Part shown: positions 1 through 64,000 of the stretch, one piece after another
Layout: every line of letters begins with the position of its first letter
Position numbering within the stretch: the stretch's first letter is position 1
NCBI GenBank assembly: GCA_905235685.1
Contig: CAJOMO010000002.1
Span: forward strand, 1 to 64,000
Length of the DNA stretch: 64,000 bases
Direction of reading: 5' to 3'
DNA from: an uncultured Selenomonadaceae bacterium
Lineage (GTDB): Bacteria; Bacillota; Negativicutes; Selenomonadales; Selenomonadaceae
The notes under the pieces: generated by a model
What the model saw: the letters and a program-made list of their open reading frames with translations, nothing else
Databases searched by the model: none
Told to the model about the DNA's origin: nothing
Made by a program: the position numbers and the translations under genes

Positions 1-15
1 AAAAAAATGTTTTTT

Positions 16-95
16 CGCGGATAAAATTATCAATCTCGCCATCCATAACCGCTTGAACATTGCCGGTTTCTTCGCCCGTGCGCAAATCTTTAACC
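16..95. repeat. Duplicated piece of the prfB 3' end (copy outside the gene)
   Basis: Bases 16-95 match 160-239, inside prfB, at 78 of 80 positions with a constant offset of 144. Read on the minus strand the copy encodes the same peptide as the RF2 C-terminal region (from VKDLRTGEE to DNFIR). Both differences, at 35 and 41, are synonymous. After that it runs into AT-rich sequence, so it is a fragment rather than a second gene end. It could come from a tandem duplication, from recombination with a related prfB allele, or from an assembly error. Confidence 0.9.
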
Positions 96-124
96 TTAAA
101 AATTTCTTTTTAAAAAAATGCTTT

Positions 125-1232
125 TCAAACGGCAACATTCGCCTTCATAGCCAGATACGCGCGGATAAAATTATCAATTTCGCCGTCCATAACCGCTTGA
201 ACATTGCCGGTTTCTTCGCCCGTGCGCAAATCTTTAACCATCGTGTACGGCTGAAAAACATAAGAGCGAATTTGACTGCCCCATTCGATTTTCATGCGGT
301 CGCCTTCCAATTTCGCAAGCTCCATTTCCTTTTTCTCAAGCTCCAGCTCAAAAAGTTTGGCGCGCAGCATTTTCAAACATTGCTCGCGGTTTTGAAGTTG
401 GGAACGCTCATTTTGACATTGAACGACAATACCGGTGGGAATGTGCGTCATACGAACGGCAGACGAAGTTTTATTAATGTGCTGCCCGCCCGCGCCGCTC
501 GCCCTGTACGTGTCGACGCGAACGTCAGCCATATTGATGTCGACTTCAACGGCGTCGTCAATTTCCGGCATAATATCGCACGCAGAAAACGAAGTATGCC
601 GCCGTGCATTTGAATCGAAAGGCGAAATTCTTACCAGCCGGTGAATACCTTTTTCAGATTTTAAAAAACCGTAAGCGTTGTGCCCTTTGATAAAAAGCGT
701 GACGGATTTAACGCCGGCTTCGTCGCCAGGCAAAATATCCGCCGTTTCTACAGTGAAACCGTGCCGCTCAGCCCAACGCACATACATTCTTAAAAGCATC
801 TGCGTCCAATCCTGCGCCTCAGTGCCGCCCGCGCCCGCGTGCAATGTCAAAATCGCGTTATTGGCGTCGTACGGCTCGCTGAGCAAAATTTCAAGGCGCA
901 AATCTTCAAGACCGGCTTTGATATTTGAAATTTCGGCAGCAATATCATTTTCCAGCGAAGTATCGTCTTCTTCGAGCGCCAACTCAAGCAAAGTTTGCGC
1001 GTCGTCGTATTTCGTCAGCAGATTTTTATAAGCGTCAACGCCGGATTTTATACCGTTAAGTTCCTGGGTAATTTGTTGGGCGGCGTCGGGGTTATCCCAA
1101 AAAGTCGGCTCGCCCATTTTGTATTCCAACTCGGCAATTTTTTCTTCCTTGTTGGCAATGTCAAAGTGAATCCCCCATTTCGCTCAACTTTTCGCGCAGA
1201 GCCACCAGCTCCAATTTTTTATCTTCAAGCAT
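125..1232 (-). CDS. prfB: Peptide chain release factor 2 (programmed +1 frameshift)
   Basis: RF2 recognises UGA and UAA stop codons and triggers hydrolysis of peptidyl-tRNA on the ribosome. The protein carries the SPF codon-recognition motif (VRISPFDSNARRH) and the catalytic GGQ motif (GAGGQHINKT). The start is the ATG at 1232, preceded by an AGGA-type ribosome-binding site. The first frame runs 23 codons to an in-frame TGA at 1161-1163. Translation must then shift +1 at CTT TGA C and continue from 1162, giving about 368 residues, close to the 365 of E. coli RF2. The gene lies 17 bases after secA on the same strand, so the two are probably co-transcribed. Its level is expected to be autoregulated, because scarce RF2 favours the shift over termination. 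Confidence 0.97.
1160..1176 (-). promoter_or_regulatory. prfB autoregulatory +1 frameshift site
   Basis: On the minus strand a GGGGG run (1172-1176) lies just before CTT TGA C. This is the usual arrangement of an internal Shine-Dalgarno-like stimulator followed by the CUU-UGA slippery stop of bacterial prfB. The gap between the G run and CTT is about two bases longer than the three seen in E. coli. Confidence 0.9.
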
Positions 1233-1249
1233 TTAATCACATCCTAAAA

Positions 1250-3781
1250 TTATTTGCCGCGCCCGCAGCAATTTTTATATTTTTTGCCGCTGCCGCACGG
1301 ACAAGGGTCATTGCGCCCGACTTTTTTGCCGTCAGCATTTTTTAAAGTTTTTTTGGATTCGGCGGGGCTGACTTCGTCGCCGTGGGAAGCCTGCGCAGTC
1401 CGTAACCGGTCTTGAACCTGCTGTTCTTCCTGCGCGACAATCGCCACGTGATAAATCAGCGACGCAATTTGATCTTGAATCGCCGCCTCCATTTCCTGAA
1501 ACATAGTCAACGCTTCGATTTTGTATTCGGCAAGCGGGTTTCTCTGCCCGTACGCACGCAGGCTGATACCTTCGCGGAGCATATCCATATGGTCGAGGTG
1601 CTCCATCCATTTGTTGTCAACGACGCGCAACATTATAACGCGCTCCAATTCGCGCATATTTTGTTCGCCGAACATTTCTTCACGCTTGCGGTAATTATCG
1701 GCGGCAAGTTTTTCAAGAAATTCTTTGAGTTCGTCGCGGCTCATATTTTCCAATTCGGAAAGTTGCAATTGCCCGGGCGCGGCGTAAATTTTTTCGGCGT
1801 CTTTAATCAGTTCGTCAAGCTGCCATTCTTCGGGGTAAAGTTTTTCGTTGGCGTATTGATTCATTTCTTCCTTGATAATGTGATTGACCATGCCGACAAT
1901 ATTTTCGCGCAGATTGTCGCCGTTGAGAATTTTTTTGCGTTCGCCGTAAATAATTTCGCGCTGCTGATTCATAACATCGTCATATTCCAAAACGTGTTTG
2001 CGAATATCGAAATTCCGCGCCTCAACTTTTTTCTGCGCGTGCTCAATCGATTTTGTTATCAGCGAATGTTCAATCGGCTCGTCCTCTTCCATACCGAGCT
2101 TGTCCATAATTTTTGCAACGTTATCGGAGGCGAAAAGCCGCATTAAATCATCTTCCAGCGAAAGATAAAATCTGGACGCGCCAGGGTCGCCTTGACGACC
2201 GGAACGCCCGCGCAGCTGATTATCAATTCTGCGCGATTCGTGGCGCTCAGTGCCGATTATGAACAAGCCGCCCAATTCCGGAACGCCCTCACCGAGTTTA
2301 ATATCCGTGCCGCGCCCCGCCATATTCGTTGCGATTGTCACGGCGTTTTTTTGCCCCGCGTCAGCAACAATTTCAGCTTCCTTTTCGTGAAACTTAGCAT
2401 TTAAAACGCTGTGCGGAATGCCGCGCTTTTTCAAAATCATGCTCAATTCTTCGGACTGCGTGATTGAAGTTGTGCCGATTAAAACCGGCTGCCCTTTGGC
2501 GTGAATTTCTTCGACAGCCGCACCGACTGCGCGATATTTGGCGCGTTTATTTTTGTAAATGACGTCGGGGTGGTCGACGCGCTGAATGGGCTTATTCGTG
2601 GGAACGACGATAACCGGCAATTTATAAATCTTTAAAAATTCGTCTTCCTCAGTTTTAGCCGTGCCCGTCATACCGGCGAGTTTGTTGTACATACGAAAAT
2701 AATTTTGAAAAGTTATCGTGGCAAGCGTCTGACTTTCGCGGCGAATTTTCACGCCTTCCTTAGCTTCGATAGCTTGATGCAAACCGTCAGAATATCGCCG
2801 CCCCGTCATTAATCGCCCTGTAAATTCGTCGACAATGATAATTTCGTCGTCGCGCACAACATAATCGCGGTCGCGTTTCATCAAAGCTTTTGCGCGCAGT
2901 GCCGCCGTGAAACAATGCGACAGCTCAATATTTTCCGGCGCGTACAAATTATTTATTCCGAGGCGCTGCTCGATTTTCGGAATAACTTCATCTTTCGGCG
3001 AAACCGTTTTCTGTTTTTCGTCAACAGTGTAATCTTCGCCTTCGCGCAGATTTGCAACCGCCCGCGCCATTACGGCGTACATTTCGGTAGATTTCGCGCC
3101 AGGTCCGGAAATTATAAGCGGCGTCCGCGCCTCGTCAATCAAAATCGAATCAACTTCGTCAACAATCGCGTAATGCAAATCGCGCTGAACCATTTGCTCC
3201 TGGTGAATAACCATATTGTCGCGCAGATAATCAAAGCCAAATTCGTTGTTCGTGCCAAAAGTCACGTCACAGCCATAAGAATATTTTCTTTCGGGAAAAT
3301 CCATATCGTGAACAATCAAGCCGACCGTCAATCCCAAAAAACTGTACAGCCGCCCCATCCATTCGCTGTCGCGCTTTGCAAGATAATCGTTAACCGTGAC
3401 CATATGCACGCCCTTACCTTCCAGCGCGTTAAGATACACCGGCAAAGTCGCAACCAAAGTTTTGCCTTCGCCGGTTTTCATTTCGGCAATTTTCCCTTCG
3501 TGCAAACAAATTCCGCCGATTAGCTGAACGTCAAAGTGGCGCATTCCCAAAACTCTGCGCGAGGCTTCACGCGTCACGGCAAAAGCTTCGGGCAAAATGT
3601 CATTCAAAGTTTCGCCGTTACGAAGCCGCTCACGAAATTTTTCAGTCGAGCCGGTGAGTTTGTCGTCTGTATAACTTTGCAAAGACGATTCAAGCGCGTT
3701 AATCTTGTCAACAGTTTTCTGCATACGCTTGATTTCTTTGTCGTTGTTGTCGCCAAAAAACCTTTTCAAAAAGCCGAACAA
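1250..3781 (-). CDS. secA: Preprotein translocase ATPase SecA
   Basis: SecA is the ATP-driven motor that pushes unfolded preproteins through SecYEG. The N-terminus ([13 protein letters not shown]) is typical. Walker A (MKTGEGKT) lies near residues 100-108, followed by the [14 protein letters not shown] Walker B/DEAD-like region. The C-terminus ends in the zinc-binding tail [13 protein letters not shown] that contacts SecB or ribosomes. The TTG at 3781 is preferred because AAGGAG is about eight bases upstream; the open frame extends to a GTG at 3790 that overlaps the ribosome-binding site. Length is about 843 residues, normal for the family. It is transcribed away from fliK and followed by prfB. 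Confidence 0.97.
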
Positions 3782-3811
3782 ATTTATCACTCCTTCACAA
3801 AAATTTTAAAC

Positions 3812-3820
3812 ATTATAGCA
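3812..3820 (-). promoter_or_regulatory. Extended -10 promoter of secA-prfB
   Basis: The minus strand reads TGCTATAAT, a consensus extended -10, about 30 bases before the secA start. The -35 at 17-base spacing is poor. The rest of 3791-3926 is the AT-rich divergent intergenic region shared with fliK. Confidence 0.6.
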
Positions 3821-3926
3821 GGTTACAAAAAATTAGTACACAAAAAAATCGCCGCGCCGCGCACGCCAAAAAATTTAACCGCCTCGTTAAAAATATCGAT
3901 ACTCTTTTAGAAAGGAGAGGCAAGTT

Positions 3927-6287
3927 ATGGCAAACGCGAACACAAACATAATCTCGATAGATATAACTCAATCGTCAAAATCGGGGAACGCACAGGCAAG
4001 ATCTTACAGGGGCTCGCAACACAGCTATTCGTCACGGCATTCAAGCACGAGCGACTTCAATTCAGCGCTTACAAAAGCCAATAACCAAATAAATCGGCAA
4101 AGTCAGCCGCTGCAACGCGCAAAAGAATTGCCCGATAACGAAACAGCCACCGTCAAAGAAACTGTAAAACCCGATTCAACGGACGTCACCGCAAAGACGC
4201 CGCCTCAAGGACAGGAAACTCAAGCGCAGGACGCGCCCCAAAAAATAAATTCTAAACCCGAACAGGCCCCCGCGGAAAATGTATCGGCAGAAAATTCGCC
4301 GACGGAAAATTTACCCGCGGAACAAGTTCCCACTGAAAATTTGCAAAATCCGCAACAGCCCGCAGAAAAATTACCCGCGGCTCAAATTCCCGCTGAAACT
4401 GTGTCGGTTCAAATCGACGCTGAAATTCCTCAAAATATTTCTCTCGTTGAGGAAGTCGAAATTCCGGCTGAAGTCTTCGTTCCGGTTAAAGCTGACGCGA
4501 AAATTCCGGCGGCTCAAATTCCCGTGGAAGTCGATATTTCGGCTGATATTCCCGTGACTGAAAAAATCGACGCGCCGCTTACTGTCGAAACTGAAACCGC
4601 AGAAAAAATTCCCGAAACCGCAGAATTGGCAGAAATTCCGCCGGTTGAATCCATGCCGCAATTTTTCTTCGTGTCAAATCCGGAGAGCCTTTTGCAGGCG
4701 AAAAATACCGAAAGTACCGGCGCTGTCAATTTGATGGCGATTATGCCGCAGTCCACCGACGATAAGGCGCAGTCTATGCTTGACCTTTTAAGCGGAAAAA
4801 CCTGGAAGTCCGCCAACGTTCAAGACAGTATCGCGCCGCAAAATTCCCAGCCCCCTAATCTGTCGCCCAACAATTTTCAACCCTCACAATTAAATTCTGC
4901 CCAAAACCTTGAACTCAATCCGCAAATGCAACAGCAGCAATCTCAGCCGCTGATTCAAACAAATTCGCAGGAAATTTTAACCACTCCGCAGAATTTTGAA
5001 CAGCCTCTTCAAGTTTCGACGCAGCCGCAAACTTTGCAATCTCTTAACCAATTCGAACAACCCGCGCAAATTTCCAATTCACAACCAACTTTGCAACCGG
5101 CTTTGACGCTCGAACAAACTTCACAAAACACCGCACAGCCACAAAATTTCGCCGCGGCAACCACGCTTGCACAGCCCGCGCAATTTTCCAATCAACAATC
5201 TCATCCGGTAATTCAGCAAAATTTATCAGCGCCAATCGAACTCGAACAGCCCACGCAAATTTTTACGCAACAAGTACAACAAACCGCAACGGCACAGCCC
5301 GAACAATCCGCGCCAATTCAAGTACAAAATCAATCGGTGCAATTCCAGGCTTTGACGTCGGAACAAACGCCTCAGCCGCAATTCCAGGTCGCGCAGTCGC
5401 CATTAGCGCTAAATCAAACTTCACAGCAACAATCTCAAATTGAATTGCCGCCGGTTCAGCAACAACAATTCGGGCAGCAAATTCAGCCGGTGATAAATTC
5501 AGTCCTGCCGCCAATCGACGCGCGAATCTTCAATCAGAGCGTACCGCAGGATTTACTGAATTTCGACGCGCCAACGCAAGATAATTCCACCGCCGCGCCG
5601 ATTAATCCGGTTCAAGAAAATCCGCAGCCGCAACAGCAATTTTCTCAAAATCAGCCGCAACAACAATTCACCGCGGAAAATTTCCAGCAAACTTTGACGC
5701 AAATACCAACCGCCGAAATTTCACAGCAAGTTGACGCGGGCGAAGGCTCTTTCGCGCAGAATTTATCATCAGTATCCAATAGCACGCCTACCGCTCAGCC
5801 CGTCGCGCAGGCGCAAACTCAAACTGCCGCCGCTCAAGCGCCACGTGAGCCTTTCAATATCCCAAATCAAATCATCGAAAACGCCCGCTTAATCCGCAGC
5901 GCCGAAAATACCGAAATGATCATTAATCTTAAGCCGGAGCATTTGGGGCAGCTGACAATTCGCGTTTCGGTTGCTCAAAATGGCGCGCTCACCGCTAATT
6001 TTTACAGCGATAATGCGCAAGTTCGGGCGGCTATCGAAAATTCTATCGTTCAGCTCAAACAGGAACTCAACGACCAGGGCTTGAAGGTTGAAAATGTTCA
6101 AGTTTACGCGGGCTTGAGCGAGGGCGGCTTGACGAACGGGCAAGGACAACAGGCTTGGCAACAAAATCAACAGCAGTCTCAGCAAAACGGCAGACGCATT
6201 GATTTTAACGCGATTCAAGAGGAAGTTGACGCGGTTACCCCTGTTGGTGAAAATGCTTCCACGGACGGCGTAGATTATAAAGTTTAA
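3927..6287 (+). CDS. fliK: Flagellar hook-length control protein FliK
   Basis: FliK is a secreted ruler that sets hook length and switches the flagellar export gate from hook to filament substrates. The recognisable part is the C-terminal Flg_hook domain at about residues 660-740 (MIINLKPEHLGQLTIRVS, then a helix NSIVQLKQELNDQG). The preceding 600 residues are low complexity: a Glu/Pro/Ala-rich segment (about 70-260) with repeated EIPAE-like units, then a Gln/Pro/Asn-rich segment (about 290-640). At 786 residues it is longer than typical FliK (about 400-600), and the excess is in the disordered part. The ATG has GAAAGGAGAGG upstream. flgD follows directly with its own ribosome-binding site, the usual gene order. 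Confidence 0.92.
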   Translation: MANANTNIISIDITQSSKSGNAQARSYRGSQHSYSSRHSSTSDFNSALTKANNQINRQSQPLQRAKELPDNETATVKETVKPDSTDVTAKTPPQGQETQAQDAPQKINSKPEQAPAENVSAENSPTENLPAEQVPTENLQNPQQPAEKLPAAQIPAETVSVQIDAEIPQNISLVEEVEIPAEVFVPVKADAKIPAAQIPVEVDISADIPVTEKIDAPLTVETETAEKIPETAELAEIPPVESMPQFFFVSNPESLLQAKNTESTGAVNLMAIMPQSTDDKAQSMLDLLSGKTWKSANVQDSIAPQNSQPPNLSPNNFQPSQLNSAQNLELNPQMQQQQSQPLIQTNSQEILTTPQNFEQPLQVSTQPQTLQSLNQFEQPAQISNSQPTLQPALTLEQTSQNTAQPQNFAAATTLAQPAQFSNQQSHPVIQQNLSAPIELEQPTQIFTQQVQQTATAQPEQSAPIQVQNQSVQFQALTSEQTPQPQFQVAQSPLALNQTSQQQSQIELPPVQQQQFGQQIQPVINSVLPPIDARIFNQSVPQDLLNFDAPTQDNSTAAPINPVQENPQPQQQFSQNQPQQQFTAENFQQTLTQIPTAEISQQVDAGEGSFAQNLSSVSNSTPTAQPVAQAQTQTAAAQAPREPFNIPNQIIENARLIRSAENTEMIINLKPEHLGQLTIRVSVAQNGALTANFYSDNAQVRAAIENSIVQLKQELNDQGLKVENVQVYAGLSEGGLTNGQGQQAWQQNQQQSQQNGRRIDFNAIQEEVDAVTPVGENASTDGVDYKV

Positions 6288-6302
6288 TTGGAGGTTATTT
6301 AT

Positions 6303-6872
6303 ATGTCAAATGCACTTAACACAATCACCGTCAACGGCGTAACTTACAATGCCGAATCCTACGCCAATACTCAGACGAAAACCACGAAGGAACAGGAACT
6401 TGACAAAGACGCTTTTATCAAATTGTTGGTTACGCAACTTCAATATCAAGATCCGCTCGACCCGCAGGATAACAACGAATTTATTGCTGAAATGGCGCAA
6501 TTCTCTTCGCTCGAACAAATTACCAATATGACTGACGCGCTCAAAGAAATTAACACGCTCGTTGGAAATATCGATACTTCGGTTTTGGTCGGGCAACTTA
6601 GCGGCATGATTGGCAAGGGCGTTGATTGGACTGAAGCTGTCGAGGCGGCGGACGACGAAGGCAACCCCATTACCACAACGCAGGATTTCAGCGGAATTAT
6701 TACCGGCGTAACCGTTGCTGACGGAACAACCCGCGTTATGGTTTTGGCGGACGACGGCTCTACTCATCAAGTCGACATCGCCAATATCGGCAAAGTTTAT
6801 GAGCTCACTGAAACCAGCGTAACTGAAACCGACAGCGGCGTTGAAACGGTAACTCCCAGCAGCGCCATTTAA
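6303..6872 (+). CDS. flgD: Flagellar hook-capping protein FlgD
   Basis: FlgD is the scaffold at the tip of the growing hook that lets FlgE subunits assemble. The conserved FlgD N-terminal signature is clear: KDAFIKLLVTQLQYQDPLDP followed by NNEFIAEMAQFSSLEQ. The C-terminal half is a short beta-rich region with a GKGVDW turn. The ATG at 6303 is chosen because GGAGG lies eight bases before it; an in-frame TTG at 6288 would sit on top of that ribosome-binding site. The gene follows fliK closely and ends before an intrinsic terminator, so fliK-flgD is a two-gene unit here. Confidence 0.93.
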   Translation: MSNALNTITVNGVTYNAESYANTQTKTTKEQELDKDAFIKLLVTQLQYQDPLDPQDNNEFIAEMAQFSSLEQITNMTDALKEINTLVGNIDTSVLVGQLSGMIGKGVDWTEAVEAADDEGNPITTTQDFSGIITGVTVADGTTRVMVLADDGSTHQVDIANIGKVYELTETSVTETDSGVETVTPSSAI

Positions 6873-6898
6873 AATAAAAATTTCCGAAATAAAAATCG

Positions 6899-6932
6899 CC
6901 CTTCCATTGACAAAATCTTTGGAAGGGTTTTT
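6899..6932 (+). terminator. Intrinsic terminator after flgD
   Basis: Perfect 8-bp stem CCCTTCCA/TGGAAGGG with a 13-base loop, followed by a T run. It closes the fliK-flgD unit 26 bases after the stop codon. Confidence 0.85.
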
Positions 6933-6953
6933 AATATTCGCGGGGGTGATTTT

Positions 6954-7235
6954 ATGAGCGACGATAGAGATTTTTTTGGGGAAAATGCATTCGGCGATAT
7001 GTACGCGGGGACTTTTTTTGAAGATGAATTTCCTAAGCGCCCGCCGGAAAAATCCGCTGACAGTCAAAAAGAAGCCGCCGAAATTAGCGCGGCAACTGCT
7101 CATGTTAGACTTTCAAACGAAATTGACGCCGGTCAAGAAGCGAACAAAGCAATAAGCTCTGCTTACGATTTGAGCGGCAATTTGAATGGCGGTCTGCCTC
7201 CGAGTTTTGCCGGAAGGATTTTCGGCGGTATCTAA
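6954..7235 (+). CDS. Small acidic protein of unknown function
   Basis: A 93-residue protein not recognised. It starts at an ATG with GGGGGTGA upstream and is rich in Asp, Glu and Ala. There is no signal peptide or membrane segment. It begins with a Phe/Gly/Asp-rich stretch (DDRDFFGENAFGDMYAG) and ends in a Gly-rich tail (LPPSFAGRIFGGI). It lies between the flgD terminator and a second terminator, so it is probably transcribed alone or by read-through from flgD. A flagellar or chemotaxis link is suggested only by position. Confidence 0.65.
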   Translation: MSDDRDFFGENAFGDMYAGTFFEDEFPKRPPEKSADSQKEAAEISAATAHVRLSNEIDAGQEANKAISSAYDLSGNLNGGLPPSFAGRIFGGI

Positions 7236-7245
7236 AAATTTTCAA

Positions 7246-7271
7246 CGTGGCAAAATTCGCCGCGTTTTTTT
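7246..7271 (+). terminator. Intrinsic terminator after the small acidic gene
   Basis: Six-bp stem CGTGGC/GCCGCG (one G-U pair) with an AAAATTC loop and seven T residues. It ends at the 3' end of the convergent cheX gene. Confidence 0.7.
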
Positions 7272-7737
7272 ATTTAGCTTTTTTAATCGCAATGATAATG
7301 TCAACGACATGCCCGCCAACGTCCATTGCAACGCCCAAAGCTTGCGGCAAACCCATTGGCAGCGGCGTACCCGTACCGATAACCAACTGCGGCGGTGTGA
7401 TATCTGCCAAATAGCCCAGCGCAGTAAGATTCGTCGTAGCGTTCGCCGTGAGCATATTCGACAGCTCGGAAATCGCACTTCGCGCAAGTTCGTCCAATTC
7501 GGCAACAGGCATACCCATCATCATCGTCGAGGCAATAAATTTCGCTGTGTCTTCGTGCATATTGTAAACCACGCTGCCCATTAAAGCCTTTGTGAAACTG
7601 ACGCGCACCGAAACGCCCGTGCTGGTGACGTTGTCGTCCTGCAGATAAACTTTGATTCTCTTGGGATTTGGGCAACCTAAAAGCGGCATAACCGTCATGA
7701 ACGCCTCAATAAACGGATTAGCGAGTTTTACGTTCAC
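7270..7737 (-). CDS. cheX: Chemotaxis phosphatase CheX
   Basis: CheX dephosphorylates CheY-P and so resets the chemotaxis signal. The 155-residue length and start (MNVKLANPFIEAF) are typical. The family's E-x-x-N active-site motif is seen as SELSNML. The GTG at 7737 has AAGGGG eight bases upstream. The frame stays open to 8091, but that extension overlaps the divergent acetyltransferase gene and has no family resemblance. No other chemotaxis gene is adjacent. Confidence 0.88.
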   Translation of the reverse strand: MNVKLANPFIEAFMTVMPLLGCPNPKRIKVYLQDDNVTSTGVSVRVSFTKALMGSVVYNMHEDTAKFIASTMMMGMPVAELDELARSAISELSNMLTANATTNLTALGYLADITPPQLVIGTGTPLPMGLPQALGVAMDVGGHVVDIIIAIKKAK

Positions 7738-7905
7738 AATAACATCCCCTTCCGTAAAGTCGACATTCACGCAAATGTCGCTGAAAAATTTGCTGTTAAA
7801 AATTCTATGAAACGAAAGAAAATCCCTGCCATTTTGAAAAAATTTTTGCACTTTACACGCGCCGCTTTTCCGATTAAAATTTAGAAAAACTTTGGGGGTT
7901 TGAAT

Positions 7906-8523
7906 ATGACGCTTGAGGAACTTTTGGCAACTTTCGCCGACGAAAATCACTCCGCCGCGAAAAATCCGGAGCGCTTGAATTTTTTCCGCGAACTTTGCCA
8001 GGAATCGCGCAGAATTGAAATGGAGCTTAACACCGCTTACCACACGCCCGAAGAAATTGTTGAAATAATGTCGCGGCTCACGCATAAGCAAGTTGATTCA
8101 ACATTTAGGCTTTTCCCGCCGTTCAACGCCGATTTTGGCAAAAATATTACTTTCGGCAAAAATGTTTTTATCAACGCGGGCTGCAAATTTCAAGACCAGG
8201 GCGGCATTACGATTGGCGACGGCGTTTTTATCGGGCACAATGTAGTTTTGGCGACGGCGACGCACGATTTAGATCCGCGTATGAATCGCAAGCTCTATTA
8301 CAAGCCGATTAAAATTTGTGACAATGTTTGGATTGGCTCGAACGCGACGATTTTGCAGGGCGTGACGATTGGTGAATGGGCTGTTGTGGCGGCGGGCGCT
8401 GTCGTTACAAAAAATGTTGAGCCTTACACGGTGGTTGGCGGCGTGCCTGCGAAATTTATTAAGAAAATCGATACCACTTCGCCGCTGAAAATGCAAACGA
8501 ATTTATTGGACGGAGAAATTTGA
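7906..8523 (+). CDS. Sugar O-acetyltransferase (maltose/galactoside type, left-handed beta-helix)
   Basis: Acetyl-CoA-dependent O-acetylation of a sugar is the expected reaction; the true acceptor is unknown. The N-terminal MAC-like helical domain (residues 1-75, RNLRELCQES-like pattern) precedes hexapeptide repeats of the left-handed beta-helix (GITIGDGVFIGHNV, VWIGSNATILQGVTIG). The likely catalytic His is in TATHDLDP. Length (205 residues) fits the family. The ATG at 7906 has GGGGG upstream. The downstream lipoprotein starts one base after the stop codon, so the two genes and the esterase behind them probably form one operon. Confidence 0.85.
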   Translation: MTLEELLATFADENHSAAKNPERLNFFRELCQESRRIEMELNTAYHTPEEIVEIMSRLTHKQVDSTFRLFPPFNADFGKNITFGKNVFINAGCKFQDQGGITIGDGVFIGHNVVLATATHDLDPRMNRKLYYKPIKICDNVWIGSNATILQGVTIGEWAVVAAGAVVTKNVEPYTVVGGVPAKFIKKIDTTSPLKMQTNLLDGEI

Positions 8524-8524
8524 C

Positions 8525-8965
8525 GTGAAAAAATTTTTGTTGGCGGCGCTGATTTTGACGGGAATAACTTTGACGGGTTGTGGCGCTGTGGCAAATTCCG
8601 GAACTAAACCGCCGACTTCCATTCCGATTAAAATTATAATCGGCGAAAAAACTTTCGACGCGATTTTGGCTGACACGCCCTCTTCGCAGGCGCTGATTGA
8701 AAAATTTCCGCTGGATATTGAAATGCGCGAATTCAACGGCAATGAAAAATATTACACTTTCGAAAAAAATTTACCAACGCGCGATACCAGCGTAATGCTG
8801 ATTCGCACCGGCGATATTATGCTTTGGGCGTCAAATACCGTCGTGATTTTTTACCAGGATTTTCAAACGTTTTACAATTACACGCCGCTCGGAAAAATTA
8901 TGAATACGGACGGCTTGATTGAGGCGGTTGGAAATGGTAACATTCGCGTAAGGTTTGAAAAATAA
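8525..8965 (+). CDS. Lipoprotein with a cyclophilin-like domain
   Basis: A 146-residue predicted lipoprotein starting at GTG. The signal peptide ends in the lipobox LTGC (Cys near residue 19). The mature part (IPIKIIIGEKTFDAILAD, MLIRTGDIMLWAS, PLGKIMNTDGL) resembles the cyclophilin-like beta-barrel family (Cyclophil_like), whose members are usually small envelope or cytosolic proteins without proven isomerase activity. Its ribosome-binding site is inside the end of the acetyltransferase gene, so translation is probably coupled. The substrate is unknown. Confidence 0.75.
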   Translation: MKKFLLAALILTGITLTGCGAVANSGTKPPTSIPIKIIIGEKTFDAILADTPSSQALIEKFPLDIEMREFNGNEKYYTFEKNLPTRDTSVMLIRTGDIMLWASNTVVIFYQDFQTFYNYTPLGKIMNTDGLIEAVGNGNIRVRFEK

Positions 8966-8984
8966 TTTTAAGGGAGTGGTAAGT

Positions 8985-9809
8985 GTGTTAAAATTTTTAT
9001 TCGGGCTGATTTTGGCGGCGCTGTGGCTGTTGCCGTCAGTGACTTTCGCGCAGAGCCGAAACGTTTGGATTGACGGCGACCACGGCAGACTTTCCGCGGT
9101 AATTCAAACGCCGGACGGGCAAAACAGTTATCCGCTGGTTGTAATTTGTCACGGTTTCACGGCGAATAAAAATCAGCCGATGTTGGTGAAACTTGCTGAC
9201 TATCTTGAGGCGGCGGGTATTGCGTCGATTCGCTTTGATTTTAATGGACACGGCGAAAGCGAAGGCAGATTTCAAGATATGACTGTGCCAAATGAAATTG
9301 AAGACGTCAAGCACGTAATTGAATATGCGCGGGATATGCGCGGCGTGACGAGCGTATCAGTTGCCGGACATTCGCAAGGCGGCGTTGTAACAAGTATGGT
9401 TGCCGGTCAATTGGGCAGCGCGGAAATTAAAAGTATCGCGTTAATGGCGCCGGCGGCTGTCCTGCGCGACGATGCTATTCGCGGTTTGTTGTTCGGCAAA
9501 CAGTACGATTCAATTAATATACCGGAATACACAGAGATTTTTGACGGGCTGAAACTCGGCAGAAATTACGTTTTGACGGCGCAGAATTTGCCGATTTATG
9601 AAACCGCGGAAAATTACGACGGACCGGTTTTCATAGTTCACGGGCTGATTGATACGGTTGTTCCTTACACTTACGCTTTGCGCTATCAAGAAATTTATCA
9701 CGGCGGCGCTGAACTCGAACTTTTGGAAGGCTTTGACCACAGCTTTACTCAAGATGTTTCCGTTCCCGCCGGATTGGTTGCTGATTATTTCATTCGCCAA
9801 TTAAAATAA
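8985..9809 (+). CDS. Secreted alpha/beta hydrolase of the cinnamoyl (feruloyl) esterase type
   Basis: A 274-residue alpha/beta hydrolase with an N-terminal signal peptide (to about residue 22, VTFAQS). Visible features: the HGF oxyanion-hole region (VVICHGFTANKNQP), the nucleophile elbow GHSQGG, the acidic residue in HGLIDTVVP, and the catalytic His in GFDHSF. The overall pattern closely resembles Est1E-type feruloyl esterases of rumen bacteria, which release hydroxycinnamates from plant cell-wall polysaccharides; that substrate is an inference. The GTG at 8985 has AAGGGAG upstream and is preferred over the earlier TTG at 8955. The gene ends its operon before a terminator. Confidence 0.82.
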   Translation: MLKFLFGLILAALWLLPSVTFAQSRNVWIDGDHGRLSAVIQTPDGQNSYPLVVICHGFTANKNQPMLVKLADYLEAAGIASIRFDFNGHGESEGRFQDMTVPNEIEDVKHVIEYARDMRGVTSVSVAGHSQGGVVTSMVAGQLGSAEIKSIALMAPAAVLRDDAIRGLLFGKQYDSINIPEYTEIFDGLKLGRNYVLTAQNLPIYETAENYDGPVFIVHGLIDTVVPYTYALRYQEIYHGGAELELLEGFDHSFTQDVSVPAGLVADYFIRQLK

Positions 9810-9830
9810 ATCGAAAATTTTTCACTGCAC

Positions 9831-9872
9831 AAAAAAACTCCCGCTGAATCACAACGGGAGTCAAATTTTTTT
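9831..9872. terminator. Bidirectional intrinsic terminator
   Basis: Seven-bp stem ACTCCCG/CGGGAGT (9837-9861), flanked by an A run on the left and a T run on the right. It can serve both the esterase operon (plus) and the VirD4-like gene (minus), which converge here. Confidence 0.85.
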
Positions 9873-9893
9873 ACAGGAAAATTTTCCTACGAT

Positions 9894-11120
9894 TTATTTA
9901 TCGGTGATTAATTGATAAAGTTCATTTTCAAGAGTGCTGTAACGTTTTGTAATTACCGGCTTAGCACCGCTGCGGAAAACAATTGCCCTGCCGCGCGGCA
10001 TGTACATGACGTCCTGCAGCGACAAATTCGCGCGGCGGCTGATATCAGCGCAAGTATCCATATCGTTGCCGCCCAAGTAGACGTACGAATCGCAGTTGTT
10101 ACGAATCGTCACGGCGTCATAGTGCCCGTACATAGATTCAAGCTGCGAATCGGACTGAATCAGCAACATCACGGAAATTTTTTTCTCGCGGAAAATCGAT
10201 ATATATTCCGGAAAATCTAAAATCTTCGCGCCAACCGCAAAATCGTCGGCAAGGAAGCGAACCGGAATTGTCAAAGCGCCACCTAAATTTCTTTCGGCAA
10301 TTTCAAAAAGCTGCCTAAAGGCTTGAGCATAAAACATATTTGCAAGAAAATACATTGAAGGATTTACCGGCGAAGTCAGAATGAACAACACGCTTTTTTC
10401 GTTGGAAAATTTTACAAAGTCGACGCTCTTTCTGACGCGCATTATGCGATCCCATTTCGACGTGAAAATCGTATCCAGCAACGTATTCAAGCAGCCGAAG
10501 ATACAGCGCATTGTATTTTCGGCAACCGATCTGAAACTGCGCCAACATTTTGACGCGAAACTATACTTACTGAGTGCGTTAAATTCATCATCTAAAGTTG
10601 TCAAAACGCGCCCTTCGCTGTCATGATAAATCTCCAGTTTGTAATGCAAATCCAAAACGTTGCGGAAGGTCGCCTTTTCATTTTGGGAACGAACATAAGC
10701 CATTTCTGCGCAGAGCAGCGAAATTGCCGTATCGTCCCAATAAGGGTCTGCGGTGGTATTTTGTTTTCTGGGATTAGCAAGGACAATCGATTTGGCGATA
10801 AAAACTATATCTTCATCGGTACTCACGTAAGCCATTGGATCATAAACGACATTACCGCTGGTCGGAAGTACAAAATCCATAACCATAACTTTGTAACCGC
10901 GCGCTTTGAAAACCGTTTTGTACTTTTCAATCAATTTAACTTTGGACACCGTGACGATCAAGTTGGAATTATAAGTTTCCATAAGGCACGGCTCAGCCAC
11001 CGAAAGGGTTTTGCCGCTGCCGCTCGCCCCCACAACAATTACGTTGTTGTTGAGCTGCGTCTCTTCAGAATCAGTTGAGTAAATGCAGTTTTCAGCCAGA
11101 ATCATTTTGTCAGTTTTCAT
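9894..11120 (-). CDS. VirD4/TraG-like type IV coupling ATPase, orphan and without membrane anchor
   Basis: Coupling proteins of this family pump DNA or protein into conjugation or secretion channels using ATP. Walker A is GASGSGKT (residues 31-38). A Walker-B-like motif is seen as RFLADDFAVG near residue 290, and the family's LIQSDSQLESMYG segment follows. The protein is 408 residues and lacks the N-terminal transmembrane pair found in full VirD4 (about 550-650 residues). The ATG at 11120 has GGGAGG upstream. No relaxase, VirB4 or pilus gene is nearby, so it is either a solitary remnant of a conjugative element or a cytosolic ATPase with its own role. It sits behind a strong promoter and a leader terminator. 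Confidence 0.85.
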   Translation of the reverse strand: MKTDKMILAENCIYSTDSEETQLNNNVIVVGASGSGKTLSVAEPCLMETYNSNLIVTVSKVKLIEKYKTVFKARGYKVMVMDFVLPTSGNVVYDPMAYVSTDEDIVFIAKSIVLANPRKQNTTADPYWDDTAISLLCAEMAYVRSQNEKATFRNVLDLHYKLEIYHDSEGRVLTTLDDEFNALSKYSFASKCWRSFRSVAENTMRCIFGCLNTLLDTIFTSKWDRIMRVRKSVDFVKFSNEKSVLFILTSPVNPSMYFLANMFYAQAFRQLFEIAERNLGGALTIPVRFLADDFAVGAKILDFPEYISIFREKKISVMLLIQSDSQLESMYGHYDAVTIRNNCDSYVYLGGNDMDTCADISRRANLSLQDVMYMPRGRAIVFRSGAKPVITKRYSTLENELYQLITDK

Positions 11121-11201
11121 GCTCGTATCCTCCCTGAGCAACACAAATTAACTTCGGCTGTAACATCGCCCCCTTCAATTTTTGGGAAAAATTTTCCCGT
11201 C

Positions 11202-11224
11202 AAAAAAAACCGCTTTGAACGCGG
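11202..11224 (-). terminator. Leader terminator upstream of the VirD4-like gene
   Basis: On the minus strand a short stem CCGC/GCGG (11221-11224 with 11210-11213) is followed by eight T residues. It lies between the promoter at 11265-11293 and the start codon at 11120, so it sits in the 5' leader and could act as an attenuator. Confidence 0.65.
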
Positions 11225-11264
11225 CTACTGTAACTAAACTTTATTTTATTTTGAAATTCGGGCT

Positions 11265-11293
11265 ATTCTACTAAAAATTTTTCGCGGTGTCAA
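11265..11293 (-). promoter_or_regulatory. Strong sigma-A-type promoter for the VirD4-like gene
   Basis: Minus strand TTGACA (11293-11288), 17-base spacer, TAGAAT (11270-11265). This is close to consensus and gives a leader of about 140 bases before the ATG. Confidence 0.7.
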
Positions 11294-11318
11294 TATTTTT
11301 CAGATAAAATAATACAAC

Positions 11319-11347
11319 TTGACGGCGAAAAGCCGCTGTGCTAATAT
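11319..11347 (+). promoter_or_regulatory. Promoter of the flavodoxin gene
   Basis: TTGACG (11319-11324), 17-base spacer holding a small GGC/GCC hairpin, and TAATAT (11342-11347), about 30 bases before the start codon. Confidence 0.65.
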
Positions 11348-11375
11348 GAGCGCAGATTTTGAGGAGGGATTTTTG

Positions 11376-11804
11376 ATGAGCAAAATAGCGGTCGTTTATT
11401 GGAGCGGCACTGGAAACACAGAAGCCATGGCAAACGCCGTTGTGAAAGGCGTGAAGGCGGCGGGCGTTGAGGTTGAGCTGTTCCAGGTTGACGATTTTAA
11501 CGCTGACGATATGTCGAAATATACCGGTTTTGCGTTTGGTTGTCCGGCAATGGGCGACGAAGTTTTGGAAGAAGATTCATTTGAGCCGTTTTTCACAGAC
11601 GCCGAAGCGAAAATTAAGGGCGTACAGGTTGTCTTGTTCGGTTCTTATGGTTGGGGCGGCGGCGTTTGGATGGAGAATTGGTTTGAACGTGCCAAAGATG
11701 CCGGTGCAAAAGTTGTAGGCACAGTTATTGCCGAAAACGCGCCGGACGCCGATGCTATTGCCGATTGTGAAAAACTCGGTGAATCCTTAGCTAAAGCTAT
11801 CTGA
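11376..11804 (+). CDS. Flavodoxin
   Basis: A small FMN electron carrier that replaces ferredoxin in low-potential reactions. The FMN phosphate loop is WSGTGNTEAM (residues 8-17). The remaining sequence (GCPAMGDE, EPFFTD, LFGSYGWGGG) is strikingly like Megasphaera elsdenii flavodoxin, which is the main taxonomic clue in the window. Length is 142 residues. The ATG at 11376 has GAGGAGGG upstream; the open frame before it is not conserved. The gene is monocistronic, with its own promoter and a terminator behind it. Confidence 0.95.
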   Translation: MSKIAVVYWSGTGNTEAMANAVVKGVKAAGVEVELFQVDDFNADDMSKYTGFAFGCPAMGDEVLEEDSFEPFFTDAEAKIKGVQVVLFGSYGWGGGVWMENWFERAKDAGAKVVGTVIAENAPDADAIADCEKLGESLAKAI

Positions 11805-11839
11805 CAATTTTTTTCCCATAGAAAACACACAAACTTAAT

Positions 11840-11873
11840 CCGTCCTAGATTTTGGGACGGAAATTTTTTTTTT
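11840..11873 (+). terminator. Intrinsic terminator after the flavodoxin gene
   Basis: Six-bp stem CCGTCC/GGACGG followed, after AAA, by ten T residues. Confidence 0.85.
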
Positions 11874-11882
11874 GCAAATACA

Positions 11883-11996
11883 GAGGCGCGCACGGACGCG
11901 CGCCCCCGCCCGCGCTAGTCACGTGATGTGACTAATGCGGGCAAGTTTTCTTTCTTTGCTTTAGCGTTTCTTTCTTTTTCAAAAGAAAGAAATGCG
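11883..11996 (-). repeat. Triple-hairpin intergenic repeat, copy 1
   Basis: Read on the minus strand, directly after the GNAT gene, it contains three parts. First a T/A-rich hairpin (TTTCTTTC/GAAAGAAA), then a GC stem (GCCCGC/GCGGGC) enclosing TAGTCAC/GTGACTA, then a GC-rich hairpin at 11885-11904 with a TCCG loop. The linker GCAAAGAAA joins the first two. Related copies lie at 22366, 29326 and 55137. Confidence 0.85.
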
Positions 11997-12005
11997 TTAA
12001 AAAAT

Positions 12006-12521
12006 TTATTTAATTGCAAAATATTCTTGTTCAAGGATACTGAGGACAATCAAATCTTCAAAAACTCCATTGGTAATAATACATTCGCGAATGACGCCTT
12101 CACGTTTTAAGCCGGAAGTTTCGTACAGGTGCAGCGCCACGTCATTATAAACTTTACAATCGAGCCAACCGCGATGAAAATTTTTAATTTCGAAACTCCA
12201 TTGCATAAGCAAATTTAAACTTTCGCGCCCGTAGCCGACGCCTTTTTTGTCAATGATAACGTGCCGCCATTCAACACTCTTTGCAGTATCGTTAAGCCCG
12301 CAAATCATAAAATATCCGACAGCCGCCCCCGTTGCAATTTCTTCAATGATGACGTCAAGATTTTCCGCGTTGTCCGAATTGATAATTTCCGCGTGAAAAT
12401 TTTTATCGAATGGCACGATGAATTTAATATTTTCCGGCTTGTACTGCAAATTAAAAATATAATCCAAATCGGCAATTTCTGCGCGACGAAGTCTGAGCCT
12501 TTGCCCCTCAATCAAAATCAT
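12006..12521 (-). CDS. GNAT-family N-acetyltransferase (RimJ/RimL-like)
   Basis: An acetyl-CoA-dependent acetyltransferase of about 171 residues; the substrate is not evident. The N-terminus (LIEGQRLRLRRAEIADLDYIFNL) is typical of the Acetyltransf_3 subgroup. The pyrophosphate-binding region appears as DKKGVGYGRESLNLLMQW, and the C-terminal part (VYNDVALHLYETSGLKREG) matches the N-x-x-A-x-x-x-Y-x-x-x-G-F-type motif. The ATG at 12521 has an AGGGTGA site seven bases upstream; an earlier in-frame ATG at 12566 lacks one. The stop codon is followed at once by repeat copy 1. Confidence 0.82.
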   Translation of the reverse strand: MILIEGQRLRLRRAEIADLDYIFNLQYKPENIKFIVPFDKNFHAEIINSDNAENLDVIIEEIATGAAVGYFMICGLNDTAKSVEWRHVIIDKKGVGYGRESLNLLMQWSFEIKNFHRGWLDCKVYNDVALHLYETSGLKREGVIRECIITNGVFEDLIVLSILEQEYFAIK

Positions 12522-12568
12522 AAAATCACCCTGCGCAATGATAGCCGACGCACGAAATTTTTTCAACG

Positions 12569-12597
12569 TTGCAAGGGAAAAATCTTTGTGGTAGAAT
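12569..12597 (+). promoter_or_regulatory. Promoter of the MscS gene
   Basis: TTGCAA (12569-12574), 17-base spacer, TAGAAT (12592-12597), followed by GAAAGGAG and the TTG start at 12641. Confidence 0.65.
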
Positions 12598-12640
12598 ACG
12601 CCCGCTAAAATTTTTAATTCCCTGAAAGGAGTAATTTTTT

Positions 12641-13750
12641 TTGGAATACCTTCAAAATATCGATTGGTTTGCGCTGGCGGATAAGTTGGTAATGCCGGCG
12701 TGCATTTTAATCGTCTCGCTGATAGTCGGCGTCACCATAAACAACAAATTACAAACGCGGCTCAAAGAACGAATTTACGACGACGAATCGCGCATAAAAA
12801 ATATTTTCTTCAACGCGTTTCAAGGGCTGCCGGTTTCAATGTGCCTGATAATCGGCTTGTACTGGATTGTAAACACAAATTCATATCTGCCCGCGGGACT
12901 CGTAAGAATTTTCTCGTACCTGCTGTTTACGGTAATTGTCTTCACATTGACGCGCGTAATTGAGCGCACGCTTTCCGGCTTTATCAATTGGAAAATGGCG
13001 CTCTCCAGCGACGCCTCACAGTCCAGTTTGCTCAATACGATTTTCAAGATTTTTATTTACGCGTCAAGCGCGCTGATAATTTTGCAATACTACGGAATTT
13101 CAATCGCCCCGATTGTCACCGCGATGGGCGTTGGCGGTATGGCAGTTGCGTTCGGTATTCAAGAAACCGTTGCAAATATTTTTTCCGGCTTGCATTTAAT
13201 CGTCACGCGGCAGGTTAAAATTAACGACTACATCAAATTGAGTTCCGGCGAAGAAGGGCGCGTTACCGATATCAATTTGCGCTTCACAACGATAACTCCG
13301 GCGGCTGAAGGCAGCGTCATTGTCATACCAAATAAAAATATCGCCGGCGCGGTCATCACGAACTTTTCACGCCCGCGCGACGATATCGGCATAATTATTC
13401 CTATCGGCGTTTCTTACGACAGCGATTTGGAAAAAGTCGAGCGCGTCACTTTGGAAGTCGCCCGCAATATTCAATCGCAATTCGACGATTATAACCCGAA
13501 TATCAGAAACAGCCCGCTTCATCCGGCTGTGCTTTATCAAGAGTTCGGCGATTCTTCGATTAATTTTTGGGCGGTTCTTCACGCCAGCCTCTATACCAAA
13601 CAGCTGAAAATCAAGCACGAATTTATAAAGGCGATTAGCAAACGTTATCGCGAAGAAGGCATTGATATTCCGTTCCCGATTCGTACGGTTATGTTGCCCG
13701 AAAATGATAACGTCAACAATATCGTTTCCATTTCAAAAAAGAAAGGTTGA
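12641..13750 (+). CDS. Small-conductance mechanosensitive channel (MscS family)
   Basis: A membrane channel that opens on high membrane tension to release osmolytes. Hydrophobic segments lie at about residues 12-32, 65-85, 92-112 and 135-165. The last is the pore helix with the Gly/Ala-rich pattern MGVGGMAVAFGIQETVANIFSG. The MscS beta domain follows (VKINDYIKLSSGEEGRVTDINLRFT, VIPNKNI). Length (369 residues) fits a mid-size member with extra N-terminal helices. The start is TTG with AAGGAG nine bases upstream. The next gene begins six bases after the stop codon. Confidence 0.92.
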   Translation: MEYLQNIDWFALADKLVMPACILIVSLIVGVTINNKLQTRLKERIYDDESRIKNIFFNAFQGLPVSMCLIIGLYWIVNTNSYLPAGLVRIFSYLLFTVIVFTLTRVIERTLSGFINWKMALSSDASQSSLLNTIFKIFIYASSALIILQYYGISIAPIVTAMGVGGMAVAFGIQETVANIFSGLHLIVTRQVKINDYIKLSSGEEGRVTDINLRFTTITPAAEGSVIVIPNKNIAGAVITNFSRPRDDIGIIIPIGVSYDSDLEKVERVTLEVARNIQSQFDDYNPNIRNSPLHPAVLYQEFGDSSINFWAVLHASLYTKQLKIKHEFIKAISKRYREEGIDIPFPIRTVMLPENDNVNNIVSISKKKG

Positions 13751-13756
13751 GCGCCT

Positions 13757-14044
13757 ATGATTATTGATGGTGTGAAAGTTACGGCGATTGGCTTAGACGA
13801 TTTCACCGAGGCTGAGGCTAAAAATTACGTCGATTATATTCGTTCGCGTGTCGAAACTCCGCTTAAATCTGTCGAAGTTAAACTCAGCGCGGACGGCAAA
13901 GTCGACGTAAATTATAACGCCCGCGGTGAAAAGTTTGAGCGGATTCGTCGAGTAACCGGCTATTTAACCGGCGATGTAAGCAGTTGGAACGACGCCAAAC
14001 AGTCCGAGGAACACGAGCGCGTCAAGCACAATGTTTTAGCTTAA
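13757..14044 (+). CDS. Small protein resembling the C-terminal glycyl-radical tail of anaerobic ribonucleotide reductase
   Basis: A 95-residue protein. The C-terminal half (RIRRVTGYLTGDVSSWNDAK, then HERVKHN) resembles the end of class III ribonucleotide reductase NrdD, including the region of the glycyl-radical glycine (TGYL). The zinc cysteines that precede this region in NrdD are absent and there is no catalytic barrel. It could be a stand-alone radical spare-part domain, in the manner of YfiD/GrcA, or a paralog with another role. It directly follows mscS and ends at a terminator. Confidence 0.6.
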   Translation: MIIDGVKVTAIGLDDFTEAEAKNYVDYIRSRVETPLKSVEVKLSADGKVDVNYNARGEKFERIRRVTGYLTGDVSSWNDAKQSEEHERVKHNVLA

Positions 14045-14056
14045 AAAATTTTTCGT

Positions 14057-14086
14057 TCCCTTACCAAATGGTAGGGGATTTTTTAT
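14057..14086 (+). terminator. Intrinsic terminator between convergent operons
   Basis: Stem CCCTTACC/GGTAGGGG with an AAAT loop followed by a T-rich run. It overlaps the stop codon of the convergent cobS gene. Confidence 0.75.
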
Positions 14087-14856
14087 TTGAGCGAAACCGC
14101 CGCCAACAAAAAAATTATCGGCGATAAAGTTTCAGTTAACATTTCTGCCGCGCCGTAAATATCGCCCGTCACGCCGCCCAATTTCGCCGTCGCAAATTTC
14201 CCAAAGTATACCGCAAAAATTATCGCCGCGTCCAGTGAAATTATCGCTATCCAAAAAATTGTCGTGCTAAAAAAATTCAGCGCCATTAACAAAAAAATCG
14301 TCTCAAGCAGCGCGAAAATTAAAGTCCTGCGCGAAGTATATTTTGCGAAAGATTTTCCAATTCCCGTCGGGCGCGCGTACGGGAAAAGCGCAATTACCCA
14401 AACCATTGCCAGCCGCCCGATTATCGGCGCAGAAAAAACCGCCGCGCAAATCCAAATCACCGGCAAATTCGCAAGCTCCGCCAGCGTCGAAATTTCCAAC
14501 GCCGCCACTGTTACCAGCGCCACTACGCCGAATGCTCCTGCGCGAGAGTCTTTCATAATGGCTAACATTTTTTCGCGCTCACGTCCGGAAAATAGCCCGT
14601 CCGCCGAATCCATCAGCCCGTCGCAATGCAAGCCGCCCGTCAGCCACACCGACAAAAAAAATCCGACCGCGCCCGTGAATATCGGCAATTCTAAAAAATG
14701 TACCGCGTAAAGCGCCGCCGCATATATTATTCCCAAAACCGCGCCAATCGCCGGAAAATATTTCACCGAGCCGCCAAAACTTTCTTCAGTCCAAATCGTT
14801 TGCCGCACGATTGAAATTCGCGTTAAAAATTGTAAGCCGATTAAAAATTCGTTCAT
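14083..14856 (-). CDS. cobS: Adenosylcobinamide-GDP ribazoletransferase (cobalamin synthase)
   Basis: CobS joins adenosylcobinamide-GDP and alpha-ribazole in the last steps of vitamin B12 assembly, in the membrane. The signature Mg-binding loop GLHCDGLMDSADGLFSGR is present (residues 75-92), with several hydrophobic helices typical of the family. Length (257 residues) is normal. Its ATG overlaps the stop codon of the preceding gene (ATGA), so the two are translationally coupled. No other cobalamin gene is in the window. Confidence 0.93.
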   Translation of the reverse strand: MNEFLIGLQFLTRISIVRQTIWTEESFGGSVKYFPAIGAVLGIIYAAALYAVHFLELPIFTGAVGFFLSVWLTGGLHCDGLMDSADGLFSGREREKMLAIMKDSRAGAFGVVALVTVAALEISTLAELANLPVIWICAAVFSAPIIGRLAMVWVIALFPYARPTGIGKSFAKYTSRRTLIFALLETIFLLMALNFFSTTIFWIAIISLDAAIIFAVYFGKFATAKLGGVTGDIYGAAEMLTETLSPIIFLLAAVSLK

Positions 14857-15989
14857 TGCTTAGGTCTGCCGTCCTCATTAATCCAGTTGCTTTTCCAATC
14901 TTCCATTGCCTTTCGCAACAGCGCAATTATTTCTTCGGGGTGTTCGTAAAAATATTTTCCCATTACGATAAATTTTTTGCCGATTAATCTGCCGAGAATT
15001 TCGCTGCCCGTGCTTATCGCCATTCGCACAACCACAATTAAAACTATCGAAATTTTAAAGCCCAAAACCGTTATTGCAATTCCGCCGAACAGCGGCAGTA
15101 AAAATATCATCGCCAATTTTATTACGAAAAATGAAAACGCCACGCCGCACGCGCCTTTGCCGATTCGCAGCAACAATGAACTTTTACAATGCATGAACGC
15201 CCAAATTTCCCGCGCGCCCCATTTCGGGTGACGTATCGCCTCTACGAAAAATTTTCCCGCGCGCCGCCCGTAGTATTGGAAAAATTCCCCTACTTTCTGT
15301 AGCAATTTGTTTATGTCCGTGGGAATGTTGGCTACAACCGTCATTATCGCCTGCGGGCTGAACTCCACAACCGCGCCGCGCATCGAATTTAACGCCGCCC
15401 CCAAAAAATTCGGCGCCCTGCCCACAACGCCCGTTACTGAATCCGGTATCGGCAGGGCAGGAATAAACGCCGCGATAACGTACAATGTAATTGCCAACAC
15501 GCGCCCGATTATCATTGCCAGAAAATATTTTATCACCGCGCGCGGGTTTCGGCGCAGGGCTTGCGGGAATAGCCTAATCCGTTTCGGCAATTTTTGTATC
15601 AGCGAATGGAAAAATTTATCGCCAATGCTCGGAAAATGTTCAATATTCACGTCCGGCGGAAATTCAAATTGATTGCGGTTTTCCTGCTCAAGTTTGTGTG
15701 TCATATGAATCATTTGGGCGAAGGCGTTTGAAATTTTCGTTTCGCCGATTTTTTGAAGGCGGTCACGCTCCGAATCGAAAGAGCGCGTCTGCTGCATCAT
15801 TTTTGCGAATTGCGCTGCCCATTCCTGTTGTTTGGCGTCGTTGTCCAATTTTTTTGTGGCTTCCATCATGTTCAAAAATTGTCCGGCTAAATTTTTTTGT
15901 TGCGTGTCTTTGTCGTCCCGCCGCGTAACCTGTACCATTTGCTGAAGCCGCTGTGCCATCAATTTTTGCCGGTCCTCTTGCTCGCTCAT
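14853..15989 (-). CDS. Membrane protein of unknown function with an N-terminal repeat region
   Basis: Not recognised; 378 residues. Residues 8-110 form about four imperfect repeats of 22-30 residues with the pattern (A/Q)xFxxMM(Q/E)xT followed by a charged stretch (RLQQMVQVTRRDD, QFLNMMEATKKLD, QFAKMMQQTRSFD, AFAQMIHMTHKLE), predicted helical. Hydrophobic segments follow at roughly 165-190 and 290-345. The ATG at 15989 has GGGGGTGA upstream. The gene overlaps cobS by four bases, which suggests co-translation but does not define a cobalamin role. Confidence 0.75.
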   Translation of the reverse strand: MSEQEDRQKLMAQRLQQMVQVTRRDDKDTQQKNLAGQFLNMMEATKKLDNDAKQQEWAAQFAKMMQQTRSFDSERDRLQKIGETKISNAFAQMIHMTHKLEQENRNQFEFPPDVNIEHFPSIGDKFFHSLIQKLPKRIRLFPQALRRNPRAVIKYFLAMIIGRVLAITLYVIAAFIPALPIPDSVTGVVGRAPNFLGAALNSMRGAVVEFSPQAIMTVVANIPTDINKLLQKVGEFFQYYGRRAGKFFVEAIRHPKWGAREIWAFMHCKSSLLLRIGKGACGVAFSFFVIKLAMIFLLPLFGGIAITVLGFKISIVLIVVVRMAISTGSEILGRLIGKKFIVMGKYFYEHPEEIIALLRKAMEDWKSNWINEDGRPKQ

Positions 15990-16077
15990 GTCGTCACCCC
16001 CCGCCAAAAATTTCTGTCAATTTATTTTAGTTTAATAAACCCGCCGCGCCCTGTCAATAATTTTTGAGGTGAATTTT

Positions 16078-16860
16078 ATGATTGTCACGACGATTCGCAA
16101 ACCCAATTTTGAAACTGAAATTCTTGCCAAAAGTACCGCGGAGAAACTCGGCTTAAAATTCGTTGAGCGTAAAGATTTTGGTATCGACGCGCTTATGAAA
16201 ATTCACGGCGCGGAAAATATTTTATTGGCGAAAAAAAATGCGCTGGTGATTTGGACGGCTGAGGGAATTTTATATTTCCATCCAAATACCGCGCATTTGC
16301 GGATAAAAAATTTGCGTCAAGGCAGCGGCGACCGCTTGATTGAAGTTGCTCAAATTAAAGCCGGCGATAAAATTCTCGACTGCACGCTCGGATTGGGCAG
16401 TGACGCGATTGTTGAAAGTTTCATTGTCGGAAATTTGGGAAGTGTAACCGCGCTGGAAATTAATCCGGCGTTGGCTGAAGTTGTACGATTCGGCATGAAA
16501 AATTTTACCGACGATACGCCGCCCGTGATTGAGGCAATGCGCCGCGTCGAAGTTGTAACCGCCGATTACGCAGATTTTTTGAAGAGCGCCGCCGATAATT
16601 CTTTTGACGTGGTTTATTTTGATCCGATGTTTCGCCACGCGCTGAATAAAAGTTCCGGTATAAATCCGATTCGCCCCGTGGCTGACCACCGCCCCATTGA
16701 CGCTGATTCTGTTCGTGAGGCTTGCAGGGTTGCGCGGCGGCTCGTTGTTATGAAGGAAAATTCGCGCAGTCTTGAATTTTCGCGGCTCGGTTTTGAAATT
16801 GCGGGCGGCGGCAAGCACAGCAACATTGCTTTCGGCGTCATTCCGAAAAATTGTACTTGA
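16078..16860 (+). CDS. Class I SAM-dependent methyltransferase (RsmJ/YpiP-like)
   Basis: A 260-residue methyltransferase. The SAM-binding motif I is seen as ILDCTLGLGSDAIVES, an acidic end of strand 2 as VTALEIN, and the catalytic-type motif as VVYFDPMF. This arrangement resembles RsmJ-type rRNA methyltransferases and the Bacillus YpiP group; the substrate is inferred only by that resemblance. The ATG at 16078 has TTGAGGTGA upstream. It is divergent from the cobS pair. Confidence 0.78.
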   Translation: MIVTTIRKPNFETEILAKSTAEKLGLKFVERKDFGIDALMKIHGAENILLAKKNALVIWTAEGILYFHPNTAHLRIKNLRQGSGDRLIEVAQIKAGDKILDCTLGLGSDAIVESFIVGNLGSVTALEINPALAEVVRFGMKNFTDDTPPVIEAMRRVEVVTADYADFLKSAADNSFDVVYFDPMFRHALNKSSGINPIRPVADHRPIDADSVREACRVARRLVVMKENSRSLEFSRLGFEIAGGGKHSNIAFGVIPKNCT

Positions 16861-16915
16861 AATAAAATCACCGGCGCAATAAAATTGTCAAGTAAATTTT
16901 TGTTTAGAGGTGGCT

Positions 16916-17563
16916 GTGAAAATGTTTTTACGCTTCACGAAATCGGCGTTGCTGATGTTTTTGCTGTTGAATGTAATATTTTCAACTTCAGCGGATGCCC
17001 AAAAAGTTGTGCGAGTCGGTTGGTACGATTCGCCTTTCAATTACACTGATAGTTTCGGGCGACGCTTAGGCTATTCCTATGATTATCAGCAGAAAATTGC
17101 CGCTTACGCCGGTTGGACTTTCGAATACGTCAATTCCACGTGGCCGGTACTTTTGGATATGCTGAAAGCCGGTCAAATTGATTTAATGAGCGATGTTTCC
17201 TACACGCCCGAACGCGCGGGGCAAATGCTGTTTTCGTCTTTGCCAATGGGCGCGGAAAGTTATTACATTTACGCCAGCGTGGATCACCCGTCAATTTCCT
17301 TGTCGAACACTGCCTCGTTGAACGGCAAAAAAATCGGCGTTAGCAAAAACAGTTATCAGCGAGAATTGCTCATTAATTGGTTGGCGGCGAACGGAATTAG
17401 CGCAGAAATTGTTGATTTGTCGAGTTTGGAGCAAGAGGCTTTTCAAATGATGAAGAGCGGCGAATTGGACGCCTACGTGACTTTGGACGTTTACGAAGAC
17501 GTAGATGTTCACGCGTTTACACCGCTTTTCAAAATCGGCGAGTCGAACTTTTTTTCGCGGTGA
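16916..17563 (+). CDS. Hybrid sensor kinase, N-terminal part: signal peptide and first solute-binding domain (frame broken at a T7 run)
   Basis: The first piece of a BvgS-like sensor. It has a signal peptide (hydrophobic 8-22, cut near STSADAQ) and a family-3 solute-binding domain (VVRVGWYDSPFNY, LKAGQIDLMSDVSYTPERA). The frame ends at TGA 17561-17563, just after a run of seven T at 17549-17555. One more T, or a -1 ribosomal slip, would read F-A-V-S-T-A-R-P-D and join the next frame without loss. The start is GTG 16916 or ATG 16922, behind AGAGGTGG. As written, this piece alone would be a secreted periplasmic protein. Confidence 0.8.
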   Translation: MKMFLRFTKSALLMFLLLNVIFSTSADAQKVVRVGWYDSPFNYTDSFGRRLGYSYDYQQKIAAYAGWTFEYVNSTWPVLLDMLKAGQIDLMSDVSYTPERAGQMLFSSLPMGAESYYIYASVDHPSISLSNTASLNGKKIGVSKNSYQRELLINWLAANGISAEIVDLSSLEQEAFQMMKSGELDAYVTLDVYEDVDVHAFTPLFKIGESNFFSR

Positions 17564-20379
17564 GTACTGCGCGACCGGATTTGCTTACTGAATTGAACGA
17601 CGCCATGAGCCAAATTTACGACGAAAACAGATTTTACAATCAGCAGATTCACGAAAAATATATGGCAACCAGCGGCACGAATGCTTTTCTGTCGAGTGAC
17701 GCGTTGCATTGGCTGGACGAACACGGCGCAATTCGCGTTGGTTATCTGGATAATTATTTGCCGTTCTGCGCGAAAAGTTCAGGCGGCGTTACGGGCGTGC
17801 TGAATGATTATTTGACGCTTGCAAAAACGACGGCGAAAAATGCGCGGCTGAATTTTGAGACTTATGCTTATCCAAATTTGGAGGCGGCGTTGGAGGCTCT
17901 GCGCGCCGGAAATATCGATTGCGTTTTCCCCGTGAATATCAGCGCGTATGACGGCGAAGAATCGGGCGTTATGGCAACCTCGCCGATTCTTCAAACGGAA
18001 ATGTATTTAGTTGTAAACCGCGGCAATCAAAATCAAATTTCCGCGGAACAGCCAATGACTATCGCCGTTGACCGGCAGAATATTAACCACGCAACTTTTT
18101 TGAAGGATAATTTCCCGAAATGGACGATTTTAAATTGCAACGGGCTTGAAGAATGTTTCAGCGCTGTTGAATCCGGCAAGGCGAACGGCGCAATTCTCAG
18201 CAATTATCGCGTTATCCAGACGGAAAATCTTTTGAATCGATATGGACTTTTGGCGCTAACCACGGGCAAGTCGATGGATTTTTCATTTGTCGTGCTGCGC
18301 TCCGAAAGTAAACTTTATCATATCTTGAACAAAACCGCGAGTTTAATTCCGCACGCCGCGATAAATTCAGCGCTGACTTTGTATTCTTATCCGGAAAATA
18401 AATTTTCGCTGATAGATTTTTTACGCCGAAATTGGATAGTGGTAATTTTGGTAGTTGTGGCGGCGGCGATTTTGATAATCAGAATGCGCGACCGTCAAGC
18501 CAAACTTAGGGAAAAGGATTTGGCAGATCGCTTGCAAGTTCAAAATCAACTCTTGGAAAATGAGCGCAAAGTTCGCGAAGTCGACGCAATGATTAACGCG
18601 GTTGCCGCCGATTATCGCAGTGTCTTTTACGTGGATTTGGATAATGACGAGAGCATTTGTTACCGCGCCAAAACAACTACCGGCAGTCAGGCGAGCGACA
18701 TTGTCGGCGTAAAGAAGGGCGATCATTTCCCGTTCCTCGAAAAATTTATTCAATACGCGAATACTTTTGTTGCCGAGCCCTATCGCGCAGATTTTTTGAA
18801 TTTTATCAAGCCGGAAAATATTCGTGCAAAATTGGCGAAAGAACTTATCACGGCGCACCGATATTTGGCTGTCCGCGACGGCAAGGAATATTACGAAATG
18901 ATTCGCGTTGTAAATATCAATCCGGTTTTGCACCAAAATACCAAAGACATTCATTCGGTAAGCATAGGTTTTGCCGATGTCGACAGCGAAACGCGCGAAA
19001 CTTTGCAGAGAAACCGCGCGCTGTCGGACGCCCTGCAACAGGCTGAAACCGCAAACGCCGTTAAAACTTCATTTCTAAGTTCCGTCAGCCACGAAATTCG
19101 CACGCCAATGAACGCAATTGTCGGGCTGAATACATTGGCGCTGCACGATCCGAATCTTCCCGAAAAAACCCGCGGCTATCTTGAAAAAATCAGCCACAGT
19201 TCCCAACATTTAATGCACTTGATTAATGACGTTTTGGATATGAACAGAATTGACAGCGGGCGGCTGAAAGTCCGCGAGGCGAAATTTGATTTTCAGAAAA
19301 TGCTTGAGCAAATTAATGATATGATTCAAGCGCAGTGCCAGGAAAAAAATTTGCGCTATGATTTTAAAATTGTCGGCGATGTCGACGAATATTATATCGG
19401 CGACGAAATGAAATTGCGACAGATTCTGATTAACATTTTGGGCAATGCCGTCAAGTACACTTCGGAAGGCTCGGTTGGATTTATCGTAGAATTGTTGACG
19501 AAGTACGGCGATTTTGCGTCGTTGAAGTTCACCGTCAAAGATACCGGCATTGGTATGGATAAGGCTTATTTGCCGAAAATTTTTGAGCCGTTTTCGCAGG
19601 AAGACATCGAGCAAGCCAACAAATACGGCAGCACCGGTTTGGGTATGGCGATTACGAAAAATATTATCGATATGTTAAACGGCAAAATTGAAGTCGACAG
19701 CGTAAAAGACGTCGGCTCCATTTTCACGGTGACCATTTCGCTGAAAATTGTTAGCGCAAGCAAAAAAGCCGCGAAAACTACTCCGCAGCCGAAAGTTACC
19801 AAAGCTAAATCTGAAGTTATCAAAGCTAAGCCGAAAGTTGCTAAATCCGAGCCGGAAATTGTTAAAGCCGAGCCGGAAATTGTTAAAGCTGAGCCGGAAG
19901 TTGTTGAAGCCACGCCGGAAATTGTTGAAGCCGCGCCGGAAATTCCGGAAGAGCCCGAAGTTGTTCCGGAAGAGCCCGAAGTCGAAGATTTAGCCGGTAA
20001 ACGCGTCCTTATCGCCGAAGATTTGATTGTCAACGCTGATATTCTTAAAGACATTTTGGAGCTGCGCGAAATTAAATCCGAGCGCGCCGAAAACGGTAAA
20101 GTTGCCGCTGAAATGTTTGAAAAGTCCGCGCCGAAATATTATGACGCGATTTTGATGGATATTCGAATGCCGGTAATGGACGGTTTGAAATCTGCCAGAA
20201 CGATTCGCGCGCTTGACCGCCCCGACGCGAAAACTATTCCGATTATCGCCGTGACCGCCAACGCCTTTGCTGAAGACGTTCAACGTTCGTTGCAAGCCGG
20301 TATGAATGCTCATTTGTCAAAACCGATTGAGCCGGACAAACTTTTTGAGACGCTTGAGAAACTTATTTTCAAAAAATAA
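17560..20379 (+). CDS. Hybrid sensor histidine kinase, main part: second solute-binding domain, kinase and receiver
   Basis: Continues the preceding frame; its GTG overlaps the upstream stop codon (GTGA). Order: end of the first binding domain, second SBP_bac_3 domain (about 50-270, IRVGYLDNYLPFCA), transmembrane helix (about 290-308, VVILVVVAAAILII), a linker region, HisKA with the phospho-acceptor His in SSVSHEIRTPMN (about 506-517), HATPase (NILGNAVKYTSEG; GSTGLGMAITK). Then comes a Lys/Pro/Glu repeat linker (about 735-810), and a receiver domain with the phospho-Asp in ILMDIRMPVMDG. It would sense a periplasmic ligand and relay phosphate to an unidentified regulator. If translated alone it lacks a signal peptide, so function likely needs frame restoration. 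Confidence 0.88.
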   Translation: MSTARPDLLTELNDAMSQIYDENRFYNQQIHEKYMATSGTNAFLSSDALHWLDEHGAIRVGYLDNYLPFCAKSSGGVTGVLNDYLTLAKTTAKNARLNFETYAYPNLEAALEALRAGNIDCVFPVNISAYDGEESGVMATSPILQTEMYLVVNRGNQNQISAEQPMTIAVDRQNINHATFLKDNFPKWTILNCNGLEECFSAVESGKANGAILSNYRVIQTENLLNRYGLLALTTGKSMDFSFVVLRSESKLYHILNKTASLIPHAAINSALTLYSYPENKFSLIDFLRRNWIVVILVVVAAAILIIRMRDRQAKLREKDLADRLQVQNQLLENERKVREVDAMINAVAADYRSVFYVDLDNDESICYRAKTTTGSQASDIVGVKKGDHFPFLEKFIQYANTFVAEPYRADFLNFIKPENIRAKLAKELITAHRYLAVRDGKEYYEMIRVVNINPVLHQNTKDIHSVSIGFADVDSETRETLQRNRALSDALQQAETANAVKTSFLSSVSHEIRTPMNAIVGLNTLALHDPNLPEKTRGYLEKISHSSQHLMHLINDVLDMNRIDSGRLKVREAKFDFQKMLEQINDMIQAQCQEKNLRYDFKIVGDVDEYYIGDEMKLRQILINILGNAVKYTSEGSVGFIVELLTKYGDFASLKFTVKDTGIGMDKAYLPKIFEPFSQEDIEQANKYGSTGLGMAITKNIIDMLNGKIEVDSVKDVGSIFTVTISLKIVSASKKAAKTTPQPKVTKAKSEVIKAKPKVAKSEPEIVKAEPEIVKAEPEVVEATPEIVEAAPEIPEEPEVVPEEPEVEDLAGKRVLIAEDLIVNADILKDILELREIKSERAENGKVAAEMFEKSAPKYYDAILMDIRMPVMDGLKSARTIRALDRPDAKTIPIIAVTANAFAEDVQRSLQAGMNAHLSKPIEPDKLFETLEKLIFKK

Positions 20380-20399
20380 AATTTTTAGGAGGGCTTAAA

Positions 20400-20718
20400 A
20401 TGAAAAAAAATTAAAATCACGGTGATTGCAACGACTTTCAACGAAGAAATTGCAAAAAAATATGCGGCTGAAGGTTTGACGGCTTGCACTTACAACACGG
20501 TCGGGCAAATTTTTTATTCTGACGGCTGGCAAAAACCGGCGGGGCTTTGCGATAACGCCTGGCTTTGCATGCGTGAATATGTTTTTGCGTTGTCGCACGG
20601 CGGGAAAAATTTTTTCGACGGCTGGCTCAAAGACGAAAACGTTGCAATAATTTCGTGCAATGACGGCACGCGTCCGGTTGTTTTCAAAATCGAGGCGACG
20701 GACGAGGACGCCAATTAA
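20400..20718 (+). pseudogene. TIGR04076-like small protein, frame broken at an A8 run right after the start codon
   Basis: A strong GGAGGG site precedes ATG 20400, but the next codons hit a TAA because eight A residues follow (20403-20410). With seven A the frame reads M-K-K-I-K-I-T-V-I-A-T-T and joins a 98-residue open frame. That frame has the family pattern: AAEGLTACTYNTVGQIFYSD, then GWQKPAGLCDNAW and CNDGTRPVVFKIE. The family is small, Cys-containing and of unknown function. The open frame could also start at GTG 20422 without a ribosome-binding site. Slippage, phase variation or sequencing error are all possible. Confidence 0.7.
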
Positions 20719-20721
20719 AAA

Positions 20722-21063
20722 TTATCGAACTTTGGCGGAAAACAGGAAAATTAAAATCGTGATAAAAATTCCTGCGACGCCGTAAATTGGACCTTCATAA
20801 ATGAACGCGTAAATCGTGGCGGCAAGGCAGAACAGCGTAGCAAAAAGCGTTTGTTTGGCGGCTTCGCGGCGGTACAGAAAAGTTTTGTAGTCAACGCCGG
20901 TTGCCTGCTTAAAGCAATCGTGGCAAATGATTTGCTTTTCGCCCTTCATAGTTTTGTGAATGAGCGCGTCTTTTTCGGCAAGTTTTTTACCGCAAATCGC
21001 GCAGTTGAGCTTAAGTTTTTTAGTCGGTTTCTGCAAAGTGACCGGCTTTTTTTCGTCTGGCAA
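20722..21063 (-). CDS. Small membrane protein with a zinc-ribbon-like Cys pair
   Basis: A 113-residue protein of unknown function. Two CxxC motifs (NCAICGKK near 20 and ICHDCFK near 48) suggest a zinc ribbon. Two hydrophobic segments (about 72-90 and 93-110) suggest a C-terminal hairpin in the membrane. The TTG start lies right at the end of hemL, with AAGGAG inside hemL, so it is probably co-transcribed with and translationally coupled to hemL. Confidence 0.65.
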   Translation of the reverse strand: MPDEKKPVTLQKPTKKLKLNCAICGKKLAEKDALIHKTMKGEKQIICHDCFKQATGVDYKTFLYRREAAKQTLFATLFCLAATIYAFIYEGPIYGVAGIFITILIFLFSAKVR

Positions 21064-22335
21064 TTAAAGCAACTCCTTGACAGTGATTTTGGCGGCGTCC
21101 AAAGTTTTCTCAATATCGGCGTCGGTATGAGCGGCTGAAACAAACAGCGTTTCGAATTGAGACGGCGCGAGGTAAATCCCGCGCTCCAACATTTTGACAA
21201 ACCAGCGCTTAAATTTTTCTTGATTGGCAGCGGCGGCGTTCGCGTAATTTGTAACTTTTTTATCGGTGAAAAATATGCTGAACATCGAGCCGGCTTGAGG
21301 GATTTGGACATTCGCGCCGAAAATATTTTTGAGCTCGTCGACAAGCGCTGAAGTTTTCGCGTTAACTTTTTCGATAAAATTGGGCGTGTCAATCAGAATT
21401 TGCAGCGTTTCAATACCGGCAGTCATGGCAAGCGGGTTGCCGCTCAAAGTTCCGGCTTGATAAATTTTGCCGTCGGGCGAAACATTGCGCATAATTTCAG
21501 CTTTGCCGCCGTAGCAAGCGCAGGGCAAACCGCCGCCGATAATTTTTCCAAGACAAGTCAAATCCGGCGTGATTTTAAATTCCGCCTGCACGTTGTTTCG
21601 GAAACCGCACATAACTTCGTCGAAAATCAGCAGCGCGCCAAATTTTTTAGTTACTTCGCGCAGATTTTGTAAAAAATTATTTTCCGGCAAGACAAGCCCC
21701 ATATTACCGGCAATCGGCTCGACTATAACGCAAGCAATTTTTTTGCCGCATTCAGCAAAAATTTTTTCGACGGCGGCGCTATCGTTGTACGGCAAAGCGA
21801 TTGTGTCCTGCGCGATATTTTTTGTGACGCCAGGGCTGGAAGGCTCGCCGAAAGTAGCCGCGCCCGAACCTGCATTAACCAACAAACTGTCGCTGTGTCC
21901 GTGATAGCAGCCGATGAATTTTACAATTTTATCGCGACCGGTAACGCCGCGAGCAACTCGAAGGGCGCTCATAGTTGCCTCTGTGCCGGAATTTACCATG
22001 CGCATAACTTCCATACTCGGATAAATTTTTTGAACAAGCTCAGCTAAGCGCGTTTCAAGTTCGGTAGGTGCGCCGTAACTTGTGCCGCGCTCGACAGCTT
22101 TTTTCAGAGCGGCAACAACTTTTTCGTGAGCGTGCCCCAAAATCATTGGCCCCCACGAGCCGACGTAATCAACATAATCGTTGCCGTCAATATCGAAAAT
22201 GTGAGAGCCTTTGGCGTGCGAGATAAAAGGCGGCGTGCAATCGATGTTGCTAAATGAGCGAACGGGACTGTTGACACCACCAGGCATAAATTTTTTCGCG
22301 CAGTTGAAAGCGGCTATCGATTTTTTCAAATTCAA
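21064..22335 (-). CDS. hemL: Glutamate-1-semialdehyde 2,1-aminomutase
   Basis: HemL converts glutamate-1-semialdehyde to 5-aminolevulinate, the tetrapyrrole precursor, using PLP. The N-terminal signature ([12 protein letters not shown]), the substrate/cofactor region ([16 protein letters not shown]), the Asp that contacts PLP ([11 protein letters not shown]) and the PLP lysine in [11 protein letters not shown] are all present. Length is 423 residues, as in the family. The start is TTG with GGGAGG eight bases upstream. The membrane protein gene follows without a gap; no other haem gene is adjacent. Confidence 0.96.
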
Positions 22336-22365
22336 ATTTTAAACCTCCCAAACCTTTGCAAGTGA

Positions 22366-22472
22366 GAGGCGCGCACGGACGCGCGCCCGAACCCCGCCGC
22401 GAATTAGTCGACCGGAAGTCGACTATCTGAGCGGCGCTTTCTTTGCCAGCGTTTCTTTCTAGAAAGAAATGC
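22366..22472 (-). repeat. Triple-hairpin intergenic repeat, copy 2
   Basis: Lies immediately after the GalT-like gene in its own sense. It has the T/A-rich hairpin (TTTCTTTC/GAAAGAAA), GCAAAGAAA, a CGCCGC/GCGGCG stem enclosing TAGTCGAC/GTCGACTA, and a terminal GC hairpin with a TCCG loop. The stem bases differ from the other copies by paired changes. Confidence 0.85.
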
Positions 22473-22477
22473 TGTTA

Positions 22478-23260
22478 TTAATTAAAAACAACGACCTTAT
22501 CTTGAAAATAAATTTTGTAAACTTCTTCGGCGATTTGCGGGATATTTCGCGGCAAAAAATGTACATTGTACCCGACAAAATACGGCGAAGTTGCGAAGCG
22601 CGGCATCATTTTTGCGTAGATAATTCCTGCGCGACGATAGAAAAAAATATTGTAACTGCTAAGATTTTTGCGGAAAAAATTCATCAGATAATGGACGCCA
22701 ATTTGCAAAAAATCAGCAAGAGTATCGATATCGCCGCCGCCCTCGACAACAACATTCAATTCACCGAAACCTACGCGCGGACAATTCGAAACATTCAACT
22801 CAACGCCATTTTTTTTAGCAATGACAAGCCCGCGCATTTCCTCGACTTCAAAAAGCAAATCCGAATTTAGCCGCGGAAATCCAACAATCTGCATATGCGG
22901 GTGCTTAATCGTGCCGCCCGACATCGGACCAAAATTTTTGAAAAATAAAACTTCCTCGTACTTGCCCGAATCGATTAATTTATTCCAGTGTTTAATTCCC
23001 ATCCGAATCACGCGGCGCATATGAGCGCGGCTGTATTTCGGCATATCAATATCGCAGTCCTTGCCCTCAATCAGCACAAATAAATCAGCGCCCTCAATCA
23101 CCGGATATTTATTCCGCAGAAAAATAATATCGCTGTCGGTATCCAAAATATTCGTCAAATGTTCCACGTCGCAAAATGGGCAGGCGTTTTCCGTGTGAAC
23201 AATATTCTCCGGCTTGGTTTTGCCAATTTCCGTGTTAAATTTTATCAAATTAAAATTCAT
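22478..23260 (-). CDS. GalT-like HIT-superfamily protein (DUF4931)
   Basis: A 260-residue protein resembling galactose-1-phosphate uridylyltransferases. The nucleotidyl-transfer motif HPHMQIVG gives the H-x-H-x-Q catalytic signature, and CPFCDVEH near residue 24 could be half of a zinc site. It probably transfers or cleaves a nucleoside monophosphate, but the substrate is unknown. The ATG at 23260 begins the conserved region (MNFNLIKFNTEIGK); earlier in-frame starts up to 23347 run into the flippase promoter region. The stop codon is followed by repeat copy 2. Confidence 0.75.
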   Translation of the reverse strand: MNFNLIKFNTEIGKTKPENIVHTENACPFCDVEHLTNILDTDSDIIFLRNKYPVIEGADLFVLIEGKDCDIDMPKYSRAHMRRVIRMGIKHWNKLIDSGKYEEVLFFKNFGPMSGGTIKHPHMQIVGFPRLNSDLLFEVEEMRGLVIAKKNGVELNVSNCPRVGFGELNVVVEGGGDIDTLADFLQIGVHYLMNFFRKNLSSYNIFFYRRAGIIYAKMMPRFATSPYFVGYNVHFLPRNIPQIAEEVYKIYFQDKVVVFN

Positions 23261-23369
23261 ACGCCCCGCCCTCTTCGAAAAATTCATATACAAAGCCGCG
23301 CCAAAAATGCTATAATCCATTATAACTTTGACTAAATTTTTTTGCAACTAGGCGGTGTAACATACAGGA

Positions 23370-24998
23370 ATGGCGGAAACAAAATCAACCGGCAGTGAAA
23401 AATTTTTAAAAGGCACGCTGATTTTAACGGTGTCCAGTTTCGTGGTAAAAGTCATCGGCTCGCTGAATTGGATATTCGTATCGCGAATATTGGGCGGCGA
23501 AGGCATCGGGCTTTATCAAATGGCGTTCCCAATTTATTTTTTCGCAATGACAGTTTCGCAGGCGGGCGTCCCCGTGGCAATCTCGATAATCACGGCGGAG
23601 CGCGTCGCACTAAATGACATTTTCGGAGCAAAACGAGTTTTCAGAATCTCAATGGCGCTCATGCTTTTCACCGGAATAATTTTTTCAGTGCTAACATATT
23701 TTTCGGCAAGCTGGTTAATCGAATGGCAATTCATACGAGACGCGCGCGCCTATATGTCCGTGGTAGTTTTAGCGCCAACGGTTTTCTTCGTAACATTTTT
23801 GGCGGCGTCAAGAGGCTACTTGCAAGGCTGGCAAAGAATGACACCAACCGCAGTTAGTCAAATCGTCGAGCAAATTTTCCGCGTGATAACAATGATAGTC
23901 TTAGCCGATTTGTTATTGCCGTGGGGGTTGGACTACGCGGCGGCGGGCGCAAGTTTGGGCGCATTGGCGGGCGCAGTCACCGGTTTAATGGTTTTGGTTT
24001 ACTTCCACATAAAGCTGAACAGGGAAATTGAATTTAAATACGGCGCGAATTTGCAACCAACCGCACAATCAGCTTCCGAGTCGACATTTTCAATAATCAA
24101 GCGAATTTTCGTCTTAGCCTTGCCGGTATCGGCGGCGTCGATAATGTTGCCGGTCGTGTCGAATTTGGATTTAATGATCGTTCCGCAGCGCCTGGAAGTG
24201 GCGGGCTATTCGGTGCGTCAAGCGACAGAGCTTTTCGGATATTTAAACGGCATGGCAGTTCCGCTGATAAATTTGGCAACGATTTTAACGGCGTCATTGG
24301 CTGTGTCAATCGTACCGGCAATTTCCGAGGCGCGCGCCTTGAAACAAACCGACAGAATTTATAACCAAACGGCGGCGGCAGTCCGAATTTCAAATTTCGT
24401 GTGCTTTCCGGCGTTCGTGGTAGTATTTTTCTTAGCAACTCCGATTTCCAGCTTGATTTACAACGCGCCAGGCGCAGGTCCGGCGGTAATGATTTCGGCG
24501 GTATCGATAATTTTGCTGGGCTTACATCAAGTTTCAACGGGCGTCTTGCAGGGCTTAGGACACACGACAATTCCAATGGTGAATATGATATTGGCGGCGG
24601 CGGCGAAAGTTTTTTTGAATTGGCATTTGACGGCGCTACCGGCGTTCGGAATAATGGGCGCGGCTTGGGCGACGGCGGCTGATATGGGCGTGGCGGCTTT
24701 TATCAATTTATACTTCATTTACAAATATATCGGCTACAAGATTGAGCTGGGGCAACTTTTCAAAACGATATGCGCGGCGGGCGTTATGGCGGTCGTGGTT
24801 AAATTTTTCTACGAGCTAACGATGGCTGAGTGGCACATTGAAGTTATTTCGACATTCGGCGCGGTGTTTGTCGGCTGCGCGGTTTATATTATAGCGGTAG
24901 CGCTTTTCGGCGGTATGCGCAAAGAGGATATGCAACAAATTCCGATGATTGGCAGAATCGCCGTGAAGATTTTGAGCAGGATTGGCATTTTTAAATGA
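23370..24998 (+). CDS. Polysaccharide/lipid flippase of the MATE-like SpoVB family
   Basis: An integral membrane protein with about 14 hydrophobic helices, 542 residues. The N-terminus (KGTLILTVSSFVVKVIGSLNWIFVSR, read in two parts) and the region GGEGIGLYQMAFPIYF are typical of the SpoVB/YtgP branch of the MOP superfamily. These flip lipid-linked saccharides across the inner membrane. It may serve envelope polysaccharide or peptidoglycan synthesis; sporulation is not implied. The ATG at 23370 is preceded by only a weak ribosome-binding site. It is divergent from the GalT-like gene and upstream of flgB. Confidence 0.85.
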   Translation: MAETKSTGSEKFLKGTLILTVSSFVVKVIGSLNWIFVSRILGGEGIGLYQMAFPIYFFAMTVSQAGVPVAISIITAERVALNDIFGAKRVFRISMALMLFTGIIFSVLTYFSASWLIEWQFIRDARAYMSVVVLAPTVFFVTFLAASRGYLQGWQRMTPTAVSQIVEQIFRVITMIVLADLLLPWGLDYAAAGASLGALAGAVTGLMVLVYFHIKLNREIEFKYGANLQPTAQSASESTFSIIKRIFVLALPVSAASIMLPVVSNLDLMIVPQRLEVAGYSVRQATELFGYLNGMAVPLINLATILTASLAVSIVPAISEARALKQTDRIYNQTAAAVRISNFVCFPAFVVVFFLATPISSLIYNAPGAGPAVMISAVSIILLGLHQVSTGVLQGLGHTTIPMVNMILAAAAKVFLNWHLTALPAFGIMGAAWATAADMGVAAFINLYFIYKYIGYKIELGQLFKTICAAGVMAVVVKFFYELTMAEWHIEVISTFGAVFVGCAVYIIAVALFGGMRKEDMQQIPMIGRIAVKILSRIGIFK

Positions 24999-25025
24999 AT
25001 CGACTGCGCGAATTTTCTTTGCCGA

Positions 25026-25055
25026 TTGAAGGATTTTCGCTTAACAGCGTAGAAT
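25026..25055 (+). promoter_or_regulatory. Candidate promoter of the flgB operon
   Basis: TTGAAG (25026-25031), 18-base spacer, TAGAAT (25050-25055), 36 bases before the flgB start codon. It looks like a housekeeping promoter rather than the sigma-28 type. Confidence 0.5.
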
Positions 25056-25090
25056 TTTTGTTTGAAAATAGTTAAAAGCAGGTGAAGTTT

Positions 25091-25522
25091 ATGCTTGAGC
25101 AGATTATGGGTTCGTCGAATTTTAATTATCTGCCGCGCGGAATGACGGCGGCTAGCATGCGGCAGGAAGTTGCCTCAAACAATATCGCCAATGTCAACAC
25201 GCCGAATTTCCGCAAAACCAATGTTGAATTTGAAGAGTTACTTGCCAATGAGCTTTATGGTGTAAGAGAGCCGGAAGGCAAATTGCAAATGGTTCGGACG
25301 CACGATAAGCATTTGCCGCCGAAGGTTATTATTCCTCGCGCAGAGCCGACGCTGATTCTCGACAATACCACAATGATGCGCGCGGACGACAATAACGTTG
25401 ACATCGATATCGAAATGGCGACTTTGGCGAAAAATCAGATTTACTACAACGCGCTTGCCACGCAACTTAGCAGCTACGTCAGCAGAATGCGTACCGCCAT
25501 TACCAGCGGCGGACAGAGTTGA
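25091..25522 (+). CDS. flgB: Flagellar basal-body rod protein FlgB
   Basis: FlgB is a proximal rod subunit of the flagellar basal body, exported through the type III apparatus. The rod-protein signature SNNIANVNTPNFRKTNVEFE is present near residues 30-50, and the C-terminal amphipathic helix (YYNALATQLSSYVSRMRTAI) polymerises the rod. Length is 143 residues. The ATG at 25091 has AGGTGA upstream. It heads flgB-flgC-fliE-fliF-fliG and is separated from flgC by a 73-bp palindrome of short repeats. Confidence 0.96.
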   Translation: MLEQIMGSSNFNYLPRGMTAASMRQEVASNNIANVNTPNFRKTNVEFEELLANELYGVREPEGKLQMVRTHDKHLPPKVIIPRAEPTLILDNTTMMRADDNNVDIDIEMATLAKNQIYYNALATQLSSYVSRMRTAITSGGQS

Positions 25523-25523
25523 T

Positions 25524-25596
25524 TTAGGAGATAGGAATTAGGAGTTAGTGAATAGGGAAAATCCCTAAATCTTAAATCCTATATCCTAAATCCTAA
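25524..25596. repeat. Long imperfect palindrome of TAGGA repeats between flgB and flgC
   Basis: A left arm of about 35 bases (25524-25558) is built of TTAGGA/ATAGGA units. The right arm (25562-25596) is built of the complementary TCCTAA/TCCTAT units, with only a few bases of loop. This is a heptamer-like short-repeat cassette that can fold into a long hairpin. It interrupts an otherwise tight flagellar gene pair. Confidence 0.85.
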
Positions 25597-25621
25597 AAAA
25601 CGACCGAAGGGAGTTTTTTCA

Positions 25622-26071
25622 ATGGGAATGTTTTTGGGAATTGACACTTCGGCGTCCGGTTTGACGGCTGAACGCTTGAGAATGGACGTCATTTCAAATA
25701 ATATCGCAAATGCAAATACTACACGCACGGAAGGCGGCGGCGCTTATCACAGGCGCTACGTTGTTTTCAATCCGCGCGAACGTCAACCAATGAGTTTCGA
25801 GGCGGCGCTCCAAAAAGCTACCGGCGCAGGTAAAAAAGTTGGCGAAGGCGTGCGCGCAGTTTCTATCGTCGAGGATACCGAGCAAGGACCGCTGGTTTAC
25901 GACCCCAGCCACCCCGACGCAAATGCTGACGGCTACGTCGAAAAGCCAAATGTCAATATCGTCACAGAAATGGTTGACATGATAACGGCTCACCGCGCTT
26001 ACGAGGCAAATACCACGGCGATTAATGCGGCAAAGGCTATGGCTCTGAAGGCGTTGGAAATCGGCAGGTAA
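25622..26071 (+). CDS. flgC: Flagellar basal-body rod protein FlgC
   Basis: FlgC is the second proximal rod subunit. It starts MGMFLGIDTSASGLTAERLR, carries the rod signature SNNIANANTTRTEGGGAYHR, and ends with the conserved helix (VDMITAHRAYEANTTAINAA). Length is 149 residues. The ATG has GAAGGGAG upstream. A promoter-like site lies between it and fliE, so the downstream genes may also be expressed separately. Confidence 0.96.
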   Translation: MGMFLGIDTSASGLTAERLRMDVISNNIANANTTRTEGGGAYHRRYVVFNPRERQPMSFEAALQKATGAGKKVGEGVRAVSIVEDTEQGPLVYDPSHPDANADGYVEKPNVNIVTEMVDMITAHRAYEANTTAINAAKAMALKALEIGR

Positions 26072-26114
26072 ATAAAGTTTTTCGTTTGCAACGTATATAA
26101 AATTAAAATTTCTG

Positions 26115-26142
26115 TGGCAAATATTTTTTAAGCTGTTATAAT
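26115..26142 (+). promoter_or_regulatory. Internal promoter before fliE
   Basis: TGGCAA (26115-26120), 16-base spacer, and a perfect TATAAT (26137-26142) in the 150-base flgC-fliE gap. Confidence 0.5.
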
Positions 26143-26221
26143 ATTTGTGGGTTTTATCGGTTTAAAATTTTTTTCAGCTATTATTAATATGTTATGCGAA
26201 TTTTTTAAGAGGAGTGATGAG

Positions 26222-26527
26222 ATGGAGATAACACCGCTGGAAATGACGCCCGTTAAAATGAGCGCTCATAGCCACCTGGGCGAATCAAGGCAAGTCGACG
26301 AACCGATAAAAACGTTTGGCGAAGTTTTGATTGACGCCGTGAAAAAAACAAATGAATTGCAGCTTGAATCCGATAAATTAAACGCGGCATTGGCGGCAGG
26401 CAGAGTTGAAGATATTTCTCAAGTAGTAGTCGCAGCGCAAAAAGCGGAAATTGCCGTACAGCTGGCACTTCAGCTAAGAAACCGAGCGACCTCTGCGTAT
26501 CAAGAAATTATGCGTATGCAGGTGTGA
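26222..26527 (+). CDS. fliE: Flagellar hook-basal body complex protein FliE
   Basis: FliE connects the MS ring to the rod. The 101-residue protein has the family pattern TFGEVLIDAVKKTNELQLES, and the end QLALQLRNRATSAYQEIMRM. The ATG at 26222 has AAGAGGAG upstream. It lies between flgC and fliF, its usual place. Confidence 0.94.
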   Translation: MEITPLEMTPVKMSAHSHLGESRQVDEPIKTFGEVLIDAVKKTNELQLESDKLNAALAAGRVEDISQVVVAAQKAEIAVQLALQLRNRATSAYQEIMRMQV

Positions 26528-26585
26528 TTTCAATCAAGGATAGAAACTAAAATAACAGGGAAGACGCGAGGGGACTGAGTATGAA

Positions 26586-28208
26586 TTGGCGGCTTGGAAA
26601 GAGCGATTCCAAGAATTATGGAATAGGTACACCAAAAGGCAGCGGTATATTGCCATAGGCGCGATAGTGGCGGCTTTGCTGGCTATTTTCGGCATAAGCT
26701 ATTGGTACGGCAGCAAACCGGATTACGTTCCGCTGTACACGAATTTGGAGGCAAAGGACGCCGGCGACGTTGTCAACAGTTTAAAAGAATCCGGCGTTCA
26801 ATATCAAATTTCCGAAGATAAACGCGGCACAACAATTTATGTTCCGGCAACGCAAGTTCACGATATCAGATTGGATTTGGCAACAGCCGGATTGCCGCGC
26901 GGCAACAAAGGCTTTGAACTTTTCGACGACAGCAAATTGGGCGTGACTGAGTTTCAAAACAAGGTTAACTATCTTCAAGCTCTGCAGGGCGAGTTGACGC
27001 GGACGATTGAGCAAATCGATTCGGTACAAAAGGCGCGTGTGCATATCGTTTTACCGGAAGACAGCCTTTACAAGAAAAACGAAAAGCCTGCAACGGCGTC
27101 GATTATGTTAATGTTGCGTCCGGAAATGCAACTTACACAGCCCGAAGTTAAAGGCATTGTAAATTTGGTTAGTCACAGTATCCAGGGACTTTTGCCGGAA
27201 AATGTTACAATCGTTGACGAAGCCGGTAATATTCTCAACGAAGAAGACGACGAAAACGTTCTGCGCGACCAAAGGCTGAATTTGCAGGCGTTGACGCAAA
27301 TTGAAATGACAAAGCGCGTGCGTGACCATTTGCAGCACAATATTCAAACGATGCTTGACAATACTTTGGGCGAAGGCAATGCGTTTGTGCGTGTCAGCGT
27401 CGAATTGGATTTTGACTCGCGCGCCATTGACAGACAAACTTTCACGCCGGTTGTCGACGAAGCAGGCATTATTCGCAGTCAACAGGATATCAGCGAATCT
27501 TACAATGGGCAGTCGAATATTCCAGGCGGACCTGCGGGCGTTCAAGGCAATATTCCTGGCTACGTTGCCGAAGACAGAAACGCCAACGCCGAATATGAGC
27601 GTAAAGAATCAACCCGAAATTACGAAGTCAATGAAGAAAATCAAAAAATCGTGGCGTCGCCTGGTTCGATACGCCGCTTGAATGTTGCGGTTTTGGTTAA
27701 CGACACAATCACCGAGACGCAGCAGGAAAGTTTATTGCGGGTGGTTACTTCCGCCGCCGGTATCAATGAGAGCCGCGGCGATACGGTTTCAGTTGAACTT
27801 CTGCCATTTAGCACTGAAAAACGCGATAGACAAATCGCTGAACAAGAGGCGGTTCGTGAGCGTAATGATAGGATTCTTTATATGGAAATTGGAGCATTAA
27901 TTTTACTTCTGGCTATGTTGCTCGGCGGATTCTTAATGCACCGTCGCAAGAAACAGCAAGAACGTGAGGCAATCGAAGAAGCAAGACGAATTGCTGAAGA
28001 AGAGCGTAGAGCCGCCGAGGAAGAGCGCCGACGCCTTGAAGAGGAAGAACGCGCTAAACAAGTTGAAATTGAGGCAATTCCGGAAGACAGCCTTACGCCC
28101 GAAGAAAAACAGCAGCGCGACGAAAAGAAGGCAATTCTCAAGCTCATTGAGGAAAAACCGGCTGACGTTGCAATGCTCATTAAAACGTGGCTTGCTGAGG
28201 ACGAATAA
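26586..28208 (+). CDS. fliF: Flagellar MS-ring protein FliF
   Basis: FliF forms the MS ring, the inner-membrane base on which the flagellum is built. There are two transmembrane helices (about 20-40, YIAIGAIVAALLAIFGISYW; and about 433-453, MEIGALILLLAMLLGGFLM). The YscJ/FliF ring-building domains lie between (PDYVPLYTNLEAKDAGDVV; VQKARVHIVLPEDSLY). The cytosolic tail has a strongly charged Glu/Arg helix and the FliG-binding end ADVAMLIKTWLAEDE. Length is 540 residues. The start is TTG 26586, behind GAGGGG at some distance. A terminator-like hairpin separates it from fliG. Confidence 0.95.
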   Translation: MAAWKERFQELWNRYTKRQRYIAIGAIVAALLAIFGISYWYGSKPDYVPLYTNLEAKDAGDVVNSLKESGVQYQISEDKRGTTIYVPATQVHDIRLDLATAGLPRGNKGFELFDDSKLGVTEFQNKVNYLQALQGELTRTIEQIDSVQKARVHIVLPEDSLYKKNEKPATASIMLMLRPEMQLTQPEVKGIVNLVSHSIQGLLPENVTIVDEAGNILNEEDDENVLRDQRLNLQALTQIEMTKRVRDHLQHNIQTMLDNTLGEGNAFVRVSVELDFDSRAIDRQTFTPVVDEAGIIRSQQDISESYNGQSNIPGGPAGVQGNIPGYVAEDRNANAEYERKESTRNYEVNEENQKIVASPGSIRRLNVAVLVNDTITETQQESLLRVVTSAAGINESRGDTVSVELLPFSTEKRDRQIAEQEAVRERNDRILYMEIGALILLLAMLLGGFLMHRRKKQQEREAIEEARRIAEEERRAAEEERRRLEEEERAKQVEIEAIPEDSLTPEEKQQRDEKKAILKLIEEKPADVAMLIKTWLAEDE

Positions 28209-28236
28209 TCTAAAATGGAAAATTAATAAGCTGTAA

Positions 28237-28267
28237 AGATGGATAGTTGCTGACCGTCCATCTTTTT
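28237..28267 (+). terminator. Terminator-like hairpin between fliF and fliG
   Basis: Seven-bp stem AGATGGA/TCCATCT with a 13-base loop and a T5 run. It would lower fliG relative to fliF unless transcription reads through. Confidence 0.7.
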
Positions 28268-28291
28268 GCTTTATCTTGAGGGGGAATTGTT

Positions 28292-29320
28292 ATGCCTAGG
28301 GACGATATGTACGGCGATTCGCGGGATATGACGGCGCACGAAAAAGCGGCGATACTTTTTATAGCGGTTGGCGGAGAATACGCCGCGAAACTTTTTGAGC
28401 ACCTTGACGACGACGAAATTGAAAGTATCACGCTGGAAATTGCGAATAACAAGCAAGTTAGCGCCGAACAAAAAGCCGCCGTTATCAGTGAATTTTATCA
28501 AATGGCAATGGCGAATGATTATATTTCTACGGGCGGTTTGGAATACGCGCAGAATGTTTTGGAAAAGGCATTGGGCGCTGACAGGGCAATGGGAATTTTG
28601 AATCGCTTGACAACGAGCTTGCAAGTTCGCCCGTTTGATTTTCTGCGCAAGATAGATCCTTCGCAGCTTTTAAACTTTATCCAGAATGAGCACCCGCAAA
28701 CAATAGCGTTGGTAATGGCGTATCTTGAGCCTGACCAGGCGGCAATTATTATGACGGGTTTATCAACGGAAATGCAGGCTGACGTTGCGAAAAGAATTGC
28801 CACGATGGACAGGACTTCGCCGGATGTCATTCGTGAAGTTGAACGCGTTTTGGAGCGCAAGATTTCTTCGATGTTGACGCAAGACTTTACAACGGCGGGC
28901 GGTGTTCCTGCGATTGTCGAAGTTTTGAACCGCGTAGACCGTACCACTGAAAAAGCTATCGTTGAGTCGCTGGAAGTTGACGATCCGGAACTTGCCGAAG
29001 AAATAAAAAAGCTCATGTTCGTTTTCGAGGACGTTGTACTTTTGGACGACCGTTCGATGCAGTTGGTATTGCGTCAAGTCGACACCAAAGATTTGTCGCT
29101 GGCAATGAAGGCTACTACCGACGATGTCACCAACAAGATTTTCAAAAATATGTCCAAGCGCGCCGCCGATATGCTCAAGGAAGAACTTTCTTACATGGGG
29201 CCGGTTAAGATTCGTGACGTCGAAGAGGCGCAAATGAAGGTCGTTAATATTATTCGGTCGCTCGAAGACAGAGGCGAAATTGTTATCTCCCGCGGCAAGA
29301 ATGACGATATGCTCGTGTAA
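28292..29320 (+). CDS. fliG: Flagellar motor switch protein FliG
   Basis: FliG is the rotor protein that meets the stator and, with FliM/FliN, sets the direction of rotation. Three FliG domains are recognisable: N-terminal (TAHEKAAILFIAVGGEYAAK), middle with the EHPQT motif (FIQNEHPQTIALVMAYL), and C-terminal torque helix (MFVFEDVVLLDDRSMQ). Length is 342 residues. The ATG has GAGGGGG upstream. The operon stops here; fliH and fliI, which normally follow, are absent, and repeat copy 3 comes next. Confidence 0.96.
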   Translation: MPRDDMYGDSRDMTAHEKAAILFIAVGGEYAAKLFEHLDDDEIESITLEIANNKQVSAEQKAAVISEFYQMAMANDYISTGGLEYAQNVLEKALGADRAMGILNRLTTSLQVRPFDFLRKIDPSQLLNFIQNEHPQTIALVMAYLEPDQAAIIMTGLSTEMQADVAKRIATMDRTSPDVIREVERVLERKISSMLTQDFTTAGGVPAIVEVLNRVDRTTEKAIVESLEVDDPELAEEIKKLMFVFEDVVLLDDRSMQLVLRQVDTKDLSLAMKATTDDVTNKIFKNMSKRAADMLKEELSYMGPVKIRDVEEAQMKVVNIIRSLEDRGEIVISRGKNDDMLV

Positions 29321-29325
29321 TATCA

Positions 29326-29427
29326 ACTTTCTTTTGGCGCAAAAGAAAGTTGCAAAGAAAACAGCGGCGCGGATTGTCACATCACGTGACAAGCGCGCCG
29401 CATTGGGCCGCCATCCGTGGCGGCCTC
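29326..29427 (+). repeat. Triple-hairpin intergenic repeat, copy 3
   Basis: Starts five bases after the fliG stop codon. It has ACTTTCTTTT/AAAAGAAAGT, the linker GCAAAGAAAA, a GCGGCGCG/CGCGCCGC stem around TTGTCAC/GTGACAA, and a perfect 8-bp hairpin GGCCGCCA/TGGCGGCC with a TCCG loop. The middle palindrome is identical to copy 4. Confidence 0.88.
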
Positions 29428-29446
29428 TTTGTTTCGGTGGGTTTTT

Positions 29447-31372
29447 TTAAATGGAATTTTTACTTTCGGCAAATCTGTAAACTCCGCTGCCAAATTCACG
29501 CGGAGTATTTTTTTTCAGCAATTCAAAATCAGCGGAAAAATCTTTGCCGTCCAGTCCTGCGCGATAAATTTTTGTCACAAGAGCGGTAACTTCCGCCGAA
29601 TAATCCTGCGCCTCAATTCGCAAAGCCGCCGCGCCCATAAATTTCTGCAAATACGGCAACATACACAAATCTTTAGCAAAAAATATGTGGCTGTAATTGA
29701 ACTGGTCAAGGCGTATCGAATGCACTTCGCTCGCGCTGTCCACCAATGCAAAGTGCTCGTTCAAAATTTCCGGCGTCGAAAATTCGTCAAAATCCGGATA
29801 ATAAAATTTCACCAAATTATGCTCGCTGACCATCGACTCCGTCGCGCCGTGAATAATAATCTCTATCGGCAACGCAGATTTTTCAACCAAACTTTTAACC
29901 TGCGCAAAACTCATTTCAAGCGAAGACGTCGCCCGCACTACGCCCATTTCGCGCAGAAATTCAGCCGCCACATTGTTAAACAGATTAAATGAGCTGTCGG
30001 CGTAAATCGGCAAATCGGTAAATTTTTTCACCAAATTCAGCGCGCCCAAATTGCTAACCAGCACACCGTCAAAATTTTTCAGCCGCCTCAAAAGTTCGGC
30101 AAGCTCATTCAAATAATTTTCGCGGGTAATGCGCGGCGTATTCAAAATAATTTTCGCGTTCGACTTCTGCGCGAGTTCGGCGGCGATTTTAAATTCGGCA
30201 AGCGTCCAGGGTTTACGCGGCTTGAAACTTTCGCCGCCAACATAAATCACGTCCGCGCCATTGGCAAGGGCAGATTTCGCCGCCGCCAAATCTGAAACTT
30301 TAACCACAAGTTCCGGCTTAGTACCGGAATTTTTTATTGGCTCAGCTTCGGCAAAAATTTTCGCCACAGCTTTATCGTCAAATTTCGCCTCAACAACGCC
30401 TTCACTGAAAAATCGCGGCTCACGTTTCCCGCTCAAGCCGATATCTTTTTTTGTCGGCGGCGCAAACGCACAAAGCGTAGTCAAATCCCTAACGCGCTTT
30501 TCGAAAAAATCTCGCCACAAATTTTCGTCAAGACTATAACCGGTCGGGTCGGCAATGTAAGCGTCAATCGCGCGCCGATACGTCGACACAATCCGATGAA
30601 TAAATTCCGGCGGGCGCATTCTGCCTTCAATCTTGAAAGAATAAACGCCGCTCTGAATCAGCTCCGGAATATTCCGCAGCAGACACATATCATTCAGCGC
30701 CAATTTGTAACTGGTATCGTCCAAAATCGCGCCGGTTTTTTCATCAATAAATTTATAAGCCCAGCGGCACGGTTTCAAGCAACGCCCGCGGTTGCCGCTC
30801 TGCCCAAATGTCACGCCCGAATGTATGCATTGCCCAGATTCCGCCACGCACATATCGCCGTGAATAAAATATTCAATTTCAATGCCGGTCACCTCGCGCA
30901 GATTTTTTACCGCTTCAAAACTAAGTTCACGCCCGACAACCACGCGCTTAATCCCAAAACTTTTCAACAAATCAACGGCGGCGGCGCTGTTAACATTCAT
31001 CATAACGGACGCGTGAATCGGAATTTTCAAGCCGAGTTTTTTAATCAGCTGAATCACGGCAAAATCTTGAACAATCGCCGCGTCAATTTTTATTTCGTCG
31101 AGAAAGCGCAAATATTTTTCGAGCGGTGCAATTTCCTCAACGCTAATCAAATTGTTAATCGTCACGTCCAGCTTAACGTTTCTGTCGTGCGCATATTTCA
31201 CGGCGGCTTTAATTTCGTCGTCGTCCAGGTTAAAATCTTTTTTATGAACGCGCATATTGAAATGTTTGCCGCCCAAATAGACAGCGTCCGCGCCCGCGTC
31301 AATTGCCGCTTCAAACGCTTTGAAAGTTCCCGCCGGTGCTAAAAGTTCCACTGATTCACGAGTCAATCCCAT
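29447..31372 (-). CDS. Peptidase U32 family protein (long form)
   Basis: U32 proteins include collagenase-like proteases and enzymes of tRNA/rRNA hydroxylation (TrhP/RlhA). The N-terminal half has the TIM-barrel start (ELLAPAGTFKAFEAAIDAGA) and the U32 signature EYFIHGDMCVAESGQCIHSG, followed by GRCLKPCRW; its cysteines could bind metal or Fe-S. The C-terminal half repeats a barrel-like pattern (VYVGGESFKPRKPWTLAEFK; IIIHGATESMV). Length is 641 residues, the long type common in Firmicutes. The ATG at 31372 has ATAGGAG upstream. The substrate cannot be told from sequence alone. Confidence 0.85.
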   Translation of the reverse strand: MGLTRESVELLAPAGTFKAFEAAIDAGADAVYLGGKHFNMRVHKKDFNLDDDEIKAAVKYAHDRNVKLDVTINNLISVEEIAPLEKYLRFLDEIKIDAAIVQDFAVIQLIKKLGLKIPIHASVMMNVNSAAAVDLLKSFGIKRVVVGRELSFEAVKNLREVTGIEIEYFIHGDMCVAESGQCIHSGVTFGQSGNRGRCLKPCRWAYKFIDEKTGAILDDTSYKLALNDMCLLRNIPELIQSGVYSFKIEGRMRPPEFIHRIVSTYRRAIDAYIADPTGYSLDENLWRDFFEKRVRDLTTLCAFAPPTKKDIGLSGKREPRFFSEGVVEAKFDDKAVAKIFAEAEPIKNSGTKPELVVKVSDLAAAKSALANGADVIYVGGESFKPRKPWTLAEFKIAAELAQKSNAKIILNTPRITRENYLNELAELLRRLKNFDGVLVSNLGALNLVKKFTDLPIYADSSFNLFNNVAAEFLREMGVVRATSSLEMSFAQVKSLVEKSALPIEIIIHGATESMVSEHNLVKFYYPDFDEFSTPEILNEHFALVDSASEVHSIRLDQFNYSHIFFAKDLCMLPYLQKFMGAAALRIEAQDYSAEVTALVTKIYRAGLDGKDFSADFELLKKNTPREFGSGVYRFAESKNSI

Positions 31373-31427
31373 AAAAAATTCTCCTATCATTAAATCTCGC
31401 AGAAATTATAACATTGCGAATAATGGC

Positions 31428-31456
31428 TTGCAATATCGCCCTGCTTATGTTAAATT
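31428..31456 (+). promoter_or_regulatory. Promoter of the pheS operon
   Basis: TTGCAA (31428-31433), 17-base spacer, TAAATT (31451-31456), 27 bases before the pheS start. The leader is too short for a T-box. Confidence 0.55.
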
Positions 31457-31482
31457 ATTTTGCTACAGAAGGAGGCTGACTA

Positions 31483-32514
31483 ATGGAACGACAAATACAA
31501 CAACTGCGCGAATCAGCGGCAAAGTTGATAGGCGCGGCAACCGATTTAAAAGAACTCGACAACGTCCGCGTTAAAATTTTGGGCAAGAAAGGCGAATTGA
31601 CCGGTTTATTGCGCGGAATGAGCCAACTGAGCGCGGAGGAGCGTCCTAAAATCGGCAAAATCGTCAACGAGGCGCGCGCCCAAATCGAGCAATTAATCGC
31701 CGATAAAAATTCTGAACTCAAAGCGCAGGATTTGCAAAATAAATTGGCGTCCGAAAAAATCGATGTGACACTTCCTGGCAGAAAAATTCATTGCGGGCAT
31801 TTGCACCCGCTCACTTTGACTTTGAACCGCGTCAAGGAAATTTTTATTAATATGGGCTACAGCGTTGAGGAAGGTCCGGAAGTCGAAACGGATTATTTTA
31901 ATTTCGAGGCGCTCAATTTGCCGAAAGATCACCCTGCGCGCGAAATGCAGGATTCGTTTTACATAACCGAAGAAATTTTATTGCGCACGCAAACTTCGCC
32001 GGTACAGGCGCGCACTATGCAAAAAAATCCGCCCAATACTCCAATTCGTATGATAGCGCCCGGCAGAGTTTATCGCCGCGACGATTACGACGCAAGCCAC
32101 GCGCCAATGTTCACGCAAGTTGAAGGCTTAGTTGTTGACAAGGGAATTACCTTTGCCGATTTGAAGGGCACGCTTGATTTTTTCTGCAAACAATTTTTTG
32201 GCGAAAATGCGCAAATCAGAATGCGCCCAAGCTTTTTCCCGTTCACTGAGCCGAGTACTGAAGTTGACGTTTCTTGTCCGATTTGTCACGGCAAGAGCGC
32301 CGATTGCAAGGTTTGTCACGGCAGCGGCTGGCTGGAAATTCTCGGCGCGGGCGAAGTTCACCCCGACGTTTTGAAAATGAGCGGCTATAATCCCGAAATT
32401 GTCAGCGGCTTTGCTTTCGGAATGGGCGTCGAACGAATTTGTATGATTAAATACGCCATTGACGATTTGCGGATGTTTTTTGAAAATGACGTTCGATTTT
32501 TGAGCCAATTTTGA
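31483..32514 (+). CDS. pheS: Phenylalanine-tRNA ligase alpha subunit
   Basis: Catalytic subunit that charges tRNA-Phe, working as an (alpha-beta)2 tetramer with PheT. It has an N-terminal coiled coil for tRNA binding (about 1-85), class II motif 2 ([13 protein letters not shown]), the [10 protein letters not shown] region, and motif 3 ([16 protein letters not shown]). A Cys-rich insertion ([16 protein letters not shown]) precedes motif 3, as in many Firmicutes. Length is 343 residues. GAAGGAGG precedes the ATG. Unusually, an unrelated gene separates it from pheT. Confidence 0.97.
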
Positions 32515-32523
32515 GGGCGCGCA

Positions 32524-33459
32524 ATGTCTAGCGAAAATCCTTACATTATCGACGATACAAATATTGTTTACGAGATTGACCCGCACAAAAGATTTACCGT
32601 ACCGCGAATGACCAAAGGCAGTCAACCGACCGACGGCGGCAATTTAATTTTGTCTGCCGAAGAACGCGACGAACTTATTAAAAAATGTCCGTCCGCTGAA
32701 AAATATATTCGCCGCTTTATGGGCAGTGAAGATTTTATAAACAATAAGATTCGCTATTGTTTGTGGCTGGTAGATTGTCCGCCAAATGAATTGCGAAAAA
32801 TGCCGCCGGTTTATGAGCGCGTTTTAAAAGTTAAAGAATTTCGTTTAAAAAGCAAAAAAGCCGCAACTTGTAAGTGGGCTGATAAAGCCTGGTTATTCAC
32901 TGAAATTCGACAGCCCGACACCGATTATTTAATAGTTCCACGTGTTAGTGGCGAAAGACGAAAATATATTCCAATGGGCTTTATGCAATCAGAAATTATT
33001 GCCAGCGATGCCTGTTCATTTATTTCTAATTGTCCAATTTTCTTGTTTGGAACGTTAACTTCAAATGTACATATGGCGTGGATGCGGGTTGTGGCGGGAC
33101 GGCTCGGTATGAGTTACAGATATTCGGGTACGATAGTTTATAATAATTTTATATTTATCAATGCGGACGCAAAGCGGCGGGCGAAGATTGAGGCGGCGGC
33201 GCAGGCTATTTTGGACGCGCGGGCGAAATATCCCGAGGCGAGCCTAGCTGATTTGTACGACGAAAATGTAATGCCGCCGGAGTTGCGGGCGGCGCACAGG
33301 GCAAACGATTTGGCTGTTATGGACGCGTACGGCTACCCCAAAGACTGGTACAACGACGAGCGCAAAATTGTTATAGATTTATTTCAGCGGTACGAGGCAA
33401 TGCTGAATGGCAATGACCTTTCAAAAATCGCGGCGACCAGTCGAAGAAATTTTAATTGA
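32524..33459 (+). CDS. Orphan target-recognition domain of an MmeI-type (type IIL) restriction-modification enzyme
   Basis: The 311-residue protein matches only the C-terminal third of single-chain MmeI-like restriction-methylation enzymes: the DNA target-recognition domain (GGNLILSAEERDELIKK; YIRRFMGSEDFINNKIRYCL) and the end region (PRVSGERRKYIPMGF; NVHMAWMRVVAGRLG; SGTIVYNNFIF; DARAKYPEASLADLYD). The nuclease and N6-adenine methylase domains are missing. The frame is intact, with its own ATG and GAGGG site, nine bases after pheS and 13 before pheT. It may be a leftover of a transferred enzyme or a free recognition subunit working in trans; no partner methylase is in the window. Confidence 0.82.
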   Translation: MSSENPYIIDDTNIVYEIDPHKRFTVPRMTKGSQPTDGGNLILSAEERDELIKKCPSAEKYIRRFMGSEDFINNKIRYCLWLVDCPPNELRKMPPVYERVLKVKEFRLKSKKAATCKWADKAWLFTEIRQPDTDYLIVPRVSGERRKYIPMGFMQSEIIASDACSFISNCPIFLFGTLTSNVHMAWMRVVAGRLGMSYRYSGTIVYNNFIFINADAKRRAKIEAAAQAILDARAKYPEASLADLYDENVMPPELRAAHRANDLAVMDAYGYPKDWYNDERKIVIDLFQRYEAMLNGNDLSKIAATSRRNFN

Positions 33460-33472
33460 AGGAGCGGATTAT

Positions 33473-36019
33473 ATGCAAGTATCAACAAAATGGTTGAAAG
33501 ACTTCATTGAAATAGATTGCACGGCGGACGAGCTGGCGGAAAAATTTACAATGGCTGGAATCGCCGTTGAGAATGTGATTCGCGCGGGCGCCGGCTTAGA
33601 AAAAGTTGTAACCGGCAAAGTTGCGGAGATTGTTAATCACCCCGATTCTGATCATATGTTTATCTGTCAAATGGACGTGGGCGCGGGTGAATTGATTCAG
33701 ATTGTGACGGGCGCGCAGAATGTCAAGGCGGGCGATATTGTACCGGTGGCGATGGTTGGTGCGAATTTACCTTGCGGGAAAAAAATTGCCAAAGGAAAAT
33801 TGCGCGGCGTGGTTTCAAATGGTATGCTGTGCAGTGCCGACGAACTGAAAATTGAAGGCGACTCAAGCGGCATTTTCATTTTGCCGAAAGATACGCCGGT
33901 TGGAGTTCCTGCGGCTGAAGTGCTCGGGCTTGACGACGACATTTTGGAGTTTGAATTGACGGCGAACCGCGGCGATTGTTTCAGCGTATTTGGTTTGATT
34001 CGTGAGGCGGCGGTTTTGTTGAAAAAGACTGCGCATTTCCCCAAAATTAAAGTTGCCGAAGACGCGGGCAAAAATGCGGCTGATTTGATTGAAATTAAAA
34101 TTGACGCGCCGGATTTGTGCAGTAGGTTTTCTGCGCGAGTGCTGACAGAGGTTAAGCTCGGTCCTTCGCCGGAGTGGTTGCAGAAACGTTTGGAAGGCGC
34201 GGGGATTCGTGCGATTAACAATGTCGTTGACGTGACAAATTTTGTAATGGTTGAGCTCGGGCAGCCGATGCACGCCTATGATTATGATGAAATTGTCGGC
34301 AAAGTTTTGAATGCGCGGCGCTCGGTTGCCGGTGAAGCTTTGCATACGCTTGACGATTCAAACCGGCTTGCTAAGGGCGAGGAACTTGTGATAGCGGACG
34401 CGGAAAAAGCGGCGGGCTTAGCGGGCGTTATGGGCGGCTTTGAAACCGAAATTACCGAGAAAACCAAAACCGTTGTATTGGAGGCGGCGGCTTTTAATGC
34501 GGCGTCGATTCGTCGCACCAGTCGCGCAGTTGGTTTACATTCGGAGGCGTCGGGCAGATTTGAGCGCGGCGTTAACGAAAAGGCAACCGTCATTGCACTT
34601 GACAGGGCGGCTCAGCTTTTGCAGGAAATGGGCGCGTGCAAAGTTTGCAAGGGCATTGTCGATGTTTATCCGAATCCTAAGGCGGCTGTCAAAGTTCAAT
34701 TCACCACGAAACAGATTAACGACCGGCTCGGCACGAATTACAGCGACGCGGAAATTATTGACGTGCTGAAAAGTTTGGGCTTTGAAATTAGCGAAATTGG
34801 CGCGCAAATGAACGCTGAGCAGGCGATTGACAGAATTTCCACAGCGGCTAAAAATTTCGGCAAGATAGCTAAAAATATCGCGCAGGCGGGGCTTACCAAA
34901 ACTTTCGACACGCTGATTGAAAGTAGCGGCGTTAAAAATTTCGTGGCGTACGAGGCGACCGTTCCCGATTGGCGAAATGACGTTACGCTCATGGAAGATT
35001 TATCCGAAGAAGTTGCGCGCATTTACGGCTATGATAAAATTCCCGCCACACTTCCTAAGGGCAGTCAACAGGGGCGTCAATCCAAAACGCAGAATTTCAC
35101 CGACAAAATTAAAAATATCCTGGCAGCGCTCGGTTTAAATGAAGAAATTTCCTTTTCGTTTACCGGCGAAGAAACTTTTAACAAATTGCAAATTCCGGCG
35201 GACAGTGAACTTCGTCGCGCAGTGCCGATTATGAATCCATATGAAAATCCGTTGCTCCGCACGAATTTAATTGGCTCGATTTTGGAAAACGCCGCGCGAA
35301 ATTTGAGCCGCAAAAATGAAGACGTTCGACTTTTCGAAATAGCGCCGGTATTTTTCCCGAAATCTTTGCCGATAACCGAACAGCCGCGCGAAGTTCAAAA
35401 ATTAGTCGGGCTGATAATGGGGCGGCGCGAGCCCAAAGGTTGGGCGCAAAATTCGGCTGACGTGGATTTTTACGACGCCAAAGGAATTGTCGAAGAACTT
35501 TTCGCGCAGTTATCAATTTCAAATTACACGGTAGAGGCGGGCGCGCATTATGCGTTGCACCCGGGCAAAACTGCCATTTTCAAAAAGGGGCGCGAGATTT
35601 TGGCTACGGTCGGTGAAGTTCATCCGGCGGTTGCAGAGGCGTTTGGTATCGGCAAAAAGATTTACATTTTCGAGGCGGATATTGCGACGCTGATTAAATG
35701 CACGGCGAAAAAATTTGCCTTTGAGAATTTGCCGAAATATCCTGCTATAACGCGCGATTTGGCAATTTTGGTTAACCGTGACGTTTCGGCGGGCGAAATT
35801 GAAAAAGTCATTGCGAAGTACGCGGGGAACGATTTTAAGAGCGTGACGCTTTTTGACGTGTACACCGGCGACAGAATTTCTGCCGACAAAAAAAGTTTGG
35901 CGTTTACGATTAAATTTCAATCGAGCGAGCGCACACTCAAGGACGAAGAGGCTGACGCGGCTTTTAAGGATATTTTAAATTCGGTGGAAAAAATCTTTGC
36001 GGCTGAGCTGAGGGCTTGA
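33473..36019 (+). CDS. pheT: Phenylalanine-tRNA ligase beta subunit
   Basis: PheT binds tRNA and carries the editing site of PheRS. Domains: N-terminal plus EMAP-like tRNA-binding domain (about 40-150, HPDSDHMFICQMDVG), B3/B4 editing domain (about 215-385), B5 (about 405-500), the core synthetase-like domain (about 500-690), and the C-terminal FDX-ACB anticodon-binding domain (about 755-848, PKYPAITRDLAILVNRDVS). The length of 848 is about 45 over the usual 800, and the excess lies in B5 (about 442-488, Ala/Lys-rich). The ATG at 33473 has GAAGGAG upstream; an in-frame start at 33407 would overlap the preceding gene. Confidence 0.96.
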   Translation: MQVSTKWLKDFIEIDCTADELAEKFTMAGIAVENVIRAGAGLEKVVTGKVAEIVNHPDSDHMFICQMDVGAGELIQIVTGAQNVKAGDIVPVAMVGANLPCGKKIAKGKLRGVVSNGMLCSADELKIEGDSSGIFILPKDTPVGVPAAEVLGLDDDILEFELTANRGDCFSVFGLIREAAVLLKKTAHFPKIKVAEDAGKNAADLIEIKIDAPDLCSRFSARVLTEVKLGPSPEWLQKRLEGAGIRAINNVVDVTNFVMVELGQPMHAYDYDEIVGKVLNARRSVAGEALHTLDDSNRLAKGEELVIADAEKAAGLAGVMGGFETEITEKTKTVVLEAAAFNAASIRRTSRAVGLHSEASGRFERGVNEKATVIALDRAAQLLQEMGACKVCKGIVDVYPNPKAAVKVQFTTKQINDRLGTNYSDAEIIDVLKSLGFEISEIGAQMNAEQAIDRISTAAKNFGKIAKNIAQAGLTKTFDTLIESSGVKNFVAYEATVPDWRNDVTLMEDLSEEVARIYGYDKIPATLPKGSQQGRQSKTQNFTDKIKNILAALGLNEEISFSFTGEETFNKLQIPADSELRRAVPIMNPYENPLLRTNLIGSILENAARNLSRKNEDVRLFEIAPVFFPKSLPITEQPREVQKLVGLIMGRREPKGWAQNSADVDFYDAKGIVEELFAQLSISNYTVEAGAHYALHPGKTAIFKKGREILATVGEVHPAVAEAFGIGKKIYIFEADIATLIKCTAKKFAFENLPKYPAITRDLAILVNRDVSAGEIEKVIAKYAGNDFKSVTLFDVYTGDRISADKKSLAFTIKFQSSERTLKDEEADAAFKDILNSVEKIFAAELRA

Positions 36020-36029
36020 GGTGAACGGG

Positions 36030-36296
36030 TTGAAGGACGTTAAAAAATCCGGCGATTTGCAACGTGTGACTGTTGAAATTTTTGGCGATATTTATAATCT
36101 CCGTACGGACGACCCCGAAGGTTTGAGGCTGTGCGTGCAAAAGGTTGACGCGACTATGAAGTCCATTGCTCAAAATACCAAAAGTTTCATTGGCAGTCGA
36201 ATTGCCGTATTTGCCGCGTTGAAAATTGCTGAAGAGTACCTGCAACTCAAAAAAGACTATGACGAATTACTAAATCTGCTTGAAGAAAATAAATAA
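36030..36296 (+). CDS. zapA: Cell division protein ZapA
   Basis: ZapA promotes bundling of FtsZ protofilaments at mid-cell. The short protein (about 88 residues) has the family start ([17 protein letters not shown]), a region with [15 protein letters not shown], and a C-terminal coiled coil ([20 protein letters not shown]). The start is TTG 36030 with GAGGTGA seven bases upstream, or GTG 36021. It follows pheT by about ten bases, a common Firmicutes arrangement. Confidence 0.85.
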
Positions 36297-36312
36297 TAGG
36301 AGTGTGATAAAA

Positions 36313-37482
36313 TTGGCGAAGACTTTGTTTACTTCCGAATCTGTGACGGAAGGGCATCCGGATAAAGTTGCTGACAGAATTTCGGACAGCATTTTGGACG
36401 CGATTTTGGAGCGTGACCCGCTCGGGCGCGTTGCCTGCGAAACTGTTGTTACGACGGGGCAAGTTCACGTTGTCGGCGAAATTTCAACCAGTTGCTACGT
36501 TGACATTGCGAAAATTATTCGTGAGGCTGTCCGCGAAATTGGCTACACAAATTCGGCTTACGGTTTCGACGCGGATACTGTCGGCGTGCTCATTTCCATT
36601 GACGAACAATCGCCGGATATCGCGCAGGGCGTGAATAATGCGCTGGACGACGAAAACGAAATTGGCGCGGGCGACCAGGGCTTGATGTTTGGCTACGCGA
36701 CTAATGAGACGCCGGAATATATGCCGCTGCCGATTTCGCTTGCTCATAAATTGGCCTACAGATTGGCTGAAATTCGCAAAACTACCGGCGAAGTAAATTA
36801 TCTGCGTCCGGACGGAAAAACGCAAGTTACGGTTATTTATGAAGCTGGCAAGCCTGTTGCGGTTGATACGATTGTCATTTCCACGCAGCACAACCCCGAC
36901 GTGACGCTTGAGCAGATTAAGGCTGATATGATTAAGTACGTTATCAAGCACGTTGTACCGGAATATCTTTTGACGCCGGAAACGAAATATTTTGTGAATC
37001 CTACGGGCAAATTTGTTATCGGCGGACCGCAAGGCGACAGCGGCTTAACCGGCAGAAAAATCATTGTCGACACTTACGGCGGCTACGCGCGGCATGGTGG
37101 CGGCGCATTCAGCGGCAAAGATCCTACGAAGGTTGACAGGAGCGCGAGTTATGCGGCGCGGTATGTTGCGAAAAATATTGTTGCGGCGGGTTTGGCTGAC
37201 AAATGCGAAATTCAGCTTGCCTATGCAATTGGCGTGGCGCGTCCGGTTTCCATTCAGATTGACACTTTCGGCACAAACAAGGTTGACGAGGCGCTGATTG
37301 CTAAGCTTGTCAATGAGAATTTTGATTTGCGTCCGCGCGGTATAATTAAAATGTTAGATTTGCGCCGCCCGATTTATAAACAAACTTCAGCGTACGGGCA
37401 TTTTGGGCGCGAAGATGAAGGTTTCAGTTGGGAGCGCATTGACAAGGCAATATTCCTGCGCGAGCAAGCCGGATTAAAATAA
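36313..37482 (+). CDS. metK: S-adenosylmethionine synthetase
   Basis: MetK makes S-adenosylmethionine from methionine and ATP. It has the N-terminal [18 protein letters not shown] motif, the GAGDQG loop ([16 protein letters not shown]), and the phosphate-binding [16 protein letters not shown]. Length is 389 residues. The TTG at 36313 is the start because TAGGAG lies ten bases upstream and the protein then begins at the conserved AKTLFTSES. It is the last gene of the pheS-pheT-zapA-metK run and is followed by a terminator. Confidence 0.96.
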
Positions 37483-37511
37483 ATTTAATACCATAAACAA
37501 AAATGACGTTG

Positions 37512-37534
37512 GCGGTTTAATGACCGCTTTTTTT
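37512..37534 (+). terminator. Intrinsic terminator after metK
   Basis: Stem GCGGT/ACCGC with a TTAATG loop and seven T residues. Confidence 0.75.
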
Positions 37535-37535
37535 A

Positions 37536-37564
37536 TTGACAAAATCGTCGCCGTGATTGATAAT
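37536..37564 (+). promoter_or_regulatory. Promoter of the DUF262 gene
   Basis: TTGACA (37536-37541), 17-base spacer, GATAAT (37559-37564), directly after the metK terminator. Confidence 0.65.
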
Positions 37565-37600
37565 TGAATCAAATTTTTGGAAAGGAGCAATTTTTATAAA

Positions 37601-39676
37601 ATGCAGGCAACTCAGATAGATTTAATTGAAATGTTTCCCGTCAATACCACATTGATTATTCCGGTTTATCAGCGAAATTATGATTGGAAAAAATTTCATT
37701 GCGAAAAACTGTTTGAAGACATCGAAAAACTTGTCGGCAACGAGGAACTTCATTTTCTCGGCGCTATCGTATATCAAGACAAAAAATCCACCGGCATGTT
37801 CAAGGAAAGCATAATTGTTGATGGGCAGCAAAGAATTTCGAGCCTTATTTTATTGGCAAAAGCGCTTTATGATTCTACTAACGACGAAGAGATACGGCAC
37901 GCGCTCAGCGTAAATTTTTTTAAAAATCCGATACCAAATCCGAAATACAAATTTAAATTACAGCCGACGGAATTTGACATAAATATTTTTACGAAGTTGA
38001 TGAACAGCGAAATTTTCAGCGCTGAAGAAAAAAATTCGCGGCTCTATGAAAATTACGCCTTATTCAAAGAAAAAATTTCTAAATCCGCTCACAGCGTGAA
38101 AGAACTTCACGAAGCAATATATTCGCTCCGATTTGTCCGAATGGTTATTGAAAATGAAAATCCGCAGCAAATTTTTGAGTCGCTAAATTCCACCGGCAAA
38201 GATTTAACCGAAACTGAAAAGATACGTAATTTCCTGCTTATGGATTTAGAGCCCGTCGCGCAGGAAAATTTGTACAAAAATTACTGGCTGAAGATTGAAC
38301 TTTTGCTTAAGACTTCCGACGTGCTTGAAACTTTTATGGTTCAATATTTAGTCGCCAGCCGAAAATCTATCACCGATATGCAGAGCGGCAAACATATTCA
38401 TATCTCGAAAAATAATCTCTACGAAACTTTCAAGAAATATTTCAAGGAAAATTACGGCGGCGACAAAGCGGCGCAGGTTGAAAAATTTTTTGCCGACCTC
38501 CACCGCAACGCCGAATTTTATAGCCACCTGCTCTTTGACGAAAATACAAATTTCAGCGAACTCTCCGCGGCGGATAAAAAATTTTATGAGCTGATATTTT
38601 TGGCGAAATCTGTTAGCGCGCCGATTATTTTAATGTATCTGAACAGTTGCCACGAACGCGGCGATTTTGACGAAAAAAATTTTATCGCGATGGTTGAGGC
38701 GCTGATTTCGCTGATGTTTCGGGCTAAGGTTTGCAAATCCACCGGCATAGATACCGCGCAGACTGCCGGAAATATTATCAATCGCTTTTCGCAATACGAG
38801 AGCAACGCAGACGGATTTTGGCGGGCGATAACCGCGGGCAACGGCAAATTTACTTTTCCGAGCGATGAGGATTTTAAACAGGCGCTTATGAGTACCGAAT
38901 TGAATTTGTCGCTCAAAGACACGTGCAAATATCTGCTGTACGTTTTGGACGGCGCGACCGATTTTAAAAATTATTCCGCGGCGTCCGTTGAACTTGTCAT
39001 TCCGAAAACGCTCACCAGCGCCTGGAAAAAATATCTGCGCGATAAAAATGATTTACAGGCTGAAGATTATGTTAACAGCCTAGGAAATTTGGTGCTGACT
39101 TTCGACGACAAAAATAAAAAATCCGCCTTCAGCGAAAAGCGGATAAATTATAACAGTTCCGGATTTACTTTGACACGGGAAGTTTCAAAATCCGGCGATT
39201 GGACTTCACGGCAGATTCGCCGTCGCGCAGAAAGCTTAGCCGATAAAGCCATTGCCATTTGGAAATTCCCTAAACAATATGCCCATATTGACAATAGCGC
39301 AGAAAATATTTTTACGCTCGATTCGGATTTTAATCAATTCAAATGGACTAAACTGGCGGTTGTTTCGATTTCCAATGTTGAGATGAATATTACCAATTGG
39401 AGTGATTTTTTGCGCGAAGTTGTAAGACAACTTTATAATTTTGATAAAAACGTTTTTAAAGAAGCAGTGATTCATTCTGGTAAAAATTATTTATTCTCAA
39501 CCAATCCGAATAAATTCAAAGCACTGTTTAAAATTGACGAAGATTATTATATGCAAATGAAACCTCATATTTCCGATTGTCTTAAAATAATCAAATCTCT
39601 TGTTGAGAATTTTGACAGGCTCAGCGGCACGAATTTTAAAGACGAAATTTGGTTTACTATCACGACTAAAGATTAA
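37601..39676 (+). CDS. GmrSD-like (DUF262/DUF1524) type IV restriction-type protein with a degenerate nuclease site
   Basis: Proteins of this family cut modified phage DNA; the N-terminal DUF262 domain binds nucleotide and the C-terminal DUF1524 domain is an HNH-type nuclease. Visible: PVYQRNYDWKK, the DUF262 motif IIVDGQQRISSL, FESLNSTGKDLTETEKIRNF, and the DUF1524 end (LGNLVLTF; RRRAESLADKAIAIWKFP). The nuclease motif usually reads I-E-H-I-x-P-Q, but here it is VELVIPK, so the key His is replaced by Leu. An additional roughly 110-residue C-terminal domain follows. Length is 691 residues. The ATG at 37601 has AAAGGAG, rather distant. It is a stand-alone gene between metK and a transporter. 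Confidence 0.8.
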   Translation: MQATQIDLIEMFPVNTTLIIPVYQRNYDWKKFHCEKLFEDIEKLVGNEELHFLGAIVYQDKKSTGMFKESIIVDGQQRISSLILLAKALYDSTNDEEIRHALSVNFFKNPIPNPKYKFKLQPTEFDINIFTKLMNSEIFSAEEKNSRLYENYALFKEKISKSAHSVKELHEAIYSLRFVRMVIENENPQQIFESLNSTGKDLTETEKIRNFLLMDLEPVAQENLYKNYWLKIELLLKTSDVLETFMVQYLVASRKSITDMQSGKHIHISKNNLYETFKKYFKENYGGDKAAQVEKFFADLHRNAEFYSHLLFDENTNFSELSAADKKFYELIFLAKSVSAPIILMYLNSCHERGDFDEKNFIAMVEALISLMFRAKVCKSTGIDTAQTAGNIINRFSQYESNADGFWRAITAGNGKFTFPSDEDFKQALMSTELNLSLKDTCKYLLYVLDGATDFKNYSAASVELVIPKTLTSAWKKYLRDKNDLQAEDYVNSLGNLVLTFDDKNKKSAFSEKRINYNSSGFTLTREVSKSGDWTSRQIRRRAESLADKAIAIWKFPKQYAHIDNSAENIFTLDSDFNQFKWTKLAVVSISNVEMNITNWSDFLREVVRQLYNFDKNVFKEAVIHSGKNYLFSTNPNKFKALFKIDEDYYMQMKPHISDCLKIIKSLVENFDRLSGTNFKDEIWFTITTKD

Positions 39677-40848
39677 ATTTTGCCGAGGACTCTGTAAATC
39701 AGCACCGAGCAAGCCGTCGCCGATAAAATAATTATTCCCAAGCCGCTGATAAAATCGAACCACGGCAAAGTCCCCAGCGCCATTCCGATACTGCCAAATA
39801 AATTCGGCACAAAATTTATCATTGAAGAGGCAGTTCCAACGTGATCTTTCGCGCGGTTTAATAAAATTTCCATGGCGAACGGGCGAACGACTGTTCCAAT
39901 CACCGTGAACGGCAAAAATGACAGCAGGAACGCCCACGCGTTTAAATGTCCGGGCAAAATCACCAACGCGCCGCTTATTCCCGCCACGATAAAGCAGAAT
40001 TTTATCAAGTTGTCATTGGACAGGAATTTTTTCAGCCGCAAATAAATCATCGGTCCGAGCACCGCCGCCGCCGCGTTTGCCGCGAAGAAATAACTGTACT
40101 CCTGCGCCGTCAATTTGAAATTTTCTATGTACACGAACGACGAAACGCTCAAATACGCCATAAACGGCAGCGACAAAAACGCGAACATTATCAGAAGCAG
40201 CATGAAATGTTTTTGTTTGGCGAACTGCGCGATTAAAAACAGCGAATCGAAAACCGCGCCGCTGTAGCGTTCTTCTTTCGGCAAAGTCTCTGTCATTAGG
40301 CACGACAAGATTAAATTCACCGCGCCAATTGCCGTCAGCAAATAAAATGCGCCGCGCCAATCCGTGAACTGCAGCAAAAATCCGCCGATTAATGGCGCTG
40401 CCATAGGCGCTATCATTCCCATTGCTTGAGTTATTACCAAAATTTTTGTCATCAATTTGCCGTGGAAACAGTCTTTGATTATTGCTGTGGCAACCGTGAT
40501 AACCGCGCCCGAACCTACGCCTTGAAAAAATCTGCCCGCCAGCATTACGTAAATATCCGTCGACGTCGCGCAGGTCAATGACGCCGCGGTGTAAACTGCC
40601 GAGCCGAAAATTAAAATCGGTTTGCGCCCGTATTTGTCGCTCAGCGGTCCGAAAATGACTATGCTAACCGCGAACATTAGAAAAAATATCGTCAACGTCA
40701 GCCCGATTAAAAATTCGCTCGTTGCAAAAAATTTCCCCATTTCGGGCAACGCTGGCAAATACATATCCGTCGAAAACGGCGGGTACATGTTCATGAACGT
40801 TATCGACGCTATCAGCGCCGGTACTGATAAATATTTTTGCCTAACCAA
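39673..40848 (-). CDS. MFS multidrug efflux transporter, Bcr/CflA family
   Basis: A 12-helix proton-coupled exporter, 391 residues. The N-terminus (PPFSTDMYLPALPEMGKFF) is the Bcr/CflA hallmark, followed by the MFS loop GPLSDKYGRKPILIFG and the antiporter motif C-like region (GSGAVITVATAIIKD). The expected cargo is small drugs or metabolites; no specific one can be named. The start is TTG 40848 with GGGGGCGG upstream. Its stop overlaps that of the convergent DUF262 gene. Confidence 0.9.
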   Translation of the reverse strand: MVRQKYLSVPALIASITFMNMYPPFSTDMYLPALPEMGKFFATSEFLIGLTLTIFFLMFAVSIVIFGPLSDKYGRKPILIFGSAVYTAASLTCATSTDIYVMLAGRFFQGVGSGAVITVATAIIKDCFHGKLMTKILVITQAMGMIAPMAAPLIGGFLLQFTDWRGAFYLLTAIGAVNLILSCLMTETLPKEERYSGAVFDSLFLIAQFAKQKHFMLLLIMFAFLSLPFMAYLSVSSFVYIENFKLTAQEYSYFFAANAAAAVLGPMIYLRLKKFLSNDNLIKFCFIVAGISGALVILPGHLNAWAFLLSFLPFTVIGTVVRPFAMEILLNRAKDHVGTASSMINFVPNLFGSIGMALGTLPWFDFISGLGIIILSATACSVLIYRVLGKI

Positions 40849-40895
40849 TTAACCGCCCCCTAACAGGACGATTATACTATAAATTTCGGAAACCG

Positions 40896-41480
40896 TTAAT
40901 CGGAATTTTTTTGCGCCGCCGCCTCCGCACGTCTGCGCTCCCACATAGCTTTGCTGGCGAGTCCGATTCTTGCTTTTGTTTCTTCGGTATGCCCTACACT
41001 ATGCGGTTTGCCTTTGTTTTTGCTACCATGAGTATTGCCTTTATTTTTTTCACGAAATGCCTCAACCAATTCCGGATGAGCTTGATAATACGCCTTATTA
41101 GAAGCGGCGCGCTTTGCTTTTTCTTCGGCTGTTTGTATATGTCCAGGGCGACCGGTTTTAGTTTGGGAAATTTTATCGCGTGTAATTTGAGACGGATTTA
41201 CCGCGCCTTCGCCGCCGTCCGTCAAATTGTAGCCATTGGGATATTTGGTATTCAATTCTTTAATCCAAAAAATTTCGCGTTCATTAAGCTGTTCAAGAGT
41301 ATCGCATTCTTCGAGAACTTCAACTTTGAAATGCTCGATGCCGTATTTCCGAATCGCATTGCCAATCGCCGATTTGCTGTACTTGTGTTGCTTAAATCTC
41401 ACTTCAACGGGTTTCGTCGTTTTCCCAATGTACAGCTTAGAATTGATGTCGTTGCTGATTTTGTAAATTACACCATACAT
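40896..41480 (-). CDS. GIY-YIG homing-type endonuclease
   Basis: A 194-residue free-standing endonuclease. The GIY-YIG core is complete: YGVIYKISND, then KLYIGKT, the Arg of VRFKQHK, and the catalytic-type Glu in NEREIFWIKELN. C-terminal repeats (ITRDKISQTKTGR; HTEETKARIGLASKAMW) look like NUMOD3-type DNA-binding modules of intron-encoded endonucleases. The ATG at 41480 has AAGGCGTGA upstream. No intron is recognisable around it, so it is probably an independent selfish gene inserted before typA. Confidence 0.88.
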   Translation of the reverse strand: MYGVIYKISNDINSKLYIGKTTKPVEVRFKQHKYSKSAIGNAIRKYGIEHFKVEVLEECDTLEQLNEREIFWIKELNTKYPNGYNLTDGGEGAVNPSQITRDKISQTKTGRPGHIQTAEEKAKRAASNKAYYQAHPELVEAFREKNKGNTHGSKNKGKPHSVGHTEETKARIGLASKAMWERRRAEAAAQKNSD

Positions 41481-41498
41481 AAACTTCACGCCTTTCCA

Positions 41499-41528
41499 TT
41501 GACAAACAAGGCGCGAGCTTGCTATAAT
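41499..41528 (+). promoter_or_regulatory. Consensus promoter of the typA operon
   Basis: Perfect TTGACA (41499-41504), 18-base spacer, perfect TATAAT (41523-41528). It lies at the 5' edge of the divergent GIY-YIG gene and leaves a leader of about 100 bases before typA. Confidence 0.8.
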
Positions 41529-41636
41529 ACTCAAACAGAATGGCTCTGCGCCGTGTTTTTGATTATTTACTTCAATTTAATCTTAACACAGCAGGGCTTT
41601 TCTTGTCAATGAAATAAATTTATGGAAGGTAATTTT

Positions 41637-43463
41637 ATGAAAGCTAATTCAAAAATACGCAACATCGCAGTGGTGGCTCATGTGGATACGGGGAAAAGTA
41701 CGTTAACTGGTTCACTTTTAAAGCAAAGCCATATTTTCCGCGATAATGAGCAAGTTGACGATTTATTTATGGATTCTGGAGCATTGGAGCGCGAGCGTGG
41801 AATTACAATCACTTCAAAAAACACGGCGATTCTTTACAACGGAATTAAAATTAATATCGTCGATACGCCTGGGCACGCTGATTTTAGCGGCGAAGTCGAA
41901 CGGATTTTAAATATGGTTGATGGCGTGCTGTTGATAGTCGATGCGTTTGAAGGCGTGCGCCCACAAACTAAGTACGTACTCAGAAAGGCGCTGGAACACA
42001 AACTTAAGCCAATCGTCGTGATAAACAAAATTGACCGCCCCGAGGCACGCATTGACGAAGTTCAAGACGAAGTTTTGGAGCTGTTTATGGAATTGGACGC
42101 GGACGACGAACAGCTTGACTTTCCGGTGATTTACACGGCGGCTAAGGCGGGAATTGCGAAAAAATCTATGGACGACGACAACAAGGATTTGAAGCCGCTG
42201 TTGGATACGATTATTGAAAATATTCCCGCGCCCGAAGGTGAGCTTGACGCGCCGCTGCAAATGGTAGTAACGACGCTTGAGGCGAATGATTTTGTTGGGA
42301 AAATCGCTATCGGCAAGATTCAGCGCGGCAAAATTAAATCCGGCGAAACCGTTGCATTAATCGGCACGGACGGCGTTAAGCGCGGCAAAATCGGCAAGGT
42401 TTACACGTACGACGGCTTGAATAAAGTTGACGCGGCGGAGGCTGAAATGGGCGAGATTGTTGCCTTGACGGGTTTAACTGAAGTTTCAATCGGCGATACG
42501 GTTGCTGACGTTGACAATCCCGAAGCGCTGCCTGGTATTCGCGTTGACGAGCCGACGCTTAGTATGACTTTCGGCGTGAATACAAGTCCTTTCGCGGGCA
42601 AAGAAGGGCAATTCGTGACGAGCCGCCACATTCGCGACCGGCTTTTCAAAGAGGCTCAAACCAACGTTGCACTGCGCGTTGAGGAAACTGATTCGCCTGA
42701 CGTTTTCAAAGTTAGCGGGCGCGGCGAATTGCACTTGTCGATTTTGATTGAAACGATGCGCCGCGAAGGTTACGAAATGCAAATTGGCAAGCCCGAAGTT
42801 GTTTACAAAATCATTGACGGCAAAAAATATGAACCGATTGAAAATTTGACTGTCGAAGTTCCGGCGGAATATGTCGGTACGGCGATGGAATCTTTGGGGC
42901 GGCGCAAAGCTGAAATGGTTGATATGACGGAAATTGCCGGTTATATACGGATTAATTTTCTGATACCTGCGCGAGGGCTGATAGGTTTTCGCTCGGAACT
43001 TTTGACTTCGACGCGGGGCAACGGCATAATGAATCACGTTTTCCACGGCTACGAGCCTTACAAGGGCGATATACCTTCGCGCAGTCGCGGCAGTTTGGTT
43101 GCGTTCGAGGAAGGCTTGACAACCGGCTACGGAATTTTCAATTTGCAGGATAGGGGCATTATGTTTATTGAGCCGAATCAGCGCGTTTACGAGGGAATGA
43201 TTATCGGCGAAAATTCCCGCGAAATGGACATTGACATTAACCCGTGCAAACAAAAACACGCGACGAATATGCGCTCGTCTTCCGCCGACGAAGCGATTAG
43301 ACTTGTGCCGCCGCGCATTATGAGCCTTGAACAGGCGCTTGAATATATCAATGACGATGAACTTGTTGAAGTTACGCCGACGAGTATTCGCTTGAGAAAG
43401 GCTGTATTGGACAGGAACAAACGCGGGCGCGCCGCCAAAAATGCGCGAAAAGCTGAAAATTAA
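41637..43463 (+). CDS. typA: Ribosome-associated GTPase TypA/BipA
   Basis: A translational GTPase needed for ribosome assembly and growth under stress. G motifs: AHVDTGKST (G1), RERGITI (G2), DTPGHADF (G3), NKIDRPEA (G4). The EF-G-like domains follow, then the BipA-specific C-terminus (RGLIGFRSELLTSTRG; LEYINDDELVEVTP). Length is 608 residues. The ATG at 41637 has GGAAGG upstream. ecfT overlaps its stop (TAATG), so typA, ecfT and truA form one operon. Confidence 0.96.
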   Translation: MKANSKIRNIAVVAHVDTGKSTLTGSLLKQSHIFRDNEQVDDLFMDSGALERERGITITSKNTAILYNGIKINIVDTPGHADFSGEVERILNMVDGVLLIVDAFEGVRPQTKYVLRKALEHKLKPIVVINKIDRPEARIDEVQDEVLELFMELDADDEQLDFPVIYTAAKAGIAKKSMDDDNKDLKPLLDTIIENIPAPEGELDAPLQMVVTTLEANDFVGKIAIGKIQRGKIKSGETVALIGTDGVKRGKIGKVYTYDGLNKVDAAEAEMGEIVALTGLTEVSIGDTVADVDNPEALPGIRVDEPTLSMTFGVNTSPFAGKEGQFVTSRHIRDRLFKEAQTNVALRVEETDSPDVFKVSGRGELHLSILIETMRREGYEMQIGKPEVVYKIIDGKKYEPIENLTVEVPAEYVGTAMESLGRRKAEMVDMTEIAGYIRINFLIPARGLIGFRSELLTSTRGNGIMNHVFHGYEPYKGDIPSRSRGSLVAFEEGLTTGYGIFNLQDRGIMFIEPNQRVYEGMIIGENSREMDIDINPCKQKHATNMRSSSADEAIRLVPPRIMSLEQALEYINDDELVEVTPTSIRLRKAVLDRNKRGRAAKNARKAEN

Positions 43464-44263
43464 TGCTGCAAGATATAACGCTGGGGCAATTTTTTCCAGG
43501 AAATTCAATTTTGCACCGGCTCGACCCGCGCACAAAAATAATTTTGCTGTTCGTGCTGATGATTTTAATTTTCGTGGCGAAGGGCGCGGCTGCGTATGCG
43601 CTGCTGACCTGCGCGACGGTGTTTTTGGTGTTGGTTTCGAAAGTACCGCCGCTGACGGTTTTAAAATCGCTGAAGCCGCTTATGTGGATAATTTTATTCA
43701 CGCTGGTAATACATTTTTTCAGCCACGACGGCAAAGTTTTGGCGGAAATTTGGATATTCAAAATCACGGACGAAGGCGTAAGATTCGGCGCGGTAATCAG
43801 CCTGCGATTAATCCTGCTGATAATTTTGTCGAGCCTGCTGACGTTCACCACTTCGCCGCTGCAATTAACCGACGCCACGGAAAAATTATTGGCGCCGCTG
43901 TCGAAATTCGGCGTGCCGTCCCACGAATTGGCAATGATGATGACAATCGCGCTAAGATTTATCCCAACGCTGATTGAAGAAACGGACAAAATAATCAAGG
44001 CGCAAAAATCGCGGGGCGTGGACTTCGAAACCGGAAATTTATTGGTGCGGCTGAAAATGTTCGTGCCAATTTTAGTTCCGCTGTTCCTGTCGAGTTTTCG
44101 GCGGGCGGACGATTTGGCAATGGCAATGGAGGCGCGCTGTTATCGTGGCGGCGCGGGGCGAACTCATATGAAACAGTTGAAATTTGGGCGCGCAGATTTT
44201 TTTGCAATGGCGTTTGTAATTTTAATCGGCGCGGCGATAGGATTTTTGCGTTATGAGAGCTGA
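43463..44263 (+). CDS. ecfT: Energy-coupling factor transporter transmembrane protein EcfT
   Basis: EcfT is the membrane scaffold that links the ATPases EcfA/EcfA' to vitamin- or metal-binding S components. It starts FFPGNSILHRLDPRTKIILL, has five to six hydrophobic helices, and shows the Ala-Arg-Gly-type coupling motifs as KSRGVDFE and MEARCYRGG near the C-terminal third. Length is 266 residues. The ATG overlaps the typA stop, and the end overlaps truA by 11 bases. In Firmicutes ecfT commonly precedes truA; the ecfA genes that usually sit upstream are not here. Confidence 0.92.
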   Translation: MLQDITLGQFFPGNSILHRLDPRTKIILLFVLMILIFVAKGAAAYALLTCATVFLVLVSKVPPLTVLKSLKPLMWIILFTLVIHFFSHDGKVLAEIWIFKITDEGVRFGAVISLRLILLIILSSLLTFTTSPLQLTDATEKLLAPLSKFGVPSHELAMMMTIALRFIPTLIEETDKIIKAQKSRGVDFETGNLLVRLKMFVPILVPLFLSSFRRADDLAMAMEARCYRGGAGRTHMKQLKFGRADFFAMAFVILIGAAIGFLRYES

Positions 44264-45014
44264 ATTGAAAATGCGGCGGCGAAATATCGCGTTGACGGTT
44301 GCGTATGACGGAACGAATTACGCGGGCTTTCAGCGTCAAAATCCGCCCAATGTAGCTGTGCAAAATGTTTTGGAAGAGCGGCTTGCAAAAATTTTCGGCG
44401 AATCGATTGAACTTTCGGCGAGCGGCAGGACTGACGCGGGCGTTCACGCTTTGGGGCAAGTTGTCAATTTTTTCACCGACGGCAGGATTGAAATTGAAAA
44501 AATTCCCTACGCGGCGAGCGGCGCACTTCCTCCGGATATCGTTGTCAAAAATGCATGGGAGGCTGACAAAAATTTTAGCGCGTTGCACAGCGCGCAGAGC
44601 AAGATTTACATTTACAAAATTCAGCGCGGAAATATTTTGAATCCGTTTATGGCGCGGTACAGTTGGCACATTCGCGCAGATTTGGACGTTGAACTTATGC
44701 GGGCGGCGCTGAATCTGATTATCGGCACATACGATTTTTCGGCGTTCAAAGCGGCGAGTTCCACGAATATGAATCCTGTTCGGACGATTTACGCGGCGGA
44801 AATTTTTCACGACGAAGAAATTTTGACGATTAAAATTCACGCGAGCGGTTTTCTGTATCATATGGCGCGAAATATCGTGGCGGCGATTGTCGAAGTTGGG
44901 CGGCGCAGGTTGACGCTTGAAAAGTTTTGGCAGATTTTTGAAAGCAAAGATCGCAAAAATTTTCCGGCGACCGCGCCCGCTCACGGCTTGTATTTGTACA
45001 AGGTTTTTTATTGA
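44253..45014 (+). CDS. truA: tRNA pseudouridine(38-40) synthase
   Basis: TruA isomerises uridines 38-40 in the anticodon stem of tRNAs. The catalytic Asp is in SGRTDAGVHALGQVVNF. The N-terminus (ALTVAYDGTNYAGFQRQ) and the C-terminal GFLYHMARNIV motif (ASGFLYHMARNIVAAIVEVG) are typical. Length is up to 253 residues. The ATG at 44253 overlaps ecfT; a second ATG at 44271 is possible. It closes the typA-ecfT-truA operon. Confidence 0.95.
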   Translation: MRAELKMRRRNIALTVAYDGTNYAGFQRQNPPNVAVQNVLEERLAKIFGESIELSASGRTDAGVHALGQVVNFFTDGRIEIEKIPYAASGALPPDIVVKNAWEADKNFSALHSAQSKIYIYKIQRGNILNPFMARYSWHIRADLDVELMRAALNLIIGTYDFSAFKAASSTNMNPVRTIYAAEIFHDEEILTIKIHASGFLYHMARNIVAAIVEVGRRRLTLEKFWQIFESKDRKNFPATAPAHGLYLYKVFY

Positions 45015-45033
45015 CACTGCAGGGAGAAATTTT

Positions 45034-45205
45034 ATGGAAATTTTTTATCTTAAAATCAACTGGCCGAATGTAAACTCCAAATACTACCTTGAAGGTTGGA
45101 TAAATATTGTCCGGCAATTCAAGGACGCTAAGGCTTATATCGTTTGCGACAATTCCAATTTGCGGGAATATGTTCAAAAGGCAATAAATTTCAGCAGGCT
45201 GGATT
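45034..45205 (+). pseudogene. Glycosyltransferase-like gene, 5' fragment cut by a TnpB element
   Basis: Starts at an ATG with GGGAGA upstream and reads MEIFYLKINWPNVNSKYYLE, ending after about 57 codons where the right end of the IS200/IS605-type element begins. The sense continues after the element at about 46673 (SDAQFYEFIESS). The N-terminal domain belongs to a family I associate with capsule or surface-glycan loci of Selenomonads; this is from memory, not a search. Confidence 0.7.
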
Positions 45206-45343
45206 GTCAACTACCCACGTCTAAAGACGCGGGCTTGTCCATACCTTAAACTGTCTTTACAGTTAGCGAAGTTCAAACGCTTTTGCTCCTTCGTTGGTCA
45301 GACATCATCGGGAGGTTGACAACCCCCGTTTAGCTCACAAGTA
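45206..45343 (-). ncRNA. Putative omega RNA of the TnpB element
   Basis: The 138 bases between the tnpB stop and the right end are where TnpB guide (omega) RNAs are encoded. They end in the right-end hairpin and TAGTTGAC. The guide would be the following host sequence, 45205 leftwards (AATCCAGCCTGCTGAAATTT). Structure is not computed. Confidence 0.6.
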
Positions 45344-46567
45344 TTACTCGCAAGCTGTTATTTTCTCAAAGTGTGGTCTTTCTTCGCCACTTATCCACAG
45401 CGTACCTAAAAGTTGTATGTTCATCGCACCAATTCTATCGTCATTGGAACGATAACCGCATTGGCAAATATATTCGTGTGTGTGGTGATGGCGGTTATTC
45501 TTATTGATTGAGCCACACTTCGGGCAACGTTGACTTGTATATTTCGCAGATACTTTCAAAACTTCACTGCAATTTTCGTGAGATTTATACGCTAAAAATT
45601 GCTCCAACTGATAGAAAGCCCACGACCTCAAATCATTATTTGCTTTTTTGCCGCGATTCAAATTGGTTTCTTCAAATGATATGCCGGTTAAATCTTCAAG
45701 TACAAAAAGCGTATTCGTGCCATATTTCTTAACGAGTGTCTTAGATAAGCAATGATTGACATCACTCATCCAGCGGTTCTCTCGTCCTGAAATTCTTTGT
45801 AAGGCTCTTTTCGCTGATTTTGTACCTTTAGCTTGAAGTTGTTGGCGTACTTTTAAAAAACTGTGACGCTTGCGAAGTATCTGCTTGCCGCGTGTAAATA
45901 ATGTTTTGCCGCGTTCGTCGTAAGTTACAGCTAAAAATCTTAAACCTCTGTCAATACCTACAACGTGCTGAACTTTTTCTTTGTCAAACTCTTCAAATTT
46001 TTTCGTGGCGGAAATGTGTAAGTACCAAATACCTTTGAGATTCAAAAGTTTGGCTGTTCCCAAATTCCATGAGCCGTCAAGATATTGCTCCCAAAAATCA
46101 CCGGCAAATTTAACTTTAGCGCGTTTATCAAGTGTATTAATTGAAAGCGTTGTGCCATTATCAACAAAACTGTAATCACGGTTACGCACTAAATCACATT
46201 GCGGACGGCGAAATAATACAGGCTTTAAAAGCCATTCAAGCGTTCGGTTAATGCGTTGATATTCGCCGCCTTCATCTCTGTATCGATAAGGTTTTTGTGC
46301 TAATTGTGTTTGAGTAGTTTTATAACGTGCGGTAGCAGTGCGAAAGGCAGATTGTGCCAGTTGAGATTTTAACGCAAATTTAAAGCGAACTTCACGATAA
46401 AGAACTTTGTTGAGTTTGGCAGAATTAAGCTCAAAATTGTTGTCAAAAATATATTGCGAAACGAAATTACAAGCTTGACGATATTTATCTGACATTTGCC
46501 GGAACATAGCAGATTGTTCAGCTGTAGTGTAAAGACGAAGCTTAACAGTCTTAGTAAGGTCTTGCAT
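45344..46567 (-). CDS. tnpB: TnpB, RNA-guided endonuclease of IS200/IS605 elements
   Basis: TnpB is an omega-RNA-guided DNA nuclease, ancestor of Cas12, that helps keep the element at its site. Three RuvC acidic motifs are intact: GIDRGLRFLAVT (Asp), FVLEDLTGI (Glu) and NDDRIGAMNI (Asp). The zinc ribbon is CPKCG...CQCG. The N-terminal OrfB helix-turn-helix-like region is complete. Length is 407 residues, typical. The ATG at 46567 has AAAGGAGGTG nine bases upstream. It appears intact and probably active. Confidence 0.92.
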   Translation of the reverse strand: MQDLTKTVKLRLYTTAEQSAMFRQMSDKYRQACNFVSQYIFDNNFELNSAKLNKVLYREVRFKFALKSQLAQSAFRTATARYKTTQTQLAQKPYRYRDEGGEYQRINRTLEWLLKPVLFRRPQCDLVRNRDYSFVDNGTTLSINTLDKRAKVKFAGDFWEQYLDGSWNLGTAKLLNLKGIWYLHISATKKFEEFDKEKVQHVVGIDRGLRFLAVTYDERGKTLFTRGKQILRKRHSFLKVRQQLQAKGTKSAKRALQRISGRENRWMSDVNHCLSKTLVKKYGTNTLFVLEDLTGISFEETNLNRGKKANNDLRSWAFYQLEQFLAYKSHENCSEVLKVSAKYTSQRCPKCGSINKNNRHHHTHEYICQCGYRSNDDRIGAMNIQLLGTLWISGEERPHFEKITACE

Positions 46568-46604
46568 CTGTTGCACCTCCTTTCAAGATTGTTTCAATAT
46601 AATT

Positions 46605-46662
46605 ATTGTACTAAAATTTTTTTTGAAGGTCAAGAAAGGAGGTGGAGCATCTCCTTTCTTGA
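46605..46662 (-). promoter_or_regulatory. tnpB promoter embedded in the left-end hairpin
   Basis: Minus strand TTGACC (46633-46628), 17-base spacer, TACAAT (46610-46605). The -35 lies at the end of the perfect left-end hairpin, so binding of transposase there could block tnpB transcription. Confidence 0.7.
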
Positions 46663-46672
46663 CTGAAGTCGC

Positions 46673-47499
46673 GGGTTTCCGACGCTCAATTTTATGAATT
46701 TATCGAAAGTAGCCGCAACGATGAAGATTTAAAATACATTGTCGAAAATTCACGCATAGCTAACCATTGGAAATTCGCCGCCTACGCTCACCTCACTACT
46801 TTTTTGCATGCCCGTAATATGGGCTACAAAAATTTCTGGAACATCGACGCTGACGATATTGAAATTGTGCTCGAGCCTCAAAAAGCCGCTGAATTATTGA
46901 CAAAAATTAAGCAATACGCTGAAACTCACGAAATTAATTTGTTCAGTTTGGATATTTGGGCAACTTTTGAAATGGGGCAACATTGGTCTTTCGGCGTGAC
47001 ATATGCCGATAACTCCGTCAACTGGATTGAAATTATGCGCGCTCATTGTACGGACGCGAAACTTACGGAAAGATATACCATGGTTCGAAGTTCATTAAAT
47101 CTAGATTGGTTCTGTACTTATTTGCGCTCAATTCAGGCGGCACGAATCGAAACTTTTTGCGTTGAAAATCTGCGCTTCGTTCAGCGCGGCGACAATCCAT
47201 ATCTTAATCCAGTTTGGGGAATAATCTATTGGAACAACGGCAAATGTTTTTTCAGCGCGATTTGCGGCGGTATAGGTGATGAGGAATTGGGAACGCTGGA
47301 TATTCCGGCGGAAGTTATTCAATTGGATTTTGGCTTGCCTCTGAATGAACGTATAAATTTATGGGGCGCGCGCAAAAATTTCAACTTCCAAAGATTTGAA
47401 TATGCTCACGGGCGAAATATCCCTGTTTCGCTGATTTATCCTGTTAAAAAAAATGAATCCAATGCCCCCCCCTTCAGATTTTCTCATGAATTTGATTAG
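46673..47499 (+). pseudogene. Glycosyltransferase-like gene, middle fragment up to the C8 frameshift
   Basis: Reads in frame from the right edge of the element (SDAQFYEFIESSRNDED) through AHLTTFLHARNMGYKNFWN and IDADDIEIVLEP, a D-x-D-like nucleotide-sugar site. The frame then fails at eight C residues (47465-47472), where it turns into NAPPFRFSHEFD and stops. With seven C the frame continues as NAPPSDFLMNLISQ into the next piece. The whole original protein would have been about 600 residues with two domains. Confidence 0.75.
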
Positions 47500-48223
47500 T
47501 CAAACGTCTAAAGATTTTCAATTAATCGTGGTCGACAGCGGACAAAATGAAGAGTTTACCGAAATGCTTAAAAACGTGCAAAATCTTTTTCTTCACAGAC
47601 TCAAAGTAGTTCAAACGAATGCTTCAAATATTTTTGAGATGCTTAATGAAGGCTTGCGCGCGGCTCAGGGCGAATATGTAATTTTTTTGGATAACGAAAG
47701 TACTTTTACAAACAACTTTGTGGAATTTTTTTATTCCATTGCGAAAGAAAATGCTGCTGACATTGTGCATACGTCGAAATATGCTGTACCAGTAGCCGGC
47801 AAAGAGCGCGCTACTCAAATGAAGGTTTACCTCCGCGACAGCGAAGAAATTTTAACTGAAGGCAACGAAAAAGAATATATTCTCAACGAATGGCTGAAAC
47901 GGCAGGGCAATGTCAAAATTCGCAATAAAATAATTCGCAGGGCGTTTCTCCTTGAAAATGACATTGAATTTTCGGTTAGTGTTTATATGCCGGAGTGGAT
48001 TTTTTATCTGAAATGTTTGTGCCTTGTGGAAAAATATATCGTCGTTAAGGATGTTTTGTACATTCAGCTCGGTAGCGAAAATGCGGAAGAGCCTGCAGAA
48101 ATTCACAAAATGATTGAGGGGCTTGAAGTGATTGAAAAATTTATTGGAAACGTTTTTGCTGAAAATCCGGAACTGCGACAAAAAATTCTGTTGGCGTATA
48201 TGAAAAATTTTTTAACCACTTAA
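47453..48223 (+). pseudogene. Family 2 glycosyltransferase domain, 3' part of the broken gene
   Basis: A GT-A fold domain of 256 residues as read: QTSKDFQLIVVDSGQNEEF (strand with Asp), LNEGLRAAQGEYVIFLDNES (acceptor region with a D-x-E-like motif), and a C-terminal helical region. As given it could start at ATG 47453, but that lacks a ribosome-binding site and lies inside the upstream frame, so it is better seen as the second domain of one bifunctional enzyme. Expected role: surface glycan synthesis. Confidence 0.75.
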
Positions 48224-48230
48224 CGCAAGA

Positions 48231-48423
48231 ATTCCCCCCGCTTCTTAAGCGGCGGGATGAATTGCGCATTGACTATTCTGCCAGCTAAGTTATAATGAAA
48301 GGACATTTCGACTCTACCGTAGGGACTACGGGAAGTAACGCCTGTGTGAGAGGAAATAAGACGCGCAAGCGCAACCTCGTTGATCCAGGAAGCTCCCGCC
48401 TCTATAGGCGGCGAGTAGTTCAC
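48231..48423 (+). mobile_element. tnpB-less mini-element with an orphan omega-RNA-like gene
   Basis: The left end has a hairpin-like CCCCGCTT/AAGCGGCGGG followed by GATGAATTGCGC, and the right end has the hairpin CCGCC/GGCGG followed by GAGTAGTTCAC. Both are end features I recall from IS605/TnpB elements. Between them, TTGACT (48269-48274) and TATAAT (48291-48296), 16 bases apart, would start an RNA near 48303. It would run through ACCGTAGGGACTACGGG to the right end. No open frame is present. Confidence 0.65.
48303..48423 (+). ncRNA. Putative orphan omega RNA
   Basis: The promoted stretch contains stems CCGTAG/CTACGG and GCGCAAGCGC and the terminal CCGCC/GGCGG hairpin, then TAGTTCAC. Any guide would begin at 48424 (AATAAGATGTGGGCTTGAGC), which runs straight into the terminator at 48437. 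It differs in sequence from the omega RNA of the intact element nearby, so it belongs to another TnpB family. Confidence 0.55.
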
Positions 48424-48436
48424 AATAAGATGTGGG

Positions 48437-48467
48437 CTTGAGCTGTTGATTCGGCTCAAGTTTTTTT
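48437..48467 (+). terminator. Intrinsic terminator after the mini-element
   Basis: Seven-bp stem CTTGAGC/GCTCAAG with a ten-base loop and seven T residues. Confidence 0.85.
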
Positions 48468-48527
48468 ATTTGGGCTGTTACAAAAATTGCCGATAAATGC
48501 TAAAATAAATTGGAAGGGGTGAATTTT

Positions 48528-49622
48528 ATGGGCAAAAACAAGGCGGCGCGCGGCGGAATGGTTTTCATTGCGCTTTTGATTATCAGCGGAATTATTTTGA
48601 TGTACCGCGGCAACGATGCTGTTTTTTTGGGCGCGGAAATTAAGGAAGGCATTTTGACGGCGGAGCAGATTAAGCTGTCGTTTGATTCGGTCGGCGGGCG
48701 GCTGATTAATGAGGCTGTGCGCGAAGGGCAGGAAGTGCAAACCGGCGATGTGATTATGGAGCTTGACCCGACCGATACGAATTTGTCGATTGACAAGCTG
48801 AATGCGCAAATCGCTCAGCTTGACGCGCAAATTAAATCGACGTCCGGCTCAATGAATGTCAATCTTTTCAAAGTCGACAATGACGAGCAGCAATCTTTTC
48901 GGCAAATCGACAGTCAGCGCGCGTTGGTTGCTTCCGCGCAGGCGACGCTCCGAAATGCTGAATTGGATTATCGGCGCAATTTTGATTTGGTTAAAGCCGG
49001 CGCCATTGCTCAATCTCAGCTTGACGATGCGACTATGGCGCTGAATGTGGCGCGGGCGAATGTTGAAACTCAGCAGCAGTTGCTCGAAAGTCTTTTGGCG
49101 GGCGTGCGGGACAACGGCAGGACTGATTCTTTGAATTTGCCGACTATCGCGCAGGAGCGGGCGACGGCTGAAAATATGCAAAACGACATTGATGCGCTCG
49201 AACAGCAGAAAAAATATCTTGAAGTTCAACTGCGCGAATTGGAAGTTGCGAAAAATCGGCTGACGTTGCGCGCGCCCGAAGACGGCAAAATTATCAGCGT
49301 CCTTCAGAAACAGGGCGAAATGATTAGCCCGAGCGTTCCTGTGGTTTTGTTGGAAACTAAGCGCATTTATTACGATATTTACATTTCCGAAGAGCAGGCG
49401 GTCAAGTTGCACGAGGGCGACGAAATTATTTGCAAGACGGTTGCGGGCGACAAAAAAATTCGCGGCACGATTCGGCTTATGACGCAAGCGCCAGGTTTCG
49501 CCGATTTGAAACAATCGCGTGAAAAAGGTCAAGCGGATTTATCGGCGTTTCAAGTTCGGATTTACATTGACGAAAACAGCGGCGTAATGGCGGGGCAAAC
49601 CGTCAGCGTCGACTTCGACTGA
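48528..49622 (+). CDS. HlyD-family membrane fusion (periplasmic adaptor) protein
   Basis: Adaptor that links an inner-membrane pump to an outer-membrane channel. It has an N-terminal anchor helix (about 10-28, GMVFIALLIISGIILMY), a first lipoyl half (SVGGRLINEAVREGQEVQTG), a long coiled coil (about 85-240, Gln/Ala-rich), a second lipoyl half (LTLRAPEDGKIISVLQKQGE), and a beta-barrel end (GQTVSVDFD). Length is 364 residues. The ATG at 48528 has AAGGGGTGA upstream. It may work with the ABC-2 permease encoded 2 kb downstream on the other strand; no ATPase gene is near. Confidence 0.88.
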   Translation: MGKNKAARGGMVFIALLIISGIILMYRGNDAVFLGAEIKEGILTAEQIKLSFDSVGGRLINEAVREGQEVQTGDVIMELDPTDTNLSIDKLNAQIAQLDAQIKSTSGSMNVNLFKVDNDEQQSFRQIDSQRALVASAQATLRNAELDYRRNFDLVKAGAIAQSQLDDATMALNVARANVETQQQLLESLLAGVRDNGRTDSLNLPTIAQERATAENMQNDIDALEQQKKYLEVQLRELEVAKNRLTLRAPEDGKIISVLQKQGEMISPSVPVVLLETKRIYYDIYISEEQAVKLHEGDEIICKTVAGDKKIRGTIRLMTQAPGFADLKQSREKGQADLSAFQVRIYIDENSGVMAGQTVSVDFD

Positions 49623-49642
49623 AATATTTTTTCAACTAAAAA

Positions 49643-49678
49643 AGCCCCAGTCAAATTGGCTCGGGCTCAATTTTTTTT
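49643..49678. terminator. Terminator between convergent genes
   Basis: AGCCC/GGGCT stem with inner pairing and a run of eight T on the right. It overlaps the 3' end of the convergent cytidine-deaminase-like gene. Confidence 0.65.
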
Positions 49679-50086
49679 ACGCGAATCAGATTTTAACTGC
49701 GGCTGCGTTTTTTGTAGGGAACAAATTTCCTCGAATTGCAAGTATTTGACATTGCCCTCTAAGTCCGCCAAAATAAATTCGCTGATTTGAAACTGCGACA
49801 AAAATTCAAAAGTTTCTTCGTTGGGCGCGTAAAAGCCGTCGATATCCGCAACAACAGCAACGGCGTCAAACTCGCGCTTGCCGTCGGAAATAGCCTTAGA
49901 CATCGCCACAAGCTCGGCGGGCAGGCTAAGTTCGGGTATCGGGTGATCAATCGTACAGCCGCTGTACAAAGTGCCGTCAGCCGCCAACACGCACGCGCCG
50001 GCGATTATCCCGTCGTACAAAACATAGGCGTTGCGGATTGACTCCATCGCCGTCCTAACCATCGTGTCAGCAATATCAATATTCAT
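49667..50086 (-). CDS. Cytidine-deaminase-fold protein lacking the zinc ligands
   Basis: A 139-residue protein with the overall pattern of tetrameric cytidine deaminases: YSGCTIDHP, SLPAELVAMSKAISDGKREFD, VAVVADIDG, and a C-terminal VKYLQFEEI. In active enzymes the first site is C-A-E or H-A-E, and the second is P-C-G-x-C-R. Here they read PAEL and YAPNEETFEFL, so all three zinc ligands are absent although the Glu of AEL remains. It is probably not a deaminase; a binding or structural role is more likely. The ATG has AGGAGGCGG upstream. Confidence 0.75.
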   Translation of the reverse strand: MNIDIADTMVRTAMESIRNAYVLYDGIIAGACVLAADGTLYSGCTIDHPIPELSLPAELVAMSKAISDGKREFDAVAVVADIDGFYAPNEETFEFLSQFQISEFILADLEGNVKYLQFEEICSLQKTQPQLKSDSRKKN

Positions 50087-50143
50087 TTCAACCGCCTCCT
50101 AATTTTTTACCATTATATTTTAGCCGTTGCCGCGAAAAATCCT

Positions 50144-51793
50144 TCAACCTTTCGCAATATAATTATTTTCGTCCGCCCAATCGTCCGGCAAACCTTTCAC
50201 GAAAATAACCGGACAAGTCGAATTTTCAAGCACGTATTTTGAAACGCTGCCCATAATTTTCTCTTCCGCGCCGCCGAAGCCGTGACTGCCCATAACAATC
50301 AAATCGCAACCGTCAGCATTCGCAAATTCGGTAATGGTCTCGCCGGTTTCGCCAATTTCAACGCGCGTCTTAACCGGAATTTCCCGCGGCACGACTAACA
50401 TCAATTCGGAAAGGAAATCGTAAGCGGCGGCGTTCATTTCGCTCGGAATATAACCGCTCATACTAACCTGCTCGAAGGCGGAAATTTCCTGCTCAAGTTC
50501 AACGCACATCATCAGCGTAATTTTCGCATTGCACGCCGAGGCGATATGAATTGCCTGATTGAGCGCCTTGAAGGCTTGCCCCGAGCCGTCCGTCGGCACG
50601 AGAATATTTCTGATATTAATTCCCTGCCACGCGTCAACTGCAACTTCGCTGTGCAAATGTTCAAGCGTTTCTTTTTTGACAGTGGCGAGTAATTCATTGC
50701 GGCTTTTATAAAATCGCCAGCTGAACAACGTTGCCGCAATTCCCATGTAAACCATAAACGCGCCGATTTCTGAACTTATCGCCGTTAAACTTGCGCCGCG
50801 CTGAATTATGTCCCGCGTGAAATGGAATTGCCACGTGAGCGGGAAAATGTGCGCCAAATTTACGACCCACGGCGACAAATGAGACAGCGGGCTTGTCACG
50901 CCGCCCAAAATAAATCCGCCTGGTATGAACAAAATCATTCGGCTTGACGCCACGCCTGGGTTCGCCGCCGTCCAGCCCATAAATACGCTTATCACGCCAA
51001 TTGTCAGCGCCATTAAAATTTCTATAAACAAAAATTCCAAAACTCTGCCGCTGAAAACTAAATCGCCCCAAACTCTTAAAACCGCCATTCCCATAAATGT
51101 TGAGACTGTCAAGCAAAATGCGTAGGGAATTATGCGCCCGATTAAATCCCAGGGCGTGCCGTTCAGCATTGTCTTTTCGTAAACTTTGCTTAGTTTGAGG
51201 CGCGGTATCATTCCGATTGTTGCGAAGGTGAAAAACATTGCGCCAAAGAAAAATAAAAATCCTAGCGTCTGCGTATTCGACGTTGAGCCGGCGGGATTGA
51301 AAAGCGAACGGCTATTCAAAGTCAAGCCGCTTGAAGTCGTCGCGCCGGAATAAATTGCGTTGTCAATTGCGATAAGTTCGGGCATAGCCTCTTTGATATC
51401 GGCAGTCTGCGCGGTGTTGCTGTTGTCGTAGAAAATTCCAATCGGCGCTTCAGAACTTGTGTAACGATTTTTTTCAAGCCCCTCCGGAAGAAAAATCACG
51501 GCAACAACTTTATCGCGGTAAAAAAGCGATTCCGGATTCATCGGCGTATTGATAATCGCGGTAACCTTCATATATTCGCTGGAGTCAATTTTGGTAATGA
51601 GTTCGCGGCTGTAGCGGCTGTTGTCCAAGTCGATAACGGCAACCGGCGCGTCTTTGCTGAAATTGCCGCTTAATATCACCGACAAAATCACGCTTATAAC
51701 CATTGCGACCATTATGCAAACTTTTTCGTACGGCATACCGCGCCCGCTTAGCAAAAATTTTACTTCGTCCATTAGTGATGCTTTGAATCCCAC
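50144..51793 (-). CDS. ABC-2 type permease fused to a universal stress protein domain
   Basis: Residues 1-375 form an ABC-2 exporter permease of the YhgE/YbhR kind: one N-terminal helix (about 25-42), a large extracytoplasmic domain (VAVIDLDNSRYSRELITKI), then five or more helices (about 185-365, including IPGGFILGGVTSPLSHLSPW). Residues 398-540 are a Usp domain starting NILVPTDGS, with the ATP-binding pattern VMGSHGFGG...GSVSKYVLENSTCPV. The fusion suggests nucleotide- or stress-dependent control of export. The start is GTG 51793 with AAAGGGCGTGG upstream. The partner ATPase is not in the window. Confidence 0.85.
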   Translation of the reverse strand: MGFKASLMDEVKFLLSGRGMPYEKVCIMVAMVISVILSVILSGNFSKDAPVAVIDLDNSRYSRELITKIDSSEYMKVTAIINTPMNPESLFYRDKVVAVIFLPEGLEKNRYTSSEAPIGIFYDNSNTAQTADIKEAMPELIAIDNAIYSGATTSSGLTLNSRSLFNPAGSTSNTQTLGFLFFFGAMFFTFATIGMIPRLKLSKVYEKTMLNGTPWDLIGRIIPYAFCLTVSTFMGMAVLRVWGDLVFSGRVLEFLFIEILMALTIGVISVFMGWTAANPGVASSRMILFIPGGFILGGVTSPLSHLSPWVVNLAHIFPLTWQFHFTRDIIQRGASLTAISSEIGAFMVYMGIAATLFSWRFYKSRNELLATVKKETLEHLHSEVAVDAWQGINIRNILVPTDGSGQAFKALNQAIHIASACNAKITLMMCVELEQEISAFEQVSMSGYIPSEMNAAAYDFLSELMLVVPREIPVKTRVEIGETGETITEFANADGCDLIVMGSHGFGGAEEKIMGSVSKYVLENSTCPVIFVKGLPDDWADENNYIAKG

Positions 51794-51865
51794 GTAACCA
51801 CGCCCTTTCGCGCAATTTTATAATTTCCGCAAAAATTTTTCAACCTTCGCGCAGAAATAAAAAAT

Positions 51866-51887
51866 AGCCCAAGCCTAAGCCTGAGCC
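51866..51887 (-). terminator. Hairpin at the end of the RiPP-like operon
   Basis: Minus strand stem GCTCAGGC/GGCTTGGGC (with G-U pairs), followed by a T-rich run. It overlaps the stop codon of the 109-residue gene. Confidence 0.55.
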
Positions 51888-52204
51888 AATTTTAATTTTA
51901 AAAAGTTCAAATACTCCGCGTTGAAATTTTCTCGTAGCCACGCGCGCCCTTCGGAAGTTTTAATTTTTTCGGCGTAATTTTTGACGTCCTGCGCGATATC
52001 TCTGCCGCCCGCGATAATTTTTTTGTCAAGCAGAATATTTTTCTTGCCGGTCGGCGCGGTGATAAAATCGTCCGGATCTATCGGCAATCTGTCATAAACT
52101 GAATCGCGCCCCAATCTGAAAACGCGCCCCCAACCAGGAATAAGCCGCGTTTCAAATTCGTCCTCAATTTTATAGTCGTCCAGCGAATTTGAAAAATTAA
52201 TCAT
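51875..52204 (-). CDS. Unknown protein at the end of the RiPP-like operon
   Basis: A 109-residue protein not recognised. It is soluble and basic-acidic, with LIPGWGRVFRLGRDSVYDRL in the first third and a predicted helical C-terminus (AEKIKTSEGRAWLREN). The ATG at 52204 overlaps the last codons of the third small peptide by eight bases in another frame and has no ribosome-binding site, so it would depend on translational coupling. Its place directly behind the peptides suggests a role in recognition, protection or processing of the product, but nothing in the sequence proves it. Confidence 0.6.
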   Translation of the reverse strand: MINFSNSLDDYKIEDEFETRLIPGWGRVFRLGRDSVYDRLPIDPDDFITAPTGKKNILLDKKIIAGGRDIAQDVKNYAEKIKTSEGRAWLRENFNAEYLNFLKLKLAQA

Positions 52205-52271
52205 CGGCGGGGCAAGTACCAATCGGGCAAATATTTTCGCAAGACTTCACGGGTTGTACAATCATAATCAT
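52197..52271 (-). CDS. Putative RiPP precursor peptide 3
   Basis: A 24-residue peptide starting MIMIVQPVKSC and ending ENICPIGTCPADD. It shares the N-terminal IVQPV with peptide 2 and the core C-P-I-x-x-C-P with both others. AAGGAG lies seven bases before the ATG. It is the third of three tandem peptides behind the radical SAM gene, and is the most diverged, with three Cys. Too short for routine gene calling. Confidence 0.75.
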   Translation of the reverse strand: MIMIVQPVKSCENICPIGTCPADD

Positions 52272-52298
52272 ATTATCGTCTCCTTCGCAAAAAATTAA

Positions 52299-52382
52299 TC
52301 AATCGCCGTTAGGAATGCAAATTTTTATCGGAATGCAAATAAAACTTTCCTCTGCGGTTACCGGCTGAACAATAACTTCCAT
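52299..52382 (-). CDS. Putative RiPP precursor peptide 2
   Basis: A 27-residue peptide starting MEVIVQPVTAEE, with the core ICIPIKICIPNGD. The core is two C-I-P units separated by I-K-I and is encoded by a short direct repeat. GAGGTGA lies upstream at normal spacing. There is no signal peptide; the N-terminal IVQPV block is the probable leader recognised by the maturase. Confidence 0.78.
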   Translation of the reverse strand: MEVIVQPVTAEESFICIPIKICIPNGD

Positions 52383-52405
52383 TTAAATCACCTCGGCAAA
52401 TTTGT

Positions 52406-52486
52406 TTAAAATTGCGGGAAACAAACTTTGACGGGAAGGCAGAGCGGGAGTCCTTCCGCAAGCATCGGCTCAACAATCATTTCCAT
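52406..52486 (-). CDS. Putative RiPP precursor peptide 1
   Basis: A 26-residue peptide starting MEMIVEPMLAEG, with the core LCLPVKVCFPQF. It aligns residue for residue with peptide 2 across C-x-P-(V/I)-K-(V/I)-C-x-P. Its AGGTGA site overlaps the stop codon of the radical SAM gene, five bases upstream, so the two are translationally coupled. Confidence 0.78.
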   Translation of the reverse strand: MEMIVEPMLAEGLPLCLPVKVCFPQF

Positions 52487-52491
52487 AATTT

Positions 52492-53799
52492 TCACCTGCC
52501 CTGGGTATGACGCAAATATTTTTGGCGAACAATATTTTCAATATCATAGCGCCACTTCAAGCAAAGTTTATTTTTCCGTTCGAGCGCGAAATACGGACAG
52601 CCGCCCATGCAAATCGGCAAGACTTTGCAGTTGCGGCATTCTTCGTCGTCGAAGGGGCTGTGCAACATCCATACCGAAAGATTTTGTTCCGTCTGCACGT
52701 TATGAGCCACGCCGCGCTGGACGTCGCCGACTGGTATTCGTTCGCAGTCCCAGCATTTGTCGATATTTCCGTTCGGGCGAATAATAAACGATTTAATTTG
52801 ATCTGCGCCGCAGAAATTCAGTTTCGGCGCCGGATAAAACGGATATTTATTTTTGATTTGAAAACCTTCAGCCAGCATAATTTGTTTAAAAATTTCAGTC
52901 CAACGGGTATATTCCGGCGTCGACAGGCAAAGCGAAGTGTCCCATTCGTCAGTGCGGGAAATTGGCAAAATCTGCCCGAAAGAAATTTCGACGTTGTTTT
53001 TGCTGTCGCCCAATTCGGCGCTCAAATTTTTAATCAGCGGCTCGATTGTTTCAGCGTTCGATTTATCGACATTGACGCGGAGCGCGATTTTAAAATTGTT
53101 TTCGACGATTTTTTTTACATTGGCAAGAATTTTATCGAAAGTTGCGCCGCCGGATTTCAAACAGCGCCGCTTATCGTGCGCGGATTTATCGCCGTCAATC
53201 GTTATCTGCAGCGTGTCGATTTTATATTTTTTGAGATTGGAAATAATTTCGTCGTCAAGCAGATAGCCGTTCGTGACAATAAAAGCGCTGTATTCGCAGG
53301 AATTATCCGCGGCAATTTCAATGAGCGCCTCGGACATTTCCCAAACAATATCAGCCGCCAAAAGAGGCTCGCCGCCGAACCAGCACACGCGCAAATTTTT
53401 GACGCCGAACAGATTTTTCTTGACAAAATCAATCGTTGCAGCAATAATTTCGGGTGTCATACGAATCTGTTGCTTATTTTCAAAGCAATAGAAACAGGCG
53501 AAATTGCAGGCGTCCGTCGGCATGATCGTCATCGTCAGCGCGTCTGTTTCGAATTTGCTTTTCCAATATTTGAGTTCCAAAACTTTCAATTCGTCGACAG
53601 ATTCCTCAATGAGAAAACCGGCGTTGCACATATTTTCGCGCAGAATTTTTTGTTCGGCGGTAAATTCGCTGTTAGGATTTTCCAAAATGCTCAAAAAATC
53701 GGAATTGACTTTGGCGAGCGCACAATTTTTCGCGTTGAAAACGATTGTATCAGCGCCTTCATTCACGATGAAATTGTACTTCGAGGCTTTGAGTTCCAT
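52492..53799 (-). CDS. Radical SAM/SPASM peptide maturase
   Basis: A 435-residue radical SAM enzyme of the peptide-modifying kind. Order: an N-terminal region of about 90 residues (KYNFIVNEGADTIVFNA, likely precursor recognition), the radical SAM cluster motif CNFACFYC (about 103-110), the barrel (CWFGGEPLLA; GYLLDDEIISNLKKY; LQITIDGDKSAHDKRRC), and a C-terminal SPASM domain whose cysteines bind auxiliary Fe-S clusters (NIDKCWDCERI; CRNCKVLPICMGGCPYF; KLCLKW). Such enzymes form thioether or carbon-carbon links in peptides. AAGGAG precedes ATG 53799. It heads the operon with the three small peptides, its obvious substrates. Confidence 0.9.
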   Translation of the reverse strand: MELKASKYNFIVNEGADTIVFNAKNCALAKVNSDFLSILENPNSEFTAEQKILRENMCNAGFLIEESVDELKVLELKYWKSKFETDALTMTIMPTDACNFACFYCFENKQQIRMTPEIIAATIDFVKKNLFGVKNLRVCWFGGEPLLAADIVWEMSEALIEIAADNSCEYSAFIVTNGYLLDDEIISNLKKYKIDTLQITIDGDKSAHDKRRCLKSGGATFDKILANVKKIVENNFKIALRVNVDKSNAETIEPLIKNLSAELGDSKNNVEISFGQILPISRTDEWDTSLCLSTPEYTRWTEIFKQIMLAEGFQIKNKYPFYPAPKLNFCGADQIKSFIIRPNGNIDKCWDCERIPVGDVQRGVAHNVQTEQNLSVWMLHSPFDDEECRNCKVLPICMGGCPYFALERKNKLCLKWRYDIENIVRQKYLRHTQGR

Positions 53800-53886
53800 T
53801 AGTTTCTCCTTGTCGAAATTAAAAATTCCTCATATCTGGGCAATAATATCACAACGCGCCACAAAGCGAAAGTTACATTTTCTTAC

Positions 53887-53909
53887 CCTGTAGGTACACT
53901 CGGTACAGG
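53887..53909. promoter_or_regulatory. Operator-like inverted repeat between the radical SAM gene and the flavodiiron gene
   Basis: CCTGTA (53887-53892) and TACAGG (53904-53909) form a 23-bp inverted repeat in the divergent intergenic region, just upstream of the fprA promoter. It could bind a dimeric regulator of either gene. Confidence 0.45.
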
Positions 53910-53910
53910 C

Positions 53911-53939
53911 TAGACAGAAATTCAAAATCGGTATACAAT
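53911..53939 (+). promoter_or_regulatory. Promoter of the flavodiiron protein gene
   Basis: TAGACA (53911-53916), 17-base spacer, TACAAT (53934-53939), then GAAGGAGG and the GTG start. Confidence 0.55.
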
Positions 53940-53967
53940 TTCTAAAAAATTTGAAGGAGGCTTTTTT

Positions 53968-55146
53968 GTGAACAATTGCAAGGCGGTTGAGATTGCGAAA
54001 AATATTTATTGGGTCGGCGCTATTGATTGGTCGATGCGGAATTTTCACGGCTACGAAACGGCGCGCGGTTCAAGTTACAACGCTTATTTGATTTTGGACA
54101 AAAAAATTACGCTGATTGACACGGCGAAAATTAATTTCAAAGACGAACTGCTTGAGCGAATTTCCGGCGTGATTGACCCCGCGAAAATTGACGTTATCGT
54201 TTCCAGTCACGTTGAGCCGGATCATTCGGGAAGTCTGCGCGAAGTTGCGGCGATTGCGAAAAACGCGGAGATTATTACAACTAATCCAAATGGCGTGAAG
54301 GGGTTGACGGCGCGGTACGGCGAATTGAATTACAAGCCGGTTAAGGCGGGCGACAGCATTTCGATTGGCGCGCGTACTTTGCAATTTGTGCCGACGCCGA
54401 TGTTGCATTGGCCCGATTCCATGGTAACTTATTGCCCCGAAGAAAAAATTTTGTTTTCTAATGACGCGTTCGGCGAACATTTTGCAACTTCAATGAGATT
54501 CGACGACGAAAACGATTTAGACACGATTTTATTTGAGGCGAAGAAATATTACGCGAATATTTTAATGCCGTTCGGCAAACAGGCGCAGGCAGCGCTCAAA
54601 GCTTTAGGCGATTTGGAAATTAATTTAATTGCCACGGGGCACGGCGTCATTTGGCGGAAAAATATTGGCAAGATTCTTGACTGCTACAAAAAATGGAGTT
54701 CCGGCGAAGTCGAAGAGCGCGCGGTTGTGGTTTTTGATTCGATGTGGCATTCGACAGAAATTCTCGCGCAGACGATAACCGAGGCTTTTGCTAAGCGCGG
54801 TATTCCGGCGGCGTATTACGATATCAAGGCAACGCCGCTGTCAGATATTGTCACGGATATTTTTATGAGTAAATATTTGGCGGTTGGCTCGCCCACGATT
54901 AACAATCAAATGATGCCGACCATTGCCAAATTTCTCTGCTACATTAAAGGTTTGCGCCCTCTAAATCACAAAGCGTTTGCGTTTGGCTCGTACGGTTGGG
55001 GCGGGCAAAGTATTGGACTTGTCGAGGACGAACTTAAAGCCGCGGGTATGGAAATTATTCTTGATAAAATTCGAATTGCCAATGTTCCCACCAAAACCCA
55101 GCTTGACGAAATTACCGAAAAAATTATTAACGGCATTTCTTTTTAA
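53968..55146 (+). CDS. fprA: Flavodiiron protein (FprA, A-type flavoprotein)
   Basis: Reduces oxygen (to water) or nitric oxide and so protects anaerobes. The N-terminal metallo-beta-lactamase-like domain holds the diiron ligands HVEPDHSGS (about 81-89) and further His (GHGVIW). The C-terminal flavodoxin domain (from about 250, VVVFDSMWHSTEILAQ) binds FMN, with SYGWGG near 345. Length is 392 residues. The start is GTG with GAAGGAGG upstream. The stop codon lies inside the first hairpin of repeat copy 4. Electrons may come from the flavodoxin or a rubredoxin. Confidence 0.95.
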   Translation: MNNCKAVEIAKNIYWVGAIDWSMRNFHGYETARGSSYNAYLILDKKITLIDTAKINFKDELLERISGVIDPAKIDVIVSSHVEPDHSGSLREVAAIAKNAEIITTNPNGVKGLTARYGELNYKPVKAGDSISIGARTLQFVPTPMLHWPDSMVTYCPEEKILFSNDAFGEHFATSMRFDDENDLDTILFEAKKYYANILMPFGKQAQAALKALGDLEINLIATGHGVIWRKNIGKILDCYKKWSSGEVEERAVVVFDSMWHSTEILAQTITEAFAKRGIPAAYYDIKATPLSDIVTDIFMSKYLAVGSPTINNQMMPTIAKFLCYIKGLRPLNHKAFAFGSYGWGGQSIGLVEDELKAAGMEIILDKIRIANVPTKTQLDEITEKIINGISF

Positions 55147-55234
55147 AAAAGAAACGCCTAGCAAAGAAAATGCGGCGCGGATTGTCACATCACGTGACAA
55201 GCGCGCCGCGGGGGCGCTCATCCTTGAGCGCCTC
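55137..55234 (+). repeat. Triple-hairpin intergenic repeat, copy 4
   Basis: Begins at the fprA stop codon (TTTCTTTT/AAAAGAAA around it). It continues with GCAAAGAAAA, the same GCGGCGCG/CGCGCCGC palindrome as copy 3, and a perfect hairpin GGCGCTCA/TGAGCGCC with a TCCT loop. Compared with copy 3 the last stem has changed on both arms while pairing is kept. Confidence 0.88.
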
Positions 55235-55253
55235 TTATTTTAGGTTGATTGAT

Positions 55254-56123
55254 TTAGTCGTTTAAGGCAACTGTCAAAGTTTGCATATTTTTTAGCATGC
55301 CGTCAATATAGGCGTCGGGATTGTCCGCGCCGGTGGTTATCGGGTCAAGCACGAAAATTTTCGCTCCGGTTTCGCGGGCAATGGTTTCCGCAGCCTTCGG
55401 TGAATATTGCGGCTCGGTGAACAAAACTTTTACCGGCAAAGCATTTACTATTTTGATTGTATCGGCTAATTCCTGCGGCGTCGGCTCAGTTCCTGGCTCG
55501 CGCTCAATCACCGCGGCGATATTCAATTTAAATTGCGCCGCAAAGTACGGAAATGCCTCGTGGAAAGTTACAATGTCTTTGTGCGGCAAATTGTCCAGGG
55601 CAAGATGCATTTCGTCGCGCAGGGTTGCAAGTTTGTTCAGATATTCCAGCGCATTTTTTTTGTAAGAATCGGCGTGCGCGGGGTCAAGCTCGCAAAGTTG
55701 CCGCTGAATCGCCCGTACTTGCGCCATTGCATACGTTACGCTCATCCAAACGTGCGGGTTTATTTCGTCGCCGTCCTTCAGCAAATAAATTTCTTCGCTG
55801 TTCGACGCGTCTACGATTTTCAAATCTTTTCGCGCAGAGGTCACTTTGTCTAAAAAATTTTCCATACCTAAGCCGTTGACGATAAAAATATCCGCCGTCT
55901 CCAAAATTTTCATATCCTCGGTCGTCAGCTGATAATCATGAAGGCAGCCGGTTTGCGGCTTTGTCAAATTAATCACTTCAACGCCGTCAATCCCGCCCGC
56001 GATATTCAGCGCGTCAATATACATCGGATAAAACGACGTAACGATTTTCAATTTGCCGCTGTCAGAATTTGCGCCGCAGCCGCTGATAATCAACATTAAC
56101 ATTAACAAAAAAATTTTCTTCAT
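55254..56123 (-). CDS. znuA: Metal (zinc/manganese) ABC transporter substrate-binding lipoprotein
   Basis: Captures a divalent metal outside the inner membrane for an ABC importer. It has a signal peptide with the lipobox ISGC (Cys near 16), then LKIVTSFYPMYIDALNIAGG, and metal-ligand histidines in TGCLHDYQLT, EINPHVWMS and TFHEAFPYFAAQF, with an acidic ligand near the C-terminus (FVLDPITTG). Length is 289 residues. The His-rich loop of zinc types is short, so zinc versus manganese is open. The ATG directly follows the T run of the upstream pyk terminator, without a close ribosome-binding site. The permease and ATPase genes are not adjacent. Confidence 0.85.
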   Translation of the reverse strand: MKKIFLLMLMLIISGCGANSDSGKLKIVTSFYPMYIDALNIAGGIDGVEVINLTKPQTGCLHDYQLTTEDMKILETADIFIVNGLGMENFLDKVTSARKDLKIVDASNSEEIYLLKDGDEINPHVWMSVTYAMAQVRAIQRQLCELDPAHADSYKKNALEYLNKLATLRDEMHLALDNLPHKDIVTFHEAFPYFAAQFKLNIAAVIEREPGTEPTPQELADTIKIVNALPVKVLFTEPQYSPKAAETIARETGAKIFVLDPITTGADNPDAYIDGMLKNMQTLTVALND

Positions 56124-56153
56124 AAAAAAAGCGGTCAGAATCGCTCCGACCGC
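56124..56153 (-). terminator. Terminator after pyk, abutting the znuA start
   Basis: Minus strand stem GCGGTC/GACCGC followed by seven T residues that touch the znuA ATG. znuA transcription therefore needs read-through of pyk, or a promoter hidden in this hairpin region. Confidence 0.8.
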
Positions 56154-56177
56154 AGAACCTCCTCGATTGAAAAAATT

Positions 56178-57593
56178 TTATTCGACAGTGTGAAGTTGAA
56201 TAGCGCTCGTGCCGCCCGCGCCGTACTTAATGCCGCTGGTTACGACGGTGATATCGCCTTTCTTGACGAAACCGTGAGCAAGCGCCTCTTTCGTTACGTA
56301 TTCAAGCATTTCTTCGGGATAAAGCCAGGGAACTTCGGGAATGACGAAAACGCCCCAACGCAAATTCAAATGGCGCGCGATAGTCTGATTGGGCGCAAAG
56401 GCAACGATAACCGCTTGCGGACGATATTTCGAGACAATTTTAGTCGTGTAGCCGGATTTGGTCGGCGTGATAATCGCGGCGGCGCTGAGTTCGTAAGCCA
56501 GCTGAACGGTTGCGTGAGCGATAGCATCAGTCTGCGAATGTTTTCTGTGAATGCCTTTGTCTTCAAAAATTTTCTTATATTCCAGGGACGCCTCGATACG
56601 CTGAGCAATTCTGTTCATTGTGGCGGTTGCCTCAACGGGATATTTGCCGCCCGCGGTTTCGCCGGAAAGCATGATAGCGTCAGCGCCGTCCAAAATCGCG
56701 TTGCCAACGTCCGAAACTTCTGCGCGAGTGGGGCGCGGGTTATTCGTCATAGTTTCGAGCATTTGAGTGGCGACGATAACCGGCTTGCCCAAATCGTTGC
56801 ATTTTTTGATAATGGATTTTTGGATAATCGGAACGTCTTCAGCGGGAATTTCGACGCCCAAATCGCCGCGCGCAACCATAATTCCGTCGGACGCCGCGAT
56901 TATGTCGTCAATGTTTTGCACACCGGCGAGGCACTCAATTTTAGAAATAATTTCCATATGACCGCCGTTGCGGGCAATGAGTTTGCGCAAATCTTCAACG
57001 TCAGAGGCGCGCTGAATGAAACTTGCCGCGACAAAATCCATATCGTTTGCGATGCCGAAAATGATATCCTTTTCGTCTTGTTCGGAAATAGCAGGCAGTC
57101 CGAGTGTAATTCCAGGCGCGGCGACGCGTTTTCTGGTACTCATTTTGCCGGAATTTAAAATCGTGGTAACAATGTCTTTGTCCTTAATTTCGTCAACAGT
57201 CAATTCAACGAGCCCGTCATTGAGCAAAAGTTTATCGCCAGGTTTAACTTCGCTGTAAAGCAATTTGTGGCTGACGGCGCAATGGGTTTCGTCGCCTGGG
57301 GTTTCGTCTTGCGTCAAGGTAAATTTATTTCCGGCAACGAGTTGGACTTCGCCCGCGGCAAATTCGCCAAGGCGCACTTCCGGACCTTTCGTATCCAAAA
57401 TCAGCGAAACGACGCGGTTAAGTTTTTTGGCGGCGTCTTTTACGGCGTTAATGCGTTTACGGTGTCCTTCGTGGTCGCCGTGCGAAAAATTAAATCTCGC
57501 GCAGTTCATGCCGTTTTCAATCAGCTTTTCGATAATTCCCTCGGGGTCTGTCGCTGGTCCTTGCGTGCAGATGATTTTTGTTTTTTTCAGCAT
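56178..57593 (-). CDS. pyk: Pyruvate kinase
   Basis: Last ATP-forming step of glycolysis, phosphoenolpyruvate to pyruvate. It has the N-terminal KTKIICTQGPAT, the active-site region with NFSHGDHEGH, the signature MVARGDLGVEIPAEDVP, the metal/K site (IISKIECLAGVQNID), and a C-terminal allosteric domain ending SAIQLHTVE. Length is 471 residues. The ATG at 57593 has AGAGGTG upstream; an earlier in-frame start adds residues not seen in the family. It stands alone with its own terminator. Confidence 0.97.
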   Translation of the reverse strand: MLKKTKIICTQGPATDPEGIIEKLIENGMNCARFNFSHGDHEGHRKRINAVKDAAKKLNRVVSLILDTKGPEVRLGEFAAGEVQLVAGNKFTLTQDETPGDETHCAVSHKLLYSEVKPGDKLLLNDGLVELTVDEIKDKDIVTTILNSGKMSTRKRVAAPGITLGLPAISEQDEKDIIFGIANDMDFVAASFIQRASDVEDLRKLIARNGGHMEIISKIECLAGVQNIDDIIAASDGIMVARGDLGVEIPAEDVPIIQKSIIKKCNDLGKPVIVATQMLETMTNNPRPTRAEVSDVGNAILDGADAIMLSGETAGGKYPVEATATMNRIAQRIEASLEYKKIFEDKGIHRKHSQTDAIAHATVQLAYELSAAAIITPTKSGYTTKIVSKYRPQAVIVAFAPNQTIARHLNLRWGVFVIPEVPWLYPEEMLEYVTKEALAHGFVKKGDITVVTSGIKYGAGGTSAIQLHTVE

Positions 57594-57648
57594 ATTAACA
57601 CCTCTTAAAAATTTATTTGTTTCAGTCAAGGCGGGACAATTTTTCGCC

Positions 57649-58524
57649 TTACTTCAATTTCGCCAAAGCTCTATCCAAATTCTGTTGGTATTTTTCGTTA
57701 TTCGGGTTCAATTCGACAGCTTTTCTGTAAGCGTCAACCGCGGCTTGATAATTTTCAATTTCCTCGCATACGCTGCCTAAGTTGAACCACGCTCCAGCGT
57801 TATTTTTGTCAAGTTCGATAGCTTTTTGAAAACATTCAATAGCTTTTGTCTGATCGCCGGATTCGCTGTAAGCCATACCCAAGTTGTTCCAGACAATGGA
57901 ACTATTTGAATCGCGATTAATTACTTTCTTGTAGTTTTCTATAGCCTTATCGTAGTTCCCCAAACGATAGTAAGATTGAGCAAGGTGAAAAAAGTAGAGC
58001 TCTTGTTTGGGATTAATTTCCGCGGCTTTTTGGTAATATTCGATAGCCTCGTCGTAACGTTCCAGCCCATAATAAATATCGCCCAGATTGTCATATGCTA
58101 CGTGGTAATTCGGGTCAATTTCGGTAGCTTTTTTGAAATTATACGCCGCCTCATTGTAATTTTTCATTCTCCAATGAATTCGTCCGGCTCTGTTCCAGGC
58201 ATCGGGGTCTTTGGGGTCAACTTCAATCGATTTGTTGATACTGTCCAGGGCGCTATCGTAATTTTCCAATTCAAAATAACCGCAGCTTAGATAATACCAA
58301 AAAATGGCGTTATTAGGGTCTAACTCCACAGCTTTTTTGAAGCGTTTCACAGCCTCGGAATAATTTCCCGCTTTGTAAAGCTTGTAGCCTTCGTTATACC
58401 AATCTTCGGCGTTTTTGGTTTTCGCATAAGCTACGGACGCGGGCGAAAAATAATTCGGCGGCAAAACCGTAGGGCTGAACATTAATGCGCCCAGCAACGC
58501 TGCGGCAATTTTTTTCTTGAGCAA
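57649..58524 (-). CDS. Exported TPR-repeat protein (1)
   Basis: A 291-residue protein with a signal peptide (LLKKKIAAALLGALMFSPTV, cut near VAYA) and seven tetratricopeptide repeats filling residues 45-285 (units such as AIEYYQKAAEINPKQELYFF and AIECFQKAIELDKNN). TPR arrays are protein-protein scaffolds; its partner is unknown. The start is TTG 58524 with a GGGGGG site upstream; a longer open frame to 58707 overlaps the neighbour. It is a paralog of the next gene and probably arose from tandem duplication. Confidence 0.82.
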   Translation of the reverse strand: MLKKKIAAALLGALMFSPTVLPPNYFSPASVAYAKTKNAEDWYNEGYKLYKAGNYSEAVKRFKKAVELDPNNAIFWYYLSCGYFELENYDSALDSINKSIEVDPKDPDAWNRAGRIHWRMKNYNEAAYNFKKATEIDPNYHVAYDNLGDIYYGLERYDEAIEYYQKAAEINPKQELYFFHLAQSYYRLGNYDKAIENYKKVINRDSNSSIVWNNLGMAYSESGDQTKAIECFQKAIELDKNNAGAWFNLGSVCEEIENYQAAVDAYRKAVELNPNNEKYQQNLDRALAKLK

Positions 58525-58549
58525 TCCAATTACCCCCCTTATGGAAAAT

Positions 58550-59314
58550 TTATTTCTGTGGCAACTGCGCCAGGGTATCGTCGAGATTTTTTTTGTAAGC
58601 TTGATTGTCCGGCGCCAATTCGACGGCTTTTTTGTAAGCGTCTGCCGCTTTGTCAAAAATTTCTTGCTTGCGATAAGCATTGCCGAGATTGTTCCAGCTG
58701 TTTGCATCTTTGGCGTTTATTTTGAGCGAACGCTGATAACTTTTCACTGCCTGCGGATAATTTTCAAGGTAGTAATAAGCCACGCCGAGATTATTCCAGG
58801 CGGCGGCGTTTTTTGAATCGCGGTTGACAGATCTTTTGTAGCAAGCAACGGCGTCGTCGTAATTTTCGAGCCGCTGATAAGACAGCCCCAATTTGAACCA
58901 GGCGTTTGCATAATTTGAATCAATTTCGGTGGCGTTTTGAAAACAATCAATTGCGGCGTCGTAATTTTTCTGCGCGAGATAAACGCTGCCCAAATTGCAC
59001 CAAGTCATTTCGTCGTCCTGCGCGAACTGCAGAGATTTTTTCAGACAATCGGCGGCGCGGCTGTAATTTTTCAAATGATAATACGCCACGCCTAAATTAT
59101 TCCAGGCAACGTCATCTTTCGGATTAATTTTCAAACCTTGATTGTAACACTGAACGGCGTCGTTGTAATTTCCGGCGTCGAGAAAATCATTGCCTTCAGT
59201 CAGCCAATCGCCCACAACCGCCTCGGACGCGTAAGCCGCCGCGGGATTAAAATTTATCGGGCTGAAAATCAGCGCGCCGAAAACCGCCGCCGTTAAAAAT
59301 TTTTTCGTAAACAA
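58550..59314 (-). CDS. Exported TPR-repeat protein (2)
   Basis: About 254 residues, with a signal peptide (FTKKFLTAAVFGALIFSPIN, cut near AYAS) and six TPR units (AVQCYNQGLKINPKDDVAWN; AIDCFQNATEIDSNYANAW). The last repeat (AADAYKKAVELAPDN) is nearly the same as the last repeat of its neighbour. The TTG at 59314 or 59323 is the start; the ribosome-binding site is weak (AGAAG). It lies 25 bases upstream of the first TPR gene, in the same orientation. Confidence 0.8.
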   Translation of the reverse strand: MFTKKFLTAAVFGALIFSPINFNPAAAYASEAVVGDWLTEGNDFLDAGNYNDAVQCYNQGLKINPKDDVAWNNLGVAYYHLKNYSRAADCLKKSLQFAQDDEMTWCNLGSVYLAQKNYDAAIDCFQNATEIDSNYANAWFKLGLSYQRLENYDDAVACYKRSVNRDSKNAAAWNNLGVAYYYLENYPQAVKSYQRSLKINAKDANSWNNLGNAYRKQEIFDKAADAYKKAVELAPDNQAYKKNLDDTLAQLPQK

Positions 59315-59382
59315 AACTATCAACTTCTTTGGTTAATAATATATTTTTTCAATGAAATTGGCAAGACTGCGCGATATTTTTT

Positions 59383-59961
59383 TTATGATATAAAATGTTT
59401 GCCGAGCTCAAAGGCTTTTTTATTCAGCTCCAAAAATTTCGGCGGCACATTCGCCTTCAAAGATTCTTGCCACGCGTCTTCCGGTATGTCGAAATAATGT
59501 GACAGCCGCCCGAGCAATACGATATTCACGGCTTTTTGAGAGCCGGCCTGCCGCGCCAAAGATAAACAATCCATCGCGTCGACTTTCAAACCCTGCGCGC
59601 GCATTTTTTCAACGAGATTTTCCGGATACCGCGCCGCGCCCGTAATTACCGGCATTGGGTCAATTTGCTGTGTGTTCGTGACGATTTGCCCGCCTGCTTT
59701 TAAACAGTCAAGCCACCGCGCCGTTTCTAAAATTTCAAACGAAACTATAAAATCCGCCTCGCCCTTGTCGACAACCGGCGAATAAACTTTGTCGCCAAAT
59801 CGAACGTAGGTAATGACGCTGCCGCCGCGCTGGCTCATTCCGTGAACTTCAGAAACTTTCACGTCGTAGCCTTGATTCATAAGCAAATGTCCCAAAATTT
59901 TGCTCGCCAAAAGTGAGCCTTGCCCGCCCACGCCGACGATTATAATATTTTTCGTTTCCAT
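59383..59961 (-). CDS. iorB: Indolepyruvate:ferredoxin oxidoreductase, beta subunit
   Basis: With IorA it oxidatively decarboxylates aryl-pyruvates from aromatic amino acid breakdown to aryl-acetyl-CoA, reducing ferredoxin; it can also run in reverse for synthesis. The 192-residue protein is the gamma-type domain of 2-oxoacid:ferredoxin oxidoreductases: IIIVGVGGQGSLLASKILGH, then VSEVHGMSQRGGSVITYVR. The ATG has GGAGG upstream and lies three bases after iorA. Confidence 0.92.
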   Translation of the reverse strand: METKNIIIVGVGGQGSLLASKILGHLLMNQGYDVKVSEVHGMSQRGGSVITYVRFGDKVYSPVVDKGEADFIVSFEILETARWLDCLKAGGQIVTNTQQIDPMPVITGAARYPENLVEKMRAQGLKVDAMDCLSLARQAGSQKAVNIVLLGRLSHYFDIPEDAWQESLKANVPPKFLELNKKAFELGKHFIS

Positions 59962-59964
59962 AAT

Positions 59965-61698
59965 TTAAGCCTCCGTACTCATAAAAGCTTTTTTGGGGCA
60001 AAGCTGACTGCAAACGCCACAGCCTACACATTGCGTGGCGTCGACAAATGCCTTACCGTCTTTCATAGAAATTGCGGGGCAGCCGATTTTCATACAGGAT
60101 TTACAGCCGATACATTTTTCAGCGTCAACGGCAAGCGGCGGCTTATGCTTAACGTATTTCAGCAAAGCGCAAGGTCTGCGCGAAATGATAACGGAAGGCT
60201 CGGCGGCGGCAAGTTCTTCTTTGATGGCGGCGTCGCACTCTTTCAAATTGTACGGGTCGACAACACGCACGCGCTTAATCCCCATCGCTTTAACAAGTTC
60301 CTCAAGATTAATTTTGCCCGCGGGGTCGCCCTTGATATTAAAACCGGTGGTAGGATTTTGCTGATGTCCGGTCATACCGGTAATTGAATTGTCGAGAATA
60401 ATCACGGTCGAATTTGACTGATTGTAAGCCACGTTTGCCAATCCCGTCATACCCGAATGCATAAAAGTTGAATCGCCGATAACCGCAACTGTCTTGCCTT
60501 CGGATTTTTCGCCGAGAATTTTATTGAAACCGTGAGTAGCGCCAATCGACGCGCCCATACACAAAGTTAATTCGATGGTTGAGAGCGGCGGAACTGCGCC
60601 CAATGTGTAACAGCCGATATCGCCCAGCACCGTGCAGTTGCGTTTTTTCAGCGAATAAAATAATCCGCGGTGAGGACAGCCCGCGCACATTACCGGCGGT
60701 CGCGCAGGAATTTTATCTTCGACGGTAACGCCCGCTGTAACTTCCTTGCCAAAAGATTTAGCTATCAGATTTTGCGAAAATTCGTCGATAACCGGCAGAA
60801 TATTTTTGCCCTCAACTTTTATGCCGAGCGATTTAACAAAATTCTCAATCACGGCGTCAAGTTCCTCAACGACAACCAGGCGCTTGACTTTCGACGCGAA
60901 ATCTTTAATCAATTCGGGCGGCAACGGGTTAACCATGCCCAATTTTAAAACGCTGACGCTGTCGCCGAAAACTTCTTTGACGTACTGATAACTTGTCGAC
61001 GAGGTGATAATTCCAATTTCGCCGGAAAAAATTTCTGCGCGATTAATCGGCGTTTTCTCGGCGTATTCGATTAAATTTTTCATGCGCGCCTCGACAATCG
61101 GGTGGCGCTTTTTGGCGTTGCCAGGCATCATTACGTATTTGGCAATATCTTTCTCGTAAGATTTTTCGGGAACAACGCGCTCGCCAATTTCGACGACGGA
61201 TTGAGAATGAGCCACGCGCGTACACATTTTTATGATAACCGGTGTATCGAACAGCTCGGAAATTTCGTAGGCAAGTTTGGTAAATTCCAGCGCCTCCGCG
61301 GAATCCGACGGCTCAAGCATTGGAACTTTCGCGGCGATGGCGTAATGGCGGCTGTCTTGCTCATTTTGCGAAGAATGCATACCGGCGTCGTCCGCAACCA
61401 CAATCACCAATCCCGCGTTAACGCCCGTGTAAGCCATTGTGAAAAGCGGATCTGCGGCCACGTTCAAGCCGACGTGTTTTTGTCCGCAAAAAGCCCTGCG
61501 TCCCGCCAAACTCGCGCCGAACGCCGATTCAAGCGCAACCTTTTCATTGGGCGCCCATTCGCAATAAATTTCGTCGAACTTCGCCGCCTCTTCGGTTATT
61601 TCCGTTGAAGGCGTGCCCGGGTAACTTGAAACAAAACAAACGCCCGCTTCATACAGCCCGCGCGCTATCGCCTTGTTCCCCAACATTAACTGTTTCAT
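59965..61698 (-). CDS. iorA: Indolepyruvate:ferredoxin oxidoreductase, alpha subunit
   Basis: The catalytic subunit, 577 residues. It has an N-terminal pyrimidine-binding domain (GNKAIARGLYEAGVCFVSSY), a TPP-binding domain (CAGCPHRGLFYSL; GDIGCYTLGAVPPL; VIGDSTFMHSGMTGLANV), and a C-terminal ferredoxin domain with two 4Fe-4S motifs (CIGCKSCMKIGCP and CVGCGVCSQLCP). The ATG has TAGGAGA upstream. Forms an operon with iorB. Confidence 0.96.
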   Translation of the reverse strand: MKQLMLGNKAIARGLYEAGVCFVSSYPGTPSTEITEEAAKFDEIYCEWAPNEKVALESAFGASLAGRRAFCGQKHVGLNVAADPLFTMAYTGVNAGLVIVVADDAGMHSSQNEQDSRHYAIAAKVPMLEPSDSAEALEFTKLAYEISELFDTPVIIKMCTRVAHSQSVVEIGERVVPEKSYEKDIAKYVMMPGNAKKRHPIVEARMKNLIEYAEKTPINRAEIFSGEIGIITSSTSYQYVKEVFGDSVSVLKLGMVNPLPPELIKDFASKVKRLVVVEELDAVIENFVKSLGIKVEGKNILPVIDEFSQNLIAKSFGKEVTAGVTVEDKIPARPPVMCAGCPHRGLFYSLKKRNCTVLGDIGCYTLGAVPPLSTIELTLCMGASIGATHGFNKILGEKSEGKTVAVIGDSTFMHSGMTGLANVAYNQSNSTVIILDNSITGMTGHQQNPTTGFNIKGDPAGKINLEELVKAMGIKRVRVVDPYNLKECDAAIKEELAAAEPSVIISRRPCALLKYVKHKPPLAVDAEKCIGCKSCMKIGCPAISMKDGKAFVDATQCVGCGVCSQLCPKKAFMSTEA

Positions 61699-61728
61699 TA
61701 AAACATCTCCTAAAATTTTCGTGTCGGC

Positions 61729-61739
61729 TCATTATAACA
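61729..61739 (-). promoter_or_regulatory. Extended -10 promoter of iorA-iorB
   Basis: Minus strand TGTTATAAT, an extended -10, about 35 bases before the iorA start. The -35 is weak. Confidence 0.5.
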
Positions 61740-61742
61740 CAA

Positions 61743-61801
61743 CCGCCAAATAAAGCATTGAAAAAATTTCCGCCACGGTTTAAAATGGCGGCAGATTTTT
61801 T
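61743..61801 (+). promoter_or_regulatory. Leader terminator with alternative pairing upstream of valS
   Basis: CCGCCA at 61770-61775 pairs with TGGCGG at 61786-61791 and is followed by a T run, forming an intrinsic terminator in the valS leader. A second CCGCCA at 61743-61748 can pair with the same TGGCGG, so two exclusive folds are possible. No T-box consensus (GGTGG-ACCGCG) is present. Confidence 0.5.
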
Positions 61802-61816
61802 ATTGGGGGTAATGTT

Positions 61817-64000
61817 TTGGAAAATATTTCTAAAGTTTATGAGCCGCAGAATTTTGAGCGCGAAATTTACGCCAAATGGGAAGCGGATAAAAATTTTCAT
61901 ACCGAAGCCTCTCGCGCAGGTGAGCCGTACAGCATAGTTATTCCGCCGCCGAATGTTACGGGACAGTTGCATATGGGGCACGCGCTTGACGAAACTTTGC
62001 AGGATATTTTGATTCGTTATCACAGAATGCGCGGCGATAATACTTTATGGATGCCTGGCACTGATCACGCCGGAATTGCAACTCAGGCGCGCGTTGAAGC
62101 GGCTCTGCGCGAAGACGGAACTAACCGTTACGAATTGGGGCGCGAAAAATTTTTAGAGCGCGTTTGGCAGTGGAAGGAAAAGTACGGCAGCCGCATTACT
62201 CAACAGCTTAGGATTTTGGGCGCGAGCTGCGATTGGGACAGAGAACGTTTCACTATGGACGAAGGCTGCAGCGCTGCCGTCCGAAAAGTTTTTGTTACGC
62301 TGTACAATGAAGGCTTGATTTACCGCGGCAACAGAATTACTAATTGGTGTCCGAAATGCAACACGGCGCTTTCCGATATCGAAGTCGAGCACGTCACCGA
62401 GCAGGGGCATTTATGGCATTTGCGGTACAAATTCAAAGACAGCGACGAATATGTTGAAGTGGCGACGACGCGCCCCGAAACTATGTTGGGCGATACCGGC
62501 GTTGCAGTTCACCCCGACGACCCGCGCTATAAAAATTTGGTTGGACGCACGCTGATTTTGCCAATTGTCAACCGTGAAATTCCGCTTTTCGCCGATGAAT
62601 ATGTCGACAAAGAATTTGGCACGGGCGCGGTTAAAGTTACTCCGGCGCACGACCCCAACGATTTTGAAATGGGTTTGCGCCACAATCTCGCGCAGGTCAG
62701 AGTTATCAATAACGACGGCACAATGGCTGAAGGGCTCGGTAAATATTCCGGCTTAGACAGGTACGAATGCCGCAAAATTATCGTCGAAGATTTGAAGGCG
62801 GCGGGCGTTTTGGTTTCTGTGGAAAACCACGAACACGCGGTTGGTCATTGTTCGCGTTGCAATACGACGGTTGAGCCGCTTGTCAGCCGTCAATGGTTTG
62901 TGAAAATGGATACGCTTGCTAAGCCGGCAATTGACGCTGTGAAAAATGGCGATTTAAAATTTGTTCCGGAGCGCTTTACCAAAATTTATATCAACTGGCT
63001 GGAAAATATTCGTGATTGGTGTATCAGCCGTCAATTGTGGTGGGGGCACAGGATACCGGCTTGGTACTGCGACGATTGCGGCGAAATGACTGTTGGCGAA
63101 AATGTTACCGAATGCGCCCATTGTCACAGCAAAAATATCGCGCAGGACGAAGACGTGTTAGATACCTGGTTTAGCAGCGCGCTGTGGCCTTTTTCGACTT
63201 TGGGCTATCCGAATGAAACGCCCGAGCTCAAAAAATTTTATCCGACGTCAACGCTGGTTACCGGCTACGATATTATATTTTTCTGGGTTGCCCGAATGAT
63301 TATGATGGGTTTGAAATTCCGCGGCGCTGTTCCTTTCCGCAACGTTTTTATTCACGGGCTGGTGCGTGACGAACTTAACCGTAAAATGTCAAAATCGCTC
63401 GGCAACGGTATTGATCCTGTTGAAGTTATCGACAAATACGGCGCTGATTCTTTGCGCTTTATGTTGGTTACCGGCAACACGCCTGGAAATGATTTGCGCT
63501 TTTCGTGGCAAAGGGTTGAATCTGCGCGAAATTTCGCCAACAAGATTTGGAATGCGTCGCGCTTTTTGCTGATGAATCTTGAAAACTTCGACGCCGATTT
63601 TAAGCCGAATGAAACCGATTTGACTTTGGCGGACAAATGGATAATTTCACGGCTGAATCGCACTGCGCGAAGTGTGACTGAAAATCTTGACAAGTTCGAA
63701 TTGGGCGAAGCGGCGCGGCTTATGTACGATTTTATTTGGTCGGAATTTTGCGATTGGTACATTGAGCTGACGAAGGCGCGGCTTTACGGCCCTGACGTCA
63801 GGGCGAAAAATACCGCGCTGTACGTTTTAAATACCGTGCTGGAAAAATCTTTGCGGCTGCTGCACCCGTTTATGCCGTTTTTGACAGAAATTATCAGACA
63901 AAAATTGCCGAACGCCGAAGGCTCAATTATGCTCGCGCCGTGGGTTAAAGCCGGCGAAATTGACGAAACCGCCGAAAATCAAATGCAGATTATCACGGAA
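61817..64000 (+). CDS. valS: Valine-tRNA ligase, 5' part (runs off the window)
   Basis: Charges tRNA-Val and edits mis-charged threonine. The window holds the first 728 codons. Visible: the class I HIGH-type motif [20 protein letters not shown] (about 45-64), [17 protein letters not shown], the CP1 editing domain (about 195-350, with [19 protein letters not shown]), the zinc-type cysteines in CDDCGEMTV and CAHCHSK, and [12 protein letters not shown]. The C-terminal coiled coil lies outside. The start is TTG 61817, with GGGGGT seven bases upstream. It is divergent from iorA. Confidence 0.96.

Follow-up and report, generated by a model that had tools for sequence, protein, structure and literature searches.

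Type IIL restriction-modification enzymes are viewed as single chains, each with one recognition domain that sets the specificity of cutting as well as of methylation. In other systems, e.g., the pneumococcal tvr locus, silent specificity cassettes are linked to the expressed gene. As excerpts of the structural paper on MmeI describe it, the DNA is held between the recognition and methyltransferase domains of the enzyme (PMC4833311), and excerpts on BsaXI describe an S subunit that works as part of an (RM)2S complex (PMC11997821). Within the titles and abstract openings of the open-licence literature we found no description of a stand-alone family of MmeI recognition proteins. The main text of the genome paper on Quinella (PMC9585023) contains none of the words methyltransferase, phage or CRISPR, and has restriction in one reference only. 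Here we describe a protein family in which MmeI-type recognition domains stand alone and which is expanded in Quinella, a genus of rumen Selenomonadaceae, starting from one member found between the two genes of phenylalanyl-tRNA synthetase (PheRS).

Gene layout, domains and predicted fold

The window, i.e., the whole 64,000-nt stretch analyzed, belongs to a Quinella genome (G000). Its pheS gene (31483 to 32514, plus strand; Pfam tRNA-synt_2d, 2e-102, and Phe_tRNA-synt_N) and its pheT gene (33473 to 36019, plus strand; identified by Pfam domains, with the start codon checked) are separated by positions 32515 to 33472, and nearly all of this gap is taken up by a third gene on the same strand (32524 to 33459). 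This gene has an ATG start and an intact frame of 311 codons. Spacers of 9 nt and 13 nt set it apart from the pheS stop and from the pheT ATG at 33473, respectively, a spacing as tight as the original prediction had stated. That prediction had also given the gene its own ribosome-binding site, for which GAGGG at 32513 to 32517, overlapping the pheS stop and kept in the related genome G041, is a plausible candidate; an AGGAG for pheT lies at 33460 to 33464.

The protein consists of the recognition and C-terminal parts of an MmeI-type enzyme, as had been claimed. Pfam identified MmeI_TRD (PF20466) at residues 23 to 211 (2.6e-68) and MmeI_C (PF20467) at residues 216 to 292 (33169 to 33399; 5.4e-20), and found no nuclease, spacer or methyltransferase domain in the 311 residues; the N-terminal, spacer and methyltransferase domains were all found in a full enzyme of the same genome. 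The nearest solved structure is MmeI (5hr4), residues 615 to 903. An AlphaFold model, built on an alignment of 28 sequences (27 of 139 search loci were used), had a mean pLDDT of 87.3, low only at residues 1 to 22 and near the C-terminal end, and superimposed on 5hr4 at 1.1 Å over ~270 residues with 45% identity in the structural alignment. From this fit, the recognition fold is complete in the predicted structure.

A short dispersed repeat, recognized by like translations, is common to window positions ~29350 to 29392, 3' of a gene resembling fliG by eye, and to ~6820 to 6880 of locus L006 in the same genome, at the end of an MmeI gene.

Selection on the protein

In G041 the same gene lies between pheS and pheT and codes for a protein with 95% amino acid identity. 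Between both genomes the gene shows a dN of 0.027 and a dS of 0.308 (omega 0.087, bootstrap 0.043 to 0.149), with 13, 7 and 49 differences at the three codon positions. These 69 nucleotide changes introduce no stop codon and 16 amino acid changes, while random placement of the same number gave a stop in 92% of the trials and 47 amino acid changes on average. As dS and omega are near the values of the neighboring pheS (omega 0.129, dS 0.340) and pheT (omega 0.114, dS 0.380), the insert dates from roughly the time at which the two species split, and its constraint is no weaker than that of the synthetase genes themselves. Neutral evolution or a broken frame, as in a pseudogene, is rejected by this omega range and the lack of stops, and the claim that the fragment is not decaying holds. 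Other pairs of stand-alone genes at orthologous sites had omega values of 0.12 to 0.28.

A family of stand-alone recognition genes in Quinella

The protein was matched in 56 of the 66 genomes of the genus. By reading the surrounding DNA we verified, among part of the matches listed, at least 42 stand-alone genes in 25 of the 66 genomes, one to four per genome. Comparisons of cores and mosaics used 53 separate rows, namely, these 42 and 11 that were contig-edge, frameshifted, tandem or outside the clade described below. A tree was built from the recognition domains of 79 out of 89 ORFs, the remainder having less than ~225 aligned residues. In it, 38 stand-alone rows made up one side of a branch with support of 96/95, and no full enzyme fell inside this clade. 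Six separate rows lay outside it: a tandem pair in G054, behind a gene that looks like hemC by eye, a G017 copy directly 3' of a full enzyme, a frameshifted gene in G023 and two rows at contig ends. They suggest that such genes may have originated on more than one occasion. In the tandem pair (L123, 5019 to 6864, contig G054:C49) the two genes overlap by 11 nt. Another recognition gene (L276, 1 to 1065, contig G017:C45) follows the apparent end of a further one at the contig start.

A family-wide search (189 genomes, 30 genera) placed most of the matches listed from other genera in long frames of enzyme size, with some shorter ones (e.g., 378 to 451 aa). The best 80 genome loci contained 70 recognition ORFs with a catalytic part and 11 without, 4 of the latter from Quinella. 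Among the other seven, only that of a Synergistales MAG (L183) resembles a stand-alone gene; L158 has a broken methyltransferase end upstream, L168 begins with methyltransferase residues near a contig start, and the rest are edge or frameshift cases. The L183 gene (1185 to 2255) codes for a 356-aa protein with MmeI_TRD and MmeI_C and has neighbors that look like an exonuclease gene and gltX by eye.

We also considered a phage-borne anti-restriction gene and rejected it, as 59 viral loci contained 55 recognition ORFs with a catalytic part and 5 without. Of these 5, two were short pieces, one had a separate catalytic ORF next to it, one was at the edge of its contig and one coded for 270 aa. In the two best GenBank phage records the match lies inside coding sequences of 1,626 and 2,784 nt.

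DNA-contact residues

We mapped onto the family, via 5hr4, the contact residues and position code of MmeI as given in excerpts of PMC4833311. On this mapping, codons 195 to 199 (33106 to 33120) correspond to MmeI residues 806, 808 and 810, by which the enzyme reads the bases at positions 6 and 4. The pairs reading position 6 in the 38 stand-alone rows were K/R-D (19), E/T-R (11), G-S/T (7) and D-A (1). The K-D and E-R pairs are known from enzymes; R-D and T-R were seen here only in stand-alone rows. Compatible pairs were found in 37 of the 38 rows, against a mean of 14.0 and a maximum of 25 in 10,000 shuffles, which ignore relatedness, with compatibility classes defined after the residue table had been seen. 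The pair switched 14 times on the tree, and these switches bear on the matter of relatedness.

The contact residues of the window protein are K31, Q34, K112, R140/D162, A163, R199 and G195/S197. The MmeI code predicts from them a G at position 3 of the site (R140/D162), a purine at position 4 (A163/R199) and perhaps a C at position 1, while positions 2 and 6 are not readable by this code. At several contact positions the protein differs from both full-length enzymes of its own genome.

Possible catalytic partners and function

The stand-alone copies probably function as specificity proteins, as opposed to being debris; of the roles that had been proposed, that of a specificity protein fits best with the selection, the paired contacts and the exchange of cores described below. 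Paired contacts that are under selection while the specificity changes would be expected of a recognition protein that works together with methylation or cutting. Because the protein has no catalytic part, such coupling would have to occur in trans, and the simplest partners would be the resident MmeI-type enzymes; contact residues unlike those of the resident enzymes are as expected of an added specificity. We give a probability of about 0.4 to the reading that the window gene is one copy of a dispersed stand-alone family that lends specificity in trans to MmeI-type enzymes. In this reading the host operon would supply each recognition protein in steady amounts, and the protein would dock with its C-terminal domain and non-core surfaces on an MmeI-type enzyme. 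It would bind there to the methyltransferase-nuclease part, either replacing the enzyme's own recognition domain or sitting next to it, and one catalytic chain could thereby methylate and cut additional sequences. The extension to the whole genus is a more tentative proposal: a dispersed set of interchangeable recognition proteins, which housekeeping operons would express and the swapping of cores would renew, would join single-chain Type IIL enzymes in trans, and a small number of catalytic chains would thereby recognize many different sequences.

The source genome (99.8% complete) has two full MmeI-type enzymes, each with its own recognition domain, and full-length MmeI-type catalytic genes are present in 22 of the 25 genomes with stand-alone copies. 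This co-occurrence is not clearly stronger than in genomes that have no stand-alone copy. No strong MmeI catalytic match was found in the other three (G003, G009 and G041, whose assemblies are 79, 76 and 85% complete), and G003 gave no Eco57I match either. The methylase without a recognition domain that the original prediction had proposed to search for was not found. Among the MmeI-type catalytic genes read, no chain was built that way: all had their own recognition domain, were frameshifted or were cut by contig ends. A frameshift probably explains the sole separate catalytic ORF (G023:C16), another two genes have their break within the recognition part, and inspection of other methyltransferase loci in G000, G039 and G041 revealed no such partner. 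Extra conservation of the C-terminal domain, which would be a sign of docking, was not seen (mean identity 0.552 in stand-alone proteins versus 0.570 in full enzymes).

Additional recognition domains are also found directly behind full enzymes (G017 and G040) or fused to one (G000). The fused case (L006, 6823 to 10044, contig G000:C13) has a second, half recognition domain, and in G040 half a domain forms a separate ORF behind the enzyme (L128, 4490 to 4885, contig G040:C31). In G017 (L067, contig G017:C55, ~6860 to 6960, minus strand) a tract of 11 C's lies where the end of the full gene overlaps a separate recognition gene in another frame, and slippage there could fuse the second recognition domain to the enzyme, perhaps in a phase-variable way. 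We also noted methyltransferase-recognition proteins of ~700 aa without a nuclease part (L122, 9369 to 11498, in G017; L125, 1716 to 3806, in G054), coded between genes that look like an oxidoreductase subunit and murC by eye.

It is unlikely that the proteins act as lone sequence-specific DNA binders (site blockers, decoys of sites for methylation or cleavage, or local regulators) that need no catalytic partner. The three genomes without a strong MmeI catalytic match would fit such a role, as would the keeping of contact residues and selection in proteins devoid of any catalytic domain. However, since MmeI as described in the excerpts of PMC4833311 holds its DNA between two domains, the recognition part alone may bind weakly, and swapping of specificity brings no evident gain to a mere binder. 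For a decoy of the cell's own enzymes, as had been suggested for the window gene, the difference between its predicted contact residues and those of both resident enzymes is unfavorable.

Exchange of the DNA-reading core

The DNA-reading core, codons 31 to 186 of the window gene (32614 to 33081), is exchanged between the copies of relatives. At the gatB site, G022 and G005 have flanks that are 92 to 100% identical and a C-terminal part that is 95 to 100% identical, versus 50 to 80% in most of the core, with a dS of 1.17 in the core versus 0.048 in the C-terminal part. As codons 5 to 30 have a dS of 1.04, the left break of this exchange lies within them. The same pattern was found between G058 and G039 (dS 0.92 in the core versus 0.32 in the C-terminal part). 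The G022 core is most similar to a stand-alone gene of G039 that occupies a different site (79% over 452 nt). Pairs within one genome, in G023 and in G028, likewise have closer ends and more distant cores, and the full enzymes L075 and L275 show core exchange too.

That the copies are mainly a reservoir of recognition cassettes, which donate cores by recombination to full enzymes and to each other while the protein itself matters little, is decidedly unlikely. Such a reservoir would account for the movement of cores between stand-alone genes at different sites, for a 114-nt stretch that a stand-alone core has in common with a G005 full enzyme (89% identity) and for the core type that groups the full enzyme L081 with the stand-alone L070, L071 and L285. 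Yet all pairs of the 53 separate and 41 full rows revealed no clear recent tract between a stand-alone and a full gene, the recent-looking mosaics being confined to contig-edge or frameshifted rows. Copies that merely donate DNA would not be expected to be under purifying selection where they stand, as these are at an age equal to that of their flanks, and would have no need of tight coupling to the upstream gene.

Genomic sites of the copies

Stand-alone copies occupy many different gaps, mostly in housekeeping operons, and several sites are common to more than one species. Besides pheS/pheT, identified by Pfam, they include trpB/trpA, gatB, tmk/rnmV, murC/ftsQ, cobU and a place behind an HSP70-like gene, most of these names being assigned by eye. 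The trpB/trpA copy of G027 overlaps both neighbors by 4 nt. Of 41 copies, 34 share their strand with the upstream ORF and 22 lie at most 20 nt from it, with orthologous sites counted separately and neighbors picked by length, so that a few may be wrong. Stand-alone copies recur near the HSP70-like gene and a gene of ~1,075 aa without a Pfam match, and in G032 a broken full-length MmeI gene takes their place behind the HSP70-like gene (L044, L052, L053, L281 and L282; L118).

Because the copies sit in many operons, the link of the window gene to PheRS is incidental. A functional tie to the synthetase is rejected and the fixed ratio between both proteins that had been suggested is not supported, as operons other than this one contain the majority of copies and other inserts, too, occur between pheS and pheT. 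We read this gap in 31 of the 62 genus genomes with a pheS match: 2 have the gene, 18 have gaps of 12 to 585 nt, 6 have gaps of 701 to 1,188 nt without it and 5 show no pheT in the stretch read. Among these relatives G041 carries the insert; G040, which is as close to G000 by pheS as G041 is, lacks it. In L061 a stand-alone copy lies upstream of pheS, and the pheS-pheT gap measures only 83 nt. Other inserts occupy gaps of 585 to 1,188 nt (L099, L089, L090, L093, L096, L109 and L110), that of L099 resembling a toxin-antitoxin pair by eye.

It is distinctly improbable that the copies are passengers, carried by small mobile units into the gaps of operons and persisting without benefit to the cell. 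The variety of gaps, this uptake of other inserts between pheS and pheT, the unrelated flanks of paralogues within one genome and the toxin-antitoxin genes, such as YafQ and YoeB, that adjoin several copies would all suit a passenger. Against it, unsystematic inspection noticed no transposase or flanking repeat at the copies, and an omega of ~0.1 over a dS of 0.3, together with the ordered residue pairs, points to selection on the protein.

A dead remnant of a full MmeI enzyme can hardly be entertained: the domain content does equal the C-terminal third of an enzyme, and G032 has a broken full-length MmeI gene behind the HSP70-like gene, a site shared with stand-alone copies, but the copies form one old clade with intact frames and omega far below 1, and the 31 pheS-pheT stretches hold no catalytic sequence, which together with the selection test rejects the progressive truncation of an enzyme at that place.

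Comparison with known systems

If the proposed role as specificity proteins acting in trans is true, dozens of separate, selected recognition genes in one genus would make Type IIL specificity modular in trans. They would be a natural supply of MmeI recognition modules, with contact pairs that can be read, for use in engineering, and might account for the diversification of methylation in an uncultured genus of the rumen.

The family shares with MmeI and the Type IIL enzymes (5hr4; PF20464, PF20465, PF20473, PF20466 and PF20467) the recognition and C-terminal domains and the same contact positions. It differs from them in being coded by separate genes in dispersed copies, as stand-alone proteins without nuclease, spacer and methyltransferase. 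HsdS of Type I systems and the S subunit of BsaXI are also recognition-only polypeptides whose specificity changes by module exchange. However, the Quinella proteins have a single MmeI-type recognition domain and exist in many copies unlinked to restriction-modification genes, and the search for a catalytic chain that lacks a recognition domain of its own found none. In Helicobacter pylori, according to excerpts of PMC3077401 and PMC3983042, recognition sequences likewise move between genes and replace each other; this movement takes place within or between complete specificity or methyltransferase genes, whereas in Quinella the recognition part is a conserved gene of its own. The pneumococcal tvr cassettes, as excerpts of PMC6265443 present them, resemble the family in that extra recognition sequences are kept in the genome, but the Quinella copies are scattered, have start signals and are selected as proteins.

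Follow-up and report, generated by a model that had tools for sequence, protein, structure and literature searches.

Directly behind the gene of a radical SAM/SPASM enzyme in the window (the whole stretch of DNA analysed here, 64,000 nucleotides) lie three very short cysteine-containing reading frames, which raises the questions of whether they are real genes, whether the neighbouring enzyme acts on their products, and which bonds it would install. The reading that we consider fairly probable is that of a self-contained RiPP cassette from a Clo7bot-related clan, in which the leader strand of each peptide would bind to an RRE domain and the cysteines would be joined to other side chains by non-alpha thioethers, as in ranthipeptides.

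Three conserved peptide genes in a presence/absence cassette

All three small genes are real. The first-pass annotation had proposed them, each with a Shine-Dalgarno site, and every one was recovered at the position given there (Table 1). The Shine-Dalgarno site of peptide 1 (AGGTGA) overlaps the maturase stop codon and contains it, those of peptides 2 and 3 read GAGGTGA (52394-52388) and AAGGAG (52285-52280), and the spacers between the peptides measure 23 and 27 bp. No consensus promoter was seen 5' of the maturase on the maturase strand. We infer a single transcript that covers the maturase and the three peptides and ends at the terminator-like site.

Table 1. Coordinates of the cassette and its parts in the window
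Feature	Position	Strand	Basis
Radical SAM/SPASM RiPP maturase, 435 aa	52492..53799	-	ORF; NCBIfam TIGR04334 E 1.8e-118; invariant Cys; AlphaFold model
Maturase parts: N-terminal domain with predicted RRE fold, aa 1-86; CxxxCxxC at 98/102/105; SPASM Cys 330, 349, 388, 391, 397, 401, 413			
Precursor peptide 1, MEMIVEPMLAEGLPLCLPVKVCFPQF, 26 aa	52406..52486	-	ORF; conserved in G078; precursor-model match 7.8e-15
Precursor peptide 2, MEVIVQPVTAEESFICIPIKICIPNGD, 27 aa	52299..52382	-	ORF; conserved in G078
Precursor peptide 3, MIMIVQPVKSCENICPIGTCPADD, 24 aa	52197..52271	-	ORF; conserved in G078
Intrinsic-terminator-like hairpin closing the unit	51865..51888	-	10 pairs, loop 4, T-run; kept in G078
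Extent of the presence/absence module	51827..53944	no strand	blastn of flanks; absent in G004 and G018
109-aa ORF, overlaps peptide 3 at its end	51878..52204	-	inside the module, not a conserved component

In a chance test with 100 simulated 64-kb windows from a second-order Markov model, a strict leader-plus-core pattern was never encountered, compared with two occurrences in the real window, while a looser version of the pattern appeared on average 0.37 times per simulated window, compared with three in tandem in the real one. Broken peptide frames in relatives that keep the maturase had been named beforehand as evidence that would speak against precursors, and the opposite was found, as the frames are conserved alongside the maturase. 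In the closest genome, that of a sister species (G078) whose maturase is 93% identical to that of the window, all three frames are intact and carry 8 synonymous and 3 non-synonymous changes (pS 0.166 and pN 0.016, pN/pS about 0.1; for the maturase, pS 0.233 and pN 0.032). The intact frames and the low pN/pS show that the peptides are under purifying selection. Peptide 2 accounts for 5 synonymous changes and 1 non-synonymous change, and peptide 3 for 3 and 1, plus a change of stop codon; the non-synonymous change in peptide 3 converts its extra Cys11 to Tyr, so that only the two core cysteines are conserved. None of the window peptides matches an entry in NCBIfam or Pfam, and the TIGR04333 profile gave no match to them at E up to 10, the HMMER filters being weak for such short peptides.

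The first-pass annotation had regarded a 109-residue protein as completing the unit. We rejected this ORF as a component, because 236 bp of it are cleanly deleted in the sister species and no other homologue occurs in the 66 genus genomes; the terminator-like hairpin is kept in the sister species despite the loss of most of the ORF that precedes it. The module itself, 2.1 kb long, is a presence/absence cassette inserted between two genes that are direct neighbours in other species. In G004 and G018, which lack the 2.1 kb of the module, a flavodiiron-like gene (53968-55146 in the window) and an ABC-2/Usp permease gene (50147-51793) lie next to each other, the aligned flanks being 56 and about 80 bp apart. 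Apart from 8-bp AT-rich chance matches, no terminal repeats were found at the module ends. Elsewhere in the window, a TnpB/IS605-like transposase ORF (45344-46576, minus strand) was recognised by its sequence alone.

The permease gene, on the minus strand, encodes an ABC-2 type permease whose C-terminus is fused to a universal-stress-protein domain, with no ATPase gene seen beside it. The earlier remark that no transporter lies nearby is therefore not literally correct, as this gene, which occurs genus-wide, adjoins the cassette, but it is independent of the cassette and separated from it by the terminator-like site. The permease was also considered as an exporter and rejected: it is present in 37 of the 66 genus genomes irrespective of the cassette, which many of them lack, and it adjoins the flavodiiron-like gene in species without the cassette. 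Thus, it is not a dedicated exporter, and no dedicated protease or exporter for the cassette was found.

Family and predicted fold of the maturase

Among the NCBIfam models, the Clo7bot maturase TIGR04334 ranks top for the window maturase, with an end-to-end match (E 1.8e-118, 396 bits), followed by TIGR04463, CefB, FlmE/OhkG, the geopeptide maturase and PapB. All equivalog cut-offs are missed, so that the reaction is not transferable by homology; the 600-bit cut-off of TIGR04334 is passed in none of 398 phylum genomes (best 468.6). A position among sulfatase-type enzymes, which would have spoken against a peptide substrate, is not borne out, as the enzyme groups with RiPP maturases. Anaerobic sulfatase maturase was rejected as an identity (TIGR03942, 78 bits against a cut-off of 349), the window enzyme having an RRE domain and cysteine-containing peptide partners. 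The proposal of RiPP precursors with a radical SAM/SPASM maturase is hence supported both by frames conserved with the maturase and by its grouping, and the peptides are almost certainly modified by the adjacent enzyme. The cysteines of the full CxxxCxxC and SPASM set listed in Table 1 are invariant in 14 relatives.

The first-pass annotation had seen no nameable group to which the unit could belong, a view that has to be abandoned, as it falls in a Clo7bot-related clan in which short, often tandem, short-leader precursors are common. This clan of TIGR04334-like maturases also includes CefB and PapB-type ranthipeptide maturases. Like Clo7bot systems (peptide TIGR04333, maturase TIGR04334), the unit has short cysteine-containing precursors beside the maturase, often in tandem elsewhere as here, an arrangement that we take to be the defining Clo7bot feature. 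Unlike them, its maturase stays at 396 bits against the curated 600, and its peptides lack a TIGR04333 match and have only two conserved cysteines in 24-27 aa, within a C-x-P-[IV]-K-[IV]-C-x-P core. Across the 66 genus genomes, TIGR04333 gave no match over its cut-off and only sub-cut-off background, with 12 of 14 control genomes matched likewise, and the peptide family TIGR04065 gave no match, the controls being silent too. A full-text literature search found no paper using the name Clo7bot. The unit is a variant within the Clo7bot-related clan, with an unusual core.

Other members of the neighbourhood resemble the unit less closely. The 'Cys-every-fifth' system CefA/CefB (NF038108/NF038107) and TIGR04463 share the maturase clan (233 and 290 bits), but these scores lie far under the cut-offs (600 and 525), and the window precursors are devoid of Cys-every-fifth repeats. 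PapA/PapB (freyrasin) and the SCIFF/CteB ranthipeptides have the same RRE, radical SAM and SPASM architecture and cysteine cores, whereas the window maturase reaches only 128 bits against 340 for PapB and 85 against 425 for the SCIFF maturase TIGR03974. In addition, the window cores contain no CX3D motif series or repeated CX3D/E, and SCIFF peptides carry six cysteines in forty-five residues, compared with two to three in 24-27 aa here.

The AlphaFold model of the full maturase (pLDDT 87) matches over its whole length CteB (5wgg, Z 28.1, the best solved structure), a thioether-forming SCIFF maturase, and TigE (8vpo, Z 26.0), and its fold is in common with SPASM/twitch-type sactisynthases such as SkfB. 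A model of aa 1-86 alone (pLDDT 93.7) has its best fold matches in the TigE N-terminal domain, the MccB peptide clamp, lasso B1/RRE, NisB, PbtF, CteB and PqqD; only TigE reaches Z 8.9, the others lying at 4.7-8.0, but the leading matches are mostly RiPP peptide-binding domains. On this model, aa 1-86 are predicted to adopt an RRE fold. Despite these structural likenesses, TigE shares only 16-18% identity with the window maturase. We take it to be a cyclopropylglycine-type peptide maturase with a different chemistry on Ile/Val, residues that the window cores also contain, and its substrate repeats are presumably unlike the window cysteine cores.

The precursor branch and its wider family

Related maturases were found at E < 1e-40 in 21 of the 66 genus genomes, and in the tree the window enzyme forms one clade with those of G078, G082, G016, G032 and G013 (support 100/97). 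The maturases of G016, G032 and G013, with 45-48% identity, are each directly followed by one peptide of 26-27 aa, for example MIIILPPVNSSDDSCSLDICLPIKIVF, with the consensus M-[IT]-[IV]-I-[LV]-P-P-[VI]...C-S-L-D-I-C-L-P-I-K-I-V-F. These single peptides have the leader strand and a C-L-P-I-K-I core in common with window peptides 1 and 2, and within the branch the core Ile/Val/Lys residues are conserved nearly as well as Cys. A precursor profile gave E < 1e-8 among the 66 genus genomes only in G000, G078, G016, G013 and G032, and in all five the peptide adjoins a maturase of the same clade; as the profile was seeded from maturase-adjacent peptides, this co-occurrence is partly circular and supportive rather than independent.

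The sixth clade member, G082, has no peptide behind the maturase on its contig, which we attribute to an IS110-type transposase-like sequence, recognised by sequence reading, that lies directly behind the 66%-identical maturase (L056, G082:C144, after base 790). Besides, G032 has a second 45% maturase copy (L023, G032:C400, 220-400, minus strand) that ends inside the SPASM domain with no peptide behind it. A weaker profile match (2e-4) in G023 is MRFLVKPVKSISVSIICVPIKICIGHD, which combines the F-L-V-K-P leader of the wider family with the C-x-P-I-K-I-C core of the window branch. This precursor is intact and has a ribosome-binding site, and it lies behind a decayed maturase relic (L155, G023:C23, about 9000-9250, minus strand), seen as a frame with LLAKEIIWALSEKF... 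and also given as the frame LLAKEIIWALSEKFLRFCEKSSIDYKSLIVTNASLLEKSD....

Maturases of 35-39% identity typically have M-K-F-L-V-K-P peptides downstream, with 2-9 cysteines and in single, paired or triplet arrangement. In G324, from another genus of the same family, the maturase is followed by five tandem short peptides (24-30 aa, 1-3 cysteines each) with looser leaders, and relatives elsewhere in the phylum have precursors starting with MKFIVKP, MEWIVKP, MNWIVAP or M-Q-M-L-[IV]-E-G. The family leader pattern, on short and often tandem cysteine peptides, can be written as M-x-[FIVMW]-[LI]-[VI]-x-P. Of 42 precursors, 28 have F at position 3, 40 have L/I at position 4, 36 have V/I at position 5 and 34 have P at position 7, figures that are somewhat inflated, as some of the set were found by the leader pattern and others by cysteine count and ribosome site only. 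Even so, the very short leader is a rule of the family. Across the wider-family precursors, whose cores otherwise vary, only Cys recurs in the core, and the C-x-P-[IV]-K-[IV]-C-x-P core is a speciality of the branch.

Two further loci were noted among these genomes. The sister species has a second maturase, beside which lie three tandem F-L-V-[KER]-P precursors of 44-61 aa and 5-9 cysteines (L061, G078:C17, 3821-4342, plus strand), the middle one with terminal repeats such as CLIRTCPQRICTLVVIRTCP. A genus relative (G036:C130, L035) has a separate RiPP cluster, in which several successive radical SAM matches (1373, 2967, 4521, 7786) are accompanied by nif11-like leader peptides with a GG end and a cysteine core.

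Proposed chemistry, rival readings and possible function

In the reading that we favour, residues 2-7 of each peptide (x-[MV]-I-V-[EQ]-P), which form its N-terminal strand, would make up the whole leader, and the IV[EQ]P segment would most likely be added as an edge strand to the N-terminal RRE sheet of the maturase, as the CteA leader adds to the RRE sheet in CteB (PMC8326336). The core would then be fed to the active site for 5'-deoxyadenosyl-radical chemistry with the SPASM auxiliary clusters, and the core cysteines (Cys16 and Cys22 in peptides 1 and 2) would be coupled to a nearby side chain as non-alpha-carbon thioethers; with two conserved cysteines per peptide, a change of at most -4 Da is predicted. 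The acceptor could plausibly be the fourth residue beyond the first core Cys, giving CX3K in peptides 1 and 2. This residue is Lys in those two peptides (after Cys16) and in the single-peptide relatives (after Cys20), and Thr in peptide 3 (after Cys15). A general CX3K rule found no support over the 42 precursors, in which the i+4 residue is most often Cys or Gly, and CX3K is proposed for the window branch only. PapB installs thioethers in CX3D/E motifs and accepts widely differing cores and many spacings (PMC9413430). Except at the very end of peptide 3, the window cores have no Asp/Glu at that spacing, so the acceptor would differ from that of PapB. By analogy with PapB, the bonds are probably thioethers from Cys to a non-alpha carbon. 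We surmise leader binding, thioether bonds and acceptor residues alike, and release and export would fall to general host machinery.

The likeness to TigE, which matches the maturase at full length and tops the matches of the RRE part, raises the alternative of a RiPP system with C-C or desaturation chemistry on Ile/Val/Lys, of cyclopropyl or cyclophane-like kind, in which Cys would be free or in a disulfide. TvgB-type enzymes cyclise Val in short repeats (PMC9062424), and the near-equal conservation of Ile/Val/Lys and Cys in the branch would suit such a reaction. Yet the next-best curated families (Clo7bot, TIGR04463, CefB, PapB) are maturases of cysteine peptides and ranthipeptides, and Cys alone recurs among the wider-family cores; we regard this alternative as rather unlikely. 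More improbable still is a sactipeptide, in which the maturase and its three peptides would yield Cys-to-alpha-carbon thioethers. The fold held in common with SPASM/twitch-type sactisynthases would permit it, and sequence cannot tell the chemistry, but the nearest characterised profile relatives, PapB and SCIFF, are non-alpha, and one relative reached only 54 bits with the RumMC sactipeptide maturase family, whose cut-off is 720.

It is very hard to believe, and already contradicted, that these ORFs exist by chance, or that the peptides are metal-binding mini-proteins which stay unmodified and have no connection with the maturase. Two cysteines with adjacent Pro could bind metal, and the peptides are tiny and without a family model, but they are under purifying selection, the strict pattern is missing from all the simulated windows, and they co-occur with the maturase clade, with an equivalent cysteine peptide beside many related maturases.

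Under the thioether reading, the small peptide produced would probably act in signalling or antagonism. In clostridia, genes for quorum sensing and sporulation are influenced by SCIFF-derived ranthipeptides (reviewed in PMC8102284). Among rumen isolates, ranthipeptides form the most frequent predicted class and have no well-characterised antimicrobial activity (PMC13289728); for these reasons we hold a signalling role to be as likely as an antibacterial one. A bolder proposal, possible but doubtful, is that of a distinct RiPP subclass of ruminant-gut Selenomonadaceae, with 24-27-residue precursors, a leader of one six-residue strand, a C-x-P-[IV]-K-[IV]-C-x-P core with a Cys-to-Lys or undescribed bond, and no dedicated protease or exporter. 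All the Clo7bot-related maturases encountered in this analysis fall under every curated NCBIfam cut-off, and the literature search found no assigned product for them. The branch offers very small natural substrates, of 24-27 aa with a leader of about six residues and two cysteines, so that synthetic peptides could serve as a direct test of both the chemistry and the leader-RRE rule. Since the window peptides match no NCBIfam or Pfam entry, a whole precursor family of gut Selenomonadaceae is missed by the standard models.
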